Source: Methanomethylovorans hollandica DSM 15978 | GTDB taxonomy: Archaea; Halobacteriota; Methanosarcinia; Methanosarcinales; Methanosarcinaceae | Direction of reading: 5' to 3' | Length of the DNA stretch: 64,000 bases | Assembly (NCBI RefSeq): GCF_000328665.1 | Contig: NC_019977.1 | Location: 248,001 to 312,000, forward strand | Shown: positions 1-64,000 of the stretch, piece after piece | How the letters are laid out: every line of letters begins with the position of its first letter | Position numbering within the stretch: the first letter of the stretch is position 1 | Translations under genes and position numbers: made by a program | Notes under the pieces: generated by a model | What the model was told of the DNA's origin: nothing | Seen by the model: only the letters and a program-made list of their open reading frames with translations | Database searches by the model: none

Positions 1-52
1 TAACACTATACGCCCCCTATATTTTTAAACATGTGCAAGCACAGTGAAAGTA

Positions 53-1807
53 TTACAAAGGCTTTCCTGCAGTTTCTAACTTTCTTTCTCTGTAGATCAT
101 CTCGTAAAGCACATCGTCGATCGTATCAACCGAAGCTCTGACCTGCTGCATGCTATCTCTGTCCCTTATTGTCACTGTATTATCTTCCAGTGTGTCATAG
201 TCGATAGTGACACAATAGGGGGTTCCTATCTCATCATTACGCCTATAGCGGCGACCAATGGTCCCGGAATCGTCATATGCGACCAGAATACCTTTGTCTC
301 TGAGTCTGGCAGCGATCTGCTTTGCAGGTTCTATGAGTTCCTCCTTTGTCATTAAAGGTAGCACTGCCACTTTTATAGGAGCTATTTCTTTCATGAACCT
401 CATAACGATCCTTGCCTCATCTTCGGTATCATCTGTAGTATCTTTGGCAGGGACTATTTCTTCATCATAAGCATGTTCCATCACTGAATAAAGTATCCTG
501 TCAATACCAAATGAAGGCTCTATCACATGTGGAACTATATTCTCTCCGCTGACCTTGATAGTTTCTTGAGCGAACTCAACCATGTCTCTGGGTATTGTGA
601 TTTCTTCTCCGTCCACTAAGACTTTTATCTCTTCTTTTTCGAGTGCTTCCTGTGCAAGGGCTTTAAGGGCTTCAGCAACAACCTTTGCCTTGCCTTTGAA
701 CATAGGTCCCATTTTTCCCATATTTGGTTTGACCACGAACTTTTCCATCATGCGCGGCTGTTCATACTCAATGTAGACAGAAAGCTCCGTTTTACTCATG
801 TTCGCATGGGCTGAAAGATCGTAATCAGTCCTGTCAGCAATGCCTACTACTTCCACCCAGCCAAACCTTTCTGTAAGTATTTCTGCATCCCAGCAGTCGA
901 TGGCATAGTGAGCCATCTCATCTTTCCTGTGTTGTCTGAATCTCAATTTGTCCGGGGCGATGCCAACACGCTGCAGGAAATAGTTGACCAGTGCCACTTG
1001 ATAGGCTAGGAACTCATGTGCAATGCTGCCCTTGTCTACAGCTTCCCTTACGGTCATGATCTCAGATTCGCCTTTGTCCTGAGAGGCATCAGAATATAGG
1101 TTAAGGACCGTATTTTCAAATCTTTGTATGTTGGGATGGGTCTTTGTCCTTGGGTCGATAAATATCTCAGCTTCAGCCTGCGTGAACTCCCGCAGTCTTA
1201 TAACTCCCTGTCTTGGTGATATTTCGTTACGATATGATTTTCCTATCTGGGTTGCACCGAAGGGAAGTTTATCACGGTAATATCTTGCAAGTCTCATGAA
1301 ATCTACAAACATCCCCTGAGCAGTTTCAGGTCTGAGATAACCCTTCCTGCCATTTCCAGGGCCTATCTGGGTCTTAAACATGAGGTTGAAGTCATAGGCA
1401 TTCCCCAGATCTCCTCCGCATTCAGGACATTTAACATTGTTCTGTGCGATGGTTCTGTCCAGTTCTTCATCTGTGAGGCCATCTGCTTCTTCAACTATGT
1501 GCTTTATCAGATGGTCTGCTCTGAACGCTTCTCCACATTGCTTGCACTCGCAAAGGGGGTCTGAAAAACCTCCAACATGACCCGATGCTACAAAGATCTC
1601 TTCAATTCCTACGGTAGGACACTCGATCTCCATGAACCCTTCCTGGATGACGTATAGTTCACGCCAGATATGTTCTATCCTACGTTTTAAGGTGCTTCCC
1701 AGAGGTCCATAATCATAGAATCCGGCAGTTCCTCCGTATAGCTCGAAGGAGTTCCACAGGAATCCACGGCGTTTAGCCAGTTCTATAACCTGTTCGTATC
1801 TATCCAT
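53..1807 (-). CDS. glyS: Glycyl-tRNA synthetase (class II, alpha2 type)
   Basis: Charges tRNA-Gly with glycine in the cytoplasm. The 584-residue protein begins with the family's characteristic segment (GGTAGFYDYGPLG near residues 25-37) and has a zinc-type insertion with cysteines at 86, 88, 91, 127 and 130. The class II motif 2 arginine region (SYRNEISPRQGVIRLREF) and a C-terminal anticodon-binding domain (IKVAVLPLM onwards) are present, so it is full length for the archaeal/eukaryal type. The ATG is preceded by GAGGATC, a good ribosome site. It is monocistronic; its promoter would lie in the AT-rich stretch 1815-1860. Identification is secure. Confidence 0.97.
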   Translation of the reverse strand: MDRYEQVIELAKRRGFLWNSFELYGGTAGFYDYGPLGSTLKRRIEHIWRELYVIQEGFMEIECPTVGIEEIFVASGHVGGFSDPLCECKQCGEAFRADHLIKHIVEEADGLTDEELDRTIAQNNVKCPECGGDLGNAYDFNLMFKTQIGPGNGRKGYLRPETAQGMFVDFMRLARYYRDKLPFGATQIGKSYRNEISPRQGVIRLREFTQAEAEIFIDPRTKTHPNIQRFENTVLNLYSDASQDKGESEIMTVREAVDKGSIAHEFLAYQVALVNYFLQRVGIAPDKLRFRQHRKDEMAHYAIDCWDAEILTERFGWVEVVGIADRTDYDLSAHANMSKTELSVYIEYEQPRMMEKFVVKPNMGKMGPMFKGKAKVVAEALKALAQEALEKEEIKVLVDGEEITIPRDMVEFAQETIKVSGENIVPHVIEPSFGIDRILYSVMEHAYDEEIVPAKDTTDDTEDEARIVMRFMKEIAPIKVAVLPLMTKEELIEPAKQIAARLRDKGILVAYDDSGTIGRRYRRNDEIGTPYCVTIDYDTLEDNTVTIRDRDSMQQVRASVDTIDDVLYEMIYRERKLETAGKPL

Positions 1808-1952
1808 AATGATCCTCGAAAATGATTTATTAATATGAATGTTATTCTATGATAGAACATCGATATTCCCATTGGATTTAACATTATCGAGGTTTTCAGG
1901 ATTGCTTCCCTTCTTCAAATGTGTTCATAAAATGTAAATAAAATGCCATAAT

Positions 1953-1961
1953 GCTTATATG
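1953..1961 (+). promoter_or_regulatory. TATA-like box for candidate RNA
   Basis: GCTTATATG fits an archaeal TATA box. Its centre lies about 26 bases before 1983, where the stem of the candidate RNA begins, which is the usual TATA-to-start spacing in archaea. A second AT box (CATATATAC, 1968-1976) is nearby, so the exact start is uncertain. Confidence 0.4.
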
Positions 1962-1982
1962 CGTGACCATATATACAAAGAA

Positions 1983-2075
1983 CTAAGCAAGGCCGAAAGA
2001 AGCATTTTCATATCGTACCACCACCAATCATTTCAATGAGTCTTTTAAAAATCGATGGCCTTGCTTTACTCCTCT
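1983..2075 (+). ncRNA. Candidate structured small RNA
   Basis: AAGCAAGGCC at 1985-1994 is exactly complementary to GGCCTTGCTT at 2057-2066, closing a loop of about 62 bases. A TATA-like box sits about 26 bases upstream of the first arm and pyrimidine-rich sequence (TTTACTCCTCTTATTATACTCC) follows the second arm. No start-to-stop reading frame of note crosses it. I do not recognise the RNA family. It could instead be a coincidental repeat or part of the 3' region of a neighbouring transcript. Confidence 0.4.
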
Positions 2076-2229
2076 TATTATACTCCTTTTCAAATTGTCT
2101 ACTCCATCAAATACATATTCAGAATCTTTATACTGTGCATCTATGCATAAGACCCCCTAGTTTCCACTGGAAAAGAGTATTAACTCAACGTTATCAATAT
2201 ATTGTAAAAAAGTAAAAGTGAAATTGTTT

Positions 2230-3021
2230 TTATTCTCCCAGTACTTCCTCTACTGTCATGCCTTCATGAACAATTTTGGATATATGGGATACAAGTTTTA
2301 CAGGATCTTCTGACTGGAATACATTTCTTCCAATGGCAACTCCACTGCCTCCTGCCTGCAGGGAATCATATATCATTTGAAGCAACTGTCTCTCTGTGTC
2401 CATTTGAGGCCCTCCAGCTATGACAACAGGTACAGGACATCCTTCCACCACTTCTTTGAATGTTTCTATATCTCCAGTATAATTAGTCTTGACAATATCG
2501 GCACCCAGTTCAGCTCCTATACGTGCAGCATGCTTCACGAACTTTACATCATGTTCAGAAGTGACTTTTGGTCCTCTTGGATACATCATGGCAATGAGCG
2601 GTATTCCCCATTCATCGCATGCTTTCGCCACAAAACCAAGATCCTTCAGCATCTGGGCTTCATCGTCCGCACCTACGTTTATATGCACTGAAACAGCATC
2701 TGCACCAATCTTTATTGCTTCTTCTACAGTGGTTACCAATACTTTATGGTTCGGGTCAGGTCCAAGGGATGTAGAGGCAGAAAGGTGAATTATAAGTCCT
2801 ACATCTCTTCCGTAACCTCTGTGTCCATATCTGGGTAGTCCCATATGCCCAAGTACTGCATTAGCTCCACCTTCCGCAACTTTGTTCACAGTGGTAGGGA
2901 GGTCTATAATGCCTTTGATCGGTCCTGCACCCACACCATGGTCCAAGGGTATGATTATAGTCTTCCCGGTGTTACGGTTGAAGATCCTTTCCATCCTTAC
3001 GGATTTACCAATCTCGCTCAT
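2230..3021 (-). CDS. AroA'-type aldolase: ADH synthase or class I fructose-bisphosphate aldolase
   Basis: Member of the archaeal DhnA aldolase family, 263 residues. Either it makes 2-amino-3,7-dideoxy-D-threo-hept-6-ulosonate for the archaeal aromatic pathway or it acts as fructose-bisphosphate aldolase. The expected residues are visible: Asp27 in PLDHG, Tyr147 in MMYPRG and the Schiff-base Lys178 in [10 protein letters not shown]. It begins MSEIGKS, the same start as the paralogue at 13184-13981, which sits directly before AroB'. Because this copy stands alone, a sugar-phosphate aldolase role is a fair alternative. It is likely a single-gene unit on the minus strand. Confidence 0.88.
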
Positions 3022-3073
3022 AAATTGCTATAACTGATTGAACATACATATTCTTTACGTCGCAATTATGTGC

Positions 3074-3595
3074 TCAGATGTTCTCATGCTGGTATTGGCC
3101 TTTATATCCTTCTTCCACTTCTGCATGCAGTTTATAGAACAGCAGTTGTATGATACGTGCATTCTTGCGCAGGTTGAAACCTTCTGGGTTTTGCACCACT
3201 AGCATGGATTCACTTCTTCCTCTGTAGCCGGAGTCCCATACCGCAGTACCTATATTCACTCCACATCTGAGCATTGTAGACCGTGGTCTTGCTATAGCAG
3301 CCAGGTCATTGGGTATGTTCAAGATCTCATTGAATACCACTTTGTAAGTTCCGGGCGGAAGAAAAATCCAGCCATCATCATCGAATTCCAGAGGTTTGCT
3401 CAAGGGGATTTTCCTGCCGGAATTATCGAAATCAATGGCTCCTGCCCCTTCCATTACTTCAACACGTTGTAATGTCATCTCCACACTATTGGGCTGGAGC
3501 TGCATCTCCATATCTATCATGTTCTCCATTAGTGGCAATAGCAGTGGTTTTGCAAGTATTCTCTCTCTTAGTTCTTTCCTGGATAGAAGGGTCAT
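3074..3595 (-). CDS. dut: dUTPase / dCTP deaminase superfamily protein
   Basis: Predicted deoxyuridine triphosphate nucleotidohydrolase, about 173 residues, which keeps uracil out of DNA and supplies dUMP. The family blocks are present: RPRSTMLRCG and the following WDSGYRGRSES segment, corresponding to the substrate-binding motifs of the dUTPase/dCTP deaminase fold. I choose the ATG at 3595; a TTG three codons upstream would add only MCF. The C-terminal glycine-rich loop is short (GYKGQYQHENI), as in archaeal Dut/Dcd proteins, so a deaminase or bifunctional role cannot be excluded. It lies 52 bases upstream of the aroA' paralogue on the same strand. Confidence 0.82.
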   Translation of the reverse strand: MTLLSRKELRERILAKPLLLPLMENMIDMEMQLQPNSVEMTLQRVEVMEGAGAIDFDNSGRKIPLSKPLEFDDDGWIFLPPGTYKVVFNEILNIPNDLAAIARPRSTMLRCGVNIGTAVWDSGYRGRSESMLVVQNPEGFNLRKNARIIQLLFYKLHAEVEEGYKGQYQHENI

Positions 3596-3878
3596 GAAGC
3601 ACAATTAGTGTATTAGGTTATTAGAATACCGATTTAACTTGAATATGGAAGTGCTCTATTATAATGTACGGACATGAGGCAGGATGCCTGCAATAAGGTC
3701 AGTTCACCGCTGACCTTTGCAGGTGCTACATTTGTTTCACAGAATTTAAATAGTACTTAATTAAAGTCTTACTATTTATTTCACAATAATAAGCTCAAGC
3801 TTTTAAAACGCATCTAATACACTTTATGATGTTTTTAAGAGATAGTGTGTGAAAACAATGATAACGAGGTAACAAAAT

Positions 3879-4715
3879 GTGGGGGCGATAGATTTGAAAA
3901 TTAAAGTTGTTTTAATAACAACGCTGATGGTGTTATTATTTACAAATCTTGCATGTGCAAGTTTTATTGCAATATACGATAACTCACAAGTCGGAACTTG
4001 GGTAGTTGAAACAGTTGGTTCGTCAGCCGGAGCTGAAGTTATCGGTTTCGGCTGGTCAGGTGCTGAACCAATTGTTGGTGACTGGGATGGCGATGGATCT
4101 AAAGAAGTAGGGGTTTATAACCGTGCAGGTAATAATTTTTTAATTCGTTATCCAGATAGTTCATACGAGGTCATTGGTCTTGGCTGGTCAGGTGTAACGC
4201 CTGTTGTTGGAGATTTTGACGGTGACGGGAATGAAGACGTTGGAGTTTATGACAATAAAGGAACATGGGCATTCGATATAACCACATGTGTTCGTATTGT
4301 GGGTTTTGGTTGGTCAGGTGTTGAGCCTGTGGTAGGTGACTGGAATGGTGATGGCGCTGATGAAGTAGGTATCTATAACCGCCCGGGTAATAATTTCCTT
4401 GTACCTCAGGGTAACAATTTCCGGGTCATAGGTCTTGGCTGGCCAGGTGTCATACCGATCGTAGGTAACTGGGATTCTAACCCCAACGATGAGGTTGGTG
4501 TCTATGATCCACAAACCAGTGCATTTGCATTGGAAGGGCAAAATCCATTTGTATTTGGCAAACCCGGTTCTCAGCCGATCATAGGTGATGTAGATTCTGA
4601 TGGCATTACAGAAATTGGTGTATGTAATCCAGATGGTACCATTGTCTATAATAGTGCTGAACAATATAGTATTGAAGTACAGAAGTGGAGAGGTTCGACA
4701 TTAATAGGAGCTTAA
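3879..4715 (+). CDS. Secreted FG-GAP/VCBS-like repeat protein
   Basis: A 278-residue exported protein of unknown role. A signal peptide covers about residues 1-27 (hydrophobic core VVLITTLMVLLF, cleavage after ACA). The rest is about five repeats built around an acidic loop such as GDWDGDGSKEVGVY, GDFDGDGNEDVGVY and GDWNGDGADEVGIY, resembling calcium-binding FG-GAP blades; the last two are degenerate. The start is GTG at 3879, since GAGGT lies 8 bases upstream and the overlapping ATG at 3877 runs straight into a stop. It has no anchor or sorting tail, so it is either secreted or shortened; an orphan coiled-coil-like frame follows at 4737-4859. Confidence 0.75.
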   Translation: MGAIDLKIKVVLITTLMVLLFTNLACASFIAIYDNSQVGTWVVETVGSSAGAEVIGFGWSGAEPIVGDWDGDGSKEVGVYNRAGNNFLIRYPDSSYEVIGLGWSGVTPVVGDFDGDGNEDVGVYDNKGTWAFDITTCVRIVGFGWSGVEPVVGDWNGDGADEVGIYNRPGNNFLVPQGNNFRVIGLGWPGVIPIVGNWDSNPNDEVGVYDPQTSAFALEGQNPFVFGKPGSQPIIGDVDSDGITEIGVCNPDGTIVYNSAEQYSIEVQKWRGSTLIGA

Positions 4716-4736
4716 TTCCTATTAAGATTTTTATAA

Positions 4737-4859
4737 AAATATCTTCCTTCTGTTAAATCCTTTTTTAAAAATAAAGCGCTTGAATCAAGAGTTGAGTCCT
4801 TAGAAAAACAGCTCAAGCTCTTACAAAAATCAGCATCAGGAAACTCAGAATCTTTAAGT
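4737..4859 (+). pseudogene. Orphan coiled-coil coding remnant
   Basis: After a TAA at 4734-4736 a frame with no start codon reads KYLPSVKSFFKNKALESRV and continues with heptad-like EKQLKLLQKSASGNSESL before entering the tRNA-Val gene. The charge and leucine pattern is protein-like rather than random. It may be the detached C-terminus of the FG-GAP-like gene or of a lost gene. Evidence is compositional only. Confidence 0.3.
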
Positions 4860-4932
4860 GGGCCCGGGGAGGTTCGAACTCCCGACCTCCGCCGTGTGAA
4901 GGCGACGTCATGACCAGCTAGACCACAGGCCC
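4859..4932 (-). tRNA. tRNA-Val (CAC)
   Basis: On the minus strand a full cloverleaf can be drawn. The acceptor stem GGGCCTG pairs with CGGGCCC, the anticodon stem TCGCC/GGCGG encloses TTCACAC (anticodon CAC), and the T arm is GGGAG-TTCGAAC-CTCCC. The discriminator base is A and CCA is not encoded. No intron is seen. Confidence 0.95.
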
Positions 4933-5028
4933 TTTGAGCAGGATAGAATAGTATTCCTTCTCTATAAGCCTATCGCTGCAACGTTAGATCACATTTTATG
5001 GGCACGTATCTGTAGGTGAAAAATCCTG

Positions 5029-5175
5029 TCAGTATGGCCCGGCTATTATCGTGAAAAGTACCAGGTTATTGGGTATCACTGCATACACACCTACAGCTAT
5101 CAATGTGCAGGTAGCCACAGCTACAGGGATCATAAGTGAGTGTTTTCTGATCTGTTGCTCTCTTTGGTCTGTCAT
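5029..5175 (-). CDS. Small membrane protein (48 aa)
   Basis: A short frame starting MTDQREQQIRKHSLMIP encodes a charged N-terminus and one or two hydrophobic stretches (PVAVATCTLIAVGVYAVIP, then LVLFTIIAGPY). Codon usage looks like the neighbouring genes. There is no strong Shine-Dalgarno sequence, but an AT-rich region upstream (5180-5230) could be a promoter. I do not recognise the family. It may be a small single-pass or two-pass membrane protein. Confidence 0.5.
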   Translation of the reverse strand: MTDQREQQIRKHSLMIPVAVATCTLIAVGVYAVIPNNLVLFTIIAGPY

Positions 5176-5266
5176 CAGTCTACATTCTTTTATTAATATA
5201 TAAAAGCCGATTAACTATACGTACTTTATCAATATACTTATACGTAATGCCTACTCAAATGCAGTT

Positions 5267-5734
5267 TCAGGACAGTCCAAGAGCCATGTAGGCAACTGCA
5301 ATATATCTTAGAAGCTTTCCAAAGAACACAAAAACAGAGAAGGTCTTAAAATCAAACTTCATAATGCCACCCATAGCTGTGATGGCATCGCCTATTAACG
5401 GCACCCAGGTGAAGAGCAGGGAATACACACCATACTTAGTGAACCATTTCTCGGCATTTTTCAGACGCTGCTGCGGGATCGACAGGTATTTTTCAATAAG
5501 GTCTTTGCGCCCAACCAGGCCGATGTAATATGTGGTGCATGCACCGCAATAGTTACCCACGGATGCGACCATGACCGCCAATACGGGATCAAATCCTTTA
5601 TTTATAAGTAACAAAAGCAGCGCTTCGGAGCCGAATGGCAATACTGTGGAAGCCAGAAAACTTGCCACGAAAAGGCCTGCATATCCGTAAACAGCAAGAT
5701 CTAGAACTCCGGTCATTGCATCCAATTGGACCAT
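5267..5734 (-). CDS. DedA/VTT-family membrane protein (YqaA-like)
   Basis: A 155-residue integral membrane protein of the DedA/SNARE-associated (VTT) superfamily, YqaA branch, whose bacterial members are linked to lipid scrambling and envelope homeostasis. Visible features are the N-terminal segment ASFLASTVLPFGSEALLLLL, the glycine-rich SVGNYCGACTTYYIG segment and the amphipathic EKWFTKYGVYSLLFTWVPLIGDAITAMGG motif typical of the family. The precise substrate is unknown. Start M1 is taken; a second Met at residue 7 is possible. It stands alone and diverges from nth. Confidence 0.82.
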   Translation of the reverse strand: MVQLDAMTGVLDLAVYGYAGLFVASFLASTVLPFGSEALLLLLINKGFDPVLAVMVASVGNYCGACTTYYIGLVGRKDLIEKYLSIPQQRLKNAEKWFTKYGVYSLLFTWVPLIGDAITAMGGIMKFDFKTFSVFVFFGKLLRYIAVAYMALGLS

Positions 5735-5894
5735 TTAGCATAAAAATCAGGCGCATCTCTGCAATTCTCACAGGGCACACAAATATTAATGGATGTAAGT
5801 GTAAAGAATACCAGTTCTCATATCCATCTCAAGTTAAGTTTACAGTTGATAATGTTCAAAAAGGCTTAAGTCAGCATAGGTGCAATCTGTTCCC

Positions 5895-6521
5895 ATGCTT
5901 GCTTCTGAAATTATATCGCGTTTGAGGAACATATATACTCCGGGTTTTTTCGATCGGATCGATGATCCTTTCTATGTGCTGATCTCCACAGTGCTGTCAC
6001 AGCGCACTAGGGATGATGTTACCATTCCCACCACAGAGAAACTGTTCAGGGTTTATGGTTCCCCGGCGGCTATGGCAGCAGCTGATCCTGAGGACCTCGA
6101 AAAACTGATAAAAGATGTGGGGTTCTATAGGGTCAAGTCCGGGCGTATCATAGAGATATCGAGGATACTGCTTCAGGAATATGAGGGTAAAGTGCCGGAT
6201 AATATCAATGATCTTCTTAAACTGCCGGGAGTGGGTAGAAAAACCGCTAACTGCGTGCTCACGTACGCCTTTCGAAAGGATGCTATTGCAGTGGATACTC
6301 ATGTGCACAGGATCTCCAATCGGCTTTGTTTGGTTACAACAAACGCTCCTGAGGAAACAGAGGTTGAACTTGAACGCGTGGTTCCCAGAGAACTGTGGCA
6401 GTACGTCAATGAACTGCTGGTGAGGTTCGGCCAGGATGTATGCCGGCCGATTTCTCCGAAATGTGATATTTGTGTGCTGGAAGACCTGTGTCCGTCCAGA
6501 ATGATGCGGGTTATAAAATGA
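5895..6521 (+). CDS. nth: Endonuclease III (DNA glycosylase/AP lyase)
   Basis: Base-excision repair enzyme for oxidised pyrimidines, about 208 residues. The helix-hairpin-helix is [10 protein letters not shown] with the catalytic lysine, the catalytic aspartate is in [13 protein letters not shown], and the C-terminal 4Fe-4S ligands follow the C-X6-C-X2-C-X5-C pattern ([17 protein letters not shown]). I choose the ATG at 5895, with AGGTG about 12 bases upstream. A GTG at 5880 would add five residues and cannot be excluded. Confidence 0.95.
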
Positions 6522-6604
6522 AACCAAATGCTACTGGTGAATTCTGCCAATATCTTTTAACTTTCCTGGACACCCTTGAAAGATGAGTATATGAAATATC
6601 TGAT

Positions 6605-6675
6605 CAACGCAAGGACGCAGAGACGCTAAGGCACAAAGTAGAATTTATCTCTGCATCTTCGCGTCCTTTCTCCTT
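6605..6675. repeat. CGCAGAG-type inverted repeat
   Basis: AAGGACGCAGAGACGC on the left is followed about 20 bases later by TCTCTGCATCTTCGCGTCC TTT, so the right half is an imperfect reverse complement of the left. Elements with repeated GCAGAG/CTCTGC words occur as dispersed intergenic repeats in many prokaryotic genomes. Only one copy is seen in this window. Confidence 0.5.
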
Positions 6676-6778
6676 TACGTTTTATCTCTCTTTTCTGTAA
6701 TTAATATATTAAAAGCAATACTTTTCCCGACTTACCCCATCGCAAACATAATATAAAATGCGTCAGTTTCCATCACTG

Positions 6779-6815
6779 ATTTATATAAAGTCGCATATGA
6801 AGAGTATATATAGTC
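6779..6815 (+). promoter_or_regulatory. Promoter region of fae-hps
   Basis: Two TATA-like boxes, ATTTATATAAAG (6779-6790) and GTATATATAG (about 6803-6812), lie upstream of the fae-hps ATG at 6844. With a 26-base offset they would give starts near 6811 and 6834. A TAGGTGAAG ribosome site sits just before the ATG. Confidence 0.5.
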
Positions 6816-6843
6816 TTTATTGATGCAATTTTGTAGGTGAAGT

Positions 6844-8040
6844 ATGTTACTAGTCGGAGAAGCGCTCATAGGCGAGGAACCAGAACTCGCACACGTAGAT
6901 CTTATCATTGGTGATAAGAATGGTCCTGTAGGACTTGCCTTTGCAAACGGACTTACCCAGCTGTCCGTCGGACACACCCCTCTTTTGTCAGTTATCCGTC
7001 CCAATCTACCAGCCAAACCTTCTACGCTCATTGTCCCTAAAGTTACTGTAAAGAACATGGGACAGGCAGCCCAGATATTCGGTCCTGCCCAGGCAGCCGT
7101 GGCAAAGGCTGTTGCAGATTCCGTTGAAGAAGGCGTCATCGACAAAAAGGACGTGGAAGACCTTGTGGTTATAGCCAGCGTGTTCATACACCCTGAGGCA
7201 AAGGACTACAACAGGATCTACAGGTACAACTATGGTGCCACCAAGCTGGCTCTTAAGAGGGCAATGGAAGGCTTTCCAAGTGTGGAGACCGTTATGAAAG
7301 AGAAGGACAGGGCTGCTCATGGTATCATGGGATTCAAGGTCACAAGACTGTGGGATGCTCCATACCTGCAGGTTGCTCTTGACAACCCCAACATCGCAGC
7401 CATCCGCAGTATCGTCGCCCAGATACCCAAGAGCGATCACGTGATACTGGAAGCCGGCACACCGCTCATAAAACGGTACGGCGTGGATGTCATTTCCCAG
7501 CTGCGTGAGGTCAGACCTGACGCATTCATAGTAGCAGACCTCAAGACTCTGGATACAGGCAACCTCGAAGCCCGCATGGTCGCAGATGCAACAGCAGATG
7601 CCATTGTGATCTCAGCCCTTGCACCAGTGTCCACTCTCCAGAAAGCCATTGAAGAGGCGCACAAGACAGGTATATATGCTGTAATGGACACCCTCAACTG
7701 TTCTGATCCGGTAGCAGTGCTCAACGAGCTCAAGAAAATTGGATCACTACCCGATGTTGTGGAACTGCATCGTGGTATCGATATAGAGGAAACGGAACAC
7801 GCATGGGGTAACATTGCAGATATTAAGGCTTTCTCTACCGAATCTCACAAGGTACTGGTGGCAGTGGCAGGCGGTATACGCATAGACACCATGCCAGTAG
7901 CTCTGGAAGCAGGAGCCGATATCCTTGTGGTAGGCCGTGCCATCACCAACGCCAAGGATGTAAGGCAGGTAGCAGAGAAATTCATAGAAGGCATTAACAA
8001 ATCAGAGATCGACCAGTTCAGGGTCATGACAGATTTCTGA
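6844..8040 (+). CDS. fae-hps: Bifunctional formaldehyde-activating enzyme / 3-hexulose-6-phosphate synthase
   Basis: Fusion enzyme of 398 residues. The N-terminal Fae domain (about 1-160) condenses formaldehyde with tetrahydromethanopterin and carries the expected His17 in [16 protein letters not shown]. The C-terminal Hps domain (about 175-398) has [14 protein letters not shown] and ADLKTLDTG, the orotidine-decarboxylase-like barrel that joins formaldehyde and ribulose 5-phosphate, or runs in reverse to make ribulose phosphate. In methanogens this supplies pentoses in the absence of the oxidative pentose pathway. A second Hps-containing gene lies at 25283. It is followed by a hairpin and tpiA, suggesting a sugar-phosphate operon. 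Confidence 0.96.
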
Positions 8041-8065
8041 GCGTGTGCATTGCACACGCCTTTTT
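8041..8065 (+). terminator. Hairpin plus T-run between fae-hps and tpiA
   Basis: GCGTGTGCA and TGCACACGC are perfect 9-base inverted arms around one base (in practice a 7-bp stem and 5-base loop), followed by CTTTTTC. It begins at the base after the fae-hps TGA and ends just before the tpiA ribosome site. It may be an intrinsic terminator, a processing site or a partial attenuator that lowers tpiA expression relative to fae-hps. Confidence 0.6.
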
Positions 8066-8079
8066 CAGGAGGGGTTAAA

Positions 8080-8748
8080 ATCAGCTCAATTTTGATAGTG
8101 TTGAATCTGAAGACATATCTTGAAGGCACGGGTGAGAACTCAGTAAGGATCGCACAGGCATGTAAGGATGTTGCAGACGATTCGGGCATTGACATTGCAG
8201 TTGCTCCGCAGTTCTGCGACATCTATAGGGTGGCTTCCCAGGTGGACATACCTGTATATTCACAGCACCTTGACAGCGTAGGTGCAGGCAGCTTTACAGG
8301 CCATGCCTTCTCTAGATGTATTAAGGATGCCGGAGCAGTCGGCACTCTCATTAACCACTCCGAAAGACGGCTCACGCTTGCTGAGATCGATGCTTCCGTG
8401 CAGGCCGCAAAGAAATCAGGTCTTGCCACAATTGTCTGCACGAACAACGTGCCCACATCCGCTGCCGCAGCTGCCCTGTCTCCGGATTACGTTGCTGTGG
8501 AACCCCCGGAGCTCATCGGTTCAGGTATCCCGGTATCCAAGGCAGATCCAGCAGTTGTCACAGGTTCCGTGGAAGCTATCCTGAAGGTGAACCCTGCAGT
8601 AAAAGTGCTCTGCGGAGCTGGCATTTCCAAAGGTGAGGACCTTGCAGCAGCCCTTGAACTTGGTTCAGTGGGTGTGCTGCTGGCTTCAGGCATAGTGAAA
8701 GCCGCAAGCCCAAAGGCAGCTCTTGAAGATCTTGTAAGCAAGATCTGA
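8080..8748 (+). CDS. tpiA: Triosephosphate isomerase, apparent ATC start
   Basis: Interconverts glyceraldehyde 3-phosphate and dihydroxyacetone phosphate. The 222-residue archaeal-length protein has NLKTY (substrate Asn/Lys), SQHLD (catalytic His), AVEPPELIGSG (catalytic Glu) and a C-terminal phosphate-binding CGAGIS. The start is unusual: AGGAGGGG (8067-8074) is followed five bases later by ATC, and no ATG or GTG fits. From memory, methanogen TpiA proteins begin about five residues before IVLN, which is what an ATC start gives. Alternatives are TTG at 8092, 17 bases from the ribosome site, or TTG at 8050, inside the hairpin and upstream of the ribosome site. Function secure, start inferred. 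Confidence 0.9.
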   Translation: MSSILIVLNLKTYLEGTGENSVRIAQACKDVADDSGIDIAVAPQFCDIYRVASQVDIPVYSQHLDSVGAGSFTGHAFSRCIKDAGAVGTLINHSERRLTLAEIDASVQAAKKSGLATIVCTNNVPTSAAAAALSPDYVAVEPPELIGSGIPVSKADPAVVTGSVEAILKVNPAVKVLCGAGISKGEDLAAALELGSVGVLLASGIVKAASPKAALEDLVSKI

Positions 8749-8784
8749 TGTTATTTTTATTTTATTTTTGCCTTATTTTTATTG
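8749..8784 (+). terminator. T-rich terminator after tpiA
   Basis: GTTATTTTTATTTTATTTTTGC and further T runs follow the tpiA stop immediately. This is the usual form of archaeal U-tract termination. The next gene is convergent, which supports an end of transcription here. Confidence 0.55.
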
Positions 8785-9093
8785 TCAGGGCAGGAAAAAC
8801 CAGCTAATGAACAGCATTATAATAGCTATGCCTATGCGCTTGTGCATGGGTATGTTGATCCCAAAACTGTTGCGCAACATCTCAGAGATGCCAACAGGCG
8901 GTGGAGCTATCATAATTGCCGCCAGGAACAAGGGAATACCTGCAAGCAGGTTCCTTGCTACAAGTATAAGATAGAGGCCCTGCAGTCCAAGATATATTCC
9001 AAAGGCAGATAAGAAGAACAAGCCACCTTTCTGGAATCGCAGGCGCTGGTCAGGGGCCATTTGCATTTTGTCAACAAAACCATTTGTTTTCAT
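8785..9093 (-). CDS. Conserved-looking small membrane protein (102 aa)
   Basis: I do not recognise a named family. The protein has a charged N-terminus (MKTNGFVDKMQMAPDQRLRFQKGG), then three hydrophobic stretches (FFLSAFGIYLGLQGLYLILVA, LLAGIPLFLAAIMIAPP and IGIAIIMLFISWFFLP), so it is a polytopic membrane protein with the N-terminus probably cytoplasmic. It is convergent with tpiA and sits about 100 bases downstream of tyrA on the same strand, so it could be the distal member of the aromatic operon or independent. Confidence 0.65.
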   Translation of the reverse strand: MKTNGFVDKMQMAPDQRLRFQKGGLFFLSAFGIYLGLQGLYLILVARNLLAGIPLFLAAIMIAPPPVGISEMLRNSFGINIPMHKRIGIAIIMLFISWFFLP

Positions 9094-9188
9094 ATTTTCA
9101 CCGGATACTTCCTATGGTGATTGAACTCTCCTGCATATAACAGTAAGCCTTGTGAATATGACAATGCCATGATCAGGCAGCTTTGTGG

Positions 9189-10490
9189 TCATACTCTTAA
9201 CTGGCATCCGATACCACACAGGATCCTTTCTACATCTGTCTGCACTTTTTTTGGCTCCTGATCTGCTAATATACTGATACGGTAGGTAACACTCTTTTTC
9301 TCATGAATGAGGTATGTGTCAATGATCTCAGACTCGACTATGTTCTCATTGCCTGATAGCACGTCCAGTATGATTTCAGGATCAGCATTCTCAGGAACTA
9401 TAACAGATATGTCCCTTCTGTGATGTATGAGATTTTTTCTCTTCCACTCATTCAGCTCCTGAGGTGAAAGCAGTTGTATGTTCTCTATTTTCAGGGATGC
9501 TATTTTTGTTCCTTCTGCAAGCAGAATCTCTGTGGGCGTGACCTTCCGGAGTTTACCAACATGTATCTTTCCCGAGTACACATGCAACAGACCGCACTCT
9601 TTTCCAACAGATGTCAAAAGGTGTTCATATTCGGATATCTTGTAATTGATCAGCTTGTCAGAACGTCTGAGGGCAGGTGACACATCTCCGAAATGCATGG
9701 CTGCATCCTTCATCTTTGTGATGAAACCTTCCAGGTCATGCTCCCTCACCATTTCCGAAGTGCTGTGACATTCCTGAAGGAAGGCATCATGAACTCGAAT
9801 CACTTCCGGGTTCTCCATCTGTATCATCGCATAGAGGTACGGGTTCTGGCCCAGTATCCTGCCAACGAAATCCAGCATTATGTCATACACAGGGCTCATA
9901 AATCTCCTTGATTCTTTCACATTGAAATCAAGCCTGTCCAGTGTTGTACCTATGGTTATGTATGCAAAATGAGTAAGGCCCTGAACTACAGAAACGAATC
10001 TGTCATGTTCCTCAGGACCGACGATCACTACGTGAGCCCCGCTTTCCTCTAGCATCTCTCTGATAACAGGGAACCATTTCTGGCACCTGTCAACTATGGG
10101 TGTCAGGATGAACCTCTGCCCGTGCAGGTTTGGTATGGTAGGTCCGAACATGGGATGAGTTCCCAGGATCTCCACATCAGCAGGAGCGTATTTCTGCATA
10201 GCACGGGTGGGTCCGGTTTTCAGGGAAGTGAGGTCCATGAGCAGGGTGCCTGCTCTCATCAGGGGTGCAACCTCTGCAATGACCTGCTCTGTGATGTCAA
10301 TAGGCACCGAAATAATTACTACGTCACTCTCGGTCACTTCCGAATGCAGATCATGAGCGAACCTAACATCCAGCCTTTCGGCTATCTCTGTATTTCCGCT
10401 CTTGCCCCAGATACTGACATCAAAACCTCTGTTTTTGAAGAAGGTGGAGAACCATTGTCCCATTTCACCGGTACCACCTACTATGAGCAT
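9189..10490 (-). CDS. tyrA: Prephenate dehydrogenase with C-terminal PheRS-beta-like domain
   Basis: Oxidises prephenate to 4-hydroxyphenylpyruvate in tyrosine synthesis. The start is the ATG at 10490 (MLIVGGTGEMGQWF, the Rossmann dinucleotide loop), 2 bases after the aroE stop; upstream codons overlap aroE. The dehydrogenase domain covers about residues 1-280 (GTHPMFGPTIPNLHGQ, QGLTHFAY). Residues 358-433 differ from the usual ACT domain. They read RRDISVIVPENADP, then SEIIDTYL, KKSVTYRISI and GIGCQLR, closely following the ferredoxin-fold anticodon-binding domain at the C-terminus of PheRS beta. A role in sensing phenylalanine or tRNA is speculative. Last core gene of the aro operon. Confidence 0.9.
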   Translation of the reverse strand: MLIVGGTGEMGQWFSTFFKNRGFDVSIWGKSGNTEIAERLDVRFAHDLHSEVTESDVVIISVPIDITEQVIAEVAPLMRAGTLLMDLTSLKTGPTRAMQKYAPADVEILGTHPMFGPTIPNLHGQRFILTPIVDRCQKWFPVIREMLEESGAHVVIVGPEEHDRFVSVVQGLTHFAYITIGTTLDRLDFNVKESRRFMSPVYDIMLDFVGRILGQNPYLYAMIQMENPEVIRVHDAFLQECHSTSEMVREHDLEGFITKMKDAAMHFGDVSPALRRSDKLINYKISEYEHLLTSVGKECGLLHVYSGKIHVGKLRKVTPTEILLAEGTKIASLKIENIQLLSPQELNEWKRKNLIHHRRDISVIVPENADPEIILDVLSGNENIVESEIIDTYLIHEKKSVTYRISILADQEPKKVQTDVERILCGIGCQLRV

Positions 10491-10492
10491 TT

Positions 10493-11314
10493 TCAAGTTC
10501 TCAGTGCTCCCATCACAGCTTCTTTCATCACTTCCACAGGAGGCTCCACGCCTGTCCATATTCTGAAAGCTTCTGCACCCTGGTACACCAGCATCATAAC
10601 ACCGGAAACTGTCTTTGATCCGGCCTTTTCCGCCTCCATAAGCAGTTTAGTCTTCAGTGGATTGTACACAATATCAAAGACCACGAGGCCTGCATGCATC
10701 TGCTCCGCTGTCGCGATGGTAGTTTCCACCTGCGGGTGCATTCCTAAGGTGGTGCAGTTGATCAGCACGTCAGCGCTGGCTATAAGATCGTCCAGCTGCT
10801 CAAGCCCGCATCCTTTTACGTTGCCTGCAACTGCAACATCCTCTGCTAGCCGCATAGCTCTTTCAGGCGTACGGTTGGCAATGGTCACATCTGCTCCGTC
10901 ACTTGCAAGCTGGAAACTGATTCCCCTGGCAGCTCCTCCTGCACCGACTATCAGCACCTTTGCTCCCTCAATTTTCACGCCTGCATCTACAAGAGCCCTT
11001 TCTGCTCCTATCCCATCCGTATTGTATCCCCTTATGCCGTCTTTGAGGTCCACGGTATTGACAGCTCCCATGACTGCTGCAAGGAGATCTGGTTCCACTA
11101 TCTTCAGAGCCTCTTCCTTCAGGGGCACAGTAAGATTCAATCCCCCGAATCCCATAGCATGTGCTCCTTTGATAGCATCTTTAAGTTTTTCCCTGCTGAC
11201 CCTGAAGGCGTGGTAGGTACAGTCCATTCCCTTAGCTTTGAATGCTGCATTGTGCATCACAGGGGATAGTGAATGCTCAATGGGGTCGCCGAAGACAGCA
11301 AATATTTTCTTCAT
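10493..11314 (-). CDS. aroE: Shikimate dehydrogenase
   Basis: Reduces 3-dehydroshikimate to shikimate with NADPH. The 273-residue protein shows the substrate-binding SLSPVMHNAAF motif, the catalytic-lysine segment GGLNLTVPLKEEA, and the GAGGAARG nucleotide loop followed by ANRTPERA. The length is normal. Its ATG overlaps the end of aroD by four bases (ATGA type), and tyrA begins two bases after its stop, so translation of the operon is probably coupled. Confidence 0.96.
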   Translation of the reverse strand: MKKIFAVFGDPIEHSLSPVMHNAAFKAKGMDCTYHAFRVSREKLKDAIKGAHAMGFGGLNLTVPLKEEALKIVEPDLLAAVMGAVNTVDLKDGIRGYNTDGIGAERALVDAGVKIEGAKVLIVGAGGAARGISFQLASDGADVTIANRTPERAMRLAEDVAVAGNVKGCGLEQLDDLIASADVLINCTTLGMHPQVETTIATAEQMHAGLVVFDIVYNPLKTKLLMEAEKAGSKTVSGVMMLVYQGAEAFRIWTGVEPPVEVMKEAVMGALRT

Positions 11315-12015
11315 AACAACAATCTCATCGTTCTCTTCAGTTCTGCTATGTTCAGCTGCCCCGGTGCCACAGCCTCATCAATTGAGCCATAAGTAAGCAC
11401 TGACCCATAGAATGGTGCTATTACTCGTGTATGTTTTCCAATATCGCCCATGGATATCAGGCATACGGGCCTTGTAGCTGCATGAGTTACCCGCAGCAGG
11501 TTCATGGTGTCAGCAGTCGAATTGGCCTTCGCAGCAAACTTGGCTATATCTCCTCCGCTTTGCCATGCCATTTCCAGCATATTCCTGATCTTTTCCATAG
11601 GAGGAGTTCCATTAAAATCATGGTGCGAGACAATAGCTGTCTTGCCAAGCTCGTGTGCAGTGGATATGAGCTTTTCCCGCAGATCGGCCACCGCAGCAAG
11701 TTCCACGTCCACCGCATCCACCACAGGCAAAATATCAAGAAGAAGTTGTATTCTTTTTTCTTCAGTTCCTTCCCATTTGCCACCATCATTCGGTAATCTA
11801 TTGGTTGCAATACATGGAATGTTTACTGCAGCTTTTACTTCTGCAATCATTTTCAGTGCAGACTTAGTATCTTTTATACCAAGCAGGTCCAGCCGGATCT
11901 CCAGCATGTCTGCACCCTGCAAGAGCGCTGCTTTTGCCTGTTCCACGGGAAAGCGGCTTATCACAGCCACAACCCCCGGCCCTTCTGACAGGTCCAAGCC
12001 ACCTATCTTTACCAT
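11311..12015 (-). CDS. aroD: 3-dehydroquinate dehydratase, type I
   Basis: Converts 3-dehydroquinate to 3-dehydroshikimate by a Schiff-base mechanism. Visible residues include EIRLDLLG (substrate Glu/Arg), the catalytic histidine in SHHDFNGTP and the Schiff-base lysine in DIAKFAAKANS. I choose the ATG at 12015 (MVKIGGLDL) because AGAGG lies just upstream and this matches family starts. An ATG at 12030 overlapping the aroB' stop would add five residues. It is about 234 residues, normal for type I, and lies between aroB' and aroE. Confidence 0.95.
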   Translation of the reverse strand: MVKIGGLDLSEGPGVVAVISRFPVEQAKAALLQGADMLEIRLDLLGIKDTKSALKMIAEVKAAVNIPCIATNRLPNDGGKWEGTEEKRIQLLLDILPVVDAVDVELAAVADLREKLISTAHELGKTAIVSHHDFNGTPPMEKIRNMLEMAWQSGGDIAKFAAKANSTADTMNLLRVTHAATRPVCLISMGDIGKHTRVIAPFYGSVLTYGSIDEAVAPGQLNIAELKRTMRLLL

Positions 12016-12026
12016 ATGTCCTCTGA

Positions 12027-13169
12027 TCATTTCTCGATGATCGTTTCCTCTACCTTCATTCCGAAATGCCGGCCTATTTCCTCAAATTTAACCAGAACCT
12101 CGTCCCCGGCTTTCAGGTCGGTGACAGCTATGGGCTTTCCGCCTTTACTCACCAGTTTGATGGTCTCTGCGTTCTGCACGATGGTCTTGACAGTCTTTCC
12201 GTTAAGGTCGGCCTCTATGAGCATAAGGGGCCTTCTCTCTATTTTTACTCTGCCCACGATACCTTTTCTTTGCTCTCCGGCCGCATTAACTATAGCTACT
12301 TCATCACCTGCTTCCAGTTCACACAGGTATTTCGTCTTCTCTCCCACCAGTACATAAGCATGTACCGCTCCGGCATTTACTCTAAATGGCCGTGATGCAA
12401 CATATGGGCTGTCATCAGCTTCCGAATTCACAAGAAAAAGTCCGCAGGATTGTGAGCCTACAAGCATACCTTCCCCGCTTGTCATAAGGTTGCAAGTGTC
12501 CACACATACGCGGTCACCCATGCCCACCTGTTCCACTTTTGTGATTGTAGCAGCTCCAAGTTCAAGGGACTCAACACCAGCCCTTTCTGCCATTCCCACA
12601 GTTTTCTTTATTTCACTTGGGTCGTCAGTATCCAATAACACTCCATCGGATCCATGTTCCATGGTCTCAAGGGAAAGCTTCGCTTCTTCGGAGGTCCTGA
12701 CCCCGGAAATGATCTGTACATCTTTGTCATGCAGTCCTGCAATGAGGTTTTCCAGAGGAATAACCTTCCAGTCAGTGCCTACGGTGATGATATAGTCGCA
12801 GGCTCCAGCCATTTCTGCTGCGAACTCTTCATATTGTTTATTGCGGATGACTACGTACCCGGCTACCTTCAGGCCTTTGCCTTTCAGGCGGGTGGCCGTT
12901 ATTATATCAAAAGAGCCACTGAAATCAGGTGGTAGTGGTTTTGCTCCGTCCCCTTCGCTTCCTTTTCCTACTACAATGATGTCTGCAGCAGATTTTTCAT
13001 CATGGGCAAAAGCTGCAACCTTTATATCTCCCAGTTCTCTTACCTTCTCAACATCATTGGCATCTACCAGTACGTAATCTACACCCGATTCCAGTCCAGT
13101 GGTAATTCTTCCTTTCCTGTCATCCCACCTGCCTTCATCGGCTTTTATCCATACGCTTTTCCTGTTCAT
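12027..13169 (-). CDS. aroB': 3-dehydroquinate synthase II (archaeal AroB')
   Basis: Oxidatively deaminates and cyclises the ADH formed by AroA' to 3-dehydroquinate, the archaeal replacement for DAHP synthase plus AroB. The 380-residue protein begins MNRKSVWIKADEGRWDDRKG, the typical N-terminus. Other family segments are ITVGTDWKVIPLENLIAG and the C-terminal sequence around DRVCVDTCNLMTSGEGMLVGS. I take the ATG at 13169 rather than the GTG at 13187, which overlaps aroA'. It directly follows aroA' in the operon, so the two first steps are co-expressed. Confidence 0.95.
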   Translation of the reverse strand: MNRKSVWIKADEGRWDDRKGRITTGLESGVDYVLVDANDVEKVRELGDIKVAAFAHDEKSAADIIVVGKGSEGDGAKPLPPDFSGSFDIITATRLKGKGLKVAGYVVIRNKQYEEFAAEMAGACDYIITVGTDWKVIPLENLIAGLHDKDVQIISGVRTSEEAKLSLETMEHGSDGVLLDTDDPSEIKKTVGMAERAGVESLELGAATITKVEQVGMGDRVCVDTCNLMTSGEGMLVGSQSCGLFLVNSEADDSPYVASRPFRVNAGAVHAYVLVGEKTKYLCELEAGDEVAIVNAAGEQRKGIVGRVKIERRPLMLIEADLNGKTVKTIVQNAETIKLVSKGGKPIAVTDLKAGDEVLVKFEEIGRHFGMKVEETIIEK

Positions 13170-13183
13170 GTTCTCACGTTGTT

Positions 13184-13981
13184 TCACTTAAGTATCTCAA
13201 GAGCTTCTTCTACAGTACGGTGCTTATGCACTATCTCTGTTATTGCTCTTGTAATTTTTGTGGGTTCCTTGTGCTGGAAAACATTCCTGCCAATGGCAAC
13301 TCCTCTGCTGCCTGCATCAATGGCACCTCTTATCATTTCCAGGAACTCTTCGTCAGTCTCTGTCTTCGGCCCTCCTGCAATTACAACTGGGACCGGGCAT
13401 CCTTCTACAACATCCTTAAATGAATCTATATCTCCGGTATACACTGTCTTGACAACATCTGCTCCAAGTTCTGCCCCCACTCTTGCAGCATGGGCAACCA
13501 TCACAGGATCATGTGGGTTTGTCACCTTTTTGCCCCGTGGATACATCATGGCAAGTAATGGTATGCCCCAGTTATTGCAGTCTTCGGCTACCTTCCCAAA
13601 TTTCTGTAGCTGGTCAGCCTCAGTTTCAGAACCCACGTTCACATGTATGGATACAGCATCAGCTCCCATCTTCATTACCTCTTCCACACTGCAGACCTGT
13701 ACTTTGTTGTTAGGGTCCGGTCCGAGGGATGTGGATGCGCTTATATGGACTATTAAGCCGACATCATGGCCATATCCGCGGTGTCCGTGCTTTATCATAC
13801 CTTTTTGCATGAGTACCGCATTTGCTCCCCCATCTGCTACTTTATTGATGGAATCTGCAATATTTATAACGCCTTTAATGGGGCCATCGGATATGCCGTG
13901 ATCCATTGGTATGATTACCATATTCCTGCTGTTCCTGTCCATTATCCTTTCGATACGTATACTTTTTCCTATTTCTGACAT
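13184..13981 (-). CDS. aroA': 2-amino-3,7-dideoxy-D-threo-hept-6-ulosonate synthase (AroA')
   Basis: First enzyme of the archaeal aromatic amino acid route, a class I aldolase of 265 residues. Family residues are visible: the Asp of PMDHG, MMYPRG and the Schiff-base lysine in [11 protein letters not shown]. The ATG at 13981 (MSEIGKS) has GGAGATC upstream and matches the start of the paralogue at 2230-3021. Position immediately before aroB' supports ADH synthase rather than fructose-bisphosphate aldolase for this copy. It heads the aroA'-aroB'-aroD-aroE-tyrA operon; AT-rich sequence near 14035-14055 is the likely promoter. Confidence 0.94.
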
Positions 13982-14102
13982 CTTTATGATCTCCATGTTA
14001 ATACCGTGCTAGTATGTTACATAGTAACATGGTTAAGGTATATAAAGTTATTTAAGAGCGTCAGTAGATTTCAAGTCCTTGCATGTCAGAAAAGGGTTAC
14101 TG

Positions 14103-15479
14103 TCAAATTTTGTCCTCTAAAGTAATGTCCTCTATCACAACACCATCTGAGGTTATTTCATATATCGCAGGACTTTTCACATGGTCGCTGCTTCTCATCT
14201 TGATTATGGATATGGACTTTCGCAAACCGGAAGATGTAAGGCGCTGTTGCAAGATCATGACGCTATCTGCAACTGTTACTATTGGTATATCGCACGTATT
14301 CGAGCATTCTTTACCTTCCGGGTTAAGGCAGGTAAGAAGTGATGTAATACCCAGGTTCCTAAACATTCTTGTGAGAGCAGCTATATGCTCTTTTCTTACT
14401 ATCGGGTCCATAAGAGCATAATCAAAACCATTCACCGCATCCAGGAATATTCTCTGTGCCCCGGTTTGTATGATAGTTTTCTTTAATTGCATCATATGTT
14501 TGTTAGGGTCAAGCGAGGAAGGTAATGTGTGGATTATCTTTACTTTACCTTTTTCTTCCATTCCCTTCAGGTCCCATCCAAAATTAGAAGCATGTAGGTA
14601 TAGTTCTTCTGGAGTTTCTTCAAAATTAATGATGAGCCCCGTTTCTCCTTTTTTTGCCCCTTCTATTACAAATTGGAGTCCAATTACGGTTTTACCGGTA
14701 CCTGTAGATCCTGCAATAAGATTGGAGGAACCTTTGAATAAGCCGCCCCCCAGCATTCCATCAAGCTTGGATATGCCTGTAGAAATACGTTCTTTAGAAG
14801 CAGGTATAGAATGGTCGGCTTGCGCAATATCTTTAGGATAAACGGATATGCCATCAGTTCCGATCTCAAATGTATGCTCTCCTTGTATCGAAGACATACC
14901 ACTTACTTTCATTAATTCGATATATCGCCTGGTAATATGTGTGTCAAAATTTTGCGAGAGGTATATTATATTATCCACTATGTCACTGATCACATTGCTC
15001 TTTACAGCTCCTGATTCCAGAGTTCCTGTAAAGTATACCACTGCATCCCATTCGTTGAGAGCAGCGTTAAGAGAATATATAAATCTTCGCCTTTCAGCTT
15101 CCGGGAATCCGAATCCAATAGGTGTGACAGGATCTATTAGTATCCTGTCAGGTTTAAGTGAACTTACGATATTCCCCAGTTCGACAAGCATGGTGAGCGG
15201 GTCTCTTTCCACACTGCTGACATTAAATGTGCGAATGATAATACTCTCTTCGAAGAAACTGAACCTTGAAAGTATCTGTCGTATCAAAGATTCGGGTTTA
15301 GGAGAAATTGCTACGTACAGCACCTTCTCTCCTTTTTTTGCTGCAGCGCATAGGCTCTGCATTCCAAGGGTCGTTCTTCCTGTACCAGGTGTTCCTGCAA
15401 TGAATGTGGTCGAGGGACTAAGGACCCCTCCACCAAGGACCTCGTCCAATCCCTCTATTCCGGTAGACACGATTTCCAA
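14103..15479 (-). CDS. KaiC-like two-domain RecA-fold ATPase
   Basis: A 458-residue protein made of two KaiC/RadA-type domains, a family common in archaea and usually assigned to signal transduction or motility control. The C-terminal domain has an intact P-loop (GSTGTGKT, near residue 260) followed by INFEETPEEL, matching the acidic pair of KaiC. The N-terminal domain is altered: its P-loop is GTPGTGRTT with Arg35 in place of lysine, and the acidic pair is replaced (AISPKPESL). This suggests one active and one regulatory half. It stands alone on the minus strand, so the context does not reveal its partner. Confidence 0.85.
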   Translation of the reverse strand: MEIVSTGIEGLDEVLGGGVLSPSTTFIAGTPGTGRTTLGMQSLCAAAKKGEKVLYVAISPKPESLIRQILSRFSFFEESIIIRTFNVSSVERDPLTMLVELGNIVSSLKPDRILIDPVTPIGFGFPEAERRRFIYSLNAALNEWDAVVYFTGTLESGAVKSNVISDIVDNIIYLSQNFDTHITRRYIELMKVSGMSSIQGEHTFEIGTDGISVYPKDIAQADHSIPASKERISTGISKLDGMLGGGLFKGSSNLIAGSTGTGKTVIGLQFVIEGAKKGETGLIINFEETPEELYLHASNFGWDLKGMEEKGKVKIIHTLPSSLDPNKHMMQLKKTIIQTGAQRIFLDAVNGFDYALMDPIVRKEHIAALTRMFRNLGITSLLTCLNPEGKECSNTCDIPIVTVADSVMILQQRLTSSGLRKSISIIKMRSSDHVKSPAIYEITSDGVVIEDITLEDKI

Positions 15480-15668
15480 AACAACATCCTCGTGAGATTT
15501 AAATTTATTTACAATATATTATTTATTTCCTATAAGTATTTATTTATACGCATTTAGGCATAGTAAGCTTCACTTTTTTGTGGTGTTCTAAAAGAGCATA
15601 TTAAAAAGAGCATATGTATTTATATTGATTCGCCATACTTGCGATAAATACCCGGGTGGGTCTCTATC

Positions 15669-16238
15669 ATGAAAACAATGAATATTCTTGTTATCAATAA
15701 CTATGGTCAATTTTGTCATCTCATTCACCGTACTATCCGGGACCTGGATATGGATACGACCATAATCTCCAATACTTCTTCCGTAGAAGACATCCTTTCA
15801 AAAGGACCGGACGGACTGGTACTCAGTGGCGGTCCGACTTTGGAAAGGGCAGGCAATTGTGCGCAGTACATAAGGGAGATCGATCTTCCTATTCTTGGAA
15901 TATGTCTTGGGCATCAGGTAATGGCCAAAACATTTAGAGGAGAGATCGGCCCGGGTAAATATGGGGGATATGCCGAGGTTGAAGTAGAGGTCCTTGAAGA
16001 AGATAATATCCTTCAAGGAATGGCTCCCACGACATCTGTATGGGCATCACACGCGGATGAAGTAAAATCTTTACCTGAAGGTTTTATTCAGCTGGCAAGG
16101 TCCGGAATTTGTGAAATAGAAGCTATGAAACATGAACAAAGGCCACTTTATGGGGTTCAGTGGCACCCTGAAGTTGCCCACACAGAAAAAGGCAAGGACC
16201 TTTTCTTAAATTTTTTTCAGGTATGTGAGGATTATTAA
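15669..16238 (+). CDS. guaAA: GMP synthase glutaminase subunit A
   Basis: Class I amidotransferase of 189 residues that supplies ammonia to the separate synthetase subunit (here guaAB at 29793). The nucleophile is the cysteine of [10 protein letters not shown] and the His-Glu pair lies in [10 protein letters not shown]. Being only the glutaminase half is normal for archaea. The first Met is used; MNILVINN three codons later is possible. A TATA-like ATTTATATTG lies about 40 bases upstream. The two subunit genes are 13 kb apart. Confidence 0.95.
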
Positions 16239-16253
16239 CCCATAACTTTGGTT

Positions 16254-17573
16254 TTACATGCCGAATTTCTTCATCATTTTCTGCATGTTGAATTTCCCGC
16301 CACGCAAACCTTTCATGGTATTCTGCATCGTCTTGTAGTACTTCAACAATTCCCTTACATCATCAGGGCCGCATCCTGATCCCATGGAGATTCGCTTAAT
16401 TCTGGCACTTCCTATAAGGCGTGGATTAAGCATTTCTTCCTCAGTCATGGAGTCCATGACCACACGGTACTTTGTAAGTTTCTCTCCTGTTACCTGGTAT
16501 GCTTCCTCAGGTACCTTTACACCCATACCTCCCAGAGGCAGCATCTGCATGATCTGTTTCATTGGGCCCATTTTGTTGAGGGTTTCCAGTTGCTTGTACA
16601 TGTCTTTGAGAGTGAAGCGCCCTCTCATCATGGCTTCCATGTCAAGTTCCTCTTCCTTTAGATTTTCCTGGGCTTTCTCTATGAGTCCCTGTATGTCTCC
16701 CATTCCAAGCAATTTGGATATGAACCTGTCAGATTCGAACTTTTCCAGGTCTTCGGGTGTTTCTCCAACACCGATGAACGCTATGGATGAGTTAGTTTCA
16801 GATACTGCAGATATGGCTCCGCCACCCTTTGCAGTACCATCCAGCTTAGAGATGACAACTCCTGAGATACCTATAGAATCGTTGAATGCTCTTGCCTGTT
16901 CGCTTGCCTGCTGGCCGATAGCGCCATCAAGTACAAGCAGTTTGTAGTCCGGATGTGCAATGGCATGGATCTGTTCCATTTCCTCGATGAGGTCTTTTTC
17001 AAGAGAGTGACGTCCGGCAGTGTCTATTATGATAACATCATATTTTTCTACTTCCTTAAGGCCTCTTTCTACGATCCCCACTGCATCAGGATTGCCTTCT
17101 TCTCCGTAAAACGTGACATTGAGCTTGCCACACAGCGTCTTCAACTGCTGGTATGCACCGGGCCTGAACGTATCTGCACATATCACTGCAGGTCTTAGAC
17201 CCTTACGTTGGAAATACCTTGCAAGTTTTGATGTGGTGGTTGTCTTACCACTACCCTGAAGACCTATCATCATGATCTTCTGGGGTTTCAGAGGAATGTC
17301 GGTACCCTTGCCGATGATATTAATAAGTTCCTGATAGACGATCCTTATAACATGCTCCCGGGGGTTCATTCCCGAGGGCACATCTTCCTTCATAGCACGT
17401 TCCTTGATGTGGTTAGACATCGTCATGACAAGCTTAACATTAACGTCAGCCTGTAGCATTGCTCTCTGGATGTCCTTTACAACTTCATTGACCGTGTGTT
17501 CGTCTATCCTGCCGGACTTGACGAGTTTCTTAAGTGCATCCTGTAAGGAGCCTCCGAGTTTTTCCATTACCAT
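16254..17573 (-). CDS. srp54: Signal recognition particle GTPase SRP54
   Basis: Binds signal peptides and SRP RNA and docks ribosomes to FtsY at the membrane. The 439-residue protein has the N domain, the G domain with [13 protein letters not shown] (G1), DTAGRH (G3) and [11 protein letters not shown] (G4/G5), and a methionine-rich M domain with [21 protein letters not shown] near the RNA-binding region. Start is either the first codon or Met3 ([14 protein letters not shown]). Full length. Convergent with guaAA with only 15 bases between stops. Confidence 0.97.
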
Positions 17574-17902
17574 TTAAGGATCGCCCTGTTTCAGTTCTTT
17601 TTCATTATTAAAGGGTTGCCTTTATTTAATTATATTGCAGGAAATCTGTACTTACGTCAGCACAGTTTTCTTTCTCAAGGCACATACCGGGAGTGGTAAG
17701 TATATTGCCTTCTACCTTCTGACTATTTGATAGACCACAAATACGGGGGTTAAAAATGTGGGCCGTTCTATAGCATCAGACATGCCATTGTTCCATGTTT
17801 CTTTTGCTAGAATTTTGATGCCAAAAAGCTAGTGCAAGAGTATGGGAAATCCATAAAAAAAAGAAAATACCGTTTTTCATCCATCTGGAGAATAATGCCT
17901 TT
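17574..17902. other. Intergenic region srp54 to uspA
   Basis: About 330 bases with no gene that I can support. The end near 17575-17645 is AT-rich and should contain the minus-strand srp54 promoter (TATAATTAAATAAAGG read on the minus strand). Near 17855-17870 an A-run on the plus strand gives a T-run downstream of uspA on the minus strand, a probable terminator. Confidence 0.55.
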
Positions 17903-18367
17903 TCACTTAACTATCATTACCCGTGTCTTTGCATGCCTTGCAACATCCACAGCCACGCTTCCTACCAATACCCTGTCGATGCCAGATCTTCCCAGAGTAC
18001 CCATTACTATCAGGTCAATATCGTTCTTCTCTGCAAAGTTGATTATCGCAGAACCCGGATGTCCTTTGACCATCACGGCCTCAACTTCCACTCCTGCCTT
18101 TTTTCCCATCTCCACTACTACATCAAGTGCTTTTTTCCCATCAGTTTCCAGATTTATTTCAAAATCTTTCTCTACAGGAGACACTCCTTTAGAAGGCTCT
18201 ATAGGCACACCAAAATATGACAGGTGAGGTATATCCGGCAAGGCGTTTAGTGCATATATTTTCGCTCCTGCAATCCTCGCGATCTCTATGGCAGATAATG
18301 CTGCATTCTTAGCATTTTCTGAGCCATCAGTTGCAATAACTATCTTTTTGTACATTTCACTCTGCAT
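17903..18367 (-). CDS. Universal stress protein (UspA family)
   Basis: A 154-residue USP domain protein. The beta-alpha start MYKKIVIATDGSENAKNAALSA and the ATP-binding loop GTLGRSGIDRVLVGSVAVDVA (G-2x-G-9x-G-S/T type) are both visible, so nucleotide binding is likely. The first ATG has GGGGAA about ten bases upstream and is preferred; Met5 is possible. It is monocistronic. The cellular role of such proteins in methanogens is not defined. Confidence 0.93.
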   Translation of the reverse strand: MQSEMYKKIVIATDGSENAKNAALSAIEIARIAGAKIYALNALPDIPHLSYFGVPIEPSKGVSPVEKDFEINLETDGKKALDVVVEMGKKAGVEVEAVMVKGHPGSAIINFAEKNDIDLIVMGTLGRSGIDRVLVGSVAVDVARHAKTRVMIVK

Positions 18368-18573
18368 AATATTAATTCCCCTTTTTATCTATTATAAAAA
18401 GAGTAAGCTCCTAATGTCATAAAGCTTTTGGATAAGTTTAATAAAGGTTCTATGGAACTCATTTTCCTTCTTACAAATATTTGCGGAGTAATTATCAATA
18501 AGGATAGTTAGTGCTCGAAATTAAATCAGAATAAAAAAACACAGTTTAACAAATACAGTTAATACAAAATTAG

Positions 18574-18648
18574 TAGCGGGGAATGGATTCGAACCATTGG
18601 TCTACGGGTTATGAGCCCGTCGGGATCTCCTGGCTACCCTACCCCGCT
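18574..18648 (-). tRNA. Initiator tRNA-Met (CAT)
   Basis: The minus strand folds into a tRNA with acceptor AGCGGGG/CCCCGCT, anticodon loop CTCATAA (CAT), and T arm AATGG-TTCGAAT-CCATT. The three G-C pairs at the base of the anticodon stem (GGG/CCC) and the A1-U72 end are marks of archaeal initiator tRNA rather than elongator Met. CCA is not encoded. Relevant here because two genes in the window seem to start at ATA and ATC. Confidence 0.93.
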
Positions 18649-18838
18649 TCATGTTTTATTTGTTTTAATTACTGATGTACTCCCCTTCAACGGTATCATT
18701 CTAGATAAATGTTACGATAGACTGGAAAGTGACTATGCAAAAATGAATATTTGTAATTCATGTATGATAATGTGGGCATTGTTATAATTGTAGGAAGGGT
18801 TTTAATATATCCCTGCGCTAATTAAAAAACGGTGAAAT

Positions 18839-19264
18839 ATGTCACATAAGTGCACCAGATGTGGAGGTATATTCGTTGATGGGGCAGCAGTAATCCTTAG
18901 TGGCTGTCCTTCATGTGGATGGAATAAGTTCCTCTACGTCAAAGGTCCTGAAGAAGAGCATCAAGTCTCTGAAAAAGCCGCTCATGAGGTCCTTGACGAA
19001 ACCCACGGTCAAGAGACTCCGGCAGAGAAGCTGATAAAAGAGATAGACGAGATCATCGGTATAGAAAAAGAGGAACGTAGTGTTACAGAGGAGGATGGTG
19101 ACAGGGTGGAGTCTGTTCGTATACTTGGTCCCGGATCGTACGAACTTAATCTGGCTTCCCTGTTGCATCGTAAGGAAATAATCATGGCTATAAAAGAAGA
19201 CGGCACATATGCCCTTCACCTGCCTTCTGTTTTCAAGGCAGAGAGAAAAGAAAAGAAGAGGTGA
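18839..19264 (+). CDS. OapC/ArvC-type zinc-ribbon protein
   Basis: A 141-residue protein with an N-terminal zinc ribbon (CTRCGGIFVDGAAVILSGCPSCG, CX2C twice), an acidic linker, and a C-terminal domain (SVRILGPGSYELNLASLLHRKEIIMAIKEDGTYALHLPS). I recognise this as the archaeal OapC/ArvC-like family associated with replication origin factors; the function is not established. ATG at 18839 is preceded by an ACGGTGA site and a TATA-like box. The downstream membrane acyltransferase gene starts 21 bases after the stop, so the two are probably co-transcribed. Confidence 0.8.
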   Translation: MSHKCTRCGGIFVDGAAVILSGCPSCGWNKFLYVKGPEEEHQVSEKAAHEVLDETHGQETPAEKLIKEIDEIIGIEKEERSVTEEDGDRVESVRILGPGSYELNLASLLHRKEIIMAIKEDGTYALHLPSVFKAERKEKKR

Positions 19265-19285
19265 CCATTTCCGGGGAGGCGTGCA

Positions 19286-20047
19286 ATGCGCAGCGTTTAC
19301 AACCGGTTCTGGGAAATAGATGCACTAAGGGGGGTCGCCATCCTCCTCATGGTGTTATTCCATTTCCTTTATGACCTTATGTTCTTTAATATATTACAAA
19401 TAGACCTGTTGTCAGGGCCAGTGTTCTATATCGGCAGAAGTGCAGCTATTCTTTTTGTCTTTCTTGTAGGTGTTTCTCTTACCTTGAGCTATTCCAGGGG
19501 GAAAGTGTCAGGTTCGCAAATCAGTTTCAAAAAATACCTTAAGAGGGGTTTTCACATCTTTCTCTGGGGTATGGTGTTCACCCTGGGCAGCTGGCTCTTT
19601 TTCCCGGATAAAGTGATAGTTTTCGGTATTTTGCATTTCATTGGCTTAGCGATCATATTGTCATACCCTTTACTTGGATACCGGCTTCCTAACCTTATAG
19701 GAGGTTTCATGGTTCTTTTTCTGGGCAGGTCAGTGGAGGACTTTGCAGTTAATTTTCCATGGTTGTTATGGCTTGGTCTGACTCCTGTAGGTTTTCAGAC
19801 CCTCGACTATTTTCCGCTGTTGCCCTGGTTCGGTGTCACTATGTTTGGGATATTCACAGGCAATACTCTGTATTCTGGTTATCGCCGTAAATATGAACTT
19901 TTTGATCTCTCTCTCAATCCACTGATATCTGCTCTTGAGTTCATGGGGAGAAAATCACTGTCAATATATCTCATACATCAGCCATTGCTTGTGTTTGTTC
20001 TGTACTTTTTTGGAGTTATTGATGTAAACTCCATAGGGATCCAGTAG
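19286..20047 (+). CDS. DUF1624/heparan-alpha-glucosaminide N-acetyltransferase-like membrane protein
   Basis: A 253-residue multi-pass membrane protein. The N-terminus EIDALRGVAILLMVLFHFLYDL is the signature of the DUF1624 acyltransferase-like family, with several further hydrophobic segments and a final YLIHQPLLVFVLYFF. It may acylate cell-surface glycans, but the substrate is unknown. GGGGAGG lies 7 bases before the ATG. The stop is TAG (20045-20047). Read-through would add only a short tail, so TAG is probably a true stop here. Confidence 0.83.
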   Translation: MRSVYNRFWEIDALRGVAILLMVLFHFLYDLMFFNILQIDLLSGPVFYIGRSAAILFVFLVGVSLTLSYSRGKVSGSQISFKKYLKRGFHIFLWGMVFTLGSWLFFPDKVIVFGILHFIGLAIILSYPLLGYRLPNLIGGFMVLFLGRSVEDFAVNFPWLLWLGLTPVGFQTLDYFPLLPWFGVTMFGIFTGNTLYSGYRRKYELFDLSLNPLISALEFMGRKSLSIYLIHQPLLVFVLYFFGVIDVNSIGIQ

Positions 20048-20075
20048 CTTTATAACTGCGCTATGAAAAAGCTTC

Positions 20076-21158
20076 TCAGAAATCTGTGATCAAAGTTTGC
20101 CTTTCATCTATCTTCTCAAGATTTGAAACTCCAACTCCCAGCAATCTGAACCTGCCGGTCCCTATAAACTCTTTCATTAGGTACATGGCTTCTCTTCTCA
20201 TAATGTAGAGGTCTGTGCTGGCACAGCTTAAAGTCCTGGAGCGCGTATATGTACTGAAGTTCTCATATCTCACTCTGATAGTGATGGTACGAAAACGGTA
20301 TCTCTTTTTCAAAAGGGATGCATGTACTTTCCCGGACAGAGCGTAGAATACTTTTTTGATGGTGTCAGGGTCAGCTATATCCTCATCGAAGGTATCTTCT
20401 TTACTTATGGATTTTATTCCCTCTCTTTCCTCTATCTCTCTTTCATCGATGCCATTAGCCATCCCATGCATCGTGAGTCCTAATTTCCCAAAACGTGCTA
20501 TGAGTATTTGCACATCGTATTTTGCGAGCTCTCCGACCGTTTCAAGCCCCATTTCATGCAACAGCGGTGCAGTTTTTTTTCCAATTCCGGGTATTTTAGA
20601 TATGGGTAATGGGTCCAGGAATTGCCTCACTTCCTCTGGTCTTACAACAGTAAGGCCATCGGGCTTATTGAAATCAGATGCGATCTTGGCTATCACTTTA
20701 TTTGGTGCTATTCCCACGGAACATGTAAGCCCTTCCATGTGCAGTATCTTTTCCTTGATGGTCTTTGCTACATCAATGGCTTTGTCGTATTCTGTGATGT
20801 CCTTGCCAAGTTCCATATATGCTTCATCCACACTGACTTGCTGAAATCTTAAAGAGAAATCTCTGACTATTTCCATTATCCGGGTAGATGTGCATTTATA
20901 CAGTTCCATATTGACCGGAAGGTATACTCCACCGGGACATAGTTTATAAGCTTTGGATATGGGCATTCCCGAATGTATGCCATATTTGCGGGCTTCATAG
21001 GAGCAGGTACTTACTACGCCTCTTCCAATACCATTTTTAGGGTCGGAGCCCACTATGACTGCTCTGCCCCTCAGTTCCGGGGCTTCTCTTGTCTCCACTG
21101 AAGAATAAAAACTGTCCATGTCAATGTGCAGTGTTATACGTATTCGCTCTATACTCAT
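20076..21158 (-). CDS. dinB: DNA polymerase IV (Y family)
   Basis: Translesion DNA polymerase, 360 residues. Catalytic acidic residues lie in HIDMDSFYSSVE and SVDEAYMEL, the helix-hairpin-helix thumb is ISKIPGIGKKTAPLLHEMG, and the little-finger domain follows (RFRTITIRVRYENFSTYTRSRTL). No C-terminal PIP-like motif is obvious in RQTLITDF. Full length. Convergent with the DUF1624 gene. Confidence 0.95.
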   Translation of the reverse strand: MSIERIRITLHIDMDSFYSSVETREAPELRGRAVIVGSDPKNGIGRGVVSTCSYEARKYGIHSGMPISKAYKLCPGGVYLPVNMELYKCTSTRIMEIVRDFSLRFQQVSVDEAYMELGKDITEYDKAIDVAKTIKEKILHMEGLTCSVGIAPNKVIAKIASDFNKPDGLTVVRPEEVRQFLDPLPISKIPGIGKKTAPLLHEMGLETVGELAKYDVQILIARFGKLGLTMHGMANGIDEREIEEREGIKSISKEDTFDEDIADPDTIKKVFYALSGKVHASLLKKRYRFRTITIRVRYENFSTYTRSRTLSCASTDLYIMRREAMYLMKEFIGTGRFRLLGVGVSNLEKIDERQTLITDF

Positions 21159-21289
21159 TTAGAATCTCATATATAATTAAGGGATTATAGTTAGTGATCC
21201 ATGCGGAGTGAAAGTAATTTATTGGAATGTGCTTCTTTCCGGTGTATTGAAATAACATCATCTGCTTACTATTACAGAAAGGGATCCCA

Positions 21290-21577
21290 ATGTACGTATA
21301 TATTGCTATTATGGCTTATTTTGTTGTATTGTTCCTCACATTGAGGGATATAAGGATCTTCAGGCGTACGGGGATCATCTCGTACAGAAAGGGTGCCTTG
21401 AAAGGTATCATCGCCTCTTTTGTAATGCTTGTAGGTGTGGTCCTAACAGTATTAAACCCTGAATTAGGTCTGTTGATAGTGTTCATCGGTCTTTATGTAA
21501 ACCGCAAGGGCCAAAGGGAAGTAGTTTTCAGGCAGGCGAATACTCTTGACAGACTGCTTGGAAAGACCGATATATGA
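21290..21577 (+). CDS. Small membrane protein (95 aa)
   Basis: Unrecognised family. The protein has two or three hydrophobic spans (YIAIMAYFVVLFLTL, GIIASFVMLVGVVLTVL and LGLLIVFIGLYVN) with basic loops (RDIRIFRRTG, NRKGQRE), so it is an integral membrane protein. AAAGGGATCCC precedes the ATG. It is divergent from dinB and lies 180 bases before rps17e, with an AT-rich promoter-like region between. Confidence 0.65.
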   Translation: MYVYIAIMAYFVVLFLTLRDIRIFRRTGIISYRKGALKGIIASFVMLVGVVLTVLNPELGLLIVFIGLYVNRKGQREVVFRQANTLDRLLGKTDI

Positions 21578-21756
21578 TGTTGTGAATTTGCACTTTTGTC
21601 CGGTACACCACTTTTGTGGAATGTAGGATTTTGTTAGATGTATCTTTCATTCCAAAAGTTATAAATGCATGAGTAGTTATAAGCGGTACAAATTCCACTT
21701 TGGAGAAATCCTATTAAAATAACAATAATATATTCATCATAAATGGAGAGACATAC

Positions 21757-21951
21757 ATGGGAAATATAAGACAGAACAACATCAAGACAATTTCATTTCG
21801 CCTTATTGAGTCTTACGGTGACGTTTTTACAAAGGACTTTGACGCGAACAAGCAACTTGTTTCAAAGTATACCACCATTGAAAGCAAGGTCATAAGGAAC
21901 CGTGTGGCCGGCTATGTCACACGCAAGATGACACACGTACGCATGGAATAA
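21757..21951 (+). CDS. rps17e: 30S ribosomal protein S17e
   Basis: Small archaeal/eukaryal ribosomal protein, 64 residues, with the family sequence [19 protein letters not shown] and the C-terminal [19 protein letters not shown] lies before the ATG. dapA starts 21 bases downstream, so the ribosomal gene probably heads the rps17e-dapA-dapB operon. Confidence 0.97.
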
Positions 21952-21972
21952 AGATCCGGTCGAAGTGGTACC

Positions 21973-22848
21973 ATGTTCGAAGGAGTATTTCCTGCTCTTA
22001 TTACACCTTTCAATGCCGATAACAGGATAGATGTCGCGTCTTTCAGGAACATTGTCGAGTATGTGGAAAAAGGAGGTGTTGCAGGAATGGTGGCTTGCGG
22101 GACTACTGGTGAGTCCGCGACCATGTCCACTCAGGAGCACATGGAGCTCATCGATCTTACCGTAGACTGTGCCAACACCACTGTTATCGCTGGTACTGGT
22201 TCTAACAACACCACTGAAGCAGTGGAGCTTACAAGGCATGCATACGATGCAGGTGCAAATGCAGTGCTGATCATATCTCCGTATTACAATAAGCCCAACA
22301 ATGCCGGCCTCATTGCACACTTTTCCAGCATTGCCAGGTCTGCGGATATCCCTGTTATCCTGTACAATGTACCCTCGCGCACAGGGCAGGACATGCCTCT
22401 GGAAGTTATTACTGAGCTTTCCAGGATCGAGAACATTGTTGGTATAAAGGAAGCAAGCGGAAATCCTGTGAAGGTTTCCCGCATTATTGAAAATACAGTG
22501 GATGAGGACTTTATGGTCATTTCAGGTGAGGATGGCCTTACATTGCCCCTTATGTGTATGGGAGCAGTGGGTGTTATCTCAGTGGTTGCCAATGTCGTTC
22601 CTGAAAAAATGACGGAGCTTGTGAACGCAGTTAAAAACAATGATCTCAAAAAGGCTCAGGCACTTCATTATGAGCTTGCACCTCTCACACGTGCCCTTTT
22701 CTCAGAAACGAATCCTATTCCTGTAAAGAAAGCTATGGACATGCTGGGTCTGGCAAATGGCAGACTAAGACTTCCTCTTGCTCCTTTAAGCAGAGAGCAT
22801 GAAACGATCCTTGAAGATGTAATGAGGGGTCTGGGGTGTATATCATGA
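21973..22848 (+). CDS. dapA: 4-hydroxy-tetrahydrodipicolinate synthase
   Basis: Condenses pyruvate with aspartate semialdehyde in lysine/diaminopimelate synthesis. The 291-residue barrel has GTTGESATMS, the tyrosine of VILYNVPSRTG and the Schiff-base lysine in GIKEASGN. Length and motifs are normal. Its TGA overlaps the dapB ATG (ATGA), indicating coupled translation. Confidence 0.96.
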   Translation: MFEGVFPALITPFNADNRIDVASFRNIVEYVEKGGVAGMVACGTTGESATMSTQEHMELIDLTVDCANTTVIAGTGSNNTTEAVELTRHAYDAGANAVLIISPYYNKPNNAGLIAHFSSIARSADIPVILYNVPSRTGQDMPLEVITELSRIENIVGIKEASGNPVKVSRIIENTVDEDFMVISGEDGLTLPLMCMGAVGVISVVANVVPEKMTELVNAVKNNDLKKAQALHYELAPLTRALFSETNPIPVKKAMDMLGLANGRLRLPLAPLSREHETILEDVMRGLGCIS

Positions 22849-23636
22849 TAAGGGCAGCAGTCACAGGAGCATCAGGAAGGATGGGTAAGCTCATAATTTC
22901 CAACATTATTGCTTCTGATGGAGTGGAACTCTCAGCGGCATTCGATCTGGTGAACATTGGTAAGGATGCCGGAGAAACTGCACAGGTAGGTAATCTTGGA
23001 GTTCCCATATCCGATGTAAAGGATATGGAAAATGTCCTTAAGGAGTCATCTACTGATGTACTTATCGATTTTACTATAGCCGATGCAACTGTTGTCAACG
23101 CTCCAAGGGCAGCTTCTGCAGGTGTGAATTTGGTCATCGGAACAACCGGTTTTTCCAGCGATCAAAAACAGATCATAGAGTCAGCTGTTTCTAAACACGG
23201 TGTAGCAGGCATTATTTCGCCTAACTTCTCAGTAGGTGTAAATGTGTTTTTCAAGATACTCGCAGAATCCTCTAAATACTTGGCAGATTTTGACATTGAG
23301 ATCATCGAAGCACATCACAACAAAAAGAAAGATGCTCCAAGTGGCACTGCTATGAAGGCTGCAGATGTTATCAGTGCTGTACTGGGTGGCAAGGAATATG
23401 TGTTTGGCCGCCAGGGTATTGCACCACGTAAAAAGGAAATCGGAATTCATGCGGTGCGTGGCGGGGACATTGTAGGTGACCATACGGTACTATTCGCAGG
23501 AGATGGTGAACGTATCGAGGTCAAACATCAGGCACATTCCAGACAGGCATTTGCTTCAGGTGCTGTAAAGGCTGCCGCGTGGATATGCAATGCCGGTCCT
23601 GGTATGTATACCATGGAAGATATTCTTGGCTTGTAA
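22845..23636 (+). CDS. dapB: 4-hydroxy-tetrahydrodipicolinate reductase
   Basis: Reduces the DapA product with NAD(P)H. The ATG at 22845 gives MIRAAVTGASGRMGKLI, the typical nucleotide loop start, and overlaps dapA by four bases. Catalytic EAHHNKKKDAPSGTA and the C-terminal HAVRGGDIVGDHTV segment are visible. About 263 residues, normal length. Convergent with pyrI with only two bases between stops. Confidence 0.96.
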   Translation: MIRAAVTGASGRMGKLIISNIIASDGVELSAAFDLVNIGKDAGETAQVGNLGVPISDVKDMENVLKESSTDVLIDFTIADATVVNAPRAASAGVNLVIGTTGFSSDQKQIIESAVSKHGVAGIISPNFSVGVNVFFKILAESSKYLADFDIEIIEAHHNKKKDAPSGTAMKAADVISAVLGGKEYVFGRQGIAPRKKEIGIHAVRGGDIVGDHTVLFAGDGERIEVKHQAHSRQAFASGAVKAAAWICNAGPGMYTMEDILGL

Positions 23637-23638
23637 GT

Positions 23639-24133
23639 CTATTCTCTTAATAGGTGGTCAGCTATGTCTTCTGATATTATACGCTCACAGTAGGCGCAGC
23701 GCAGGTTAATTGTATTGTCTTCCTCATATACGTGGAATTTAGATGTGATAGGTTCAGAACTATTTGATATGCAGTTAGGGTTAATACATTGGACCACTCC
23801 CTCCACATATTCCGGGATTTCTACTCTGTTCTTTTTGAGGACTTTAAAATCCCTTATTATATTGATAGTCGCATTGGGAGCTATCAGTGATATCTTATCT
23901 AGTTCTTTAACTTTCAGTTCTCTGTTCTCGATCTTTACTACGTCTTTCTTCCCATACTTGCTGGGAGAATTAATGAGGACACTCACCACACTTTTAAATT
24001 GGCTAGGCAGTTTGAGTATATGCAGGACATTAAGGGCTTGCCCCGCATTTATATGATCGATTACTGTACCATTTTCGATTGGGCGGACCCTGAGTCCGGG
24101 TTCCAGTTCAAAGTCCATATGCTCTGAGTTCAT
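23639..24133 (-). CDS. pyrI: Aspartate carbamoyltransferase regulatory chain
   Basis: Regulatory subunit that binds nucleotide effectors and organises the catalytic trimers. The 164-residue protein has the nucleotide domain (VRPIENGTVIDHINAGQAL) and a zinc domain with ligands CINPNC and CAYC. Its ATG overlaps the pyrB stop by four bases, so the two subunits are made together. Confidence 0.96.
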   Translation of the reverse strand: MNSEHMDFELEPGLRVRPIENGTVIDHINAGQALNVLHILKLPSQFKSVVSVLINSPSKYGKKDVVKIENRELKVKELDKISLIAPNATINIIRDFKVLKKNRVEIPEYVEGVVQCINPNCISNSSEPITSKFHVYEEDNTINLRCAYCERIISEDIADHLLRE

Positions 24134-25056
24134 TCCATCCCTCCCATTACAAGAGCCAGAAGTGCCATCCTTATGGGCACTCCGTAAAAAGCCTGCTTGA
24201 AATAACAGGCATGTGAAGTACTATCTACAAGCGGGTCTATCTCATTTACTCTGGGCAGAGGATGCATGATCTTCAGATGGCTTTTAGCATTCTCGAGAAG
24301 TTCAGGTGTGATCTGCAGGCTGCTCGCCACGCGAAGGTATTCCGCAGGATCGGGGAACCTTTCTTTCTGTATTCGTGTTACATATAACACATCCACCTCA
24401 GTTATAGCCTCATCGATGGAATCTGCTTGTCTCACATTCACACCCCTGGCTTCCAGATCTTTTATTATCTCATAGGGCATGCGTAGTTCATCCGGTGAAA
24501 CAAGAGTTATATCAGCTCCGTAATGAGCAAGTGCATAGCACAGAGAATGCACGGTCCTTCCATATTTCATATCTCCTGCCAGTGCTATCTTCACACCTTC
24601 AAGTTTGCTCTCACGCTTGATGGTGTAAAGGTCAAGTAATGTCTGAGTAGGATGATGTCCTGCCCCATCTCCAGCGTTGATCACAGGAACCTGAGAAAAC
24701 TCTGAGGCCATGCGTGCCGCACCTTCCTTTGGATGTCGCAATATGATGGCATCTGCATAGCTCTGCACTACACGAATGGTGTCAGCAAGTGTCTCTCCCT
24801 TGGATATGGAACTTGCATCCACGGATCCCATGCTGAGTACTTCTCCTCCCAGCCTTATCATTGCGGTCTCAAAAGACATGCGTGTTCTGGTACTAGGTTC
24901 AAAGAACAGTACTCCAAGCACCTTACCAGCAAGCATGCCAGAGCGTTCTTTCCTGACAGCTATCGGTTCAAGTTTCTCCGCTGTCTCAAGTATATGGTCG
25001 ATCATCTCTTTTGAGAAATCTTTCATCGATAAGATGTGCAGGTCTTTGAAGTACAT
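24130..25056 (-). CDS. pyrB: Aspartate carbamoyltransferase catalytic chain
   Basis: Forms carbamoyl-aspartate in pyrimidine synthesis. The 308-residue protein has FEPSTRTRMSFETA (carbamoyl phosphate site), HHPTQTLLDLYT and MHPLPRVNEID (aspartate site). Full length with the ATG at 25056. Operon with pyrI. The promoter should lie in 25060-25130. Confidence 0.97.
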   Translation of the reverse strand: MYFKDLHILSMKDFSKEMIDHILETAEKLEPIAVRKERSGMLAGKVLGVLFFEPSTRTRMSFETAMIRLGGEVLSMGSVDASSISKGETLADTIRVVQSYADAIILRHPKEGAARMASEFSQVPVINAGDGAGHHPTQTLLDLYTIKRESKLEGVKIALAGDMKYGRTVHSLCYALAHYGADITLVSPDELRMPYEIIKDLEARGVNVRQADSIDEAITEVDVLYVTRIQKERFPDPAEYLRVASSLQITPELLENAKSHLKIMHPLPRVNEIDPLVDSTSHACYFKQAFYGVPIRMALLALVMGGME

Positions 25057-25282
25057 TTATCGTAAAAAGTGCAGCATGGAATATAATATTTCCCGGTCTC
25101 TTCATTGGTGAATCTGGTAGTTGTTCATTTACTTTCTTTCTTTATCTGTTATCCTGTCCTCATTTTCCAAAACACTCCTTCCCATGTTGCGTTTGCTCAC
25201 ATTCTATATCATATCCCTCGATTAAGTTTATAGGTATTAAGGTCTGTTTAATTATAACAAATTATATTCAGAAGGTGATTAC

Positions 25283-26563
25283 ATAAGACCTATCATTCAG
25301 GTAGCCCTTGACCTAGTCGAAACAGACCGGGCCGTACAGATTGCGAAAGAAGCTATTGAAGGGGGTGTTGACTGGATAGAGGTTGGTACTCCATTGATCA
25401 AGAGCGAGGGAATGGAAGCAGTACGAACACTAAAAAAAGCTTTTCCTGATAACATAATTCTTGCCGATATGAAAGTGGCTGATACAGGTGCAATTGAAGT
25501 GGAAATGGCTTCAAAGGCAGGTGCAGATATTGTCATGGTGCTGGCCGGAGCCGATGATTCTACTATCATTGAATCTGTGAAAGCTGCAAAAAAGTATGGT
25601 GTGAAGCTTATGGCAGACCTGATATCTGTGGATGATCCCATAACAAGGGCCAGGAAACTTGAACAAATGGGTGTGGATTATATCAATGTACATTCAGGTA
25701 TTGACCAGCAGATGGTAGGTAGGGATCCTCTGGATATTGTATCTGAGGTCGTAAAGGAAGTATCAATTCCTGTTGCAGCCGCAGGTGGTCTTGATGCAGC
25801 GGGTTGTGCCAGAGCAGTGCTTGCCGGAGCAAGCATTGTCATTGTAGGTGGCAACATCATAAGGTCTGCAGATGTGCATACTTCTGCCAGGAAGGTAAGG
25901 GATGCTGTAGACTCTCCTTCTGTGATACAGGTTTCAAAGCCTTCTCAGGATTCTGAGATCCGTAAGTTATTACTGGAAGTTTCCACGGCCAACATCTCAG
26001 ATGCCATGCACCGTAAGGGTGTCATGAAAGATATCCGTCCTATGCTGAAAGGTAAAAAAATGGTAGGCACTGCTATAACGGTACAGACCTTTGGGGGCGA
26101 CTGGGCAAAGCCCGTTGAGGCCATAGATATGGCAAAAGACGGGGATGTCATTGTTATCTATAATGGCAGGAGAGATGTCGCTCCCTGGGGTGGTCTGGCA
26201 ACTCTCAGTTGTCTGAACAAGGGTGTTGCCGGGGTAGTTATTGATGGAGCTGTAAGGGATATCGATGATATCAGCACCATGAGCCTGCCGGTGTTTGCAA
26301 GCAGCTATGTGCCCAATGCCGGTGAACCTAAAGGTTTCGGTGAGATCAATACCGAGATCACTTGCGGGTCACAGACTGTCAAGCCGGGAGATTACATTGT
26401 AGGCGATGATAATGGTGTTGTCGTTATACCAAAGGAGAATGCCTATGAGATCGCAAGAAGGGCTAAGGAAGTGGAAAAGACCGAAAAACGTCTTTTTGAG
26501 GAGATCAAAAGGGGTGCTACTCTTTCAGAAGTGATGCAGCTTAAAAAATGGGAGAAACAGTAA
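25283..26563 (+). CDS. Hexulose-6-phosphate synthase / RraA-like fusion, apparent ATA start
   Basis: A 426-residue fusion. Residues 1-210 are an Hps barrel ([42 protein letters not shown]-like phosphate site). Residues 225-426 are an RraA-like domain ([21 protein letters not shown]), a fold shared with aldolases and RNase E regulators. The frame is open from 25241, yet no ATG, GTG or TTG precedes 25394. Starting at that TTG would remove the first strand and its aspartate. AAGGTGAT (25272-25279) places ATA at 25283 as start, giving [10 protein letters not shown] where homologues, as I recall, read MRPI. The comparable region of Fae-Hps (YLQVALD) confirms that this part is coding. The A24 peptidase gene follows one base later. 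Confidence 0.9.
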
Positions 26564-26564
26564 T

Positions 26565-27332
26565 ATGCTAGAACTCCTTAAAGTCCTTGTGTGCCTGCCT
26601 TTCCTTGCATACTCATGTTACTCCGACATCAAGACCCGCCGTGTTTCCAATAAGGTCTGGCCGATCATGCTGGGTGCAGCTTCACCCTTTATACTCCATG
26701 AGATGATCACTTCCGGCTTACCCTATATTTTCAGGACTGTGATTTCTTTTGTTGTGATATTTATTTTTGTTTACATACTCTTCATATTGCATGCTTTCGG
26801 AGGAGCAGATGCAAAAGTGCTCATGGTCATCTCTATCATTCTGCCCGTTTTTCCGCAATTATCACTGAATGTTGTACAACTTCCTTTGTGGGGAGTTCCT
26901 CTGCTGGATCTGTTCACATTCAGTGTTTTTGGTAATTCAGTGCTTATGACTATCATAGTGCCCCTCGGTCTTTTGATTTACAACCTGGTGACAGTTCCTC
27001 CAAAAGAACTTATAAAAAAGCCTTTATATGCCCTCATAGGTTACAGACAGCATATAGACAACCTGGAAGAGGGTCATTTCAGGCTGATCGAGAAGCATGA
27101 GGAAACGCCCAATGGCGTGGTCCAAAGGTTTACACGCACAGGCACTTCCGTAGATCGCGATATGATCCTTAAACTGCAAGCACTGCATAGGAAAGGCTCA
27201 ATAGGGGAACATGTGTGGATCACTCCCGGTCTTCCTTTTATGATACCCATAACCGCAGGCTTTTTAGCTGCTATTCTCTTTGGGGATCTTATATTCCATA
27301 TGTCCTTTAATTATCTGGTGCCTTTGGTCTGA
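26565..27332 (+). CDS. Prepilin/preflagellin peptidase, A24 family
   Basis: Membrane aspartic protease that removes type IV pilin-like signal peptides. The 255-residue protein begins with a membrane span and the family's first aspartate region (YSCYSDIKTRRVSN), and the second catalytic aspartate is in the GxGD-like HAFGGADAKV. Additional spans and a final hydrophobic ITAGFLAAILFGDLIF are seen. A soluble insertion around 160-225 separates the spans, as in archaeal members. It starts one base after the hps-rraA stop, so it is co-transcribed. The substrate genes are not in the window. Confidence 0.87.
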   Translation: MLELLKVLVCLPFLAYSCYSDIKTRRVSNKVWPIMLGAASPFILHEMITSGLPYIFRTVISFVVIFIFVYILFILHAFGGADAKVLMVISIILPVFPQLSLNVVQLPLWGVPLLDLFTFSVFGNSVLMTIIVPLGLLIYNLVTVPPKELIKKPLYALIGYRQHIDNLEEGHFRLIEKHEETPNGVVQRFTRTGTSVDRDMILKLQALHRKGSIGEHVWITPGLPFMIPITAGFLAAILFGDLIFHMSFNYLVPLV

Positions 27333-27383
27333 CCGGCAATGTTTAGTAACCGGCTCCACATATCTTTCTATGGAGGTATATTT

Positions 27384-27512
27384 ATGGAAGAAAAGGATAC
27401 CACACAGGAAAAGAAAGATACGGATACAGAAGAGGTCGCAAAGATCAGCCCGATCCACCCGGGTGACAGGCGGGGACACGCCAAACGTCATTTGCTGGAT
27501 ACATGTGAGTGA
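27384..27512 (+). CDS. Small charged protein (42 aa)
   Basis: A 42-residue frame, MEEKDTTQEKKDTDTEE followed by VAKISPIHPGDRRGHAKRH, with an excellent ribosome site (GGAGGT six bases before the ATG). The acidic N-terminal half and basic C-terminal half suggest a soluble protein. I do not recognise it. It follows the A24 peptidase gene by 51 bases and may be in the same transcript. Convergent with recQ. Confidence 0.55.
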   Translation: MEEKDTTQEKKDTDTEEVAKISPIHPGDRRGHAKRHLLDTCE

Positions 27513-27533
27513 GATATTCTCATTCTCTGCAGC

Positions 27534-29612
27534 TTACTTTTTATAAACCAGGATGTCTGACCAGACCTCTTGTATATATTTATCAGGCATCTCTGTTCCC
27601 AGTTGCTCTTTTGTTAACCTGATTAATTCTTCCCGAAGGCCCATTATGCACTGGATCACTTTTTCTTTCTTATCTTCTTCAGTTTCAACTTCCTGTGTAG
27701 TTGCTTCAATGCTATCTTTTGAAGTACCTTTCAGATGATCTCTTATTTCTGTCAGGAACATATCTCCGTATTTCTGTAGCTTGTATTCTCCCACGCCGGT
27801 GATCTCCAGCAGTTCTTTTTCGTTCAGGGGCATCTGGGTTGCCATCTGTTTCAAGCTCGTATCTGCAAACACGATATAAGGTGGAACTCCCTCTTTGCTT
27901 GCGATCTTTTTACGCAGTTCCTTTAACCTTGAGAACAGTTCATTATCTATTCTATTGACAGTTCCAGTTTGTTTCTTTGTTATATATTCGGTTTCTATTT
28001 CTTTAACTCTCGCAAGATCGCTTTGATGGTCACTTGCTTTGGGTTTTTTCAGTTGGTCTGTCGCTATTTGCTTACCCAAAGCCAAGAGTGAATCGTTGCT
28101 TGATGCTAATTGTATCATCTCTACAGTTCTTTTCCCTGCAATGACCTGTTCACTATCTTTGTCGAGTTTGAGCAAAGGATATCTAGAACCTTCGAGCCTT
28201 AATATTCCCTGATGGGCCAGTTCTCTTGCAATGTCTGCCCACCTGTCCTTTGGAAGATAAGTGCCCGTCCCATAACTGCTCAGCCTATGATGCCCTTTTT
28301 CAGTTATCTTTTTGCTATTTGATCCGGTAAGTATCTCCGTTACATGTGTGATACCATACCTCTGGCTTACTTCCTTCACGCATCTGATGAGCAGCTTTGC
28401 TTCTTCCGTAGCATCAGTTATTTTCACAGGCTGCAGGCATACATCACATCCTCCGCAGTTCTCCTCTTGCAGCTCTTCACCAAAATAACGCAGCAGCATT
28501 TTCCTTCTGCATATTGTGCTCTGGCAGTAGTCCATTACCTCTTTGAGTTTTAACCTGGCTGCCTCACGCTCTTCACTTTTCGCTATCTGGTCGATGAAAT
28601 AATCTATCTTATACTTGTCACCGCGGCTGAAAAATAGTATACATTCGCATTCAAGACCATCCCTGCCACCCCTTCCTGTTTCCTGGTAATAGCTTTCAAG
28701 ATTGCGCGGAAGGTCGTAGTGTATAACAAAGCGGACGTTGGGTTTATCTATCCCCATACCAAAAGCAATGGTAGCAACGATGATCTCCGCATCGTCTTTT
28801 ATGAAAATGTCCTGGTTCCTGCTCCTTGCAGCATCGGAGAGCCCTGCATGATAAGGCAGGGCATTGAACCCGCTTTTACGCAATTTTCCCGTTAGTTCAT
28901 CTACGGTCTTGCGGCTCTGGCAATATATGATACCGCTTTTATCCTTTCTTTTCCGCAGGAATTCCACGATCTGTTCATAGGTCTCTTTCTTTGGTCTGAC
29001 CTGATAAAGAAGATTTTTACGGTTGAAACTTGCGACGTATGTATTGCAATCTTCAATGTGCAACTGGGATATTGTGTCTTTCCGTACCTTGGGAGTAGCG
29101 GTTGCAGTAAGTGCTATGATGGGGATGTGCGGATATTTTCTTTTAAGAATGCTGAGTTTCCTGTACTCAGGTCTGAAATCATGTCCCCACTCAGATATGC
29201 AATGACTTTCATCTATAGCGAACAGGTTTACTTTTATTCTGTCAAGCAGCGTCAATGTACTGGACAAGGTAAGCCTTTCAGGAGCAACATACAGCAGTTT
29301 GATAATGTTGTTTTCAAGTTCCTGCTTTATCTGATTGCTTTCCTTGTAACTTAATGTACTGTTCAGGTATGCTGCTTCAACACCATTGGCCCGGAGTGTA
29401 TCCACCTGGTCCTTCATAAGGGAAATGAGTGGTGATACTACCACAGTGACACCGTTCATCAGAAGTGCAGGTAACTGGTAACAGATAGATTTTCCTCCTC
29501 CGGTGGGCATCAACACAAAAACATCTTTTCCTGCAATTACATCCTTTATGATATCTTCCTGCAGGGGTCTGAATGTATCGTATCCGAAGTACTTTCTTAA
29601 TGTCCGGTGCAT
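27534..29612 (-). CDS. recQ: ATP-dependent DNA helicase RecQ
   Basis: 3'-5' DNA helicase for recombination and fork repair, 692 residues. Helicase motifs I (MPTGGGKSICYQLP, Lys41), II (AIDESHCISEWGHDFR), and the C-terminal GTGRGGRDG-like segment are intact. The zinc-binding RecQ-C cysteines (CRRKMLLRYFGE, CGGCDVC), a winged helix and an HRDC domain (FADTSLKQMATQMP, ITGVGEYKLQKYG) follow. Bacterial-type architecture in an archaeon suggests old acquisition. Full length and monocistronic. Confidence 0.96.
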   Translation of the reverse strand: MHRTLRKYFGYDTFRPLQEDIIKDVIAGKDVFVLMPTGGGKSICYQLPALLMNGVTVVVSPLISLMKDQVDTLRANGVEAAYLNSTLSYKESNQIKQELENNIIKLLYVAPERLTLSSTLTLLDRIKVNLFAIDESHCISEWGHDFRPEYRKLSILKRKYPHIPIIALTATATPKVRKDTISQLHIEDCNTYVASFNRKNLLYQVRPKKETYEQIVEFLRKRKDKSGIIYCQSRKTVDELTGKLRKSGFNALPYHAGLSDAARSRNQDIFIKDDAEIIVATIAFGMGIDKPNVRFVIHYDLPRNLESYYQETGRGGRDGLECECILFFSRGDKYKIDYFIDQIAKSEEREAARLKLKEVMDYCQSTICRRKMLLRYFGEELQEENCGGCDVCLQPVKITDATEEAKLLIRCVKEVSQRYGITHVTEILTGSNSKKITEKGHHRLSSYGTGTYLPKDRWADIARELAHQGILRLEGSRYPLLKLDKDSEQVIAGKRTVEMIQLASSNDSLLALGKQIATDQLKKPKASDHQSDLARVKEIETEYITKKQTGTVNRIDNELFSRLKELRKKIASKEGVPPYIVFADTSLKQMATQMPLNEKELLEITGVGEYKLQKYGDMFLTEIRDHLKGTSKDSIEATTQEVETEEDKKEKVIQCIMGLREELIRLTKEQLGTEMPDKYIQEVWSDILVYKK

Positions 29613-29792
29613 CGCTCTACAGTTAACATTGGCTGTATATAACTATAGTTGATGTCATGATTATAATTGAAGATCGTTCCGCAAGAATTTAAATATCATA
29701 TCGACAGCATTAAATCTATATATGTAATAATCCGCTCAAATCACTGATCCATTCTTTATAATTCATCAATATATTATATGTGGAGCAATCCT

Positions 29793-30707
29793 ATGGTTAA
29801 AGTTGACAGATTCATTCCTCAGAGTATAGAGAAGATAAAGGAACAGATATCTGGTCCTGCTATTATAGCTCTTTCAGGCGGTGTTGACAGTTCAGTTTGT
29901 GCTGTACTTGCACATCGTGCAATAGGGGAGTTATTGTATCCTATATATATCGATACCGGGCTCATGCGTAAAGGGGAAACTCAGAGAATAAAGGAAATCT
30001 TCTCTGATATGAACTTACAGGTCGTAGATGGCAGAGAGCGTTTCCTGGAAGCTCTGAAAGGCATAGATGATCCGGAAATAAAGCGCAAAGCTGTCGGTGA
30101 AACGTTCATCAGGATATTTGAAGAAGAGGCACGGCTGCTTAAAGCAGAGTTCCTCATTCAGGGAACCATCTATCCCGACAGGATAGAATCCGAGGGCGGT
30201 ATAAAATCCCATCACAATGTAGGTGGGTTGCCATCGGTTGTGGATTTCAGGTCCATTGTAGAACCTCTGGAGGACCTGTATAAGGACGAGGTAAGAGAAG
30301 TTGCCAGAGCATTGGGTCTGCCTCATGAGATATCTGAGCGCATGCCCTTTCCGGGGCCGGGACTCTCAGTACGTATAGTAGGCGAGGTTACTGAGGAAAA
30401 AGTCGAGGCAGTAAGGGAAGCCAATGCCATAGTAGAGGCAGAACTTCTGGAAAGGTTCCATCCCTGGCAGACGTTTGCTGCCATAGTGGGCAAAGGCACT
30501 GGTGTCAAAGGTGACCAGAGGGTCCATGGGTGGATAGTCGCAGTACGTGCTGTTGGTTCCCGTGACGGTATGACAGCAGAGGCCATGGAACTGCCCTGGG
30601 ATGTTCTAAGGCGCATCGAGTCGCGCATTACAGGTGAGATCTCATCAGTAGCAAGAGTTGTGTATGACCTGTCTCCGAAACCCCCGGCAACCATCGAGTT
30701 TGAGTAA
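29793..30707 (+). CDS. guaAB: GMP synthase subunit B (synthetase)
   Basis: Adenylates XMP and uses ammonia from GuaAA to make GMP. The 304-residue protein starts [19 protein letters not shown] seven bases upstream decides the ATG at 29793 over the one at 29778. The PP-loop is [13 protein letters not shown] and the C-terminal dimerisation domain ends KPPATIEFE as usual. The RaSEA gene starts on the next base after its stop, so guanine nucleotide synthesis and archaeosine formation are in one operon. Confidence 0.96.
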
Positions 30708-31748
30708 ATGTCACTGAATACTAAAGTTCTTGAGATACGTCAGAGGCAGCGGATAAAGCCGACACCTCTGGATATGCCCTCTGCAGTGTGGACCGGCAAG
30801 GACCATGTGGATGGGAATGTGGAAAATACACTTACCATGATCTTCCGTACCTCCGGATGCTGGTGGGGGAAGGTCGGAGGCTGCACCATGTGTGGCTACG
30901 TGTATGACAGCGCGCATACTTCTCCCTCTGCGGAAGATATTGTTTCCCAGTTTCGGAAAGCCATGGGTAAAGCTTCAAAGTTTGACAGGTTCATGGTCAA
31001 GATATTTACCTCAGGTAGTTTCCTTGATGAAAAAGAGGTGCCGGTTGATGCTCTATCAAAGATACTTTCCCTTCTGGAAGAAGATGATCGGGTCTTTAAG
31101 GTAGTGGTGGAATCCAGACCGGAGTTCCTGACAGAGGAATCCATGGAGTTCTGCCTTGCTAGTCTTAAAAGTACGTTGTTAGAGGTTGCCATAGGCCTTG
31201 AGACCAGTTCGGACCTCATCAGAAAACGCTCTATTAACAAAGGTTTCACTTTCAGGGATTTTGTCAGGGCTGCCGAGGTTGCCAAATCCAATGGTGTTGC
31301 AGTAAAAACATATCTTATGCTGAAACCCCCATTCATATCTGAAAAACAGGCTTTGGAGGACATTATTGCCTCAGTAAGGGAAGTGTCAGTATATTCCGGC
31401 GTGATATCTATCAACCTGTGCAATGTGCAGAAAGGCACTCTTATAGAATATCTATGGGAACGGGGGGAATATCGTCCCCCCTGGTTATGGAGCATTGTAG
31501 ATATCCTTAAAAGGACAAAACAGGAGTTCCCACATCTGATCATCACTTCCGATCCAGTAGGTGCAGGTGCCAAAAGGGGCCCCCGCAACTGCAAGGAATG
31601 CAGCGGGGAGGTTGCAGATGCCATAAGGGCTTTCTCTTTGAGCCAGGATCTGCATGATCTTGAAGGGCTGGAATGTGATTGCAGGTCTCTGTGGGAAAAG
31701 GTACTGGTTCTGGACGATCTCAGTTTTGGCTCTCCTATCCTGGAGTGA
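30708..31748 (+). CDS. raSEA: Archaeosine synthase radical-SAM subunit RaSEA
   Basis: Radical SAM protein that works with ArcS to finish archaeosine at position 15 of tRNAs. The 346-residue protein has an atypical cluster motif CWWGKVGGCTMC (C-X7-C-X2-C) and a conserved FTSGSFLDE segment, with C-terminal cysteines (CKECSGE, CDCRSLW). These match the family I know as RaSEA/TIGR01210, once called an uncharacterised radical SAM family. It directly abuts guaAB. Confidence 0.88.
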   Translation: MSLNTKVLEIRQRQRIKPTPLDMPSAVWTGKDHVDGNVENTLTMIFRTSGCWWGKVGGCTMCGYVYDSAHTSPSAEDIVSQFRKAMGKASKFDRFMVKIFTSGSFLDEKEVPVDALSKILSLLEEDDRVFKVVVESRPEFLTEESMEFCLASLKSTLLEVAIGLETSSDLIRKRSINKGFTFRDFVRAAEVAKSNGVAVKTYLMLKPPFISEKQALEDIIASVREVSVYSGVISINLCNVQKGTLIEYLWERGEYRPPWLWSIVDILKRTKQEFPHLIITSDPVGAGAKRGPRNCKECSGEVADAIRAFSLSQDLHDLEGLECDCRSLWEKVLVLDDLSFGSPILE

Positions 31749-31753
31749 ATCTC

Positions 31754-32650
31754 TCACTCCCCATCCTCGCCTCTGTACACCATTGTCCCTATCCCGGTGT
31801 CGGTGAAGAGTTCCAGCAGGACCGAGTGAGATACGCTCCCATCTATTATGTGCACTCTTTGTACACCACTTTCCACTGCGGTCACAGCACCCCTTAACTT
31901 AGGCACCATACCGCCTGAGATGACTCCCTCTCTCACCAGTTTTTCCACGTCTTCAAGTTTTACTCTGGATATGCGGGAAGACTTATCTTCTATGTTCCTC
32001 AGGATCCCTGGTACGTCTGTCATGAGAATGAGTTTCTGTGCTCTTAGAGCAGCGGCAATGTCGCCGGCTACAGTATCCGCATTTATGTTAAGTCCTCTTC
32101 CGCTGGAATCAATGGCAATTGGAGATATTACAGGAATATAACCATGTTTTGTAACAATTTCCACAATCTCTGTGTTGATTATTTCGGTTTCTCCCACCCA
32201 CCCCAGGTCAACCTCATGCTCTATGTTCTCTATCATAACCTTCTGGGCAGCCATTTTCTTTGCAACGATGAGCTTACCATCTTTGCCGGACAGGCCAATT
32301 CCCTTTCCTCCATGCCTGCCTATAAGGGACACGATATCAGTATTTATATTACCCACCAATACCATGCGGGCAATTTCAAGGGTTTCATCATCTGTGATGC
32401 GTAATCCACCTACAAATTTGGGTTTCTTTCCCATGCGGTTCATCTTCTCGGTTATCTCCGGTCCACCGCCATGCACTATTATAGGATGTATGCCCACGAA
32501 CTTCAGCAGGACAACATCTTCAATGATGTCACTCATTATCTGTTTATCTACCATGGCATGGCCACCTACTTTGATGACCATTATGGCATTATGGAACTTC
32601 CTTATGTAAGGAAGGGCCTCTATCAACACGTTCTCTCTTTTCAGCGTCAC
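31754..32650 (-). CDS. argB: Acetylglutamate kinase
   Basis: Phosphorylates N-acetylglutamate in arginine synthesis. The 298-residue amino-acid-kinase fold has MVIKVGGHAMVD, VIVHGGGPEIT and GLSGKDGKL, and C-terminal SGGMVPKLRGA. The start is GTG at 32650. It stands alone; a GNAT acetyltransferase at 37455 resembles N-acetylglutamate synthases and could supply its substrate. Confidence 0.96.
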   Translation of the reverse strand: MTLKRENVLIEALPYIRKFHNAIMVIKVGGHAMVDKQIMSDIIEDVVLLKFVGIHPIIVHGGGPEITEKMNRMGKKPKFVGGLRITDDETLEIARMVLVGNINTDIVSLIGRHGGKGIGLSGKDGKLIVAKKMAAQKVMIENIEHEVDLGWVGETEIINTEIVEIVTKHGYIPVISPIAIDSSGRGLNINADTVAGDIAAALRAQKLILMTDVPGILRNIEDKSSRISRVKLEDVEKLVREGVISGGMVPKLRGAVTAVESGVQRVHIIDGSVSHSVLLELFTDTGIGTMVYRGEDGE

Positions 32651-32809
32651 AGTCCACCCTCATCTGTTGGTTTTCTTATCTATAAAAAGCAGCATAGTGA
32701 TGTAAATTCCAATATATTACCTTTATTGGACCACAAGTGAAATTATTAAAGATAGTGTTGTTACCAGAATGTCTGGTAACCAAAAAAGAATAAAGTAATT
32801 AAATTAGAT

Positions 32810-33103
32810 TTAGATTTTGTCGAGCTTCTCGATGCCCACTTTCTTCACGAAAGGCTTGCTGATCTTATCGGGCATCCAGTCCGGCTTGTTCTTGGGGGCG
32901 TCTACATTTTCTCTCCAGCCCTTGAAGACGTGGATCTTCTTGGTTCCCCTCTCGCGGAGCTTTATGGTTTCTGGTTTTGTTTTTGTTCCTTTGCCGCGGT
33001 TAGCGACTTTCAATGCTGCCTGACGCGGCTGTTTCCCGGTGAATACACCGTGTTCGTTTCCGTTCTTATCTCTCAGTACAAAGTTCCTTGTTTCAACCAT
33101 CAT
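32810..33103 (-). CDS. Chromosomal protein MC1
   Basis: Small basic DNA-bending chromatin protein of Methanosarcinales, about 96 residues. The family sequence TRNFVLRDKNGNEHGVFTGK and the middle GTKKIHVFKGW are clear. Two adjacent ATG codons follow a GAGGTGAC site; either can start translation. Its strong U-tract-like downstream region and isolated position suggest a highly expressed single gene. It marks the organism as a member of this archaeal group. Confidence 0.97.
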   Translation of the reverse strand: MMVETRNFVLRDKNGNEHGVFTGKQPRQAALKVANRGKGTKTKPETIKLRERGTKKIHVFKGWRENVDAPKNKPDWMPDKISKPFVKKVGIEKLDKI

Positions 33104-33384
33104 GTCACCTCATTGCTTGCACGTGATTTTACTCGATAAACCTATTCTGCACATATAGTATATATATTTTTCTTTCAATGTTGCCTTTCGATTCTGGTTT
33201 ACACTAGTTGGATTATAGGGGGTACTGATAATCCTCTAAAATCTATAGCTATTTAAATATTTTAATCTATCTCTTCTGTAACACAACATTTACATGTGAT
33301 GAGCTCATTTCACTTCTGGAAGTACGTATAAAACGGACTCATCTCGCTTTTACATGAATGTGATCTATTCTTAGAGGTAATGTT

Positions 33385-34335
33385 ATGGAACTTTCTACTG
33401 TTATATTGCCGGATATACAGGCTAATAAGCCTAAGATACCTATGAACCTGACTCGCGTAGGTGTGACGAACGTTAAAAAACTAGTGGCTGTCAAACGAAA
33501 AGACAAACGTCCTGTCATGCTTATATCTACATTCGATATCTTTGTTGACCTGCCTTCTGATAGGAAAGGAGCCAACCTTTCCCGCAATTTCGAGGCTGTT
33601 GATGAAGTTCTTGAAAAGGCGGTCAATATGCCTGTTTATGAAATAGAGCAGTTATGTAGTGATGTTGCTCTTAACTTGCTTGTGAGGCATGAATATGCTA
33701 CAAGGGCAGAAGTACATCTGAAGAGTGAATACGTGATCAAACGGGAATCTCCAGCGACTAAGATGGAATGTCAGGAAGTGGTGGAGATATTCGCTGAAGC
33801 GAAAGCCGGAAGGGAAGAGGGAGGTAACATCAATGTCACCAAGCTCATCGGAGCTGAAGTTGTGGGGATGACAGCTTGTCCATGTGCTCAGGAGATCATG
33901 ACGGACAATGCCCGTAAACAGCTTGAAGAAATTGGTGTGGAAAATAGGAAAATAGCTGAATTCCTCCACCGTGTGCCCATGGCAACTCACAACCAGAGGG
34001 GAAGGGGAATTATCTCCATTGAAGTTGCAAGTGATGATTTTATTTTCCTTGAAAAGGTTATTTCTATCATTGAGCGATCAATGAGCTCAAGTGTCTTCGA
34101 ATTGCTGAAGCGCTCTGATGAAGCTATGGTAGTTCAGACGGCTCACAAGAACCCAAAGTTTGTGGAAGACTGTGTGCGTACCATGGCTCATAATGTTGTA
34201 AAAGAGTTCAAGGATCTCCCGGATGATGCAATAGTGACAATTAAACAGATCAACGAGGAAAGTATTCACCGTCATAATGCCTTTGCTGAAAGGGTTGCAA
34301 CTATGGGTGAACTTCGTAAAGAGATCAGTAACTGA
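33385..34335 (+). CDS. mptA: GTP cyclohydrolase MptA (FolE2 family)
   Basis: First step of methanopterin synthesis, converting GTP to dihydroneopterin 2',3'-cyclic phosphate with an Fe(II) centre. The 316-residue protein has [24 protein letters not shown] and [11 protein letters not shown] with the metal cysteine, and a late histidine pair ([11 protein letters not shown]). The ATG follows AGAGGTAATGTT. It precedes a DUF2098 gene by 55 bases, which may be co-transcribed. Confidence 0.96.
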
Positions 34336-34390
34336 ATCTTTTTCAGTTTGTCTTGATCATCAGTCTGACTAGTTAAAAGAATGTGATAAC

Positions 34391-34705
34391 ATGGATGAAG
34401 TTTCAGATTCTGTCCAGGCCCAAGACCTAAACGGAACTCCTATAACTATTGGCTCATATGTACTATATCTTAATACAGGTACAGCAGGGCAGGTTACAGA
34501 ACTCAAGCAGGAAGAGGGTACTATATGGGCTCTGATGGACACTACCGGACTCTATTATAATGTCCAGGCTCTTGTGATTACCGATGCAAGTGCCATCAAG
34601 GTGAAACAAGAACATGAAACTGGCAAAGCGGATATAGATGATCTTGCCAGGGAGCAAACTCCGGAAAGGATCGTTGATATAGGTCAGGTTACAGGTGGAG
34701 GATAA
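34391..34705 (+). CDS. DUF2098 family protein
   Basis: A 104-residue protein found in methanogens, function unknown. It has a small beta-barrel-like middle (GTPITIGSYVLYLNTGTAGQVTELKQ..., then IWALMDTTGLYYNVQAL) typical of DUF2098, which often lies next to methanopterin or methanogenesis genes. The C-terminal 30 residues are acidic and probably disordered. It follows mptA in the same direction. Confidence 0.78.
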   Translation: MDEVSDSVQAQDLNGTPITIGSYVLYLNTGTAGQVTELKQEEGTIWALMDTTGLYYNVQALVITDASAIKVKQEHETGKADIDDLAREQTPERIVDIGQVTGGG

Positions 34706-34735
34706 TATCCTCCTTTTGTCTTTTTACATTTTTTG

Positions 34736-35677
34736 TCAAATCATGTTCTCTTTTTTCAGCAAAGTAAGTGAACGAATCCATTCTCCCTTTGGTTCACGTG
34801 AAGTACCGACTACAAGCCGTTTCTTATCTCCCACTCTTTCTACTACTCCTTGAGCTTCAATAAGTTCTCCAGGTAAAGCTTGCCCTGCGTAAGTATGGGT
34901 GTAGGACAACACGTGGTCTATTTCAGGGTGCTCCACTTTATACACTGCAGGGCTGTCAAAGGCAAGATCTGCATTTGTCACTGTTGCCTCTATTCTCATG
35001 GTCCCACTATCCTTTCCTCTTGCAGTAGGCTCTTTTATCTGTTCCCAGTCTCTCACGAAAAGCAGGTCGAAATATGTGCCTTCCACCATACCTCTGTTCC
35101 CTTTCCGTTTCTCATGGACTACGAACTCTTCAAAAGATATCTCCGGAATGCGCTTTTTGTATATCCTTTCCCACATCTCCATGCTTATATCTTCTATTGG
35201 TCCGGATCTTTTCTTTTCCCCGTCAATGGCATCTCTGGCTGTAAACCAATATTTTCCATATACAACAAAATCCACGTCCGATGTCTCATTCTGCAATCCC
35301 GGCAACAATGAGCCTGTAACTCCCATATGTGACCTTGGCACCCCTGCTTCTTCAAGGACTTTTACGATTGCAGCTATCCGGCTATCTGAGGCCATAAGAT
35401 GTTGTATAGCCTCATTGGGGGAAAGTATCCTTTTCACCTGCTCTTCAGGCACCACATGTACGTCTTCCACCCATTCAGGCCGGTGCTTTCTCATAAAACT
35501 GAAAGAATCATCGAAATCATACTTGCGGTACCTTTTTCCGTTCATCTGCCGTTCCCCTCCATCATCTGGTACGTATCGCAGTGTCGAACGTATCCCTTGG
35601 GGATGGAAATAATCGGATACAGCGAATATCCAGTCATCCATTGTTATAAAAAAGTCCCTGAGCCGTGTTTTCAGCAT
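34736..35677 (-). CDS. Nucleotidyltransferase-fold protein
   Basis: A 313-residue protein containing a nucleotidyltransferase motif GSLLPGLQNETSDVDFVV near residues 120-140, the GS...DxD pattern of the Pol-beta superfamily. The N-terminal 90 residues (DDWIFAVSDYFHPQGIRSTLRYVPDD) and the C-terminal domain (VLSYTHTYAGQALPGE) resemble other archaeal proteins of this type, in which I cannot assign a substrate. It could modify RNA or a small molecule. The ATG at 35677 is used. Monocistronic and convergent with the DUF2098 gene. Confidence 0.75.
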   Translation of the reverse strand: MLKTRLRDFFITMDDWIFAVSDYFHPQGIRSTLRYVPDDGGERQMNGKRYRKYDFDDSFSFMRKHRPEWVEDVHVVPEEQVKRILSPNEAIQHLMASDSRIAAIVKVLEEAGVPRSHMGVTGSLLPGLQNETSDVDFVVYGKYWFTARDAIDGEKKRSGPIEDISMEMWERIYKKRIPEISFEEFVVHEKRKGNRGMVEGTYFDLLFVRDWEQIKEPTARGKDSGTMRIEATVTNADLAFDSPAVYKVEHPEIDHVLSYTHTYAGQALPGELIEAQGVVERVGDKKRLVVGTSREPKGEWIRSLTLLKKENMI

Positions 35678-35815
35678 TTTAATCTCCTTTGTATTGGATT
35701 AAACATAATAAATCTCCTTAGTAATAATCGTATTGCAATCTCTGCGAACAAAATGGTTATGTGCCATCATGGGCAATCTGGTCTTATAATTAGGATAAAA
35801 CATTCATAGTAGGTG

Positions 35816-37012
35816 ATGTTCCTGCCCTCTCTTGAACAATGGATCATACAAAAGCGACGCGAGTTTCACAGGTATCCTGAACTAAGCTTCAATGAATGTA
35901 TGACTCAGAAGAGAATAATGGATTCTCTTAAGGAGTTTGGTCTTGAAAGCAGTTCTATAGCTGGTACCGGTGTTGTGGCAGAGATCACGGGCAATGGTCC
36001 AGGGCCCTGTATTGCAATACGTGCTGATACAGATGCTCTGCCAATACAGGAGGAGGAAAGTGATCACAATGGCGAATATATCTCTTGCCACAAAGGGGTC
36101 ATGCACGCATGCGGCCACGATGGCCATACAGCAATTGTATTGGGTGTGGCCCGCATGCTCTTTGAAAAGAGGCATGAGTTCTCTGGTAAAGTTAGGTTAA
36201 TATTCCAACCTGCGGAGGAACAATATCCAGGGGGTGCCTGTCAGGTCATTGAACATGGGGGGCTTGAAGGTGTCGATGCTATTATAGGTCTTCACATCTT
36301 CGGTGATGTGGATGTCGGTAATGTGCGCTTCTGCCCAGGTCCTTTTATGGCAAGTTCCAATGATTTCAGTGTCAGGATCATAGGAAAGGGTGGACACGTA
36401 TCAACACCTGGGTACTGTGTGAACCCCATTGAAATGGCTGCTGATGTTATATCTAGGGCAAGGCTGGAAAGTGCCAGGAAGGTTGATCCATCCAGACATG
36501 TCTTTGGCTTTGGAGCGGTCACCGGTGGTACCCGCTCAAACATAATACCTGACGAAGTGCAGATATTCGGAAGTTTCAGGACATTTAATGAAATGGATAC
36601 AGTAACGATTGAAAATGCGTTGGAGAATATACTAGGCTCTATCATGAATAAATATTCCGATAAAGATCTTGCTGGTGTTCCATCTTATGAGCTGGATGTG
36701 TTGCACGGTTACCCTGTACTTGTGAACAATCCAGATTTTACGGCAGCAGCCAGCAGGCTACTTAAGCAGTTATTCGTAAATGTGGATGATAATGCATCTC
36801 CTATCTTCGGCTCCGAGGATTTTGCTTATTATTTACGTCAGGTGCCTGGTATGTTCCTGTTTCTGGGTACCCGCAATCCGGAGAAAGATATTATAGAAAA
36901 CAACCATTCCAGCAGTTTTGATCTGGATGAAGCTGTCCTTATGCAGGGTGTGCAAATACTCTGTTCTATTGCTCTTGATTTCTTGAAAAAGCCAGAGGAA
37001 TATATCTATTGA
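35816..37012 (+). CDS. M20-family amidohydrolase (N-acyl-amino-acid/hippurate type)
   Basis: Metallopeptidase that removes acyl groups from amino acids, about 398 residues. Metal-binding and catalytic segments are visible: RADTDALPIQEE, MHACGHDGHTA, PAEEQYPGG and GSEDFAYYLRQ. The substrate is not known; N-acetyl-amino acids are likely. The ATG at 35816 or the adjacent GTG at 35813 may start it. Its TGA overlaps the TTG of the following GNAT gene. Confidence 0.9.
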   Translation: MFLPSLEQWIIQKRREFHRYPELSFNECMTQKRIMDSLKEFGLESSSIAGTGVVAEITGNGPGPCIAIRADTDALPIQEEESDHNGEYISCHKGVMHACGHDGHTAIVLGVARMLFEKRHEFSGKVRLIFQPAEEQYPGGACQVIEHGGLEGVDAIIGLHIFGDVDVGNVRFCPGPFMASSNDFSVRIIGKGGHVSTPGYCVNPIEMAADVISRARLESARKVDPSRHVFGFGAVTGGTRSNIIPDEVQIFGSFRTFNEMDTVTIENALENILGSIMNKYSDKDLAGVPSYELDVLHGYPVLVNNPDFTAAASRLLKQLFVNVDDNASPIFGSEDFAYYLRQVPGMFLFLGTRNPEKDIIENNHSSSFDLDEAVLMQGVQILCSIALDFLKKPEEYIY

Positions 37013-37449
37013 TCATAAAGGTTTTTTCCCCGTTACTTAATTCTTCCGTAAAAAAATTCGTGGTGAGCGTACTGGCATCCGAAGGTTTTGCTTACGATAT
37101 AGAGAAGGATCTTGATCTGGATAATATTTCAGCAAATTACCTTGAGGATGGAGGTATCTTTTATGTGGCTTTCACAAAGGGTAGAATTATCGGCACCTGT
37201 GCTGTGAAAAAGAGAAGTGAGGGAAAATGTGAAGTCAAGAGGCTGTATGTTCACAAGGATTTCAGAAGATTGGGAATTGGTTCTGAACTCCTGGGGAAAG
37301 CTCTGCAATTTGCAAGCGAGCATTATAATACAGTAACCCTAAAAACCAATACTTCTCTTGGGCCAGCTATTACTTTATACTTAAAGACCGGCTTTTCAGT
37401 GCAAAAAGAAGAAAAAGAAGTCATATATCTTACCATGGATATGCGCTGA
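37009..37449 (+). CDS. GNAT-family N-acetyltransferase
   Basis: A 146-residue acetyltransferase with the acetyl-CoA loop VKRLYVHKDFRRLGIGSELL (R-x-x-G-I-G/A pattern) and the final LYLKTGFSVQKEEKEVIYLTMDM. TTG at 37009 overlaps the stop of the M20 amidohydrolase gene, so the two are translationally coupled, pairing a deacylase and an acetyltransferase. The acceptor is unknown. Confidence 0.85.
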   Translation: MIIKVFSPLLNSSVKKFVVSVLASEGFAYDIEKDLDLDNISANYLEDGGIFYVAFTKGRIIGTCAVKKRSEGKCEVKRLYVHKDFRRLGIGSELLGKALQFASEHYNTVTLKTNTSLGPAITLYLKTGFSVQKEEKEVIYLTMDMR

Positions 37450-37454
37450 GCAGT

Positions 37455-37907
37455 TCACTCTATAGTTTTGATCAGAGCTATCTCATCACAGTCAGGAAAC
37501 TTAGGGCAGTTTATGCAGCCACTCCATACTTTATGAGGGAGTGTAGATTTGTCCGCTCTTACAAATCCATGTTTTTCGAAAAATTGTGGCACATAAGTGA
37601 GGGTGAATATCCTTTTTATATGCAGTTCGTGCGCATCTCCCATGCAGGCATTAAGCAATTGGGATCCTATTCCCTGTCGGGCATATTCAGGTTTCACAGC
37701 GAAAGAAAGTACCTCTGCCAGGTCTTCCCATACTACTTGCAGGGCACAGCATCCTATTACCTCGCCATCCTTCTCGTATACATAGAAACTGCGGATGTAC
37801 TGGTACAGCTCATTGTATGATCGGGGAAGCATCTTCTCCTGTTTCGCATATGCATTTATGATGTTCTTCATTGCTTCGACATCTTTGACAGTGGCCTTAC
37901 GGATCAT
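37455..37907 (-). CDS. GNAT acetyltransferase, N-acetylglutamate-synthase-like
   Basis: A 150-residue GNAT protein, MIRKATVKDVEAMKNIINAYA, with acetyl-CoA loop KPEYARQGIGSQLL and FFEKHGF. The C-terminal cysteine pattern SGCINCPKFPDCDE and the phrase LPRSYNELYQYIRSFYV are typical of archaeal ArgA-like acetyltransferases. An N-acetylglutamate synthase role feeding ArgB is plausible but not proven. Single gene; convergent with the previous acetyltransferase. Confidence 0.82.
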   Translation of the reverse strand: MIRKATVKDVEAMKNIINAYAKQEKMLPRSYNELYQYIRSFYVYEKDGEVIGCCALQVVWEDLAEVLSFAVKPEYARQGIGSQLLNACMGDAHELHIKRIFTLTYVPQFFEKHGFVRADKSTLPHKVWSGCINCPKFPDCDEIALIKTIE

Positions 37908-37950
37908 TAGATGATTCTCCTCGATCTGCTGATATTTGAAAAAAGTATAG

Positions 37951-38025
37951 CGAGCGTGAAGGGATTTGAACCCCTGGCTTGCAGCTTAGGAGGCTGCCGC
38001 CATATCCTGGCTAGGCCACACGCTC
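37951..38025 (-). tRNA. tRNA-Arg (CCT)
   Basis: The minus strand gives acceptor GAGCGTG/CACGCTC, anticodon arm GCAGC-CTCCTAA-GCTGC with anticodon CCT, and T arm CAGGG-TTCAAAT-CCCTT. Discriminator G, no encoded CCA, no intron. It reads AGG codons. Confidence 0.95.
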
Positions 38026-38260
38026 TCTTTGACTTTCACTCTCCTAATAACATCCAATATCTTAAATCTATTGGTACGAACTGGTTTGCTTAGTAGTTAT
38101 TTATTCCTTTTTATACATGATTTCTGTCGGTCAGTTTTGATTAAATTATTTTTATACTGTGGGATTGTTTCTGTTCGAAAATTTCCGTACCTTAAGTAAT
38201 TGCTATATATTCTTAATTATAACATATCCTCTGGATATTAAACTATTATGGAGATTTCCA

Positions 38261-38740
38261 ATGAGATCGAATCATTTACTAATACTCATATCTGTCGCAC
38301 TGATAATTCTAATCTCAGGCTGTTCCTGTCAGACCACTATTGTTTCCAATGAGTCTGAGAATACAAGCGAGAATCAGACACCTTCTCCTGGAGTGAACAA
38401 TGAAGAATTCATAACCGGTGTGGCATCTATCAGTAATGTGCAGGTGTTAGTACTGGAATCTTTTCCTGTACAGGTGAATGTGGAAGCTACAGGTTATCTT
38501 CCCGATGGCTGCACAACCATTGGCAATGCCACTGTCAGGAAAGATGGCAACACATTCTATGTGGAGATCGGCACAATACGCCCCCGGGATGCCTTATGTA
38601 CGCAGGCACTGGTGCCTTTCACAAAGTCCGTGTCTCTTGATGTGTACGGTCTGGAGAAAGGTGTCTACAATGTAGATGTGAATGGCAAGACCGCGTCTTT
38701 TGAACTTTCTGTTGATAATATCCTTTCGGATAATTCCTGA
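38261..38740 (+). CDS. Lipoprotein of unknown function (159 aa)
   Basis: A secreted lipoprotein: signal peptide 1-20 ending in the lipobox LISG-C21, then a serine/asparagine-rich linker and a compact beta-rich domain (SNVQVLVLESFPVQVNVEATGYLPDGCTTIGN). The ATG at 38261 is chosen because GGAG lies 7 bases upstream and gives a normal signal peptide; upstream codons are leader. I recall similar small lipoproteins in bacteria and archaea but cannot name a function. Confidence 0.72.
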   Translation: MRSNHLLILISVALIILISGCSCQTTIVSNESENTSENQTPSPGVNNEEFITGVASISNVQVLVLESFPVQVNVEATGYLPDGCTTIGNATVRKDGNTFYVEIGTIRPRDALCTQALVPFTKSVSLDVYGLEKGVYNVDVNGKTASFELSVDNILSDNS

Positions 38741-38816
38741 AAATGTGGCCTCTGCCAGATGGCCATTTTTATTTATCTTTCAAACCTGCCGCTGTGATCA
38801 TTCAGGTACTGTAAAG

Positions 38817-39716
38817 TTAGTTGTCTTCCATCACTACTTTTATCTTTTCCGCGAATTCCTTGTTCTGTACGACATTCAGATGGATACCCAGCATTTCAGG
38901 GGGGAATCCCAGGGCAAGCCCGAGAAGCTGGGAATAATGCAGCACAGGTGTACTATAGTCTTTACCAAATGCTTTTTCTATCTCCTGCTGACCTGCGTCC
39001 AGTTGCATGTGGCAGAATGGACATGCATTGACTATGCAATCAACACCCGCCTCTTTTATCTTTGATAATTTGTGTTCTGCCATTGCAAGAGATCTTTCTT
39101 TATGTCCGGATCGCATACCCCCCCCGGCTCCACAGCATTCCATCTTATCAGAGTATTCAACGCTCATGCAACCTGTAGCTTCCACAAGTTCATCAAAGAA
39201 ACGTGGTCTTTCAAAACTGCCAAGTCCCCTGTCCCTGGATGGTTTTATAAGATGGCATCCGTAGTGAACTGCTACTTTCAGTCCAAGAGTTTTCTCAACG
39301 GCTTCTTTTATCTTCCCTGTTCCAATATCTGAGTAAAGAAATTCGGCTATATGGCGCACATCTATTGTTCCTTTGAACTGGCGGTCTATCTCTCCCAGGA
39401 ATCCATTTGTCTTTTCCCTCAGCTCGTCGTTTTCCTTCAATGTGTGGTTTGCATCTGCAAGAGATCCAAAACAACCGTTACATATGGTAAGAAGGTCGCG
39501 CTGCATATCCTCTCCAAGTGTAAGGTTGCGCCCCGCCACTGCCAGCCAGGTAGGGCTGTCAAATGAACGGAATACTCCGGGTGCAGGGCAGCAGGAAGCT
39601 CCGGGCAGGTCAGTGCAGTCAATGTCCAGCTTTGCAAGGCATAGCCTTGTGGCCATCTCTATGCCCGGATATCTGTTAGGGATAACGCATCCCAGAAAAA
39701 GTGCAAGTGGTGCCAT
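38817..39716 (-). CDS. hdrB: Heterodisulfide reductase subunit B (HdrB family)
   Basis: Catalytic-type subunit carrying the unusual CCG-domain iron-sulfur clusters that cleave the CoM-S-S-CoB disulfide. The 299-residue protein has two cysteine-rich CCG sets: GASCCPAPG with CNGCFG, and YGCHLIKP, ECCGAGGG with ACPFCHMQLD. It pairs with hdrC 19 bases upstream. No hdrA is in the window, so this is the cytoplasmic HdrBC half whose HdrA partner is elsewhere. Confidence 0.93.
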   Translation of the reverse strand: MAPLALFLGCVIPNRYPGIEMATRLCLAKLDIDCTDLPGASCCPAPGVFRSFDSPTWLAVAGRNLTLGEDMQRDLLTICNGCFGSLADANHTLKENDELREKTNGFLGEIDRQFKGTIDVRHIAEFLYSDIGTGKIKEAVEKTLGLKVAVHYGCHLIKPSRDRGLGSFERPRFFDELVEATGCMSVEYSDKMECCGAGGGMRSGHKERSLAMAEHKLSKIKEAGVDCIVNACPFCHMQLDAGQQEIEKAFGKDYSTPVLHYSQLLGLALGFPPEMLGIHLNVVQNKEFAEKIKVVMEDN

Positions 39717-39735
39717 TTTTATCTCCAGTTCATAA

Positions 39736-40218
39736 CTATTGGTCTATGATCTTTGCCAACTTACAGGCATTAAGAAGCTTTTTGACCTCATTCAAGGCTT
39801 CAGGGTCCTTATACACTGTTTCGGGCAATCTTTCCAGTCCGAGTTCTTCTCTTTTATTCATGTTCATCTCATCTATAGGCACAGCGTGTCCATATTCCAG
39901 GAGCAGTTCTATTACTTGCTTATGCTCAGGCAATATAATACCCTCGTGGGCTGCAATGGACCGGATCCTGAGGATGACATCTACTATGTCAATGCGGCGT
40001 GGGCAGCGCTCCTGGCAGTTATAACATGTGGTACACATCCAGAGCTCCTTATCTTCAAGTACATCCTGGGATCTCATGGCATGCCTAATGAGTCTGCGTA
40101 CATTCAGGCTGGTGTGGCGACCAGAGGGGCAGCTTCCAGTACACATTCCACATTGCATGCACTTCAATATGTCTATGCCTGCTTCTTTCAGTTGTTCCTG
40201 TACATTGTTCTCTTTCAT
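39736..40218 (-). CDS. hdrC: Heterodisulfide reductase subunit C (HdrC family)
   Basis: Electron-transfer subunit with two 4Fe-4S clusters (CMQCGMCTGSCPSG and CTTCYNCQERCPR), 160 residues. It passes electrons from HdrA to HdrB. It is the first gene of the hdrC-hdrB pair. The long T-rich plus-strand sequence at 40240-40350 between it and glnA is A-rich on its coding strand and must hold its promoter. Confidence 0.93.
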   Translation of the reverse strand: MKENNVQEQLKEAGIDILKCMQCGMCTGSCPSGRHTSLNVRRLIRHAMRSQDVLEDKELWMCTTCYNCQERCPRRIDIVDVILRIRSIAAHEGIILPEHKQVIELLLEYGHAVPIDEMNMNKREELGLERLPETVYKDPEALNEVKKLLNACKLAKIIDQ

Positions 40219-40362
40219 GTTCTGACCATTAATTTATTTCCTATTGCTTATAAACTGTTCTCGCAAATCTGTTCCTTTTACTTCCTCTGTTTTTTTTATT
40301 TTTTTAAATTCTCTGCTTTCTATGTATTTGTTTTTTTCTTTCTGGCAGCATTTTGAAAAAGA

Positions 40363-40394
40363 TTTATATATTATGAAGTAGGTAATAGGTTACT
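40363..40394 (+). promoter_or_regulatory. glnA promoter with NrpR-like operator
   Basis: TTTATATA (40363-40370) is a good TATA box. Eleven bases on, GGTAATAGGTTACT (40381-40394) is one base short of GGTA-N6-TACC, the operator I recall for the nitrogen repressor NrpR in Methanosarcina. Its position between the TATA box and the expected start (about 40392) is where a repressor would block transcription. glnA is a standard NrpR target. Confidence 0.5.
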
Positions 40395-40416
40395 GAATAC
40401 CCAAGAGGTTATAGGA

Positions 40417-41754
40417 ATGACAGAAAATGGAATAACCAAAGAGGAAGTATTGCAGCAAGTTGCAGAAAATGATGTAAAGTTCATAAGGACACAGTTCACT
40501 GATACTCTCGGTATCATCAAAAGCTGGGCAATTCCTGCAGAGGATCTTGAGGGAGCTTTCAAGGACGGTGTTATGTTTGACGGATCCTCAATAGAGGGTT
40601 TCGCAAGGATCGAAGAATCCGACATGATGCTCATGCCCGACCCATCCACTTTCAGGATACTGCCCTGGAGGCCAAAGGAAGGCTCAGTGGCCCGTATCAT
40701 TGGCGATGTAAAGAAGCCAGATGGTACTCCTTTCGAAGGTGATCCCAGGTATGTCCTGAAGCAAGCCATGGACGATGCTGCAAAAATGGGTTATACAATG
40801 AATGTAGGTCCGGAGCTTGAGTTTTTCCTGTTCAAGCTGGACGCAGAAGGTAACCCCACAACACATCTGACCGACCATGGGGGATACTTCGACTTCGCCC
40901 CTCTGGACAAGGCACAGGATGTAAGGAGAGACATCGATTTCGCCCTTGAGGTAATGGGCTTTAAGCTGGAAGCTTCTCACCATGAGGTAGCTCCTTCACA
41001 GCACGAGATAAACTTCAGGTTCGGTGACATGCTTTCTACGGCAGACAAGGTAATTACCTTCAAGTATGTGGCAAAGTCCATTGCTTACCACAAGGGATAT
41101 TATATATCCTTCATGCCAAAGCCTCTGTTCGGTGTGAACGGTTCAGGTATGCATACTAACCAGTCCCTGATGATGAACGGCAAAAACGCGTTCTATGACT
41201 CCGATGCACCAAATGGACTCTCACAGACGTCCATGTATTATATAGGAGGCATGCTGAAATATATTAGAGAGTTTGCTGCAGTCACCAACTCAACCGTGAA
41301 CTCCTACAAGAGACTTGTGCCTGGGTATGAAGCCCCTATATACGTAACATGGTCTGCTTCCAACAGGAGCTCTCTTATCAGGATCCCTGCAACAAGAGGC
41401 ATTGGCACAAGGGTCGAGCTAAGGTGCCCCGACCCTGCGTGTAACCCATACCTTGCATTCGCCCTGATGCTGCGTGCTGGTCTTGATGGTATAAAGAACA
41501 AGATCGAGCCACCAGAAGCCACAAACGTGAACATCTTCAAGCTCAGTGAAGAAGAGCGTGCTAAGCGAGGTATCCAGTCTCTCCCCGGCAGCCTGAAGGA
41601 GGCTCTTGATCTCATGCGTGGCAGCAAGTTCACAAAGGAGGCTCTTGGTGAACATGTCTTCAATGGTTTCCTTAAGGCAAAGAATGCTGAATGGGATTCA
41701 TACAAGTCACAGGTTCACCAGTGGGAACTGGACAACTACCTGAGCATATTGTAA
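40417..41754 (+). CDS. glnA: Glutamine synthetase (first copy)
   Basis: Makes glutamine from glutamate, ammonia and ATP. The 445-residue type I enzyme has MFDGSSIEGFARIEESDM, the metal-site NVGPELEFFLF, and SASNRSSLIRIPATRG (substrate and active-site arginine). It lies directly upstream of the glutamate synthase operon, with which it forms the GS-GOGAT pathway, and is probably repressed by NrpR when nitrogen is plentiful. A second, clearly different copy is at 46706-48034. Confidence 0.96.
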   Translation: MTENGITKEEVLQQVAENDVKFIRTQFTDTLGIIKSWAIPAEDLEGAFKDGVMFDGSSIEGFARIEESDMMLMPDPSTFRILPWRPKEGSVARIIGDVKKPDGTPFEGDPRYVLKQAMDDAAKMGYTMNVGPELEFFLFKLDAEGNPTTHLTDHGGYFDFAPLDKAQDVRRDIDFALEVMGFKLEASHHEVAPSQHEINFRFGDMLSTADKVITFKYVAKSIAYHKGYYISFMPKPLFGVNGSGMHTNQSLMMNGKNAFYDSDAPNGLSQTSMYYIGGMLKYIREFAAVTNSTVNSYKRLVPGYEAPIYVTWSASNRSSLIRIPATRGIGTRVELRCPDPACNPYLAFALMLRAGLDGIKNKIEPPEATNVNIFKLSEEERAKRGIQSLPGSLKEALDLMRGSKFTKEALGEHVFNGFLKAKNAEWDSYKSQVHQWELDNYLSIL

Positions 41755-41770
41755 GGGTAATATCCCTTAC
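41751..41770 (+). terminator. Hairpin after glnA
   Basis: GTAAGGG-TAATAT-CCCTTAC is a perfect 7-bp stem with six-base loop that includes the glnA stop codon, followed by AT-rich sequence. It may end or stabilise the glnA transcript. Confidence 0.45.
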
Positions 41771-41948
41771 ATATAACTTTATTTCATTGTCCTTATGGAC
41801 GTTAGATGCCAATTGCTTTTAGTTTGGCTCTTATCTATTGAAGATCATCTCAAATGAACGACGAAAACAGGCCTTTTATGGATATTTGCATGGTTAGTCC
41901 GCAAAAGGCAAATTGATGTATCTCCAAAAACAGTTCTTAGTGGTAAAT

Positions 41949-43001
41949 ATGTGCGGAATTATAGGCGTTATAGACCGGGGCCAGTCTGGCATGGACGGCT
42001 CAGGTATAAAAGAGGCCCTCAGCCTGATGAACGAACGAGGAAGTGGAGAAGGTGCGGGTTATGTAGCTTATGGCATATACCCGGATTATCCGGATTATTA
42101 TGCTCTTCATGTCTTCTATGACAACTTAGTAGAGCCGAAAAAGAAGGTAGATGACCTGCTCGAAAAGTGGGGACGCGTATTTCAACAGGAAGAGATCCCT
42201 ACCTATGAGCAACCCGGCCTTAGGAAGAAACATATTCCTTGGCGGTATTTCTATAAGCCTCATAAGGATCTTGTGGTAGGCAGTTCCACACCTGAAGATG
42301 ATCTTGTAAAGACACTTGTGATGGATATCAACTCCCGTATAGATGGTGCTCTGGTGTTCTCTTCAGGGATCAACATGGGAGTGTTCAAAGCGGCTGGCTG
42401 GCCGGAGGATGTTGCGAATTTTTACCGCATACAGGATTACAAGGGTTACATATGGCTTGCTCATAACCGTTATCCAACGAACACTCCAGGTTGGTGGGGA
42501 GGCGCCCATCCATTCAATCTGCTTGACTGGTCAGTGGTCCACAATGGCGAGATCACTTCTTACGGTACTAACAGGCAGTATGTGGAAAGCAATGGCTACA
42601 AGTGTACTATGTCCACGGATACCGAGGTTGTAGCTTACCTCTTTGATATTCTGGGCAGGCGCCATGGATTATCTGAAGATCTGGTTGTCAAGGCTTTGGC
42701 TCCTCCTTTCTGGGATGAGATCGATGCAATGCCCGAAAGACAGCGGAAGATAGATCACGCCATGCGTCTCACATACGGGGCTGCCCAGATGAATGGACCT
42801 TTTGCCATAGTTGTGGCTACCAGCCAGGGTATAGTAGGGTTCACTGACCGTATCAAGCTACGTCCTTTGGTCGTGGCTGAGAACGGAAACAAGCTCTATA
42901 TCTCCAGCGAGGAGGCAGCTATCAGAGTGATGGACCCGGATGTGCAGAACATCCGTATGCCTAGGGCAGGCGAACCGGTCATAGGGAGGGTTATTGTATG
43001 A
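41949..43001 (+). CDS. Glutamate synthase glutaminase domain protein
   Basis: Class II amidotransferase part of archaeal split glutamate synthase, 350 residues. Mature Cys2 nucleophile follows the ATG at 41949 (MCGIIGVID); an upstream TTG or ATG would bury it, so this start is required. Family features are LAHNRYPTNTPG and VVHNGEITSYG. It releases ammonia from glutamine for the next subunit, whose gene overlaps its stop by four bases. Confidence 0.93.
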   Translation: MCGIIGVIDRGQSGMDGSGIKEALSLMNERGSGEGAGYVAYGIYPDYPDYYALHVFYDNLVEPKKKVDDLLEKWGRVFQQEEIPTYEQPGLRKKHIPWRYFYKPHKDLVVGSSTPEDDLVKTLVMDINSRIDGALVFSSGINMGVFKAAGWPEDVANFYRIQDYKGYIWLAHNRYPTNTPGWWGGAHPFNLLDWSVVHNGEITSYGTNRQYVESNGYKCTMSTDTEVVAYLFDILGRRHGLSEDLVVKALAPPFWDEIDAMPERQRKIDHAMRLTYGAAQMNGPFAIVVATSQGIVGFTDRIKLRPLVVAENGNKLYISSEEAAIRVMDPDVQNIRMPRAGEPVIGRVIV

Positions 43002-44509
43002 CTCTGGGCAGTGTACCTCTGCGGTATAAGGTAAGCATCGACCGTGACCAGTGTATGCAGTGTATGCGCTGTGTGGATAATTGTTCCTATGGTGTTTACA
43101 GGGTGGAGGGCGACAAGATCCTTATCGACTCCCGCAAATGCACTGCCTGCCACCGTTGTATTTCCATGTGTCCCAGAGATGCTATCAATCTTCAGGAGAG
43201 GCCCGTGGATTACCGTAGCCATCCCTTGTGGACAGCCCAGACAAGAGAGGATATTATCAATCAGGCCCGCACTGGCAAGATAATCCTTGCAGGTATGGGT
43301 AATGCACTTGATTATCCTATAATCTTCGACAGGCTGGTATTGGATGCCTGCCAGGTGACAAATCCTAGTATTGATCCTCTGAGGGAGCCCATGGAACTGC
43401 GCACATACCTGGGTAAGAAGCCTTCAAGGCTTGAATTCAGAAAGAACGATGAAGGTGATGTGGAACTTGTCACGGAGCTTGCCCCTAATCTGAAGCTTGA
43501 AACACCTATCATGATAGGCCACATGAGTTACGGTGCTATCAGTCTCAATACCCAGATAAGCCTCGCAAAGGCAGTGACCGAAATGGGTACTTTCATGGGT
43601 ACAGGTGAAGGTGGAATGCATAAGGCCCTGCATCCTTATCAGGATCACACCATCGTTCAGGTGGCTTCAGGGCGTTTTGGTGTTGACATCGATTATCTTG
43701 AACGTGGCGCAGCCATTGAGATCAAGATCGGACAGGGTGCCAAGCCAGGCATAGGCGGTCACCTGCCCGGTGAAAAAGTATGCGTTGATGTGTCCTGCAC
43801 CCGTATGATCCCCCTGGGTTCAGACGCTATAAGTCCGGCACCTCATCATGATATATATAGTATAGAGGATCTGGCACAATTGGTCAGGAGCCTTAAGGAA
43901 GCTACAGAATGGAAGAAGCCAGTGTTCGTAAAGATCGCAGCTGTACACAACGTAGCAGCCATAGCTGCAGGTATTGCACGTTCGTCAGCAGATGCCGTTG
44001 TAATTGATGGTTTCCGTGGCGGGACAGGTGCAGCTCCTAAAGTGTTCAGGGACAATGTAGGCATACCCATAGAGGCAGCTATAGCCGCTGTAGATCACAA
44101 GCTGAGTGATCAGGGTGTGAGAAATGAGGTTTCCATTATTGCAAGCGGAGGTATACGCAACAGTGCAGACCTTGCAAAATCCATTGCTCTGGGAGCGGAT
44201 GCAGTATATATCGGAACAGCTTCCCTGATTGCTCTTGGATGCCGGGTGTGTGGTAACTGCTACCGTGGTCTGTGTCCCTGGGGCATAGCCACCCAACGGC
44301 AGGATCTGGTAGATCGTATCGATCCCGAGATAGGGGGAAGGAACGTTGCAAACCTTATCCATGCCTGGACACTGGAACTCAGTGAACTGATGGGTGCTGC
44401 TGGTTTGAATAGCATTGAAAGCCTCAGGGGTAATCGCGAGCGTTTGCGTGGATATATGCTGGATGAAGGCATGCTGAAAGTGCTGAATGTAGAACCGGTG
44501 GGGGCATAA
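42998..44509 (+). CDS. gltB: Glutamate synthase FMN/iron-sulfur catalytic subunit
   Basis: Central subunit of the archaeal glutamate synthase, 503 residues. Two N-terminal 4Fe-4S motifs (CMQCMRCVDNCSYG, CTACHRCISMCP) precede the FMN barrel (MIGHMSYGAISLNTQ, GEGGMHK, IKIGQGAKPGIGGHLPG, DGFRGGTGAAP). It reduces 2-oxoglutarate plus ammonia to glutamate. The cysteines near the end (CRVCGNCYRGLCPWG) belong to the 3Fe-4S site. Operon position is between the glutaminase and GXGXG subunits. Confidence 0.94.
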   Translation: MTLGSVPLRYKVSIDRDQCMQCMRCVDNCSYGVYRVEGDKILIDSRKCTACHRCISMCPRDAINLQERPVDYRSHPLWTAQTREDIINQARTGKIILAGMGNALDYPIIFDRLVLDACQVTNPSIDPLREPMELRTYLGKKPSRLEFRKNDEGDVELVTELAPNLKLETPIMIGHMSYGAISLNTQISLAKAVTEMGTFMGTGEGGMHKALHPYQDHTIVQVASGRFGVDIDYLERGAAIEIKIGQGAKPGIGGHLPGEKVCVDVSCTRMIPLGSDAISPAPHHDIYSIEDLAQLVRSLKEATEWKKPVFVKIAAVHNVAAIAAGIARSSADAVVIDGFRGGTGAAPKVFRDNVGIPIEAAIAAVDHKLSDQGVRNEVSIIASGGIRNSADLAKSIALGADAVYIGTASLIALGCRVCGNCYRGLCPWGIATQRQDLVDRIDPEIGGRNVANLIHAWTLELSELMGAAGLNSIESLRGNRERLRGYMLDEGMLKVLNVEPVGA

Positions 44510-44511
44510 AG

Positions 44512-45252
44512 ATGGAAAAGCTGGTCATTGATGCAAAAGGTATGCATTACACTCCGCTCAATAAGCAGATCCGACAGGCTGTAGCCGCCGGTGTTAAGGA
44601 GATCGAGATAAATAATGTGCTTGGGCAGCGTTTTATAGCCAACGGTCTCAGAGGTGATGTGAAAATTACCATCAATGGTATTCCCGGTGGTGATCTTTGT
44701 ATGTTCATGAATGGGCCGGAGTGTACTGTTCACGGGGATTGTGAACATGCTCCTGGAAACACTATGGATGGAGGGATGATCATCGTCCATGGCAGTGCAG
44801 GAGACGCTGTAGCTCACAGTATGCGTGGTGGTAAGGTGTATGTCCGGAATAATATAGGATACCGAGGCGGTATACACATGAAAGGATACGAATCTAAAAA
44901 GCCAACTCTTGTAATAGGTGGCATTTCTCATGCATTCCTTGGTGAATACATGGCTGGAGGTCTTATATTGGTCCTTGGTATGGGTTCACAGCCAATAATG
45001 AGGGACAGAGGTATCGGCAGCGGTATACACGGGGGAGAGATCGTGATCCGTGGAACTGTGGCTGACAGGCTTCTGGGAGTAGGTGCCAGGAAAACAGAGT
45101 TCACTGAAAGCGATCTTAAAAGGTTATCCCCGGTAATAGAGGATTTTTGTTCCAGGTTCGATCTAGATCCATCTCCTCTCATGAATACCAACTACACACG
45201 TATAGTGCCTTCAAGCACCAGGCCCTTTGCTGACAAATATACGTGGGAGTGA
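44512..45252 (+). CDS. Glutamate synthase GXGXG-domain subunit
   Basis: The beta-helix GXGXG domain, elsewhere the C-terminus of GltB, as a separate 246-residue protein. It shows repeated Gly-rich turns (GGDLCMFMNGPECTVHGD, GGMIIVHGSAGDAVAHSMRGG). It is structural, holding the domains together. Two bases after the FMN subunit gene and six before the FrhB-like gene. Confidence 0.93.
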   Translation: MEKLVIDAKGMHYTPLNKQIRQAVAAGVKEIEINNVLGQRFIANGLRGDVKITINGIPGGDLCMFMNGPECTVHGDCEHAPGNTMDGGMIIVHGSAGDAVAHSMRGGKVYVRNNIGYRGGIHMKGYESKKPTLVIGGISHAFLGEYMAGGLILVLGMGSQPIMRDRGIGSGIHGGEIVIRGTVADRLLGVGARKTEFTESDLKRLSPVIEDFCSRFDLDPSPLMNTNYTRIVPSSTRPFADKYTWE

Positions 45253-45257
45253 TTTAA

Positions 45258-46280
45258 ATGGGCAAAAATTATCTCGATCTTAAGGCTGAGGTCTGGGACA
45301 CAGGCATATGTGCATCTTGTGGTGCATGTGTTGCAGTGTGTCCGGCAGATGCTATATTTTTCAAGACTGGGGAAGAATCCATAAGCCCCTTAAACAATGA
45401 ATACTGTAAGGAAGTTACTGACGGAGTACCATGTGGTGCATGTTATGCTACCTGCCCCAGGCTGGACCCGGCACCAACTGAAGTGTTGGGGCAATATCTG
45501 GATATCTTTTCTGCAAAGGCAGATATTCCTGTTCCGGGAAAACAGAGTGGAGGAGCTGTCACAGCTATTCTGGTGAATGCTCTTGAACAGGGCATGATCG
45601 ATGCAGTGGTCACAGTGGAAGAGGACCCATGGACTCTTAAACCATCGTCAACTGTCATCACATCGGAAGATGTGCTTATCAATCAGGCCGGAAGCCGTTA
45701 CAACTGGTGGGTGCCACTGGTCTCTTCTCTGAAAGAGGCTGTCATCACCCGTAAGTATAGAAAAGTTGCAGTTGTGGGTGTGCCCTGTGTGGTGCAGGCT
45801 GTCAGAAAAATGCTTGATAGCGACCACGACCTCTTAAGACCATTCAGGCGTTCCATTCGCCTGGTTGTAGGACTTTTCTGTACTGAAACCTTCGACTACG
45901 AGAAGCTGGTAGAGGAAAAACTGATCCGGGAGCGCAGCATTGAACCTCTGGACATGATCCGCTTTGATGTGAAAGGGAAGCTGGAGATCACCATGAAAGA
46001 TGGTAGTCTCACAATGATACCGTTGAAAGATGTTGATGACTGTGTAAGACCAGGTTGCAGGGTGTGTACTGACTTCACTGCTATTTATTCAGATCTGTCT
46101 GCGGGTTCAGTGGGTAGTCCAACAGGCTATACTACACTGATCATACGCAGTACTGCCGGGCAGACTGTTGTACAAAGAGCCATCGAAAACGGTTTGCTTT
46201 CTACAGGGCCTGATGTGGACATACAGGCTGTAGAAAAGCTATCAGGTAAGAAAATTGCAAGAAAACAGGAGAAAATATAA
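45258..46280 (+). CDS. FrhB/FpoF-type F420-binding iron-sulfur subunit
   Basis: A 340-residue member of the coenzyme F420 hydrogenase/dehydrogenase beta-subunit family. It has two N-terminal ferredoxin motifs (CASCGACVAVCPADA, and CGACYATCPRLD after a cysteine) and the FrhB core (KQSGGAVTAILVNALEQG, VVGVPCVVQAVRK, LFCTETFDY). Members move electrons between F420 and flavin or iron-sulfur centres. As the last gene of the glutamate synthase operon it is likely its electron input, giving an F420H2-dependent glutamate synthase; this is inferred from context. It ends convergently with a broken GNAT gene. Confidence 0.85.
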   Translation: MGKNYLDLKAEVWDTGICASCGACVAVCPADAIFFKTGEESISPLNNEYCKEVTDGVPCGACYATCPRLDPAPTEVLGQYLDIFSAKADIPVPGKQSGGAVTAILVNALEQGMIDAVVTVEEDPWTLKPSSTVITSEDVLINQAGSRYNWWVPLVSSLKEAVITRKYRKVAVVGVPCVVQAVRKMLDSDHDLLRPFRRSIRLVVGLFCTETFDYEKLVEEKLIRERSIEPLDMIRFDVKGKLEITMKDGSLTMIPLKDVDDCVRPGCRVCTDFTAIYSDLSAGSVGSPTGYTTLIIRSTAGQTVVQRAIENGLLSTGPDVDIQAVEKLSGKKIARKQEKI

Positions 46281-46361
46281 GATATCACATTTATGGCTGC
46301 GGTGTCTATCCTCTTCCTCGTCGTTCCTAACCATGCTGATAGACACCGTATATCCATCCTT

Positions 46362-46706
46362 TTATGCAATCCTTTCAAGTTCCTGGCACAATGCTGTACT
46401 TATACCCTTTTTCCTTTGAGAGGGATGCACACACATAAGGTTGATGTATGTGTCATTCTCTCCTCTCCAGAACTTGTTGCAGCCAATAACACCGATAACA
46501 TTCCCGGATGGGCCGGATGGGCCACTATGATCTTCTGCTATCAAATAATAGGAATGCTTACCAGTAAGACATTCCCATACCCTTTGATCTATACCATTTC
46601 CCCTCATGCTGAGGGGCGGGTAAAACTCATTGTCTACAATTTCGATGAACCGGCAGAGAGGGTTGTGATCTTCCTGCCGGGCCTGTCGTATCTTAATATC
46701 CGGCAT
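46362..46706 (-). pseudogene. GNAT acetyltransferase truncated by TAA
   Basis: A 114-residue N-terminal part of a GNAT acetyltransferase, ending just after the acetyl-CoA loop (MCVHPSQRKKGISTALCQELERIA). The normal last 40-50 residues with the final strand and the Y-x-x-x-GF motif are absent. Past the TAA (46362-46364) the same frame reads KDGYTVSISMVRNDEEED before losing resemblance, so the stop and decay of the 3' end look recent. The ATG overlaps the glnA2 stop by one base (TAATG), so it was translated with it. Confidence 0.6.
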
Positions 46707-48034
46707 TAAGTTCTGTTAAGATACCTTTCGATCTCCCATTCATGTACCTGTTTTTTATATTCATCCCATTCTGCTCTCGCAAGTCTGAGGATATTGTCAT
46801 GTACATGTGTGCCCAATACTTTCTTGAGCAACTCGTCCTGCTCAAAGTAGTTTGCACTCTCATTGAGGGTACCTGGCAGACTTTCGATACCATTTTCTGC
46901 ACGCTCTTTGAGACTAAGATCAAAAATATTGTAGTCCACAAAATGTTTTGGAGCAGCCTTGTTCTGTATGCCTTCAAGACCTGCTGCCAGTATAGCAGCG
47001 AAAGTAAGATACGGATTGCAGGATGGGTCGGGACTTCTCAGTTCCACACGGGTACTGCTGCCTCTTGCAACAGGTATGCGCAGAAGAGAACTGCGATTAG
47101 CACCAGACCATGCAATGTATACAGGTGCCTCATATCCGGGGATGATCCTCTTGTATGAGTTGACAATGGGATTGGCTATGCACGTGATAGCTTTTATATG
47201 GTTCAGAACACCGGCGATGAAATACCTTGCTGTATCGCTGATCTCCATCTCAGCATCCGGGTCGTAGAAAGCGTTCTTTCCATCCTTTGAAAGGGATAGG
47301 TTGACATGCATACCTGAACCATTGACGGTAGCTATTGGTTTTGGCATGAATGTGGCATGTAATCCATTTATCTTAGCTATCGTCCTGGCGACGTACTTGA
47401 ATGTGACCACATTGTCGGCCATAGTTAATGCGTCCCCATACTTGAAGTCTATCTCATGCTGTCCAAAGGCCACTTCATGATGGGAAGCTTCAATATCAAA
47501 ATCAAGGTCCATGAGTGTGAGGACGATCTCACGTCTGATATCTTCAGCAATGTCCGTGGGTGCAAACTCAAAGTAGCTTCCGTAGTCATGAGGTATGGTC
47601 GTAGCATTACCGTTTTCTTTTTCGAAAAGGAAAAACTCCATCTCAGGCCCTACATTCAAAGTAAAACCCATATCTGCAGCCTTTTCTGTGATTTTTCTAA
47701 GTACATAGCGGGGATCGCCTTTGAAAGGCTCGCCATTTGGCTGGTACACATCGCAGATAATGCGTGCCAGCTTTCCTTTACCATTATTCCAGGGAAGTAT
47801 TGCAAATGTAGTTACATCAGGTTTAAGCAGCATGTCTGACTCGTATATTCTGACAAATCCCTCTATAGAAGAGCCATCAAAGCCGATTCCTGTGGTCAGA
47901 GCTTTTTTTATCTGGGTCACAGGTATTTCCACGTCCTTAACCACACCCTGTATATCTGTGAACTGTAACCTTATGAACTTTATATTATGTTCTTCAATGG
48001 CTTTTAAAACATCGTTTTCGTTCTTAACAATCAT
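46706..48034 (-). CDS. glnA: Glutamine synthetase (second copy)
   Basis: Second glutamine synthetase, 442 residues, on the opposite strand to the first. It has GIGFDGSSIEGFVRIYESDM, NVGPEMEFFLF and GANRSSLLRIPVARG, so the active-site residues are intact. It differs from the first copy throughout and may have another regulatory role, as methanogens often keep two. Unlike the first copy, no GGTA-N6-TACC operator is seen upstream (48035-48180). Confidence 0.95.
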   Translation of the reverse strand: MIVKNENDVLKAIEEHNIKFIRLQFTDIQGVVKDVEIPVTQIKKALTTGIGFDGSSIEGFVRIYESDMLLKPDVTTFAILPWNNGKGKLARIICDVYQPNGEPFKGDPRYVLRKITEKAADMGFTLNVGPEMEFFLFEKENGNATTIPHDYGSYFEFAPTDIAEDIRREIVLTLMDLDFDIEASHHEVAFGQHEIDFKYGDALTMADNVVTFKYVARTIAKINGLHATFMPKPIATVNGSGMHVNLSLSKDGKNAFYDPDAEMEISDTARYFIAGVLNHIKAITCIANPIVNSYKRIIPGYEAPVYIAWSGANRSSLLRIPVARGSSTRVELRSPDPSCNPYLTFAAILAAGLEGIQNKAAPKHFVDYNIFDLSLKERAENGIESLPGTLNESANYFEQDELLKKVLGTHVHDNILRLARAEWDEYKKQVHEWEIERYLNRT

Positions 48035-48560
48035 TAGATCTCCTGTCCAGCAGCATGCACTGCAATCACTTGAGCTATATTAATTAACATCTAAATGAAG
48101 ATAAGATTATTCTTTGTATATTAATGAATTCATACGCATTAAAAAACTTAATCTTCCGCATTTTCTCAAATAAATAGTGATTTTTCAAGATCTTAAACCA
48201 CCCAGTACTGATATGTTTCAGTACATAATTTTTATCAACTATCTTAAAATTTTAATAAATTCTTTATCATATCAAAGATCTCTGCATTATCTTATATCTC
48301 CTGCATTTCTTCCGTTTTCTTCAGTATAGAGTATATTTTCTTAAAAATAAAGTAATTCTATTATTTTTTCATCAACTCTGATGGGTTTACAGAGAATTAA
48401 AAGTTTCAATAAGCAATTACCATGCTTTATTCATCTATTGAAAATGATCTCTAAGATATATTTCCTTAAAAATCTTTTGTAAAGCTTCATTGTTTAAAAG
48501 AGTTGTAAATAATAGTATATCTGTTTTATATTCTAGTTTTCTAATAAAAATTTCTCAAGC

Positions 48561-48586
48561 ATATTTATATGGTAGTTCAATACCAT
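48561..48586 (+). promoter_or_regulatory. TATA box and NrpR-like operator
   Basis: ATATTTATAT is followed at once by GGTAGTTCAATACC (48571-48584). This fits GGTA-N6-TACC exactly, and the palindrome extends to ATGGTA/TACCAT. The expected start is near 48592, so a bound repressor would cover the initiation region. It controls either the lipoprotein gene at 48671 or a small RNA starting near 48592. Confidence 0.55.
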
Positions 48587-48598
48587 TATAGACCTGAC

Positions 48599-48616
48599 AT
48601 CCTGGTCCATCAGGAT
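48599..48616 (+). other. Leader hairpin
   Basis: ATCCTG-GTCCAT-CAGGAT is a perfect 6-bp stem with a 6-base loop followed by TTTTC. It lies just after the expected start from the operator-bearing promoter. It could belong to a short nitrogen-regulated RNA or to the leader of the lipoprotein mRNA. Confidence 0.35.
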
Positions 48617-48670
48617 TTTCTCTGCTGGAAACGAAAATGACCCTTATATAAATATAGGTATCTGAATCAC

Positions 48671-49618
48671 ATGAATCTTAAGGCTATAATTATCATATTT
48701 GCAATAATCTTTGTTATTTTTGCAGGTGGATGTGCGGAGAAGCCTTCCACTCAGAACAGCGGTCCAGATCAGAATATAAATTATGGTCTTGTTCCTCCAT
48801 ATTTCACACTTCTTTCTTCACCTGGTAATATCAAACCAGAAGATCCTGCTCGTCCTGTTATCAGAGATGAAGGAGAGGAGATCAACAAGATCCTCTCAGA
48901 AGCCGTTATGATATCACAGGAGTTAAATTCCAGGATACTGAGTTATGAGAAAGAGGGTAAAGATGTTAAAATGCTTAAGTCTCTCCTGGAAGAATATAAT
49001 ACATTGATCTCCAGTGCAAAAACATATCGGGAACTTGCAGATCAGCATCATGAAGGCTGTACTGACCCGGAATGCCAGACAATTCAAAAGGAACTATATT
49101 TACACCAGTCCAGAGAAAGCCTGAAAAGATCCAATTCAGTCCTGTCGGAGATCTTCAATGAAATGAAAATAATGCTTCCGGGCCATGTTATATTAGGCGA
49201 GGGCTGCACTCTTTCCGGGAAAGGTACCGGCAGGGTGTTGCTTGCAGGTGATGACCTAAGTGCTAATCTTTCTATAAGGAATGGGATATTTTATATAATT
49301 GGTCTTCCTCATAGCTCGGGATCACCTGTAAGCATAGTAGGGAAGTATGAATTCGAAAATTCAGACAACCCTCAAGATCGTGTATCTTATTACAAGATAC
49401 TTGATGCCACAGTGGATATTTCAGCACAAAGGTCAGCTTTTATAGTGGAAGCAAATGAAATATCGCTCATTGTAAAAGGAAATGGCACAATTGATTTCTT
49501 TGGTAACGGTACTTATAGCGTAACATGCCCAGATGGCAGTTTTGATGATATGAGATGGGAAGTACCTGCAGTAAGAAGAACTATTAATAACCCCTCTGTC
49601 TATACTGGTAGCAAATGA
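48671..49618 (+). CDS. Lipoprotein with coiled-coil region (315 aa)
   Basis: Membrane-anchored lipoprotein of unknown function. The signal peptide ends at the lipobox FAGG-C21. Residues about 70-165 are helical and charged with likely coiled-coil character (EGEEINKILSEAVMISQELN onwards). The rest is beta-rich (GTGRVLLAGDDLSANLSIRNG). It overlaps the membrane regulator gene by four bases (ATGA), so the pair is probably functionally linked, perhaps as an external sensor and its regulator. Confidence 0.68.
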   Translation: MNLKAIIIIFAIIFVIFAGGCAEKPSTQNSGPDQNINYGLVPPYFTLLSSPGNIKPEDPARPVIRDEGEEINKILSEAVMISQELNSRILSYEKEGKDVKMLKSLLEEYNTLISSAKTYRELADQHHEGCTDPECQTIQKELYLHQSRESLKRSNSVLSEIFNEMKIMLPGHVILGEGCTLSGKGTGRVLLAGDDLSANLSIRNGIFYIIGLPHSSGSPVSIVGKYEFENSDNPQDRVSYYKILDATVDISAQRSAFIVEANEISLIVKGNGTIDFFGNGTYSVTCPDGSFDDMRWEVPAVRRTINNPSVYTGSK

Positions 49619-50601
49619 AAGCATTTTCCCGTAGAATCGCATTTGCCATTTTGTTAGTCATTCCACTTATAATGACTGCTGGTGCAAGCGCTACCATTCA
49701 TGGTGTAGTGTATGAGTGGAATACATTTCAAGCCATGGAAAATGTAATTGTAAGTGTGAACTCTACTCCAGTGCAATCAATGGTGTGCAAATATGGTACT
49801 TATTCCTTTGAGCTGCCATTGGGAAGTTACAAGATAATTGCAAATTTTTATGAGGACAATAATCTTATATATTACGGGGAGGGCCTCGTGAATATCACAG
49901 ACGAGGGCAGCTATGTGCTCGATATGCTACTTTTTCCTGTTTATTCTCAAAGTACATCTTTTACCAATCTTTCTTCTTCTATGAATGTTTCTTCTTCTGC
50001 CAATGTTTCTTATTTATCTTCTTTAAATGAGTCAATGGATGCTCGGAATGTGACAGCAGGTCAGAGTATTTCTACTTCAGTTAATACTTTTCTTCTAATA
50101 GTTTTAATACTTTTAGTTCTGTTCATCTGGTTAAGGCATCCAACGAATCGCAAAAATACTCCTCACTTTGAACGGCATCATGCAGCAAAGCAAGAAAAGG
50201 TCAAGGAAAAAGTAGCTCTTACACCTGGGACAGTAGTTTTCTCAGCACCAGCTGAGATGATTGAAGTGATGGCAGAAGATTCTGATGCACTGGAGCCTGG
50301 CGAACTATATGAACCATATGATCCCGATGAATTAATGGTTACCGAGCCGGATAACCTTGGGCCGGCCACTTCTGATGATATTCCCAGGGGGCCAATGCCC
50401 GCTGATCTGCAGGAAATACTGGATGTCATTAGTTCGCAGGGGGGACGTATGACCCAGAAAGACCTGCGTGGCAAGCTCAAATATTCAGAAGGTAAAGTGA
50501 GCCTCATGCTTTTTGATCTTGAAAAGCGGGGCATGATCCAGAAATTCAAAAGAGGTAGGGGGAATGTTATTATTCTTATTGAACAGGATCAACTGTCTTG
50601 A
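49615..50601 (+). CDS. Membrane-spanning winged-helix regulator
   Basis: A 328-residue protein with unusual topology. A signal peptide (about 1-26) is followed by a carboxypeptidase-regulatory-like beta domain (IHGVVYEWNTFQAMENVIVSV), a Ser/Asn-rich linker with several N-x-S/T sites, one membrane span (about 158-173), an acidic linker, and a C-terminal winged helix (263-328: EILDVISSQGGRMTQKDLRG..., LMLFDLEKRGMIQKFKRGRG). It resembles archaeal one-piece transmembrane transcription regulators in which the outside domain senses and the inside domain binds DNA. The target is unknown; the upstream lipoprotein overlaps it. Confidence 0.72.
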   Translation: MKAFSRRIAFAILLVIPLIMTAGASATIHGVVYEWNTFQAMENVIVSVNSTPVQSMVCKYGTYSFELPLGSYKIIANFYEDNNLIYYGEGLVNITDEGSYVLDMLLFPVYSQSTSFTNLSSSMNVSSSANVSYLSSLNESMDARNVTAGQSISTSVNTFLLIVLILLVLFIWLRHPTNRKNTPHFERHHAAKQEKVKEKVALTPGTVVFSAPAEMIEVMAEDSDALEPGELYEPYDPDELMVTEPDNLGPATSDDIPRGPMPADLQEILDVISSQGGRMTQKDLRGKLKYSEGKVSLMLFDLEKRGMIQKFKRGRGNVIILIEQDQLS

Positions 50602-50836
50602 TACATAATCTTGTTTTTTGTTCTTTTCTTTTTCTAAAAGAATCCTTTATTCCAACTCTAAAGAGTATTAAACTGCCATTTAGAGGTTTTTTCTTGTTAA
50701 ATTCCTTAACAAAAGGTTCAATTTAAAAACTAACGTATATTTTCTCTTTAAGCTTTAAGTATATTTTTATTATAAAATACCACAAGGAGGTTTGCTGCCA
50801 GGAATATACTGGCGGCTTACCCCTGCACAGCCATAC

Positions 50837-51928
50837 ATGAAAAGAATGCTATTACTTATACTCTTTATATTATTTTCCACATCACATGCTTTTGCAGCAA
50901 CTTATGTGGACTCTGCTGCGATCAACGTTGATATTATAAGCCAGGAACCTAATCCTGCAAGACCAGGCGAAAGCGCTGAACTGGCTCTCAGTGTGCAGAA
51001 CATCGGGAATGAAAATCTAAAGAACATAGTTGTGACTGCACAACCTGATTATCCATTCTCACAGTTAGATGGTGAATCTTTGACCCGGACAATATCCTAT
51101 CTCAATGCAAGACAGGATGATGCTGCAACAGTGAAATTGAAACTAAAGGTGGCCAGTGATGTGCCAGCGGGCACATATGAACTGGACATCGTTACAACGG
51201 ATTCCACAGGTACTACCAAAACCACTACCCTGGATATTGAAGTAAGGGGAAAGGAATACTCTCAGATAGTGAAGATCAGCAAGTCTAGTATAGACTTTGC
51301 AACTGAGGAACAACTCGATTTCTTAGTTACAAATACCGGCAGTTCATCCTTGAAGAACATGCAGCTATCCTGGATGGATACCACTGGTACCATCTTACCC
51401 GTGTACTCGGACAATACCATGTACATAAGCTCTCTGGCAGCCAATGAATCTGTGACTGTAACTTATATAGTGATGGCAGATGTGAATGCTAATCCGGGTC
51501 TTTACCAGCTGGACATCACACTTAAACTAGAGGACTATAACTCCAATTTCAGTAAGATTTCGACAACTGTAGGCCTATTTGTTGGTGGTGGGACTAATTT
51601 TGATGTAGCTTTCTCAGATAATTCTGATGGAGATATATCGTTCTCAATAGCTAATGTAGGTAACAATGAAGCATATTCAGTAAAAGTATCGATACCAAAA
51701 CAGGATCTATACAGCGTATCAGGTAGCTCCTCTTCCATCGTCGGCAACCTCGAAAAAGGTGATTATACAATTGCTTCATTCACTGTTTCACAAGAGGGGC
51801 CAGGAGTCATTCCAAATAGTACTGGTGGTGAGCAGGACAACAAAGGAGCTGTAGGTCTCATATCAGGTGTTATTCCTGCATACAAAGCATCAAAAATGAA
51901 GCCTGTAGCCGCTTTGAGGTATGAGTGA
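50837..51928 (+). CDS. COG1361-type S-layer-like secreted protein, possibly shortened
   Basis: Exported protein of about 363 residues with a signal peptide (MKRMLLLILFILFSTSHAFA) and repeated CARDB/COG1361-type immunoglobulin-like domains (PGESAELALSVQNIGNENLK, EEQLDFLVTNTGSSSLK). Relatives usually end in a membrane anchor; here the frame stops at AALRYE without one, so the C-terminus may be lost. The start is uncertain: a strong AAGGAGG sits at 50784-50790, but it is 46 bases before the ATG and only one base before TTG at 50792. The ATG gives a clean signal peptide and is preferred. Confidence 0.68.
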   Translation: MKRMLLLILFILFSTSHAFAATYVDSAAINVDIISQEPNPARPGESAELALSVQNIGNENLKNIVVTAQPDYPFSQLDGESLTRTISYLNARQDDAATVKLKLKVASDVPAGTYELDIVTTDSTGTTKTTTLDIEVRGKEYSQIVKISKSSIDFATEEQLDFLVTNTGSSSLKNMQLSWMDTTGTILPVYSDNTMYISSLAANESVTVTYIVMADVNANPGLYQLDITLKLEDYNSNFSKISTTVGLFVGGGTNFDVAFSDNSDGDISFSIANVGNNEAYSVKVSIPKQDLYSVSGSSSSIVGNLEKGDYTIASFTVSQEGPGVIPNSTGGEQDNKGAVGLISGVIPAYKASKMKPVAALRYE

Positions 51929-52099
51929 TCATGCCTGCTTTTTAAAAGATAGACAATATGAACAGGCCACTTGTACAGAGGCTGTTACTTTGTGTCATTG
52001 CAATAGGTTATGTGAATATTGTTCGATCATGATTCATTTTCCGTCTATCCGCGACAATTATTTATAATTTTGTAACCCTCATTATAAGGGGTAAACAAA

Positions 52100-52411
52100 A
52101 TGCTTGAGCCGTCATGGGTCTTTGCTCTTAATGCAGAGGAGCTTAAAGAGAATTCTTTAAAGCTTGTGGAGCTTAACGATAAGCCTGTGCTTTTGATCCG
52201 AAAAGAAGGCCAGATCTATGCTCTGTCCAACAAATGCAAACATATGGGTTGTCCTCTTTCAGCTGGCACTCTTGAAGATCACACCCTGAGGTGTTCATGT
52301 CATGGGTGGAGATACGATATTAAGACCGGAGATTATCTTGGTTCCAGGGATATTGTCCTGAAGGTATATGAGAACAAGACCGAGGAAGGTAAAATTTTTA
52401 TATATATCTAA
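52100..52411 (+). CDS. Rieske-type [2Fe-2S] ferredoxin-like protein (first)
   Basis: A small soluble Rieske domain protein, 103 residues. The cluster ligands are CKHMGC (C-x-H) and CSCHGW (C-x-x-H), within a normal fold. No oxygenase is nearby, so it acts as a free electron carrier. It is the first gene of a likely operon with a decayed copy, a second Rieske, glutaredoxin and FTR-type reductase. Confidence 0.88.
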   Translation: MLEPSWVFALNAEELKENSLKLVELNDKPVLLIRKEGQIYALSNKCKHMGCPLSAGTLEDHTLRCSCHGWRYDIKTGDYLGSRDIVLKVYENKTEEGKIFIYI

Positions 52412-52423
52412 TAAAAAGGAAAG

Positions 52424-52564
52424 GTGTCCTCTATAGATGATCAATGTATTCAGATGTGGTGTCCACCCGAGGATGGGGTACTCGATGGTTTTGTCCTTAA
52501 ATATGGCTGTCATAACTGGGGTTTCAATATAAGGACCGAGAAGAACGCGGACACAGGTATATGA
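52424..52564 (+). pseudogene. Decayed Rieske domain fragment
   Basis: A 46-codon frame from GTG at 52424 aligns with the middle of the second Rieske protein. DQCIQMWCPPEDGVLDGF corresponds to NKCVHMECPLSKGELEGY, and LKYGCHNWGFNIRT to IKCPCHDWRFDIRS. The first histidine ligand has become Gln (CIQM for CVHM) and the cysteine before CH has become Tyr-Gly. The N- and C-termini are missing, so it can no longer hold a cluster. Confidence 0.7.
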
Positions 52565-52604
52565 AGGTAATATTTCAATAATTATTTAAATAACGGAGGT
52601 TTGC

Positions 52605-52928
52605 ATGTCTGAGGGAAACTGGGTTTATGTACTTGAAACGGCAGAGCTGGTAGATGGTGAAAAGAAAGCTCTGGTTGTAGATGGCCAGAGAATAGCACTG
52701 ATCAAAAAAGGTAATGAGCTTTTTGCCATCTCAAATAAATGTGTACATATGGAATGCCCTTTATCCAAAGGTGAACTTGAAGGATATATTATCAAATGCC
52801 CATGCCACGACTGGAGATTTGATATCCGCAGCGGAGAGTTCCTTGATGCAAGGGAGCTTAAGGTTGATGTCTATGAACTGCAAGTATCTGATGGTAAGAT
52901 ATATTTAAAAATAAAAGGTGAGAACTAA
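52605..52928 (+). CDS. Rieske-type [2Fe-2S] ferredoxin-like protein (second)
   Basis: A 107-residue Rieske protein with ligands CVHMEC and CPCHDW and an extended N-terminus. CGGAGG precedes the ATG, a strong site. The glutaredoxin ATG uses the last base of its stop codon. It is the intact duplicate in the Rieske series. Confidence 0.88.
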   Translation: MSEGNWVYVLETAELVDGEKKALVVDGQRIALIKKGNELFAISNKCVHMECPLSKGELEGYIIKCPCHDWRFDIRSGEFLDARELKVDVYELQVSDGKIYLKIKGEN

Positions 52929-53176
52929 TGAAGAAGGTAATGATGTATACTCTGAGTACCTGTCCTTGGTGCAAGAAAAGCAAGAGTTTCTTTGCCGAGA
53001 AGAACATTCCTTTTGAATTCATAGATTATGATAAGGCCAGTGAGGAAGAAAAGCAAAAGATAAGGGAAGTATGTTCTACATATGGAGAAGGTATAGCTTT
53101 CCCGTTCGTCATAATCGGTGATGATGCTGTAGTGGGATACAATCCTCAGAAATATATGAAACTCCTGGAATCATGA
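52928..53176 (+). CDS. Glutaredoxin-like protein (NrdH type)
   Basis: An 82-residue thioredoxin-fold protein with active site STCPWCKK near residues 10-17 and the cis-proline IAFPFVIIGDDAVVGY. The CPWC site and length are like methanogen NrdH-type redoxins, which receive electrons from ferredoxin:disulfide reductase rather than glutathione. The FTR-like gene lies 12 bases downstream. Confidence 0.9.
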   Translation: MKKVMMYTLSTCPWCKKSKSFFAEKNIPFEFIDYDKASEEEKQKIREVCSTYGEGIAFPFVIIGDDAVVGYNPQKYMKLLES

Positions 53177-53188
53177 AGAGGACTCGAG

Positions 53189-53542
53189 ATGGATGTGGAG
53201 AAAAGAAAGCAAAGGCTCAGGGAAATGTTCCAGAGGGTGGTGGATCCTCTGGGGTACAAGTTCAGCCCTGATGAAGAAATAGTGGATTTCCTGCTGGAAC
53301 AGGAAGTCATGCTGGAACAGGAGCATGGTCATCCCTTCTGCCCCTGCCAGGGCCTTACGGGAGAGCGAGAGCTCGATATGAAGATCGTATGCCCGTGTAT
53401 CCCATTTCACAGAGCTCATTTCGATGCAATGAAACGCTGCTGGTGTGGTCTGTACGTGCATAAGGACGTTGAGGACCCGGATAGTCTGGTACAGATCTCA
53501 CGTTGTGAGTTCGAACAGATGCAAAAGGAGGGTAAGGTATAA
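53189..53542 (+). CDS. Ferredoxin:thioredoxin/disulfide reductase catalytic subunit
   Basis: A 117-residue FTR catalytic beta-chain homologue. It has the three cysteine pairs that build the 4Fe-4S cluster with adjacent disulfide: FCPCQG, VCPCIP and CWCGLY. It lets reduced ferredoxin reduce a protein disulfide, probably the glutaredoxin encoded just before it. The context with two Rieske proteins suggests a redox or repair role under oxidative stress. Confidence 0.9.
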   Translation: MDVEKRKQRLREMFQRVVDPLGYKFSPDEEIVDFLLEQEVMLEQEHGHPFCPCQGLTGERELDMKIVCPCIPFHRAHFDAMKRCWCGLYVHKDVEDPDSLVQISRCEFEQMQKEGKV

Positions 53543-53551
53543 TAAAGGAAG

Positions 53552-53984
53552 ATCCGGTGATCTCAAATATCAAGATAAGACTGTTATGAAACAAATGTCC
53601 ACTCATTGCAATCCCAGGCTGCTTCAGCAGCTTGAGGGAGTGAACATCGATGCGGCCGCAGATTTCAAGAAGATGCTCAAAACAGAAGAGTTCGATATCT
53701 TCTACGATGCTCCCTTATTGATCATAGTGCTGGGGAAAAAAAATGCTCCTACAGCGGATTTCGATTGTGGCATGTGTGCACAGAACATGATGCTTGCAGC
53801 CCATTCTATGGGCATTGGGAGCTGCTGGGTAGGCACTGCATGTCTTGTTCGGGACAATCCTTAAATGCTACTAAATCTCAAAATCCCCGAAGATTACAAC
53901 GTAGTGGCTCCGATCATTTTTGGATATGGGGATACTGTACCGGCAGCACCACCAAGGAACGATTCGTTCATCACATGGGTATGA
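53552..53984 (+). pseudogene. Nitroreductase remnant with in-frame TAA
   Basis: From about 53586 the frame encodes the C-terminal two thirds of a nitroreductase (NPRLLQQLEGVNIDAA, FYDAPLLIIVLGKKNA, MMLAAHSMGIGSCWVGTA). A TAA (53862-53864) interrupts it after VRDNP. The same frame then continues MLLNLKIPEDYNVVAPIIFGY to a TGA at 53982-53984. Restoring one base (TAA to GAA) would give the expected NPEMLLNL. The N-terminal FMN-binding arginine region is absent. A broken gene at the end of the redox operon. Confidence 0.68.
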
Positions 53985-53993
53985 ACTGAAGTT

Positions 53994-54453
53994 TTATATG
54001 TGCCACCATAGCCACTTTTCTTTTTCATAAAGACCATAGGCAATTTGTGTTAAGTCATCTCTTTTTCTCTTTTCGCTTCTATGTAGCGATGCCTCATAGC
54101 TCTGGATCAAGGGGTAAGAAGAAAAAAATGGTTTATGCCGAAAAAATCATTTTTTATATGTTAGCGCAGATTCATGTGATCTTATGAGTAAGATTTACTA
54201 TATTTTGTAAGATTTATTATACCTTTTATAATGGACTTCGGAATGGAGACTTTACTATACAATCTTTTCATAATGATTATGCAGGGCTGTAACCTAAAAT
54301 ATTATATATGTTGAAATTATAGTTAGCCACTAATGGTTTGCAACTTATGGATGCTAAAATCGCATTCAATAAATGGTGATATCAATACCATAAGTTTCAA
54401 ACAATTGGTTAACAACTATAAACACTACTGATACAGATTGGTGAAGGGATCTA
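53994..54453. other. Intergenic region before the histidine kinase
   Basis: About 460 AT-rich bases without a gene. The last 140 contain the first copy of a 105-bp palindromic repeat (54317-54421), whose right end lies 32 bases before the histidine kinase start. Confidence 0.6.
54317..54421. repeat. 105-bp palindromic repeat, copy 1
   Basis: Begins TTATAGTT and ends AACTATAA; the termini are inverted over about 35 bases (ACTAATGGTTTGCAACTTATGG against CCATAAGTTTCAAACAATTGG). The second copy at 63174-63278 has the same length with about 17 differences. No target-site duplication is evident. It resembles a non-coding mobile element or MITE. Its AACTATAA end may serve as a TATA box for the gene at 54454. 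Confidence 0.8.
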
Positions 54454-57400
54454 GTGAAAAAGATCGCATTGCTACAGAGCTTTGTAGACGAAATACCAAA
54501 CTTATTTTGTAGGCTTGAAATTCATGGTTATTATGTTCACACAAGTTTTCTTCTTGAAGAAAATATAATCGATGAGATCAAAAGAAACCAATATGATGCA
54601 TTTTTACTGGATCTGTCCGGTACGCCGATCGAAGAATTAAGGAAAAATCATTACCTTTCTGAAATAAGTGGTCATATCCCTGTCATTTTGATCGCTCCTT
54701 ATGTGGACTATCCCTTACTGGAGTCGTTAGGTAATGTACACATCTCAGGATGTTTGATACCTCCATTCTCAGATGAGCAATTGTGCTCGACCATTGAATT
54801 GGCATGCCATAATCACAACATTCTAAAAACAAATGCCTATGACATGAAAAATACCCTGTTTGAGAAGGAGAGAAGTTATGCTATGCTTCTCTCGAATCTG
54901 CCTGGTATGGCATATAGGTGTGATAATGATCAGGAATGGACCATGCGATTTGTTTCAGAGGGCTGTTACAAGTTAACAGGTTATGATTCCGAAGCTCTTT
55001 TGCACAATCGGGATATCTCTTATAATAGACTGATCACTCCTGAAAACCAGGCGCATATCTGGAAAAAATATCAGGAAATGCTCGCCAGAAAAGAAACATT
55101 CCAGGATGAGTATACCATAACTACCGCAATCGGAGAGGTTAAATGGGTATGGGAACAGGGAAAAGGAGTTTATGCCGATAATGGTGAGCTAATAGCTATT
55201 GAGGGTTTTATTGCCGATATCACAGAGAAGAAGAAAGTACAGGAAACACTTAGGGAAAGCGAGTCACGCTATCGCAGCCTGTTTGAAAACAATCACTCTG
55301 CCATGCTGGTCATAGATCCTGAAATAGGTTCAATCATAGATGCAAATCCGGCAGCAGTATCTCTCTATGGCTGGACACGTGAAGAACTCAGAAGTAAGAC
55401 CATCAAAGAGATCAACGCATTGTCTCCTTTCGAGGTAAAAGAGGAAATGGACCGTGCAGTTAAAGGCCAGCGTATCCGTTTCTTTTTTAAACATAGTCTC
55501 GCAGATGGTTCTGTCAGAGATGTGGAAGTTTTCAGCAGTCCTATTCTTATGGACAGAAAAATGCTTCTCTACTCCATTATAAATGATATCACAGAGCTTA
55601 ACAGGATGGAACAGGAACTTCTCCTGAACCGGTTCTGTATTGATCATTCAGTTGTGGGGATATTCCGTATTGAAGAGCCTGATGGCAGAATAGTAAGTGT
55701 GAATGATCATGCGTGCCAATCCCTGGGATATTCCCGTGAGGAACTCTGTTCAATGACGGTATTGGATATTGATCCTACATTTACTCCTGAGACATGGATT
55801 GAACACAGGAAAAATGTACGAAAGCTGAAATCGGGAACTATCGAGACAATTCTTTGCAAAAAGGATGGCACAGAATTTCCTGTAGAGATTACTATTAACG
55901 ATATGGAGCATGAGGGGAAAGTATTCTATCTTTCTTTTGCAAAGGATATCACCAAACGCAAGGTTGCAGAACAGGCGCTCAAGGAGAGTGAAGAGTTCTT
56001 CAGGATCACTTTGTACAGTATTGCTGACGGGGTCATTACCACTGATATTAACGGGAATTTAAGGCAAATGAACCATGTTGCTGAAAAGCTGACCGGCTGG
56101 AATGAGGCCGAAGCCAGGGGAAAAAAGGTCGAGGAAATTTTCAATATCTTCAATGAAGATACACGACAGCAGGTTGAGATACCCGTGCGCAGAGTACTGA
56201 GGGAAGGCCGGGTAATGGGCCAGGCAAATCATAAACTGTTGATCTCTAAAGATAATAGGGAAATCCCCATTGCTGATAGTGGCTCGCCTATTGTGAATGA
56301 GAAGGGTGAGATAATCGGAGTTGTGCTGGTGTTCCGTGACCAGAGCGAAGAAAGGAAGGCCCAGAGGTCTCTCCGGGAAAGTGAAGCACGTTTCAGGCAG
56401 CTGGTCGAGAATGCACCTGAAGCTATTTTCGTTCAGGCTAATGGTTGTTTTGCCTATGTCAATCCAGCAGCATTGCGTCTTTTCGGGGTTGATTCGGCCA
56501 GCCAGTTAATAGGGAAGCCTGTTATGGAACGTTTCCATCCGGATTTCCGTGATATTGTCCGTGAACGCATCCATCTTATTAATGATATGCACGAAGAAGT
56601 ACCTAATATCGAGAAGATCTACCTGAGGCTTGACGGCACACCTTTCAATGTAGAGATATCCAGAGTGCCAATAATCTATGATGGTCTTAACGGATCTCTG
56701 GTCTTTTTCAGGGATGTCACCGAACGCAAGCGGGTGGAAAGAGCTCTCATCAGGGCAAAGATGGTTTCGGATGAGGCTAATCGCAGTAAGACCGAATTCC
56801 TGGCCAATACCAGCCATGAACTGAAAACCCCTTTGAATTCTATTATCGGCTTTTCGGAGCTTATGCTTGCCGGCGAGCTGGGAAAGATCAGCAAGCAACA
56901 GAAAAAATACATTGGGACTATACTTGAAAGCGGTTGTATGCTCCTTAATATCGTAAACAAGATATTGGATATATCCAGTATCGACTATGGCCGAATGGAT
57001 CTCAGTTATACTAAATTCAATCTTTGCGATGCTATTCAGGACACCTGTGCAATGATGCAGGCAGCTGCAAACAGGAAATCCATAAAACATGTAGTTGATA
57101 TTGATCCACAGATCAATGGGATAAATGCTGATGCCATCAAGTTCAAGGAGATAGTTTACAATCTTGTGGATAATTCCATAAAGTTCACGCCTTATGGGGG
57201 AATTGTGATCATCACTGCCACTCAGAATGAAAGCCACGTGAAGATATCTGTCACAGATAATGGTATTGGTATAGCAAAAGAGAATATTGAGAGAATATTT
57301 GATCCCTTTTACCAGGTGGATAGTTCCACAACACGCAGGTATGGAGGGACAGGGCTTGGACTTGCCCTTATAAAACAGTTCATAAAAATGCACGGTGGGA

Positions 57401-57528
57401 ACATTTGGGTGGAAAGTGAACCCGGTAAAGGCAGCACTTTCACTTTTACCATTCCCCTAGACTATGGGGAACAACCGATACGTATGTTGCAGGTTTCTGA
57501 AGATCAGGACCTCGATTTTTGTTCATGA
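54454..57528 (+). CDS. PAS-rich sensor histidine kinase with degenerate receiver
   Basis: A 1024-residue soluble kinase. Residues 1-125 resemble a response-regulator receiver with Asp53 (FLLDLSG), but the acidic pair and the lysine before Pro-Phe are missing (LIPPF), so it is probably a pseudo-receiver. Five PAS domains follow (about 145-755), linked by KKKVQETLRESESRY-like segments. HisKA contains the phosphoryl His788 (NTSHELKTPLNS), and HATPase_c has NLVDNSIKF, DNGIGI and GGTGLGLAL. No membrane span, so it senses an internal signal. The start is GTG at 54454. No partner regulator is adjacent. Confidence 0.92.
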   Translation: MKKIALLQSFVDEIPNLFCRLEIHGYYVHTSFLLEENIIDEIKRNQYDAFLLDLSGTPIEELRKNHYLSEISGHIPVILIAPYVDYPLLESLGNVHISGCLIPPFSDEQLCSTIELACHNHNILKTNAYDMKNTLFEKERSYAMLLSNLPGMAYRCDNDQEWTMRFVSEGCYKLTGYDSEALLHNRDISYNRLITPENQAHIWKKYQEMLARKETFQDEYTITTAIGEVKWVWEQGKGVYADNGELIAIEGFIADITEKKKVQETLRESESRYRSLFENNHSAMLVIDPEIGSIIDANPAAVSLYGWTREELRSKTIKEINALSPFEVKEEMDRAVKGQRIRFFFKHSLADGSVRDVEVFSSPILMDRKMLLYSIINDITELNRMEQELLLNRFCIDHSVVGIFRIEEPDGRIVSVNDHACQSLGYSREELCSMTVLDIDPTFTPETWIEHRKNVRKLKSGTIETILCKKDGTEFPVEITINDMEHEGKVFYLSFAKDITKRKVAEQALKESEEFFRITLYSIADGVITTDINGNLRQMNHVAEKLTGWNEAEARGKKVEEIFNIFNEDTRQQVEIPVRRVLREGRVMGQANHKLLISKDNREIPIADSGSPIVNEKGEIIGVVLVFRDQSEERKAQRSLRESEARFRQLVENAPEAIFVQANGCFAYVNPAALRLFGVDSASQLIGKPVMERFHPDFRDIVRERIHLINDMHEEVPNIEKIYLRLDGTPFNVEISRVPIIYDGLNGSLVFFRDVTERKRVERALIRAKMVSDEANRSKTEFLANTSHELKTPLNSIIGFSELMLAGELGKISKQQKKYIGTILESGCMLLNIVNKILDISSIDYGRMDLSYTKFNLCDAIQDTCAMMQAAANRKSIKHVVDIDPQINGINADAIKFKEIVYNLVDNSIKFTPYGGIVIITATQNESHVKISVTDNGIGIAKENIERIFDPFYQVDSSTTRRYGGTGLGLALIKQFIKMHGGNIWVESEPGKGSTFTFTIPLDYGEQPIRMLQVSEDQDLDFCS

Positions 57529-57571
57529 CCGGGATTAATTGCTTCTGATTATTGCTGCGGGAACGCAATGG

Positions 57572-59062
57572 TCATTTTCTATTCCCGTTGAGGGTTTCCA
57601 CTATCTCCTTAAAGCTTTCCAGCCCTGCTTCGATATTCTCTATGATCTCGTTGGCGAGTATGTCAGGGTCTGGCAGGTTGTCCAGGTCTGCCAGGCTTTT
57701 GTCCTTGAGCCAGAAGATGTCCAGATTGGTTTTATCCCTTGATGCTATTTCCTCGTAGGTGAATCTGCGAAACCTGCCTTCGGGATCTTCCCGGCTCCAT
57801 GTTTCCTTGCGCTGGAAACGGTTCTCGGGGTTATAGCAACGGATGAAGTCTTCAAGGTCCGTGAACCTGAGAGGGTTCTTTTTCAGGGTGTGGTGTACGT
57901 TGGTGCGGTAATCGTAGATCCATATTTCCCTGGTCCAGGGTTCTTTGGATGCGGGTTTTGCCTCGAAGAACAGTACATTGGCCTTTACCCCGTGGGCGTA
58001 GAATATGCCGGTGGGCAGGCGCAGGATGGTGTGCAGGTCGGTGGTCTCCAGGAGCTTTTTGCGGACAGTTTCGCCTGCTCCGCCTTCAAAGAGCACGTTG
58101 TCGGGCAGGACTACTGCTGCCTGCCCCCCGGTTTTGAGGATGGTATGAATGTGCTGCACGAAATTAAGCTGCTTATTGCTGGTAGTGACCCAGAAGTCCT
58201 GGCGGTTATAGGTGAGGTCTTCTTTCTCCTGCTCGCCTTCGTCGTTGGTGAAGGTCATGCTGCTCTTCTTTCCGAAGGGCGGGTTGGTGAGCACGTAGTC
58301 GTATCTGATGTTAGGATCGGCTATGAGGGCATCGGAATTGGAGATCATGGGCTCTCCGTCTATTTCTCCGATGTTGTGCAAAAAGAGGTTCATGAGTGCC
58401 AGCCTGCGGGTCCCGGCCACTATTTCATTGCCGCCGAAGGTCTTTGCTTTCAGGAAGCGGCTGTGGTCGCGGTCAGGCTCGTAATTGTTTGTGAGGAAGT
58501 CATAGGCCGCCAGGAAGAAACCGCCTGTACCGCAGCAGGGATCGCCAATGGTCTTCATAGGTTCCGGGCGCAGGCACTGCACCATGGCTTTGATGAGCGG
58601 GCGGGGTGTAAAATACTGGCCGGCTCCGCTTTTAGTGTCTTCTGCGTTCTTCTGCAGGAGACCTTCGTAGATCTCGCCCTTTGTATCCACTCCCATCATG
58701 ACCCAGCTTTCCTTGTCGATCATATCAATGACCTTGTACAGCATGGCAGGGTCGCTGATCTTGTTCTGCGCCTTGAGGAAGATCTGCCCGAGCATGCCGG
58801 GCTTTTTGCCCAGCTCCTCCAGCAGCTCCTTGTAATGGGTATCAAGCTCTGCACCGCGCTTTTGTTTTAACACATCCCATGTGTACTTCTCCGGGATGCC
58901 TATATCCCGGCTGTATGGCGGTTTTCTGTATTCCTCTGCCATCTTGAGGAATATGAGAAAGGTCAGCTGTTCCAGATAATCGCCATAGCTCACGCCTCCG
59001 TCTCGCAGGACATTGCAGAAGCTCCAGACTTTGGAAACGATGGATGATGTGTTCTCAGACAT
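57572..59062 (-). CDS. hsdM: Type I restriction-modification methyltransferase HsdM
   Basis: N6-adenine DNA methyltransferase subunit, 496 residues. The N-terminal helical domain (SYGDYLEQLTFLIFLKMAEEY), SAM-binding DPCCGTGGF (174-182) and catalytic NPPF (260-263) are all present. It needs HsdS (61642-63147) for specificity. In most systems hsdM comes directly before hsdS; here a flavoprotein and a regulator lie between, and no HsdR is in view. Confidence 0.95.
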   Translation of the reverse strand: MSENTSSIVSKVWSFCNVLRDGGVSYGDYLEQLTFLIFLKMAEEYRKPPYSRDIGIPEKYTWDVLKQKRGAELDTHYKELLEELGKKPGMLGQIFLKAQNKISDPAMLYKVIDMIDKESWVMMGVDTKGEIYEGLLQKNAEDTKSGAGQYFTPRPLIKAMVQCLRPEPMKTIGDPCCGTGGFFLAAYDFLTNNYEPDRDHSRFLKAKTFGGNEIVAGTRRLALMNLFLHNIGEIDGEPMISNSDALIADPNIRYDYVLTNPPFGKKSSMTFTNDEGEQEKEDLTYNRQDFWVTTSNKQLNFVQHIHTILKTGGQAAVVLPDNVLFEGGAGETVRKKLLETTDLHTILRLPTGIFYAHGVKANVLFFEAKPASKEPWTREIWIYDYRTNVHHTLKKNPLRFTDLEDFIRCYNPENRFQRKETWSREDPEGRFRRFTYEEIASRDKTNLDIFWLKDKSLADLDNLPDPDILANEIIENIEAGLESFKEIVETLNGNRK

Positions 59063-59119
59063 GGTCTTTATCTCTGGGTTTGGAATAGTATTTTTAATCT
59101 TTTTAGTTGAATTTGATAC

Positions 59120-59277
59120 TCAAAAGCAGTGTTCAACTTGCGGGGTAACTTGCAGGGTAGCTTGCGGGGTCAGTCCTTCACCATCCCGGATGATGCTCTT
59201 CAGTTGCTCGGATATCATGATCTGCCTTGTATCCTTTGTTCTTTCCTATAATTCAAGCTGTGATGAAATAAGTTACT
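59120..59277 (-). pseudogene. Remnant of an AlbA-type regulator with TPQV repeat
   Basis: On the minus strand, a frame after a TAA reads LISSQLEL, then TAG, then ERTKDTRQIMISEQLKSIIR, DGEGLTPQATLQVTPQVEHCF. The segment SEQLKSIIRDGEGL looks like the start of AlbA_2 proteins, while the three 12-base units giving TPQA-TLQV-TPQV resemble the linker repeats in the same family's C-terminal part. An internally deleted copy is likely. A minimal frame with ATG runs 59218 to 59120. Confidence 0.4.
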
Positions 59278-60069
59278 TTATTTTTGTGCTTCTCTCATCT
59301 CTTTTTTCATTTTTCTTTTCTGGATATGTTCAAATGTCCACCCGATGGCATTGTAGAGCGGATTGACCGGTACGTTCACATAGTATTTCGTTTTCGGGTC
59401 AAGCCAGCCTTTTTCTTTCCAGTAGGTATGATCGGCTGGCGAGATATGTGCCAGCTCTCCAAAGGTTGCTTTCTGCCCGCGGAAAATGAATACATCCCTA
59501 AGCCCCGGAGATCTACGTGCTTTCTTCATAAGGGCATCGTGAAATATAACTGCTGCTTGCTTAAGCTTCCGTTCATTTTCAAGTTCTGTTTTCATAGGTA
59601 ATGGCACGCGGGTTATAATGCCTACCTTGTGAGATATCTCGAAGCCCCATATACCTGCAACCAGCTCAAGATAATCAAGGACATCCCTGTGACCCATCAG
59701 CCCGGTACTACAGAGGAGCAGCGCCTTCTTATCAAAAAAGCGAGGTCTATGGAATATATATGAAAAGCGATCAATAAAAGTCTTCATCTGTGCAGAAACG
59801 TTCATGCCATAAACAGGTGTTGCAAATATAACTCCGTCAGCATCATGCATTTTCTGCTCGATGAGAGGTGCATCGTCCTTGAAAGGACAATGATCCTCTC
59901 CTTCCCCAAAACAGACAAGACATCCACGGCACTGTGACAGGTTTGCATCTTTGAGCATCAGGTACTCAAATTCAACATCACCCATTGAATGCATGACCTC
60001 TTCTATCTTTTTGGCAGCCCGATAGGTATTGCCCTTGCGCGGACTTCCCATGATCACCAGGATTTTCAT
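59278..60069 (-). CDS. Iron-sulfur flavoprotein (NADPH-dependent FMN reductase fold)
   Basis: A 263-residue flavodoxin-like protein with the FMN phosphate loop GSPRKGNTYRAAKKIEE and a compact cysteine motif CRGCLVCFGEGEDHC (CX2CX2C...C), as in the Isf group. GVIFATPVYGMNVSAQMKTFIDR is the usual flavin site. C-terminal 60 residues are an added helical domain. Electron acceptor unknown. It sits inside the restriction-modification cluster, so it may be cargo rather than part of the system. Confidence 0.85.
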   Translation of the reverse strand: MKILVIMGSPRKGNTYRAAKKIEEVMHSMGDVEFEYLMLKDANLSQCRGCLVCFGEGEDHCPFKDDAPLIEQKMHDADGVIFATPVYGMNVSAQMKTFIDRFSYIFHRPRFFDKKALLLCSTGLMGHRDVLDYLELVAGIWGFEISHKVGIITRVPLPMKTELENERKLKQAAVIFHDALMKKARRSPGLRDVFIFRGQKATFGELAHISPADHTYWKEKGWLDPKTKYYVNVPVNPLYNAIGWTFEHIQKRKMKKEMREAQK

Positions 60070-60124
60070 ATTCTCTACACCTCCCTTTAATATTTGTACA
60101 GTACAAGGTATTATATTTTTATCT

Positions 60125-61342
60125 TTACGATTTCTGCTCCATTTTTTGTTTCATTTCCTGTCTCAGGAAATAACCACCCGTTTTTGGCGGACCTTCAAAT
60201 GTGACCAATTTAGCTATTTTTTGTAAATCTCTGCGTATGGTAGCTATTGATACATTCAACTCATTTGATAATTCATTTGAATTTCTGCCTGGATTTTGAT
60301 AAAGTAACAATATGATTTTTGAGAGTCTCAGTTTTACTGTATCACTTACTGTATCACTTACTGTATCACTTACTGTATCACTTACTGTATCACTTACTGT
60401 ATCACTTAAAGAACCACCAATTCTTTTTAGTTTTGTATTTTGTGTCATTCCTTCTTTAATAAGTCCTTCAGGTATCGGAATAATTGTCTTAAATGTACTA
60501 CCTTCAATAAACTGAGGAGTGCCACTACCTGCGTATTCCTTAATAAAGCGATTTACGTTTAAAACACCAGAACCCAGTTCATCTACTCTTCCAAGTTGCA
60601 TGAAGAATTTTACTATCGCGGGGTTTTTTGGGAACGGAGCAAACCTTTCCGGATCGATCTGTCCTTCTCCATGTGGATTGTTGGCGTTTTCAGCTTCGAT
60701 CCGGTCTGCATAGATTATAAATGTGCAGGGGTAGGCGTTCATGTATTCCCTGTGGACTATCAAATTTGCAACTACTTCTCTGAATATTTTATTTCTAAGA
60801 CTTACCCGCTGATCGCCTTCTATATAAAATTTGTCAGGCAAATGCTTGCCTACAAATGTCATTAGCTGTTCGTAGGCTTCTATCAGGTTCGTCTGGATGT
60901 ATTCGCGGTCATCGTAGCGGTAAATGTCTTCAATACGGACAAGAGCATCGATTTTAAAGTAAGGAAGAATTTGCTGGATTACTTCGTCTTTTCCAAGCAG
61001 CAAAGCTGCTGCAAGTGTATAGCCTTCTTGTGCACTTTTGAGGTCTCGCTTCCACAGACCTGCTTTTTCCAGCATCTGCTGGTCGTTCAGTGCCAGCCAG
61101 GGATGGTTGTAATTGTAGCTTCTGATAAGATTCTTTATTTTTGGGAACAGGTCGGCTTTGAAGTCTTCAAAGCGCAGTGCGGGATAAATTATGCCTTCTG
61201 TATAATGCGCTGTTTTGTGATTATAAATTTCCGCTATCTGCTGTGGCTGTATGACTTTGAAATCCCCGTCATTACTGCGGTTGAACACTGTATTGGCGGT
61301 CTTATGTATCTGTGAGCTGGCAGGAACCTGGATGTGGATCAC
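60125..61342 (-). CDS. AlbA_2/HATPase-type regulator, C-terminal part after UAG
   Basis: The frame after the in-frame UAG at 61343-61345, 405 codons counted from the GTG that directly follows. It continues the AlbA_2 domain (VIHIQVPASSQIHKTANTVF), then a middle domain with an ATPase-like HATPase_c_4 segment (NKIFREVVANLIVHREYMNAYP, ELGSGVLNVNRFIKEYAG), six SDTV units, and a C-terminal winged helix (NSNELSNELNVSIATIRRDLQ). Families like this are predicted transcription regulators with nucleotide-binding domain. The frame is fully open, and either UAG read-through gives a 506-residue protein or GTG re-initiation makes this part alone. Confidence 0.75.
   Translation of the reverse strand: MIHIQVPASSQIHKTANTVFNRSNDGDFKVIQPQQIAEIYNHKTAHYTEGIIYPALRFEDFKADLFPKIKNLIRSYNYNHPWLALNDQQMLEKAGLWKRDLKSAQEGYTLAAALLLGKDEVIQQILPYFKIDALVRIEDIYRYDDREYIQTNLIEAYEQLMTFVGKHLPDKFYIEGDQRVSLRNKIFREVVANLIVHREYMNAYPCTFIIYADRIEAENANNPHGEGQIDPERFAPFPKNPAIVKFFMQLGRVDELGSGVLNVNRFIKEYAGSGTPQFIEGSTFKTIIPIPEGLIKEGMTQNTKLKRIGGSLSDTVSDTVSDTVSDTVSDTVSDTVKLRLSKIILLLYQNPGRNSNELSNELNVSIATIRRDLQKIAKLVTFEGPPKTGGYFLRQEMKQKMEQKS
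60336..60407 (-). repeat. Six perfect 12-bp tandem units encoding SDTV
   Basis: ACTGTATCACTT is repeated six times without a mismatch on the plus strand, encoding (SDTV)6 in the minus-strand regulator. It connects the ATPase-like and winged-helix domains. The unit being a multiple of three keeps the frame when copy number changes. Perfect identity implies recent expansion or active slippage. Confidence 0.9.
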
Positions 61343-61645
61343 CTATTTTCCTTTGATTTCATAGGTTTGCGGAAACAGTATGAACGGTGGGTCAAGCTTT
61401 TGCGGGTTGTTTGAAAGATTGACCAGATTGGCAACCATGTTTTCGATCTCTGACTGCTCAACTCCTATTATATTGCCATTATCATCGGCTCCGAGAATGA
61501 TGTCCCCTCCATCCCGGTTGAGCATGGCGCAGATGGTTTCAAACAAGTTCCTTGGCAAAGCTGTACGCGCTTCCTTAAACTCCAGACGTATGCCTTCCTG
61601 TTCTTTGAGTAATCTCTTAAGCCGTTCCAGTCCCAATCTGCTCAC
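61343..61645 (-). CDS. AlbA_2-domain regulator, N-terminal part ending at UAG
   Basis: The first 100 codons of the same regulator: MSRLGLERLKRLLKEQEG, then RLEFKEARTALPRNLFETIC and GGDIILGADDNGNIIGVEQSE, the AlbA_2 (Schlafen-like) core. It ends YEIKGK followed by TAG, and the frame then continues without interruption at 61342 with VIHIQVPASS. The stop therefore falls inside a domain; a lysine codon AAG or similar changed to TAG would explain it. Its start overlaps the hsdS stop by four bases. Separate product or pyrrolysine read-through is undecided. Confidence 0.72.
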   Translation of the reverse strand: MSRLGLERLKRLLKEQEGIRLEFKEARTALPRNLFETICAMLNRDGGDIILGADDNGNIIGVEQSEIENMVANLVNLSNNPQKLDPPFILFPQTYEIKGK

Positions 61646-63147
61646 CTCTTTTCCTTTCCTTCTTTTTTCACTTTAATTCTTTCCAGCAACACATCCGCAG
61701 GCTCCCAGTCCTCCGCCATCCGCACCTCAGCAAGCTCCCTTTCGCTCAGCAGCTTCCCCTCAAACGCCTTTTTCAAAATACTCTGCCGAAGCGCCTCTGC
61801 CTTCTCCAGAGCCTCATCAATATCCTGCGCAATCTTATCACACACCGAAAGCCGCGTTTCAATTTCCTGAACGATGGCTTGTTGTTCGGGGAGAGGTGCA
61901 ACTGGGATGCATAAAGATGCTATTTTTGAAAGGTTCAATGTGTATAGACCTGATGTAGAACTAGCAACTTTAGTAATCTGATTTCTGCCGTCAAATGAAA
62001 GCAACCAATAAAGTATAAACTTCCTAATTTTTACAATTTCAAATCTTACCTTAATTATATGATTTTGATGTATGCATGGAGATATTTTTCCATTCCATAT
62101 GGCAACTCTACCAATTTGATTAACGCTTCCGTTGCCTTCTACAATTAAAAGGTCTCCTTCTTTCAGTAAAACTCGTGAAACCTCCTGTTCTTCAATGCCT
62201 ATATATTTTAAATCATCTAATCTAAGTTCATTAGAATAAACATTAGCAACTCTGAGGTAAGGCAAAGTTGTAGATATTGCATTTCTTTTGGAGTTCTTTG
62301 TAAGGCCGCCTGTTACTTCCCCGAGTTCCTCTATCTTCACCCATCCCCACCCCTCTGGCAGCCCTGGAAATTCCACAATTTCATCTTCTGTGAGGGGTTT
62401 TACAGGCTTCATTTTCTTGCCGGAATATTTTGCAGCTTCTTCTCTTTCCTTTCGGATATGTTCCAGCAAATCCCGCGCATCCGGCAGATCGGTCTGCTGC
62501 TCCCGCCATTTTCTGGTAAGTTCACCCTCAAACGCTTTCTTCAGCACCGCCTGCCTGTAAACTTTAAGTTGTTCCTGTGCCAGCCTTAGGTTGGCGATAC
62601 CGTTGTCAAGCTCGCTGAAAAGCTGCTCGATCTTGGAGACAATGGCGCGCTGTTCGGGGAGGGGTGGGAGAGGGAATGGATATTCTTGCAGATATTTTGT
62701 TGAAACTCTTGGCAAATTTACGCCACTTGAGTTATGTGTCATATCACTTACAAACTTACGTGACAAAAAGAAATATTTAGAATAGTTAAGATTGGAAATA
62801 CTAGCAGATTTAAAAACAAGAATGTCTGTAGAACAAACTCCATCTTCATTAGCTAAATACACTTTATTCAAATAAGGTCTAAGTTTTCCGTAGAGCAGAT
62901 CACCTTTTTTAAAACTATTTTTTATAGTAGTGATTGTATCGATTTTAACATCTTGTGTTAATGTTCCTCTATCTTTCTCAATATGTTCTAAACCAATGTA
63001 AAATAAGGATTCTCCTGAGCCATTGTGTTTATCGGACTTTAAAATGTGAGCTTCCCCAAGCCGCACCCATTGCCATCCTTCTGATAATCTTGGTAAATTC
63101 TCTATTCCAGCATTATTGAAAGATATCGAGTTATTCATTTTAAGCAT
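61642..63147 (-). CDS. hsdS: Type I restriction-modification specificity subunit HsdS
   Basis: DNA target recognition subunit, 501 residues, with two target recognition domains (about 20-180 and 260-435). Each is followed by a conserved helix: PLPPLPEQRAIVSKIEQLFSEL and PVAPLPEQQAIVQEIETRLS. The repeated LSEGWQWVRLGE / LPEGWGWVKIEELGE at the domain starts is typical. GAGGC is upstream of the ATG. The two half-sites it reads are not predictable. The repeat copy 2 ends 26 bases before its start. Confidence 0.95.
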   Translation of the reverse strand: MLKMNNSISFNNAGIENLPRLSEGWQWVRLGEAHILKSDKHNGSGESLFYIGLEHIEKDRGTLTQDVKIDTITTIKNSFKKGDLLYGKLRPYLNKVYLANEDGVCSTDILVFKSASISNLNYSKYFFLSRKFVSDMTHNSSGVNLPRVSTKYLQEYPFPLPPLPEQRAIVSKIEQLFSELDNGIANLRLAQEQLKVYRQAVLKKAFEGELTRKWREQQTDLPDARDLLEHIRKEREEAAKYSGKKMKPVKPLTEDEIVEFPGLPEGWGWVKIEELGEVTGGLTKNSKRNAISTTLPYLRVANVYSNELRLDDLKYIGIEEQEVSRVLLKEGDLLIVEGNGSVNQIGRVAIWNGKISPCIHQNHIIKVRFEIVKIRKFILYWLLSFDGRNQITKVASSTSGLYTLNLSKIASLCIPVAPLPEQQAIVQEIETRLSVCDKIAQDIDEALEKAEALRQSILKKAFEGKLLSERELAEVRMAEDWEPADVLLERIKVKKEGKEKR

Positions 63148-63173
63148 CTAATGCCTCAATATTTACTGTCAGA

Positions 63174-63278
63174 TTATAGTTAAACACTCATGGTTTGTAA
63201 CTTATGAACGGTAAAATCAAATTCAATAGGTAGTTATGTCAATACTATAAGTTTCAAACAAAAGGTTAACAACTATAA
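63174..63278. repeat. 105-bp palindromic repeat, copy 2
   Basis: Same 105 bases as copy 1 (54317-54421), about 84 percent identical by eye, with the same TTATAGTT/AACTATAA ends. Its right end supplies the last codons and stop (TAA, 63266-63268) of the gene at 63266-64000, which shows that it inserted at or recombined into the end of that gene. Its left end is 26 bases from the hsdS start. Confidence 0.8.
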
Positions 63279-64000
63279 TCTATTACTTCCCAATGTCCAC
63301 CTTTTGCAGGACCGATGCGTTTTATCTTTCCTTCAGCTTTCAATTTCCGAAGATTCCATTCAACACCTTGTATGGACAAGCCTGTGATCTGACACAGTTC
63401 TTCACGGGTAACAGTGGGATTATCCCTGATTGCCTCAAGTATTATTTCTGCATTTTTCCCCTTAGTTTTCTCCGAACTTTCACCCAAATCTGCCTCAGAA
63501 GTTCTGTCAAGTTTTCGGAAAATAACAGAAAAACCGCTATTGTATTCAAATTCCACAGACGATTTTTTGTTCTCGTCCACTGCCTGTATAATTCGGCTTA
63601 TGCCCGTACCCACTTTTTCAATGTAGTTTATACGATGCAGCAAAGAAGCGATCAGAGGGTTACGTGTGACACTCTTACGTCCGAACTCGGAAGGTCTAAG
63701 ACCGCTTGGCAGCCCTCCGGGATTGGATATCTGCACCCTGTCATCAAAGACCTCGATAAGCACATTGGAGCTTCTGTCAAAATAATCACGGTGGCAGACA
63801 GCGTTTATTATGGCTTCTCTCAGTGCCACATCAGGAATATCCGGAATCTCTTCCCGCTGCACACCCTCGATCTTATACTGCACGTTGGTGTGCCTTTTCA
63901 CGAAAAGGATGGCATTATCGATGTTTTCGACAATGTTCTCCTTGAAATCCTTCTTGTCAAGGATATGCACCTTCTCCGTACCCTTGTATAGCACGCATAC
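63266..64000 (-). CDS. AlbA_2/HATPase-type ATP-binding regulator (5' end outside window)
   Basis: C-terminal 244 codons or so of an ATP-binding protein related to the one at 60125. It has IPDVALREAIINAVCHRDYFD, VQISNPGGLPSGL (HATPase_c_4 region), EKVGTGISRIIQAVDE, and a C-terminal winged helix (TVTREELCQITGLSIQGVEWNLRKL). The frame stays open to the window edge, so it is partial; a GTG at 63994 is not likely to be the true start. The last four residues and stop come from the 105-bp repeat. Confidence 0.82.
   Translation of the reverse strand, partial: VCVLYKGTEKVHILDKKDFKENIVENIDNAILFVKRHTNVQYKIEGVQREEIPDIPDVALREAIINAVCHRDYFDRSSNVLIEVFDDRVQISNPGGLPSGLRPSEFGRKSVTRNPLIASLLHRINYIEKVGTGISRIIQAVDENKKSSVEFEYNSGFSVIFRKLDRTSEADLGESSEKTKGKNAEIILEAIRDNPTVTREELCQITGLSIQGVEWNLRKLKAEGKIKRIGPAKGGHWEVIDYSC

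What the first reader, a model, noticed from the sequence alone, without database searches (positions are those of the whole stretch)
60125..61645. Regulator gene read through a single in-frame UAG in a pyrrolysine-capable lineage
The AlbA_2 frame 61645-61343 ends in TAG and the very next codon (GTG, 61342) continues the same frame for 405 codons with the rest of the same domain (YEIKGK-UAG-VIHIQVPASSQ). The downstream frame is undamaged, and a single base change (for example AAG to TAG) explains the stop. Methanosarcinaceae that grow on methylamines translate UAG as pyrrolysine. A regulator in a mobile island with a UAG codon could be made full length only when pyrrolysine is available, linking it to methylamine metabolism, or it is a nonsense mutant or uses re-initiation.
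Basis: partly seen in the sequence, partly recalled or inferred. Interest (0 to 1): 0.75.

Follow-up and report, generated by a model that had tools for sequence, protein, structure and literature searches.

The report
UAG within an AlbA_2 regulator gene
A regulator gene inside a DNA restriction-modification operon of a methane-producing archaeon carries a single tryptophan-to-UAG change in a cell that can read UAG as the amino acid pyrrolysine, so the 'stop' is probably a mostly harmless substitution of a kind already described, not a new switch.

Summary
At 60125-61645 (-) one reading frame is broken only by TAG at codon 101 (61345-61343). The AlbA_2 domain spans it: Pfam score 45.9 bits for the front piece, 59.5 bits read through. 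Two near homologues, a second Methanomethylovorans species and Methanolobus psychrotolerans, have TGG (Trp) there, so one G-to-A change made it (not AAG-to-TAG). The genome has a pylTSBCD set, and its MtmB, MtbB and MttB genes carry in-frame TAG. The frame after the UAG is intact and still constrained on this species' own branch (14 silent: 4 replacement changes; sister 26: 8). The residue varies freely across 24 family members. No hairpin follows the UAG, and UAG is not conserved in relatives. Best reading: a near-neutral Trp-to-UAG change, decoded at least partly as pyrrolysine by background suppression, as shown for Thg1 of Methanosarcina acetivorans. A methylamine-controlled switch is not excluded but nothing specific supports it. 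The gene belongs to a type I restriction-modification operon (hsdR / AlbA_2 / hsdS / this gene / flavin reductase / hsdM). Expression, readthrough and the base call could not be tested. New member of a known kind.

The parts
60125..61645 (-). AlbA_2 / HATPase_c_4-like / winged-HTH protein gene, 506 codons plus TAA, interrupted only by TAG at codon 101
61343..61345 (-). In-frame TAG (codon 101); TGG (Trp) in the sister species and in Methanolobus psychrotolerans
61346..61645 (-). Front piece, 100 codons: N-terminal part of the AlbA_2 domain; would be the terminated product
60125..61342 (-). 405-codon continuation with a GTG directly after TAG; GGA lies 7 nt before the GTG, so re-initiation is conceivable, but codon 102 is CTG and GTA in homologues
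60334..60408 (-). 12-bp tandem repeat coding for SDTV, 6.2 copies: linker before the C-terminal winged HTH
   Evidence: translation
61642..63147 (-). hsdS, type I specificity subunit; its stop overlaps the GTG start of the UAG gene
59278..60069 (-). FMN reductase / flavodoxin-like protein between the UAG gene and hsdM
57572..59062 (-). hsdM, type I methyltransferase subunit
63266..63994 (-). Second, intact AlbA_2/HATPase_c_4/HTH gene (448 codons, continues past the window), followed upstream by hsdR at contig C2:312615-315431

Best explanation
The gene encodes a 506-residue AlbA_2 (Schlafen-like) / HATPase-like / winged-helix protein of a type I restriction-modification operon. A single G-to-A change turned Trp codon 101 (TGG) into UAG in the lineage of this genome. 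Because the cell makes pyrrolysine and a UAG-reading tRNA, ribosomes reaching UAG either stop, giving a 100-residue fragment, or insert pyrrolysine by ordinary competition with the release factor, giving the full-length protein. The position tolerates many residues including lysine, so the Pyl form should work, and the change persisted as a near-neutral substitution. Shown here: the single change, the pyl gene set, the intact and constrained downstream frame, the tolerant position. Inferred: that the gene is expressed, that readthrough occurs (20-30% background in a reporter in a related archaeon, PMC2933860), and that the Pyl form is active.
For: pylS, tRNA-Pyl CUA and pylB, pylC, pylD in the same genome. 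MtmB twice, MtbB and MttB with one in-frame TAG each. TGG at the position in two relatives and one single change. AlbA_2 domain continuous across the UAG. Post-UAG dN/dS to the sister 0.063 against 0.075 before it and 0.071 for hsdM. On this branch 14 silent: 4 replacement changes against 26: 8 on the sister; a period without constraint longer than about 15% of the branch is disfavoured at the 5% level. Position 101 is highly variable in the family and lies at the start of a strand just after a turn. In a 504-kb sample only TAG, never TAA or TGA, interrupts a recognised domain. Published precedent: Thg1 of M. [quoted passage not shown] neutral-drift UAG genes (PMC3639795).
Against: No expression or protein data. 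If the TAG is very young, constraint before it arose would give the same substitution counts. TAG also ends about 10% of coding-like frames in the sample, with in-frame extensions as short as those after TAA and TGA, so UAG is not wholly reassigned, and at 20-30% readthrough most product would be the short fragment. Only one genome of this species was available, so a base-calling error cannot be excluded.
Confidence: 0.7

Rival explanations
1. Recent nonsense mutation: the UAG mostly terminates, the gene is inactive or makes two pieces (100 residues, and 405 residues by re-initiation at the adjacent GTG), and decay has not begun.
For: GTG follows the TAG directly, with GGA 7 nt before it. AlbA_2 genes with internal stops exist in the order: 3 of the roughly 150 best matches listed. 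An intact AlbA_2 paralogue stands two genes upstream in the same operon.
Against: Exactly one lesion, and it is TAG, in a genome that decodes TAG; two of the other three interrupted AlbA_2 genes carry two stops. Downstream constraint is unrelaxed. The GTG is not conserved (CTG, GTA in homologues), and GGA is the ordinary Gly99 codon.
Confidence: 0.2
2. Regulated switch: the UAG makes the full-length regulator only when pyrrolysine is plentiful, tying this restriction-modification operon to methylamine growth.
For: The decoding system is present. A carbon-source-dependent UAG meaning is reported for the bacterium Acetohalobium arabaticum (PMC8211752).
Against: UAG absent from every near homologue. 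Position not conserved. No structure after the UAG (z = 0.95). No link of the neighbouring genes to methylamines.
Confidence: 0.05
3. Sequencing or assembly error: the true codon is TGG.
For: Only one base differs, relatives have TGG, and the rest of the gene looks functional.
Against: The genome is a near-complete two-contig assembly; TAG in place of TGG is a substitution, not the indel type typical of assembly errors.
Confidence: 0.05

Closest known systems
Thg1 (tRNA-His guanylyltransferase) of Methanosarcina acetivorans
   Same: Non-methyltransferase gene with a species-private in-frame UAG in a pyl-bearing methanogen; pyrrolysine is not essential there (PMC2933860).
   Different: Thg1's pyrrolysine has been physically observed; here nothing has been measured. 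Different gene family.
Neutral-drift UAG gene clusters predicted by Have et al. 2013 (PMC3639795)
   Same: Ordinary gene interrupted by one UAG where pyrrolysine would not obstruct the protein.
   Different: Those were found as groups of UAG-bearing homologues; this one has only homologues without UAG, a case their method says it cannot detect.
MtmB / MtbB / MttB methylamine methyltransferases
   Same: In-frame UAG read as pyrrolysine; copies with TAG are in the same genome.
   Different: There UAG is conserved and Pyl sits in the active site (PMC8211752); here UAG is private and the position is free to vary.
AlbA_2 / RecG-C-like / HTH proteins next to type I restriction-modification genes
   Same: Same kind of protein and the same place between hsdS and hsdM as in Methanolobus psychrotolerans and G035.
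   Different: This copy alone carries UAG; a flavin reductase gene separates it from hsdM.

Membership tests
Pyrrolysine-containing proteins | Organism encodes pylT, pylS, pylB, pylC and pylD | tested here: met
   (pylS by curated profile, pylT by ARAGORN, pylB/C/D by order, length and sequence in the cluster, not by profile search)
Pyrrolysine-containing proteins | In-frame UAG inside an otherwise intact, conserved domain | tested here: met
Pyrrolysine-containing proteins | Pyrrolysine present in the protein (mass spectrometry or structure) | not testable with these tools
   no proteome data held
Functional (conserved) Pyl site as in MtmB, MtbB, MttB | UAG conserved among homologues | tested here: not met
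   TGG in both near homologues, varied residues elsewhere
Functional (conserved) Pyl site as in MtmB, MtbB, MttB | Stimulatory structure after UAG (PYLIS, seen in mtmB and mttB; not essential) | tested here: not met
   RNA fold z = 0.95, weaker than most shuffles
Pseudogene | Relaxed constraint or further lesions after the stop | tested here: not met
   a very young lesion is not excluded
SLFN_AlbA_2 (PF04326) proteins | Match above the curated cut-off (25.3 bits) | tested here: met
   59.5 bits read through
Type I restriction-modification operon | hsdR, hsdM and hsdS together | tested here: met

The most novel reading that the evidence does not exclude
Pyrrolysine supply gates the full-length AlbA_2 regulator, so that the activity or specificity of a type I restriction-modification operon follows methylamine availability.
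Probability: 0.04. Interest if true: 0.7.

Novelty: new member of a known kind. Interest (0 to 1): 0.3.

Why it matters
It adds one clean example (Trp to UAG, one change, placed on one branch) to the few genes outside methylamine metabolism in which UAG has drifted in under pyrrolysine decoding. Such genes are likely to be called two ORFs or a pseudogene by standard annotation. Because codon 101 differs from relatives by one base and the flanks are constrained, the site is a convenient natural reporter of how often ordinary UAGs are read through in this genus.

Tried and rejected
AAG-to-TAG origin: rejected, relatives have TGG. Two adjacent genes rather than one interrupted one: rejected, the AlbA_2 profile spans the stop and homologues are single ORFs. 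Downstream recoding hairpin: none. Genome-wide reassignment of UAG: not supported; TAG ends about 10% of coding-like frames and the in-frame extensions after it are as short as after TAA and TGA, though TAG is below the roughly 30% expected from base composition. The structure model was poor overall (mean pLDDT 46.6; only the AlbA_2 part near 80), so no fold search was run. No PDB relative by sequence. PADLOC gave only weak hits for the protein itself. The PNAS paper on Thg1 is not held, so it is cited through PMC2933860. A literature search for AlbA_2 proteins in type I restriction-modification loci gave nothing useful.

Full report
What is there. The window is contig C2:248001-312000 of a 2,714,013-base genome in two contigs. 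On the minus strand a 100-codon frame (61645-61346) ends in TAG (61345-61343) and the next codon, GTG, opens 405 codons in the same frame. Read through, it is a 506-residue protein with an AlbA_2 domain at 17-128, a HATPase_c_4-like stretch just under its cut-off, and a C-terminal winged HTH. The AlbA_2 profile match lengthens from 1-70 to 1-114 of 118 positions and from 45.9 to 59.5 bits when the UAG is read. It is one gene.

How the UAG arose. The sister species (L003, same locus as L030) and Methanolobus psychrotolerans (L031) have single uninterrupted ORFs with TGG at this codon. Between this gene and the sister, dS is 0.30 before and 0.31 after the UAG, dN/dS 0.075 and 0.063; hsdM gives 0.071. 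With Methanolobus as outgroup, changes on this species' branch after the UAG are 14 silent and 4 replacement, against 26 and 8 on the sister branch (Fisher p = 1). If the gene had been free of constraint for 15% of the branch, so few replacements would have a probability of 0.04. This bounds the time of decay, not the age of the TAG.

Is the position important? Among 24 family members alignable there it is W, T, E, K, N, I, D, H, P, L or M. In the model, poor overall but near pLDDT 80 in the AlbA_2 part, it is the second residue of a strand right after a turn. A lysine derivative should be tolerated, though this is inference.

Can the cell read UAG? Yes by gene content: pylS with tRNA-Pyl (anticodon CUA), pylB, pylC and pylD lie together (pylB, pylC and pylD named by position and sequence character in the cluster, not by a profile search), and MtmB (two copies), MtbB and MttB each carry one in-frame TAG. 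In about 504 kb, TAG ends 48 of 468 coding-like frames. The median in-frame extension after TAG (13 codons) is like those after TGA (13) and TAA (11.5), so UAG also serves as a stop, as pylB itself shows by ending in TAG and as published for other Methanosarcinaceae (PMC2933860).

Control for chance. Of 40 coding-like same-frame continuations of at least 40 codons in that sample, 4 follow TAG and 36 follow TAA or TGA. One Pfam domain runs across the stop in 3 of the 4 TAG cases (MttB, MtbB, this gene) and in none of the 36 others at E up to 1e-10. Two of the three TAG cases are known pyrrolysine enzymes, so the independent evidence from this gene is a single case.

Mechanism. No stable structure follows the UAG (z = 0.95) and none is strictly required for Pyl insertion (PMC2933860, PMC8211752). 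In M. acetivorans a UAG placed in a foreign reporter was read through at 20-30% (PMC2933860). I therefore expect a mixture of a 100-residue fragment and full-length protein with pyrrolysine at 101. The same review reports that Thg1 in M. acetivorans alone has acquired a UAG that is translated as Pyl and is not essential; Have et al. describe other such drift cases (PMC3639795). From memory, a 2025 report describes archaea in which all TAG codons are pyrrolysine; it is not held and was not checked.

Context. The gene order on the minus strand is hsdR (C2:312615-315431, outside the window), a second intact AlbA_2 gene, hsdS, this gene, a flavin reductase, hsdM. In Methanolobus psychrotolerans and in G035 the homologue also lies between hsdS and hsdM. 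Nothing in the operon points to methylamines.

Limits. No reads, transcripts, proteome or second isolate were available. The regulated-switch reading is possible but rests only on the presence of the pyl genes.

Noticed in passing
60334-60408: The linker before the C-terminal winged HTH is a perfect 12-bp tandem repeat (SDTV, 6.2 copies). Homologues carry other four-residue repeats at the same place (EGAI in L003, TAQV in L031, TPQA in L004, TAQA in L005), and the sequence after the repeat differs between M. hollandica-like, sister and Methanolobus copies, as if C-terminal domains are swapped there.
   Followed up: partly
L034:6375-7472 (C2:20375-21472): pylB of this genome ends in TAG with 12 more in-frame codons; PMC2933860 reports a TAG end for pylB of M. 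mazei, M. acetivorans and M. burtonii.
   Followed up: partly
L043:14228-14890: Another coding-like TAG continuation (145 codons plus 75) with no convincing Pfam match; possible further UAG-containing gene.
   Followed up: no
L046:12006-14945: A 913-codon Mrr_cat/TPR protein ends in TAG with a 66-codon in-frame extension; whether the extension is coding was not settled.
   Followed up: no
63266-63994 and L035:5266-6612: A second, intact AlbA_2/HATPase_c_4/HTH protein in the same restriction-modification operon, between hsdR and hsdS.
   Followed up: partly
59278-60069: A flavin reductase gene sits between the UAG gene and hsdM here, but upstream of the AlbA_2 gene in the sister species (L003), and is absent between them in Methanolobus (L031).
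   Followed up: no
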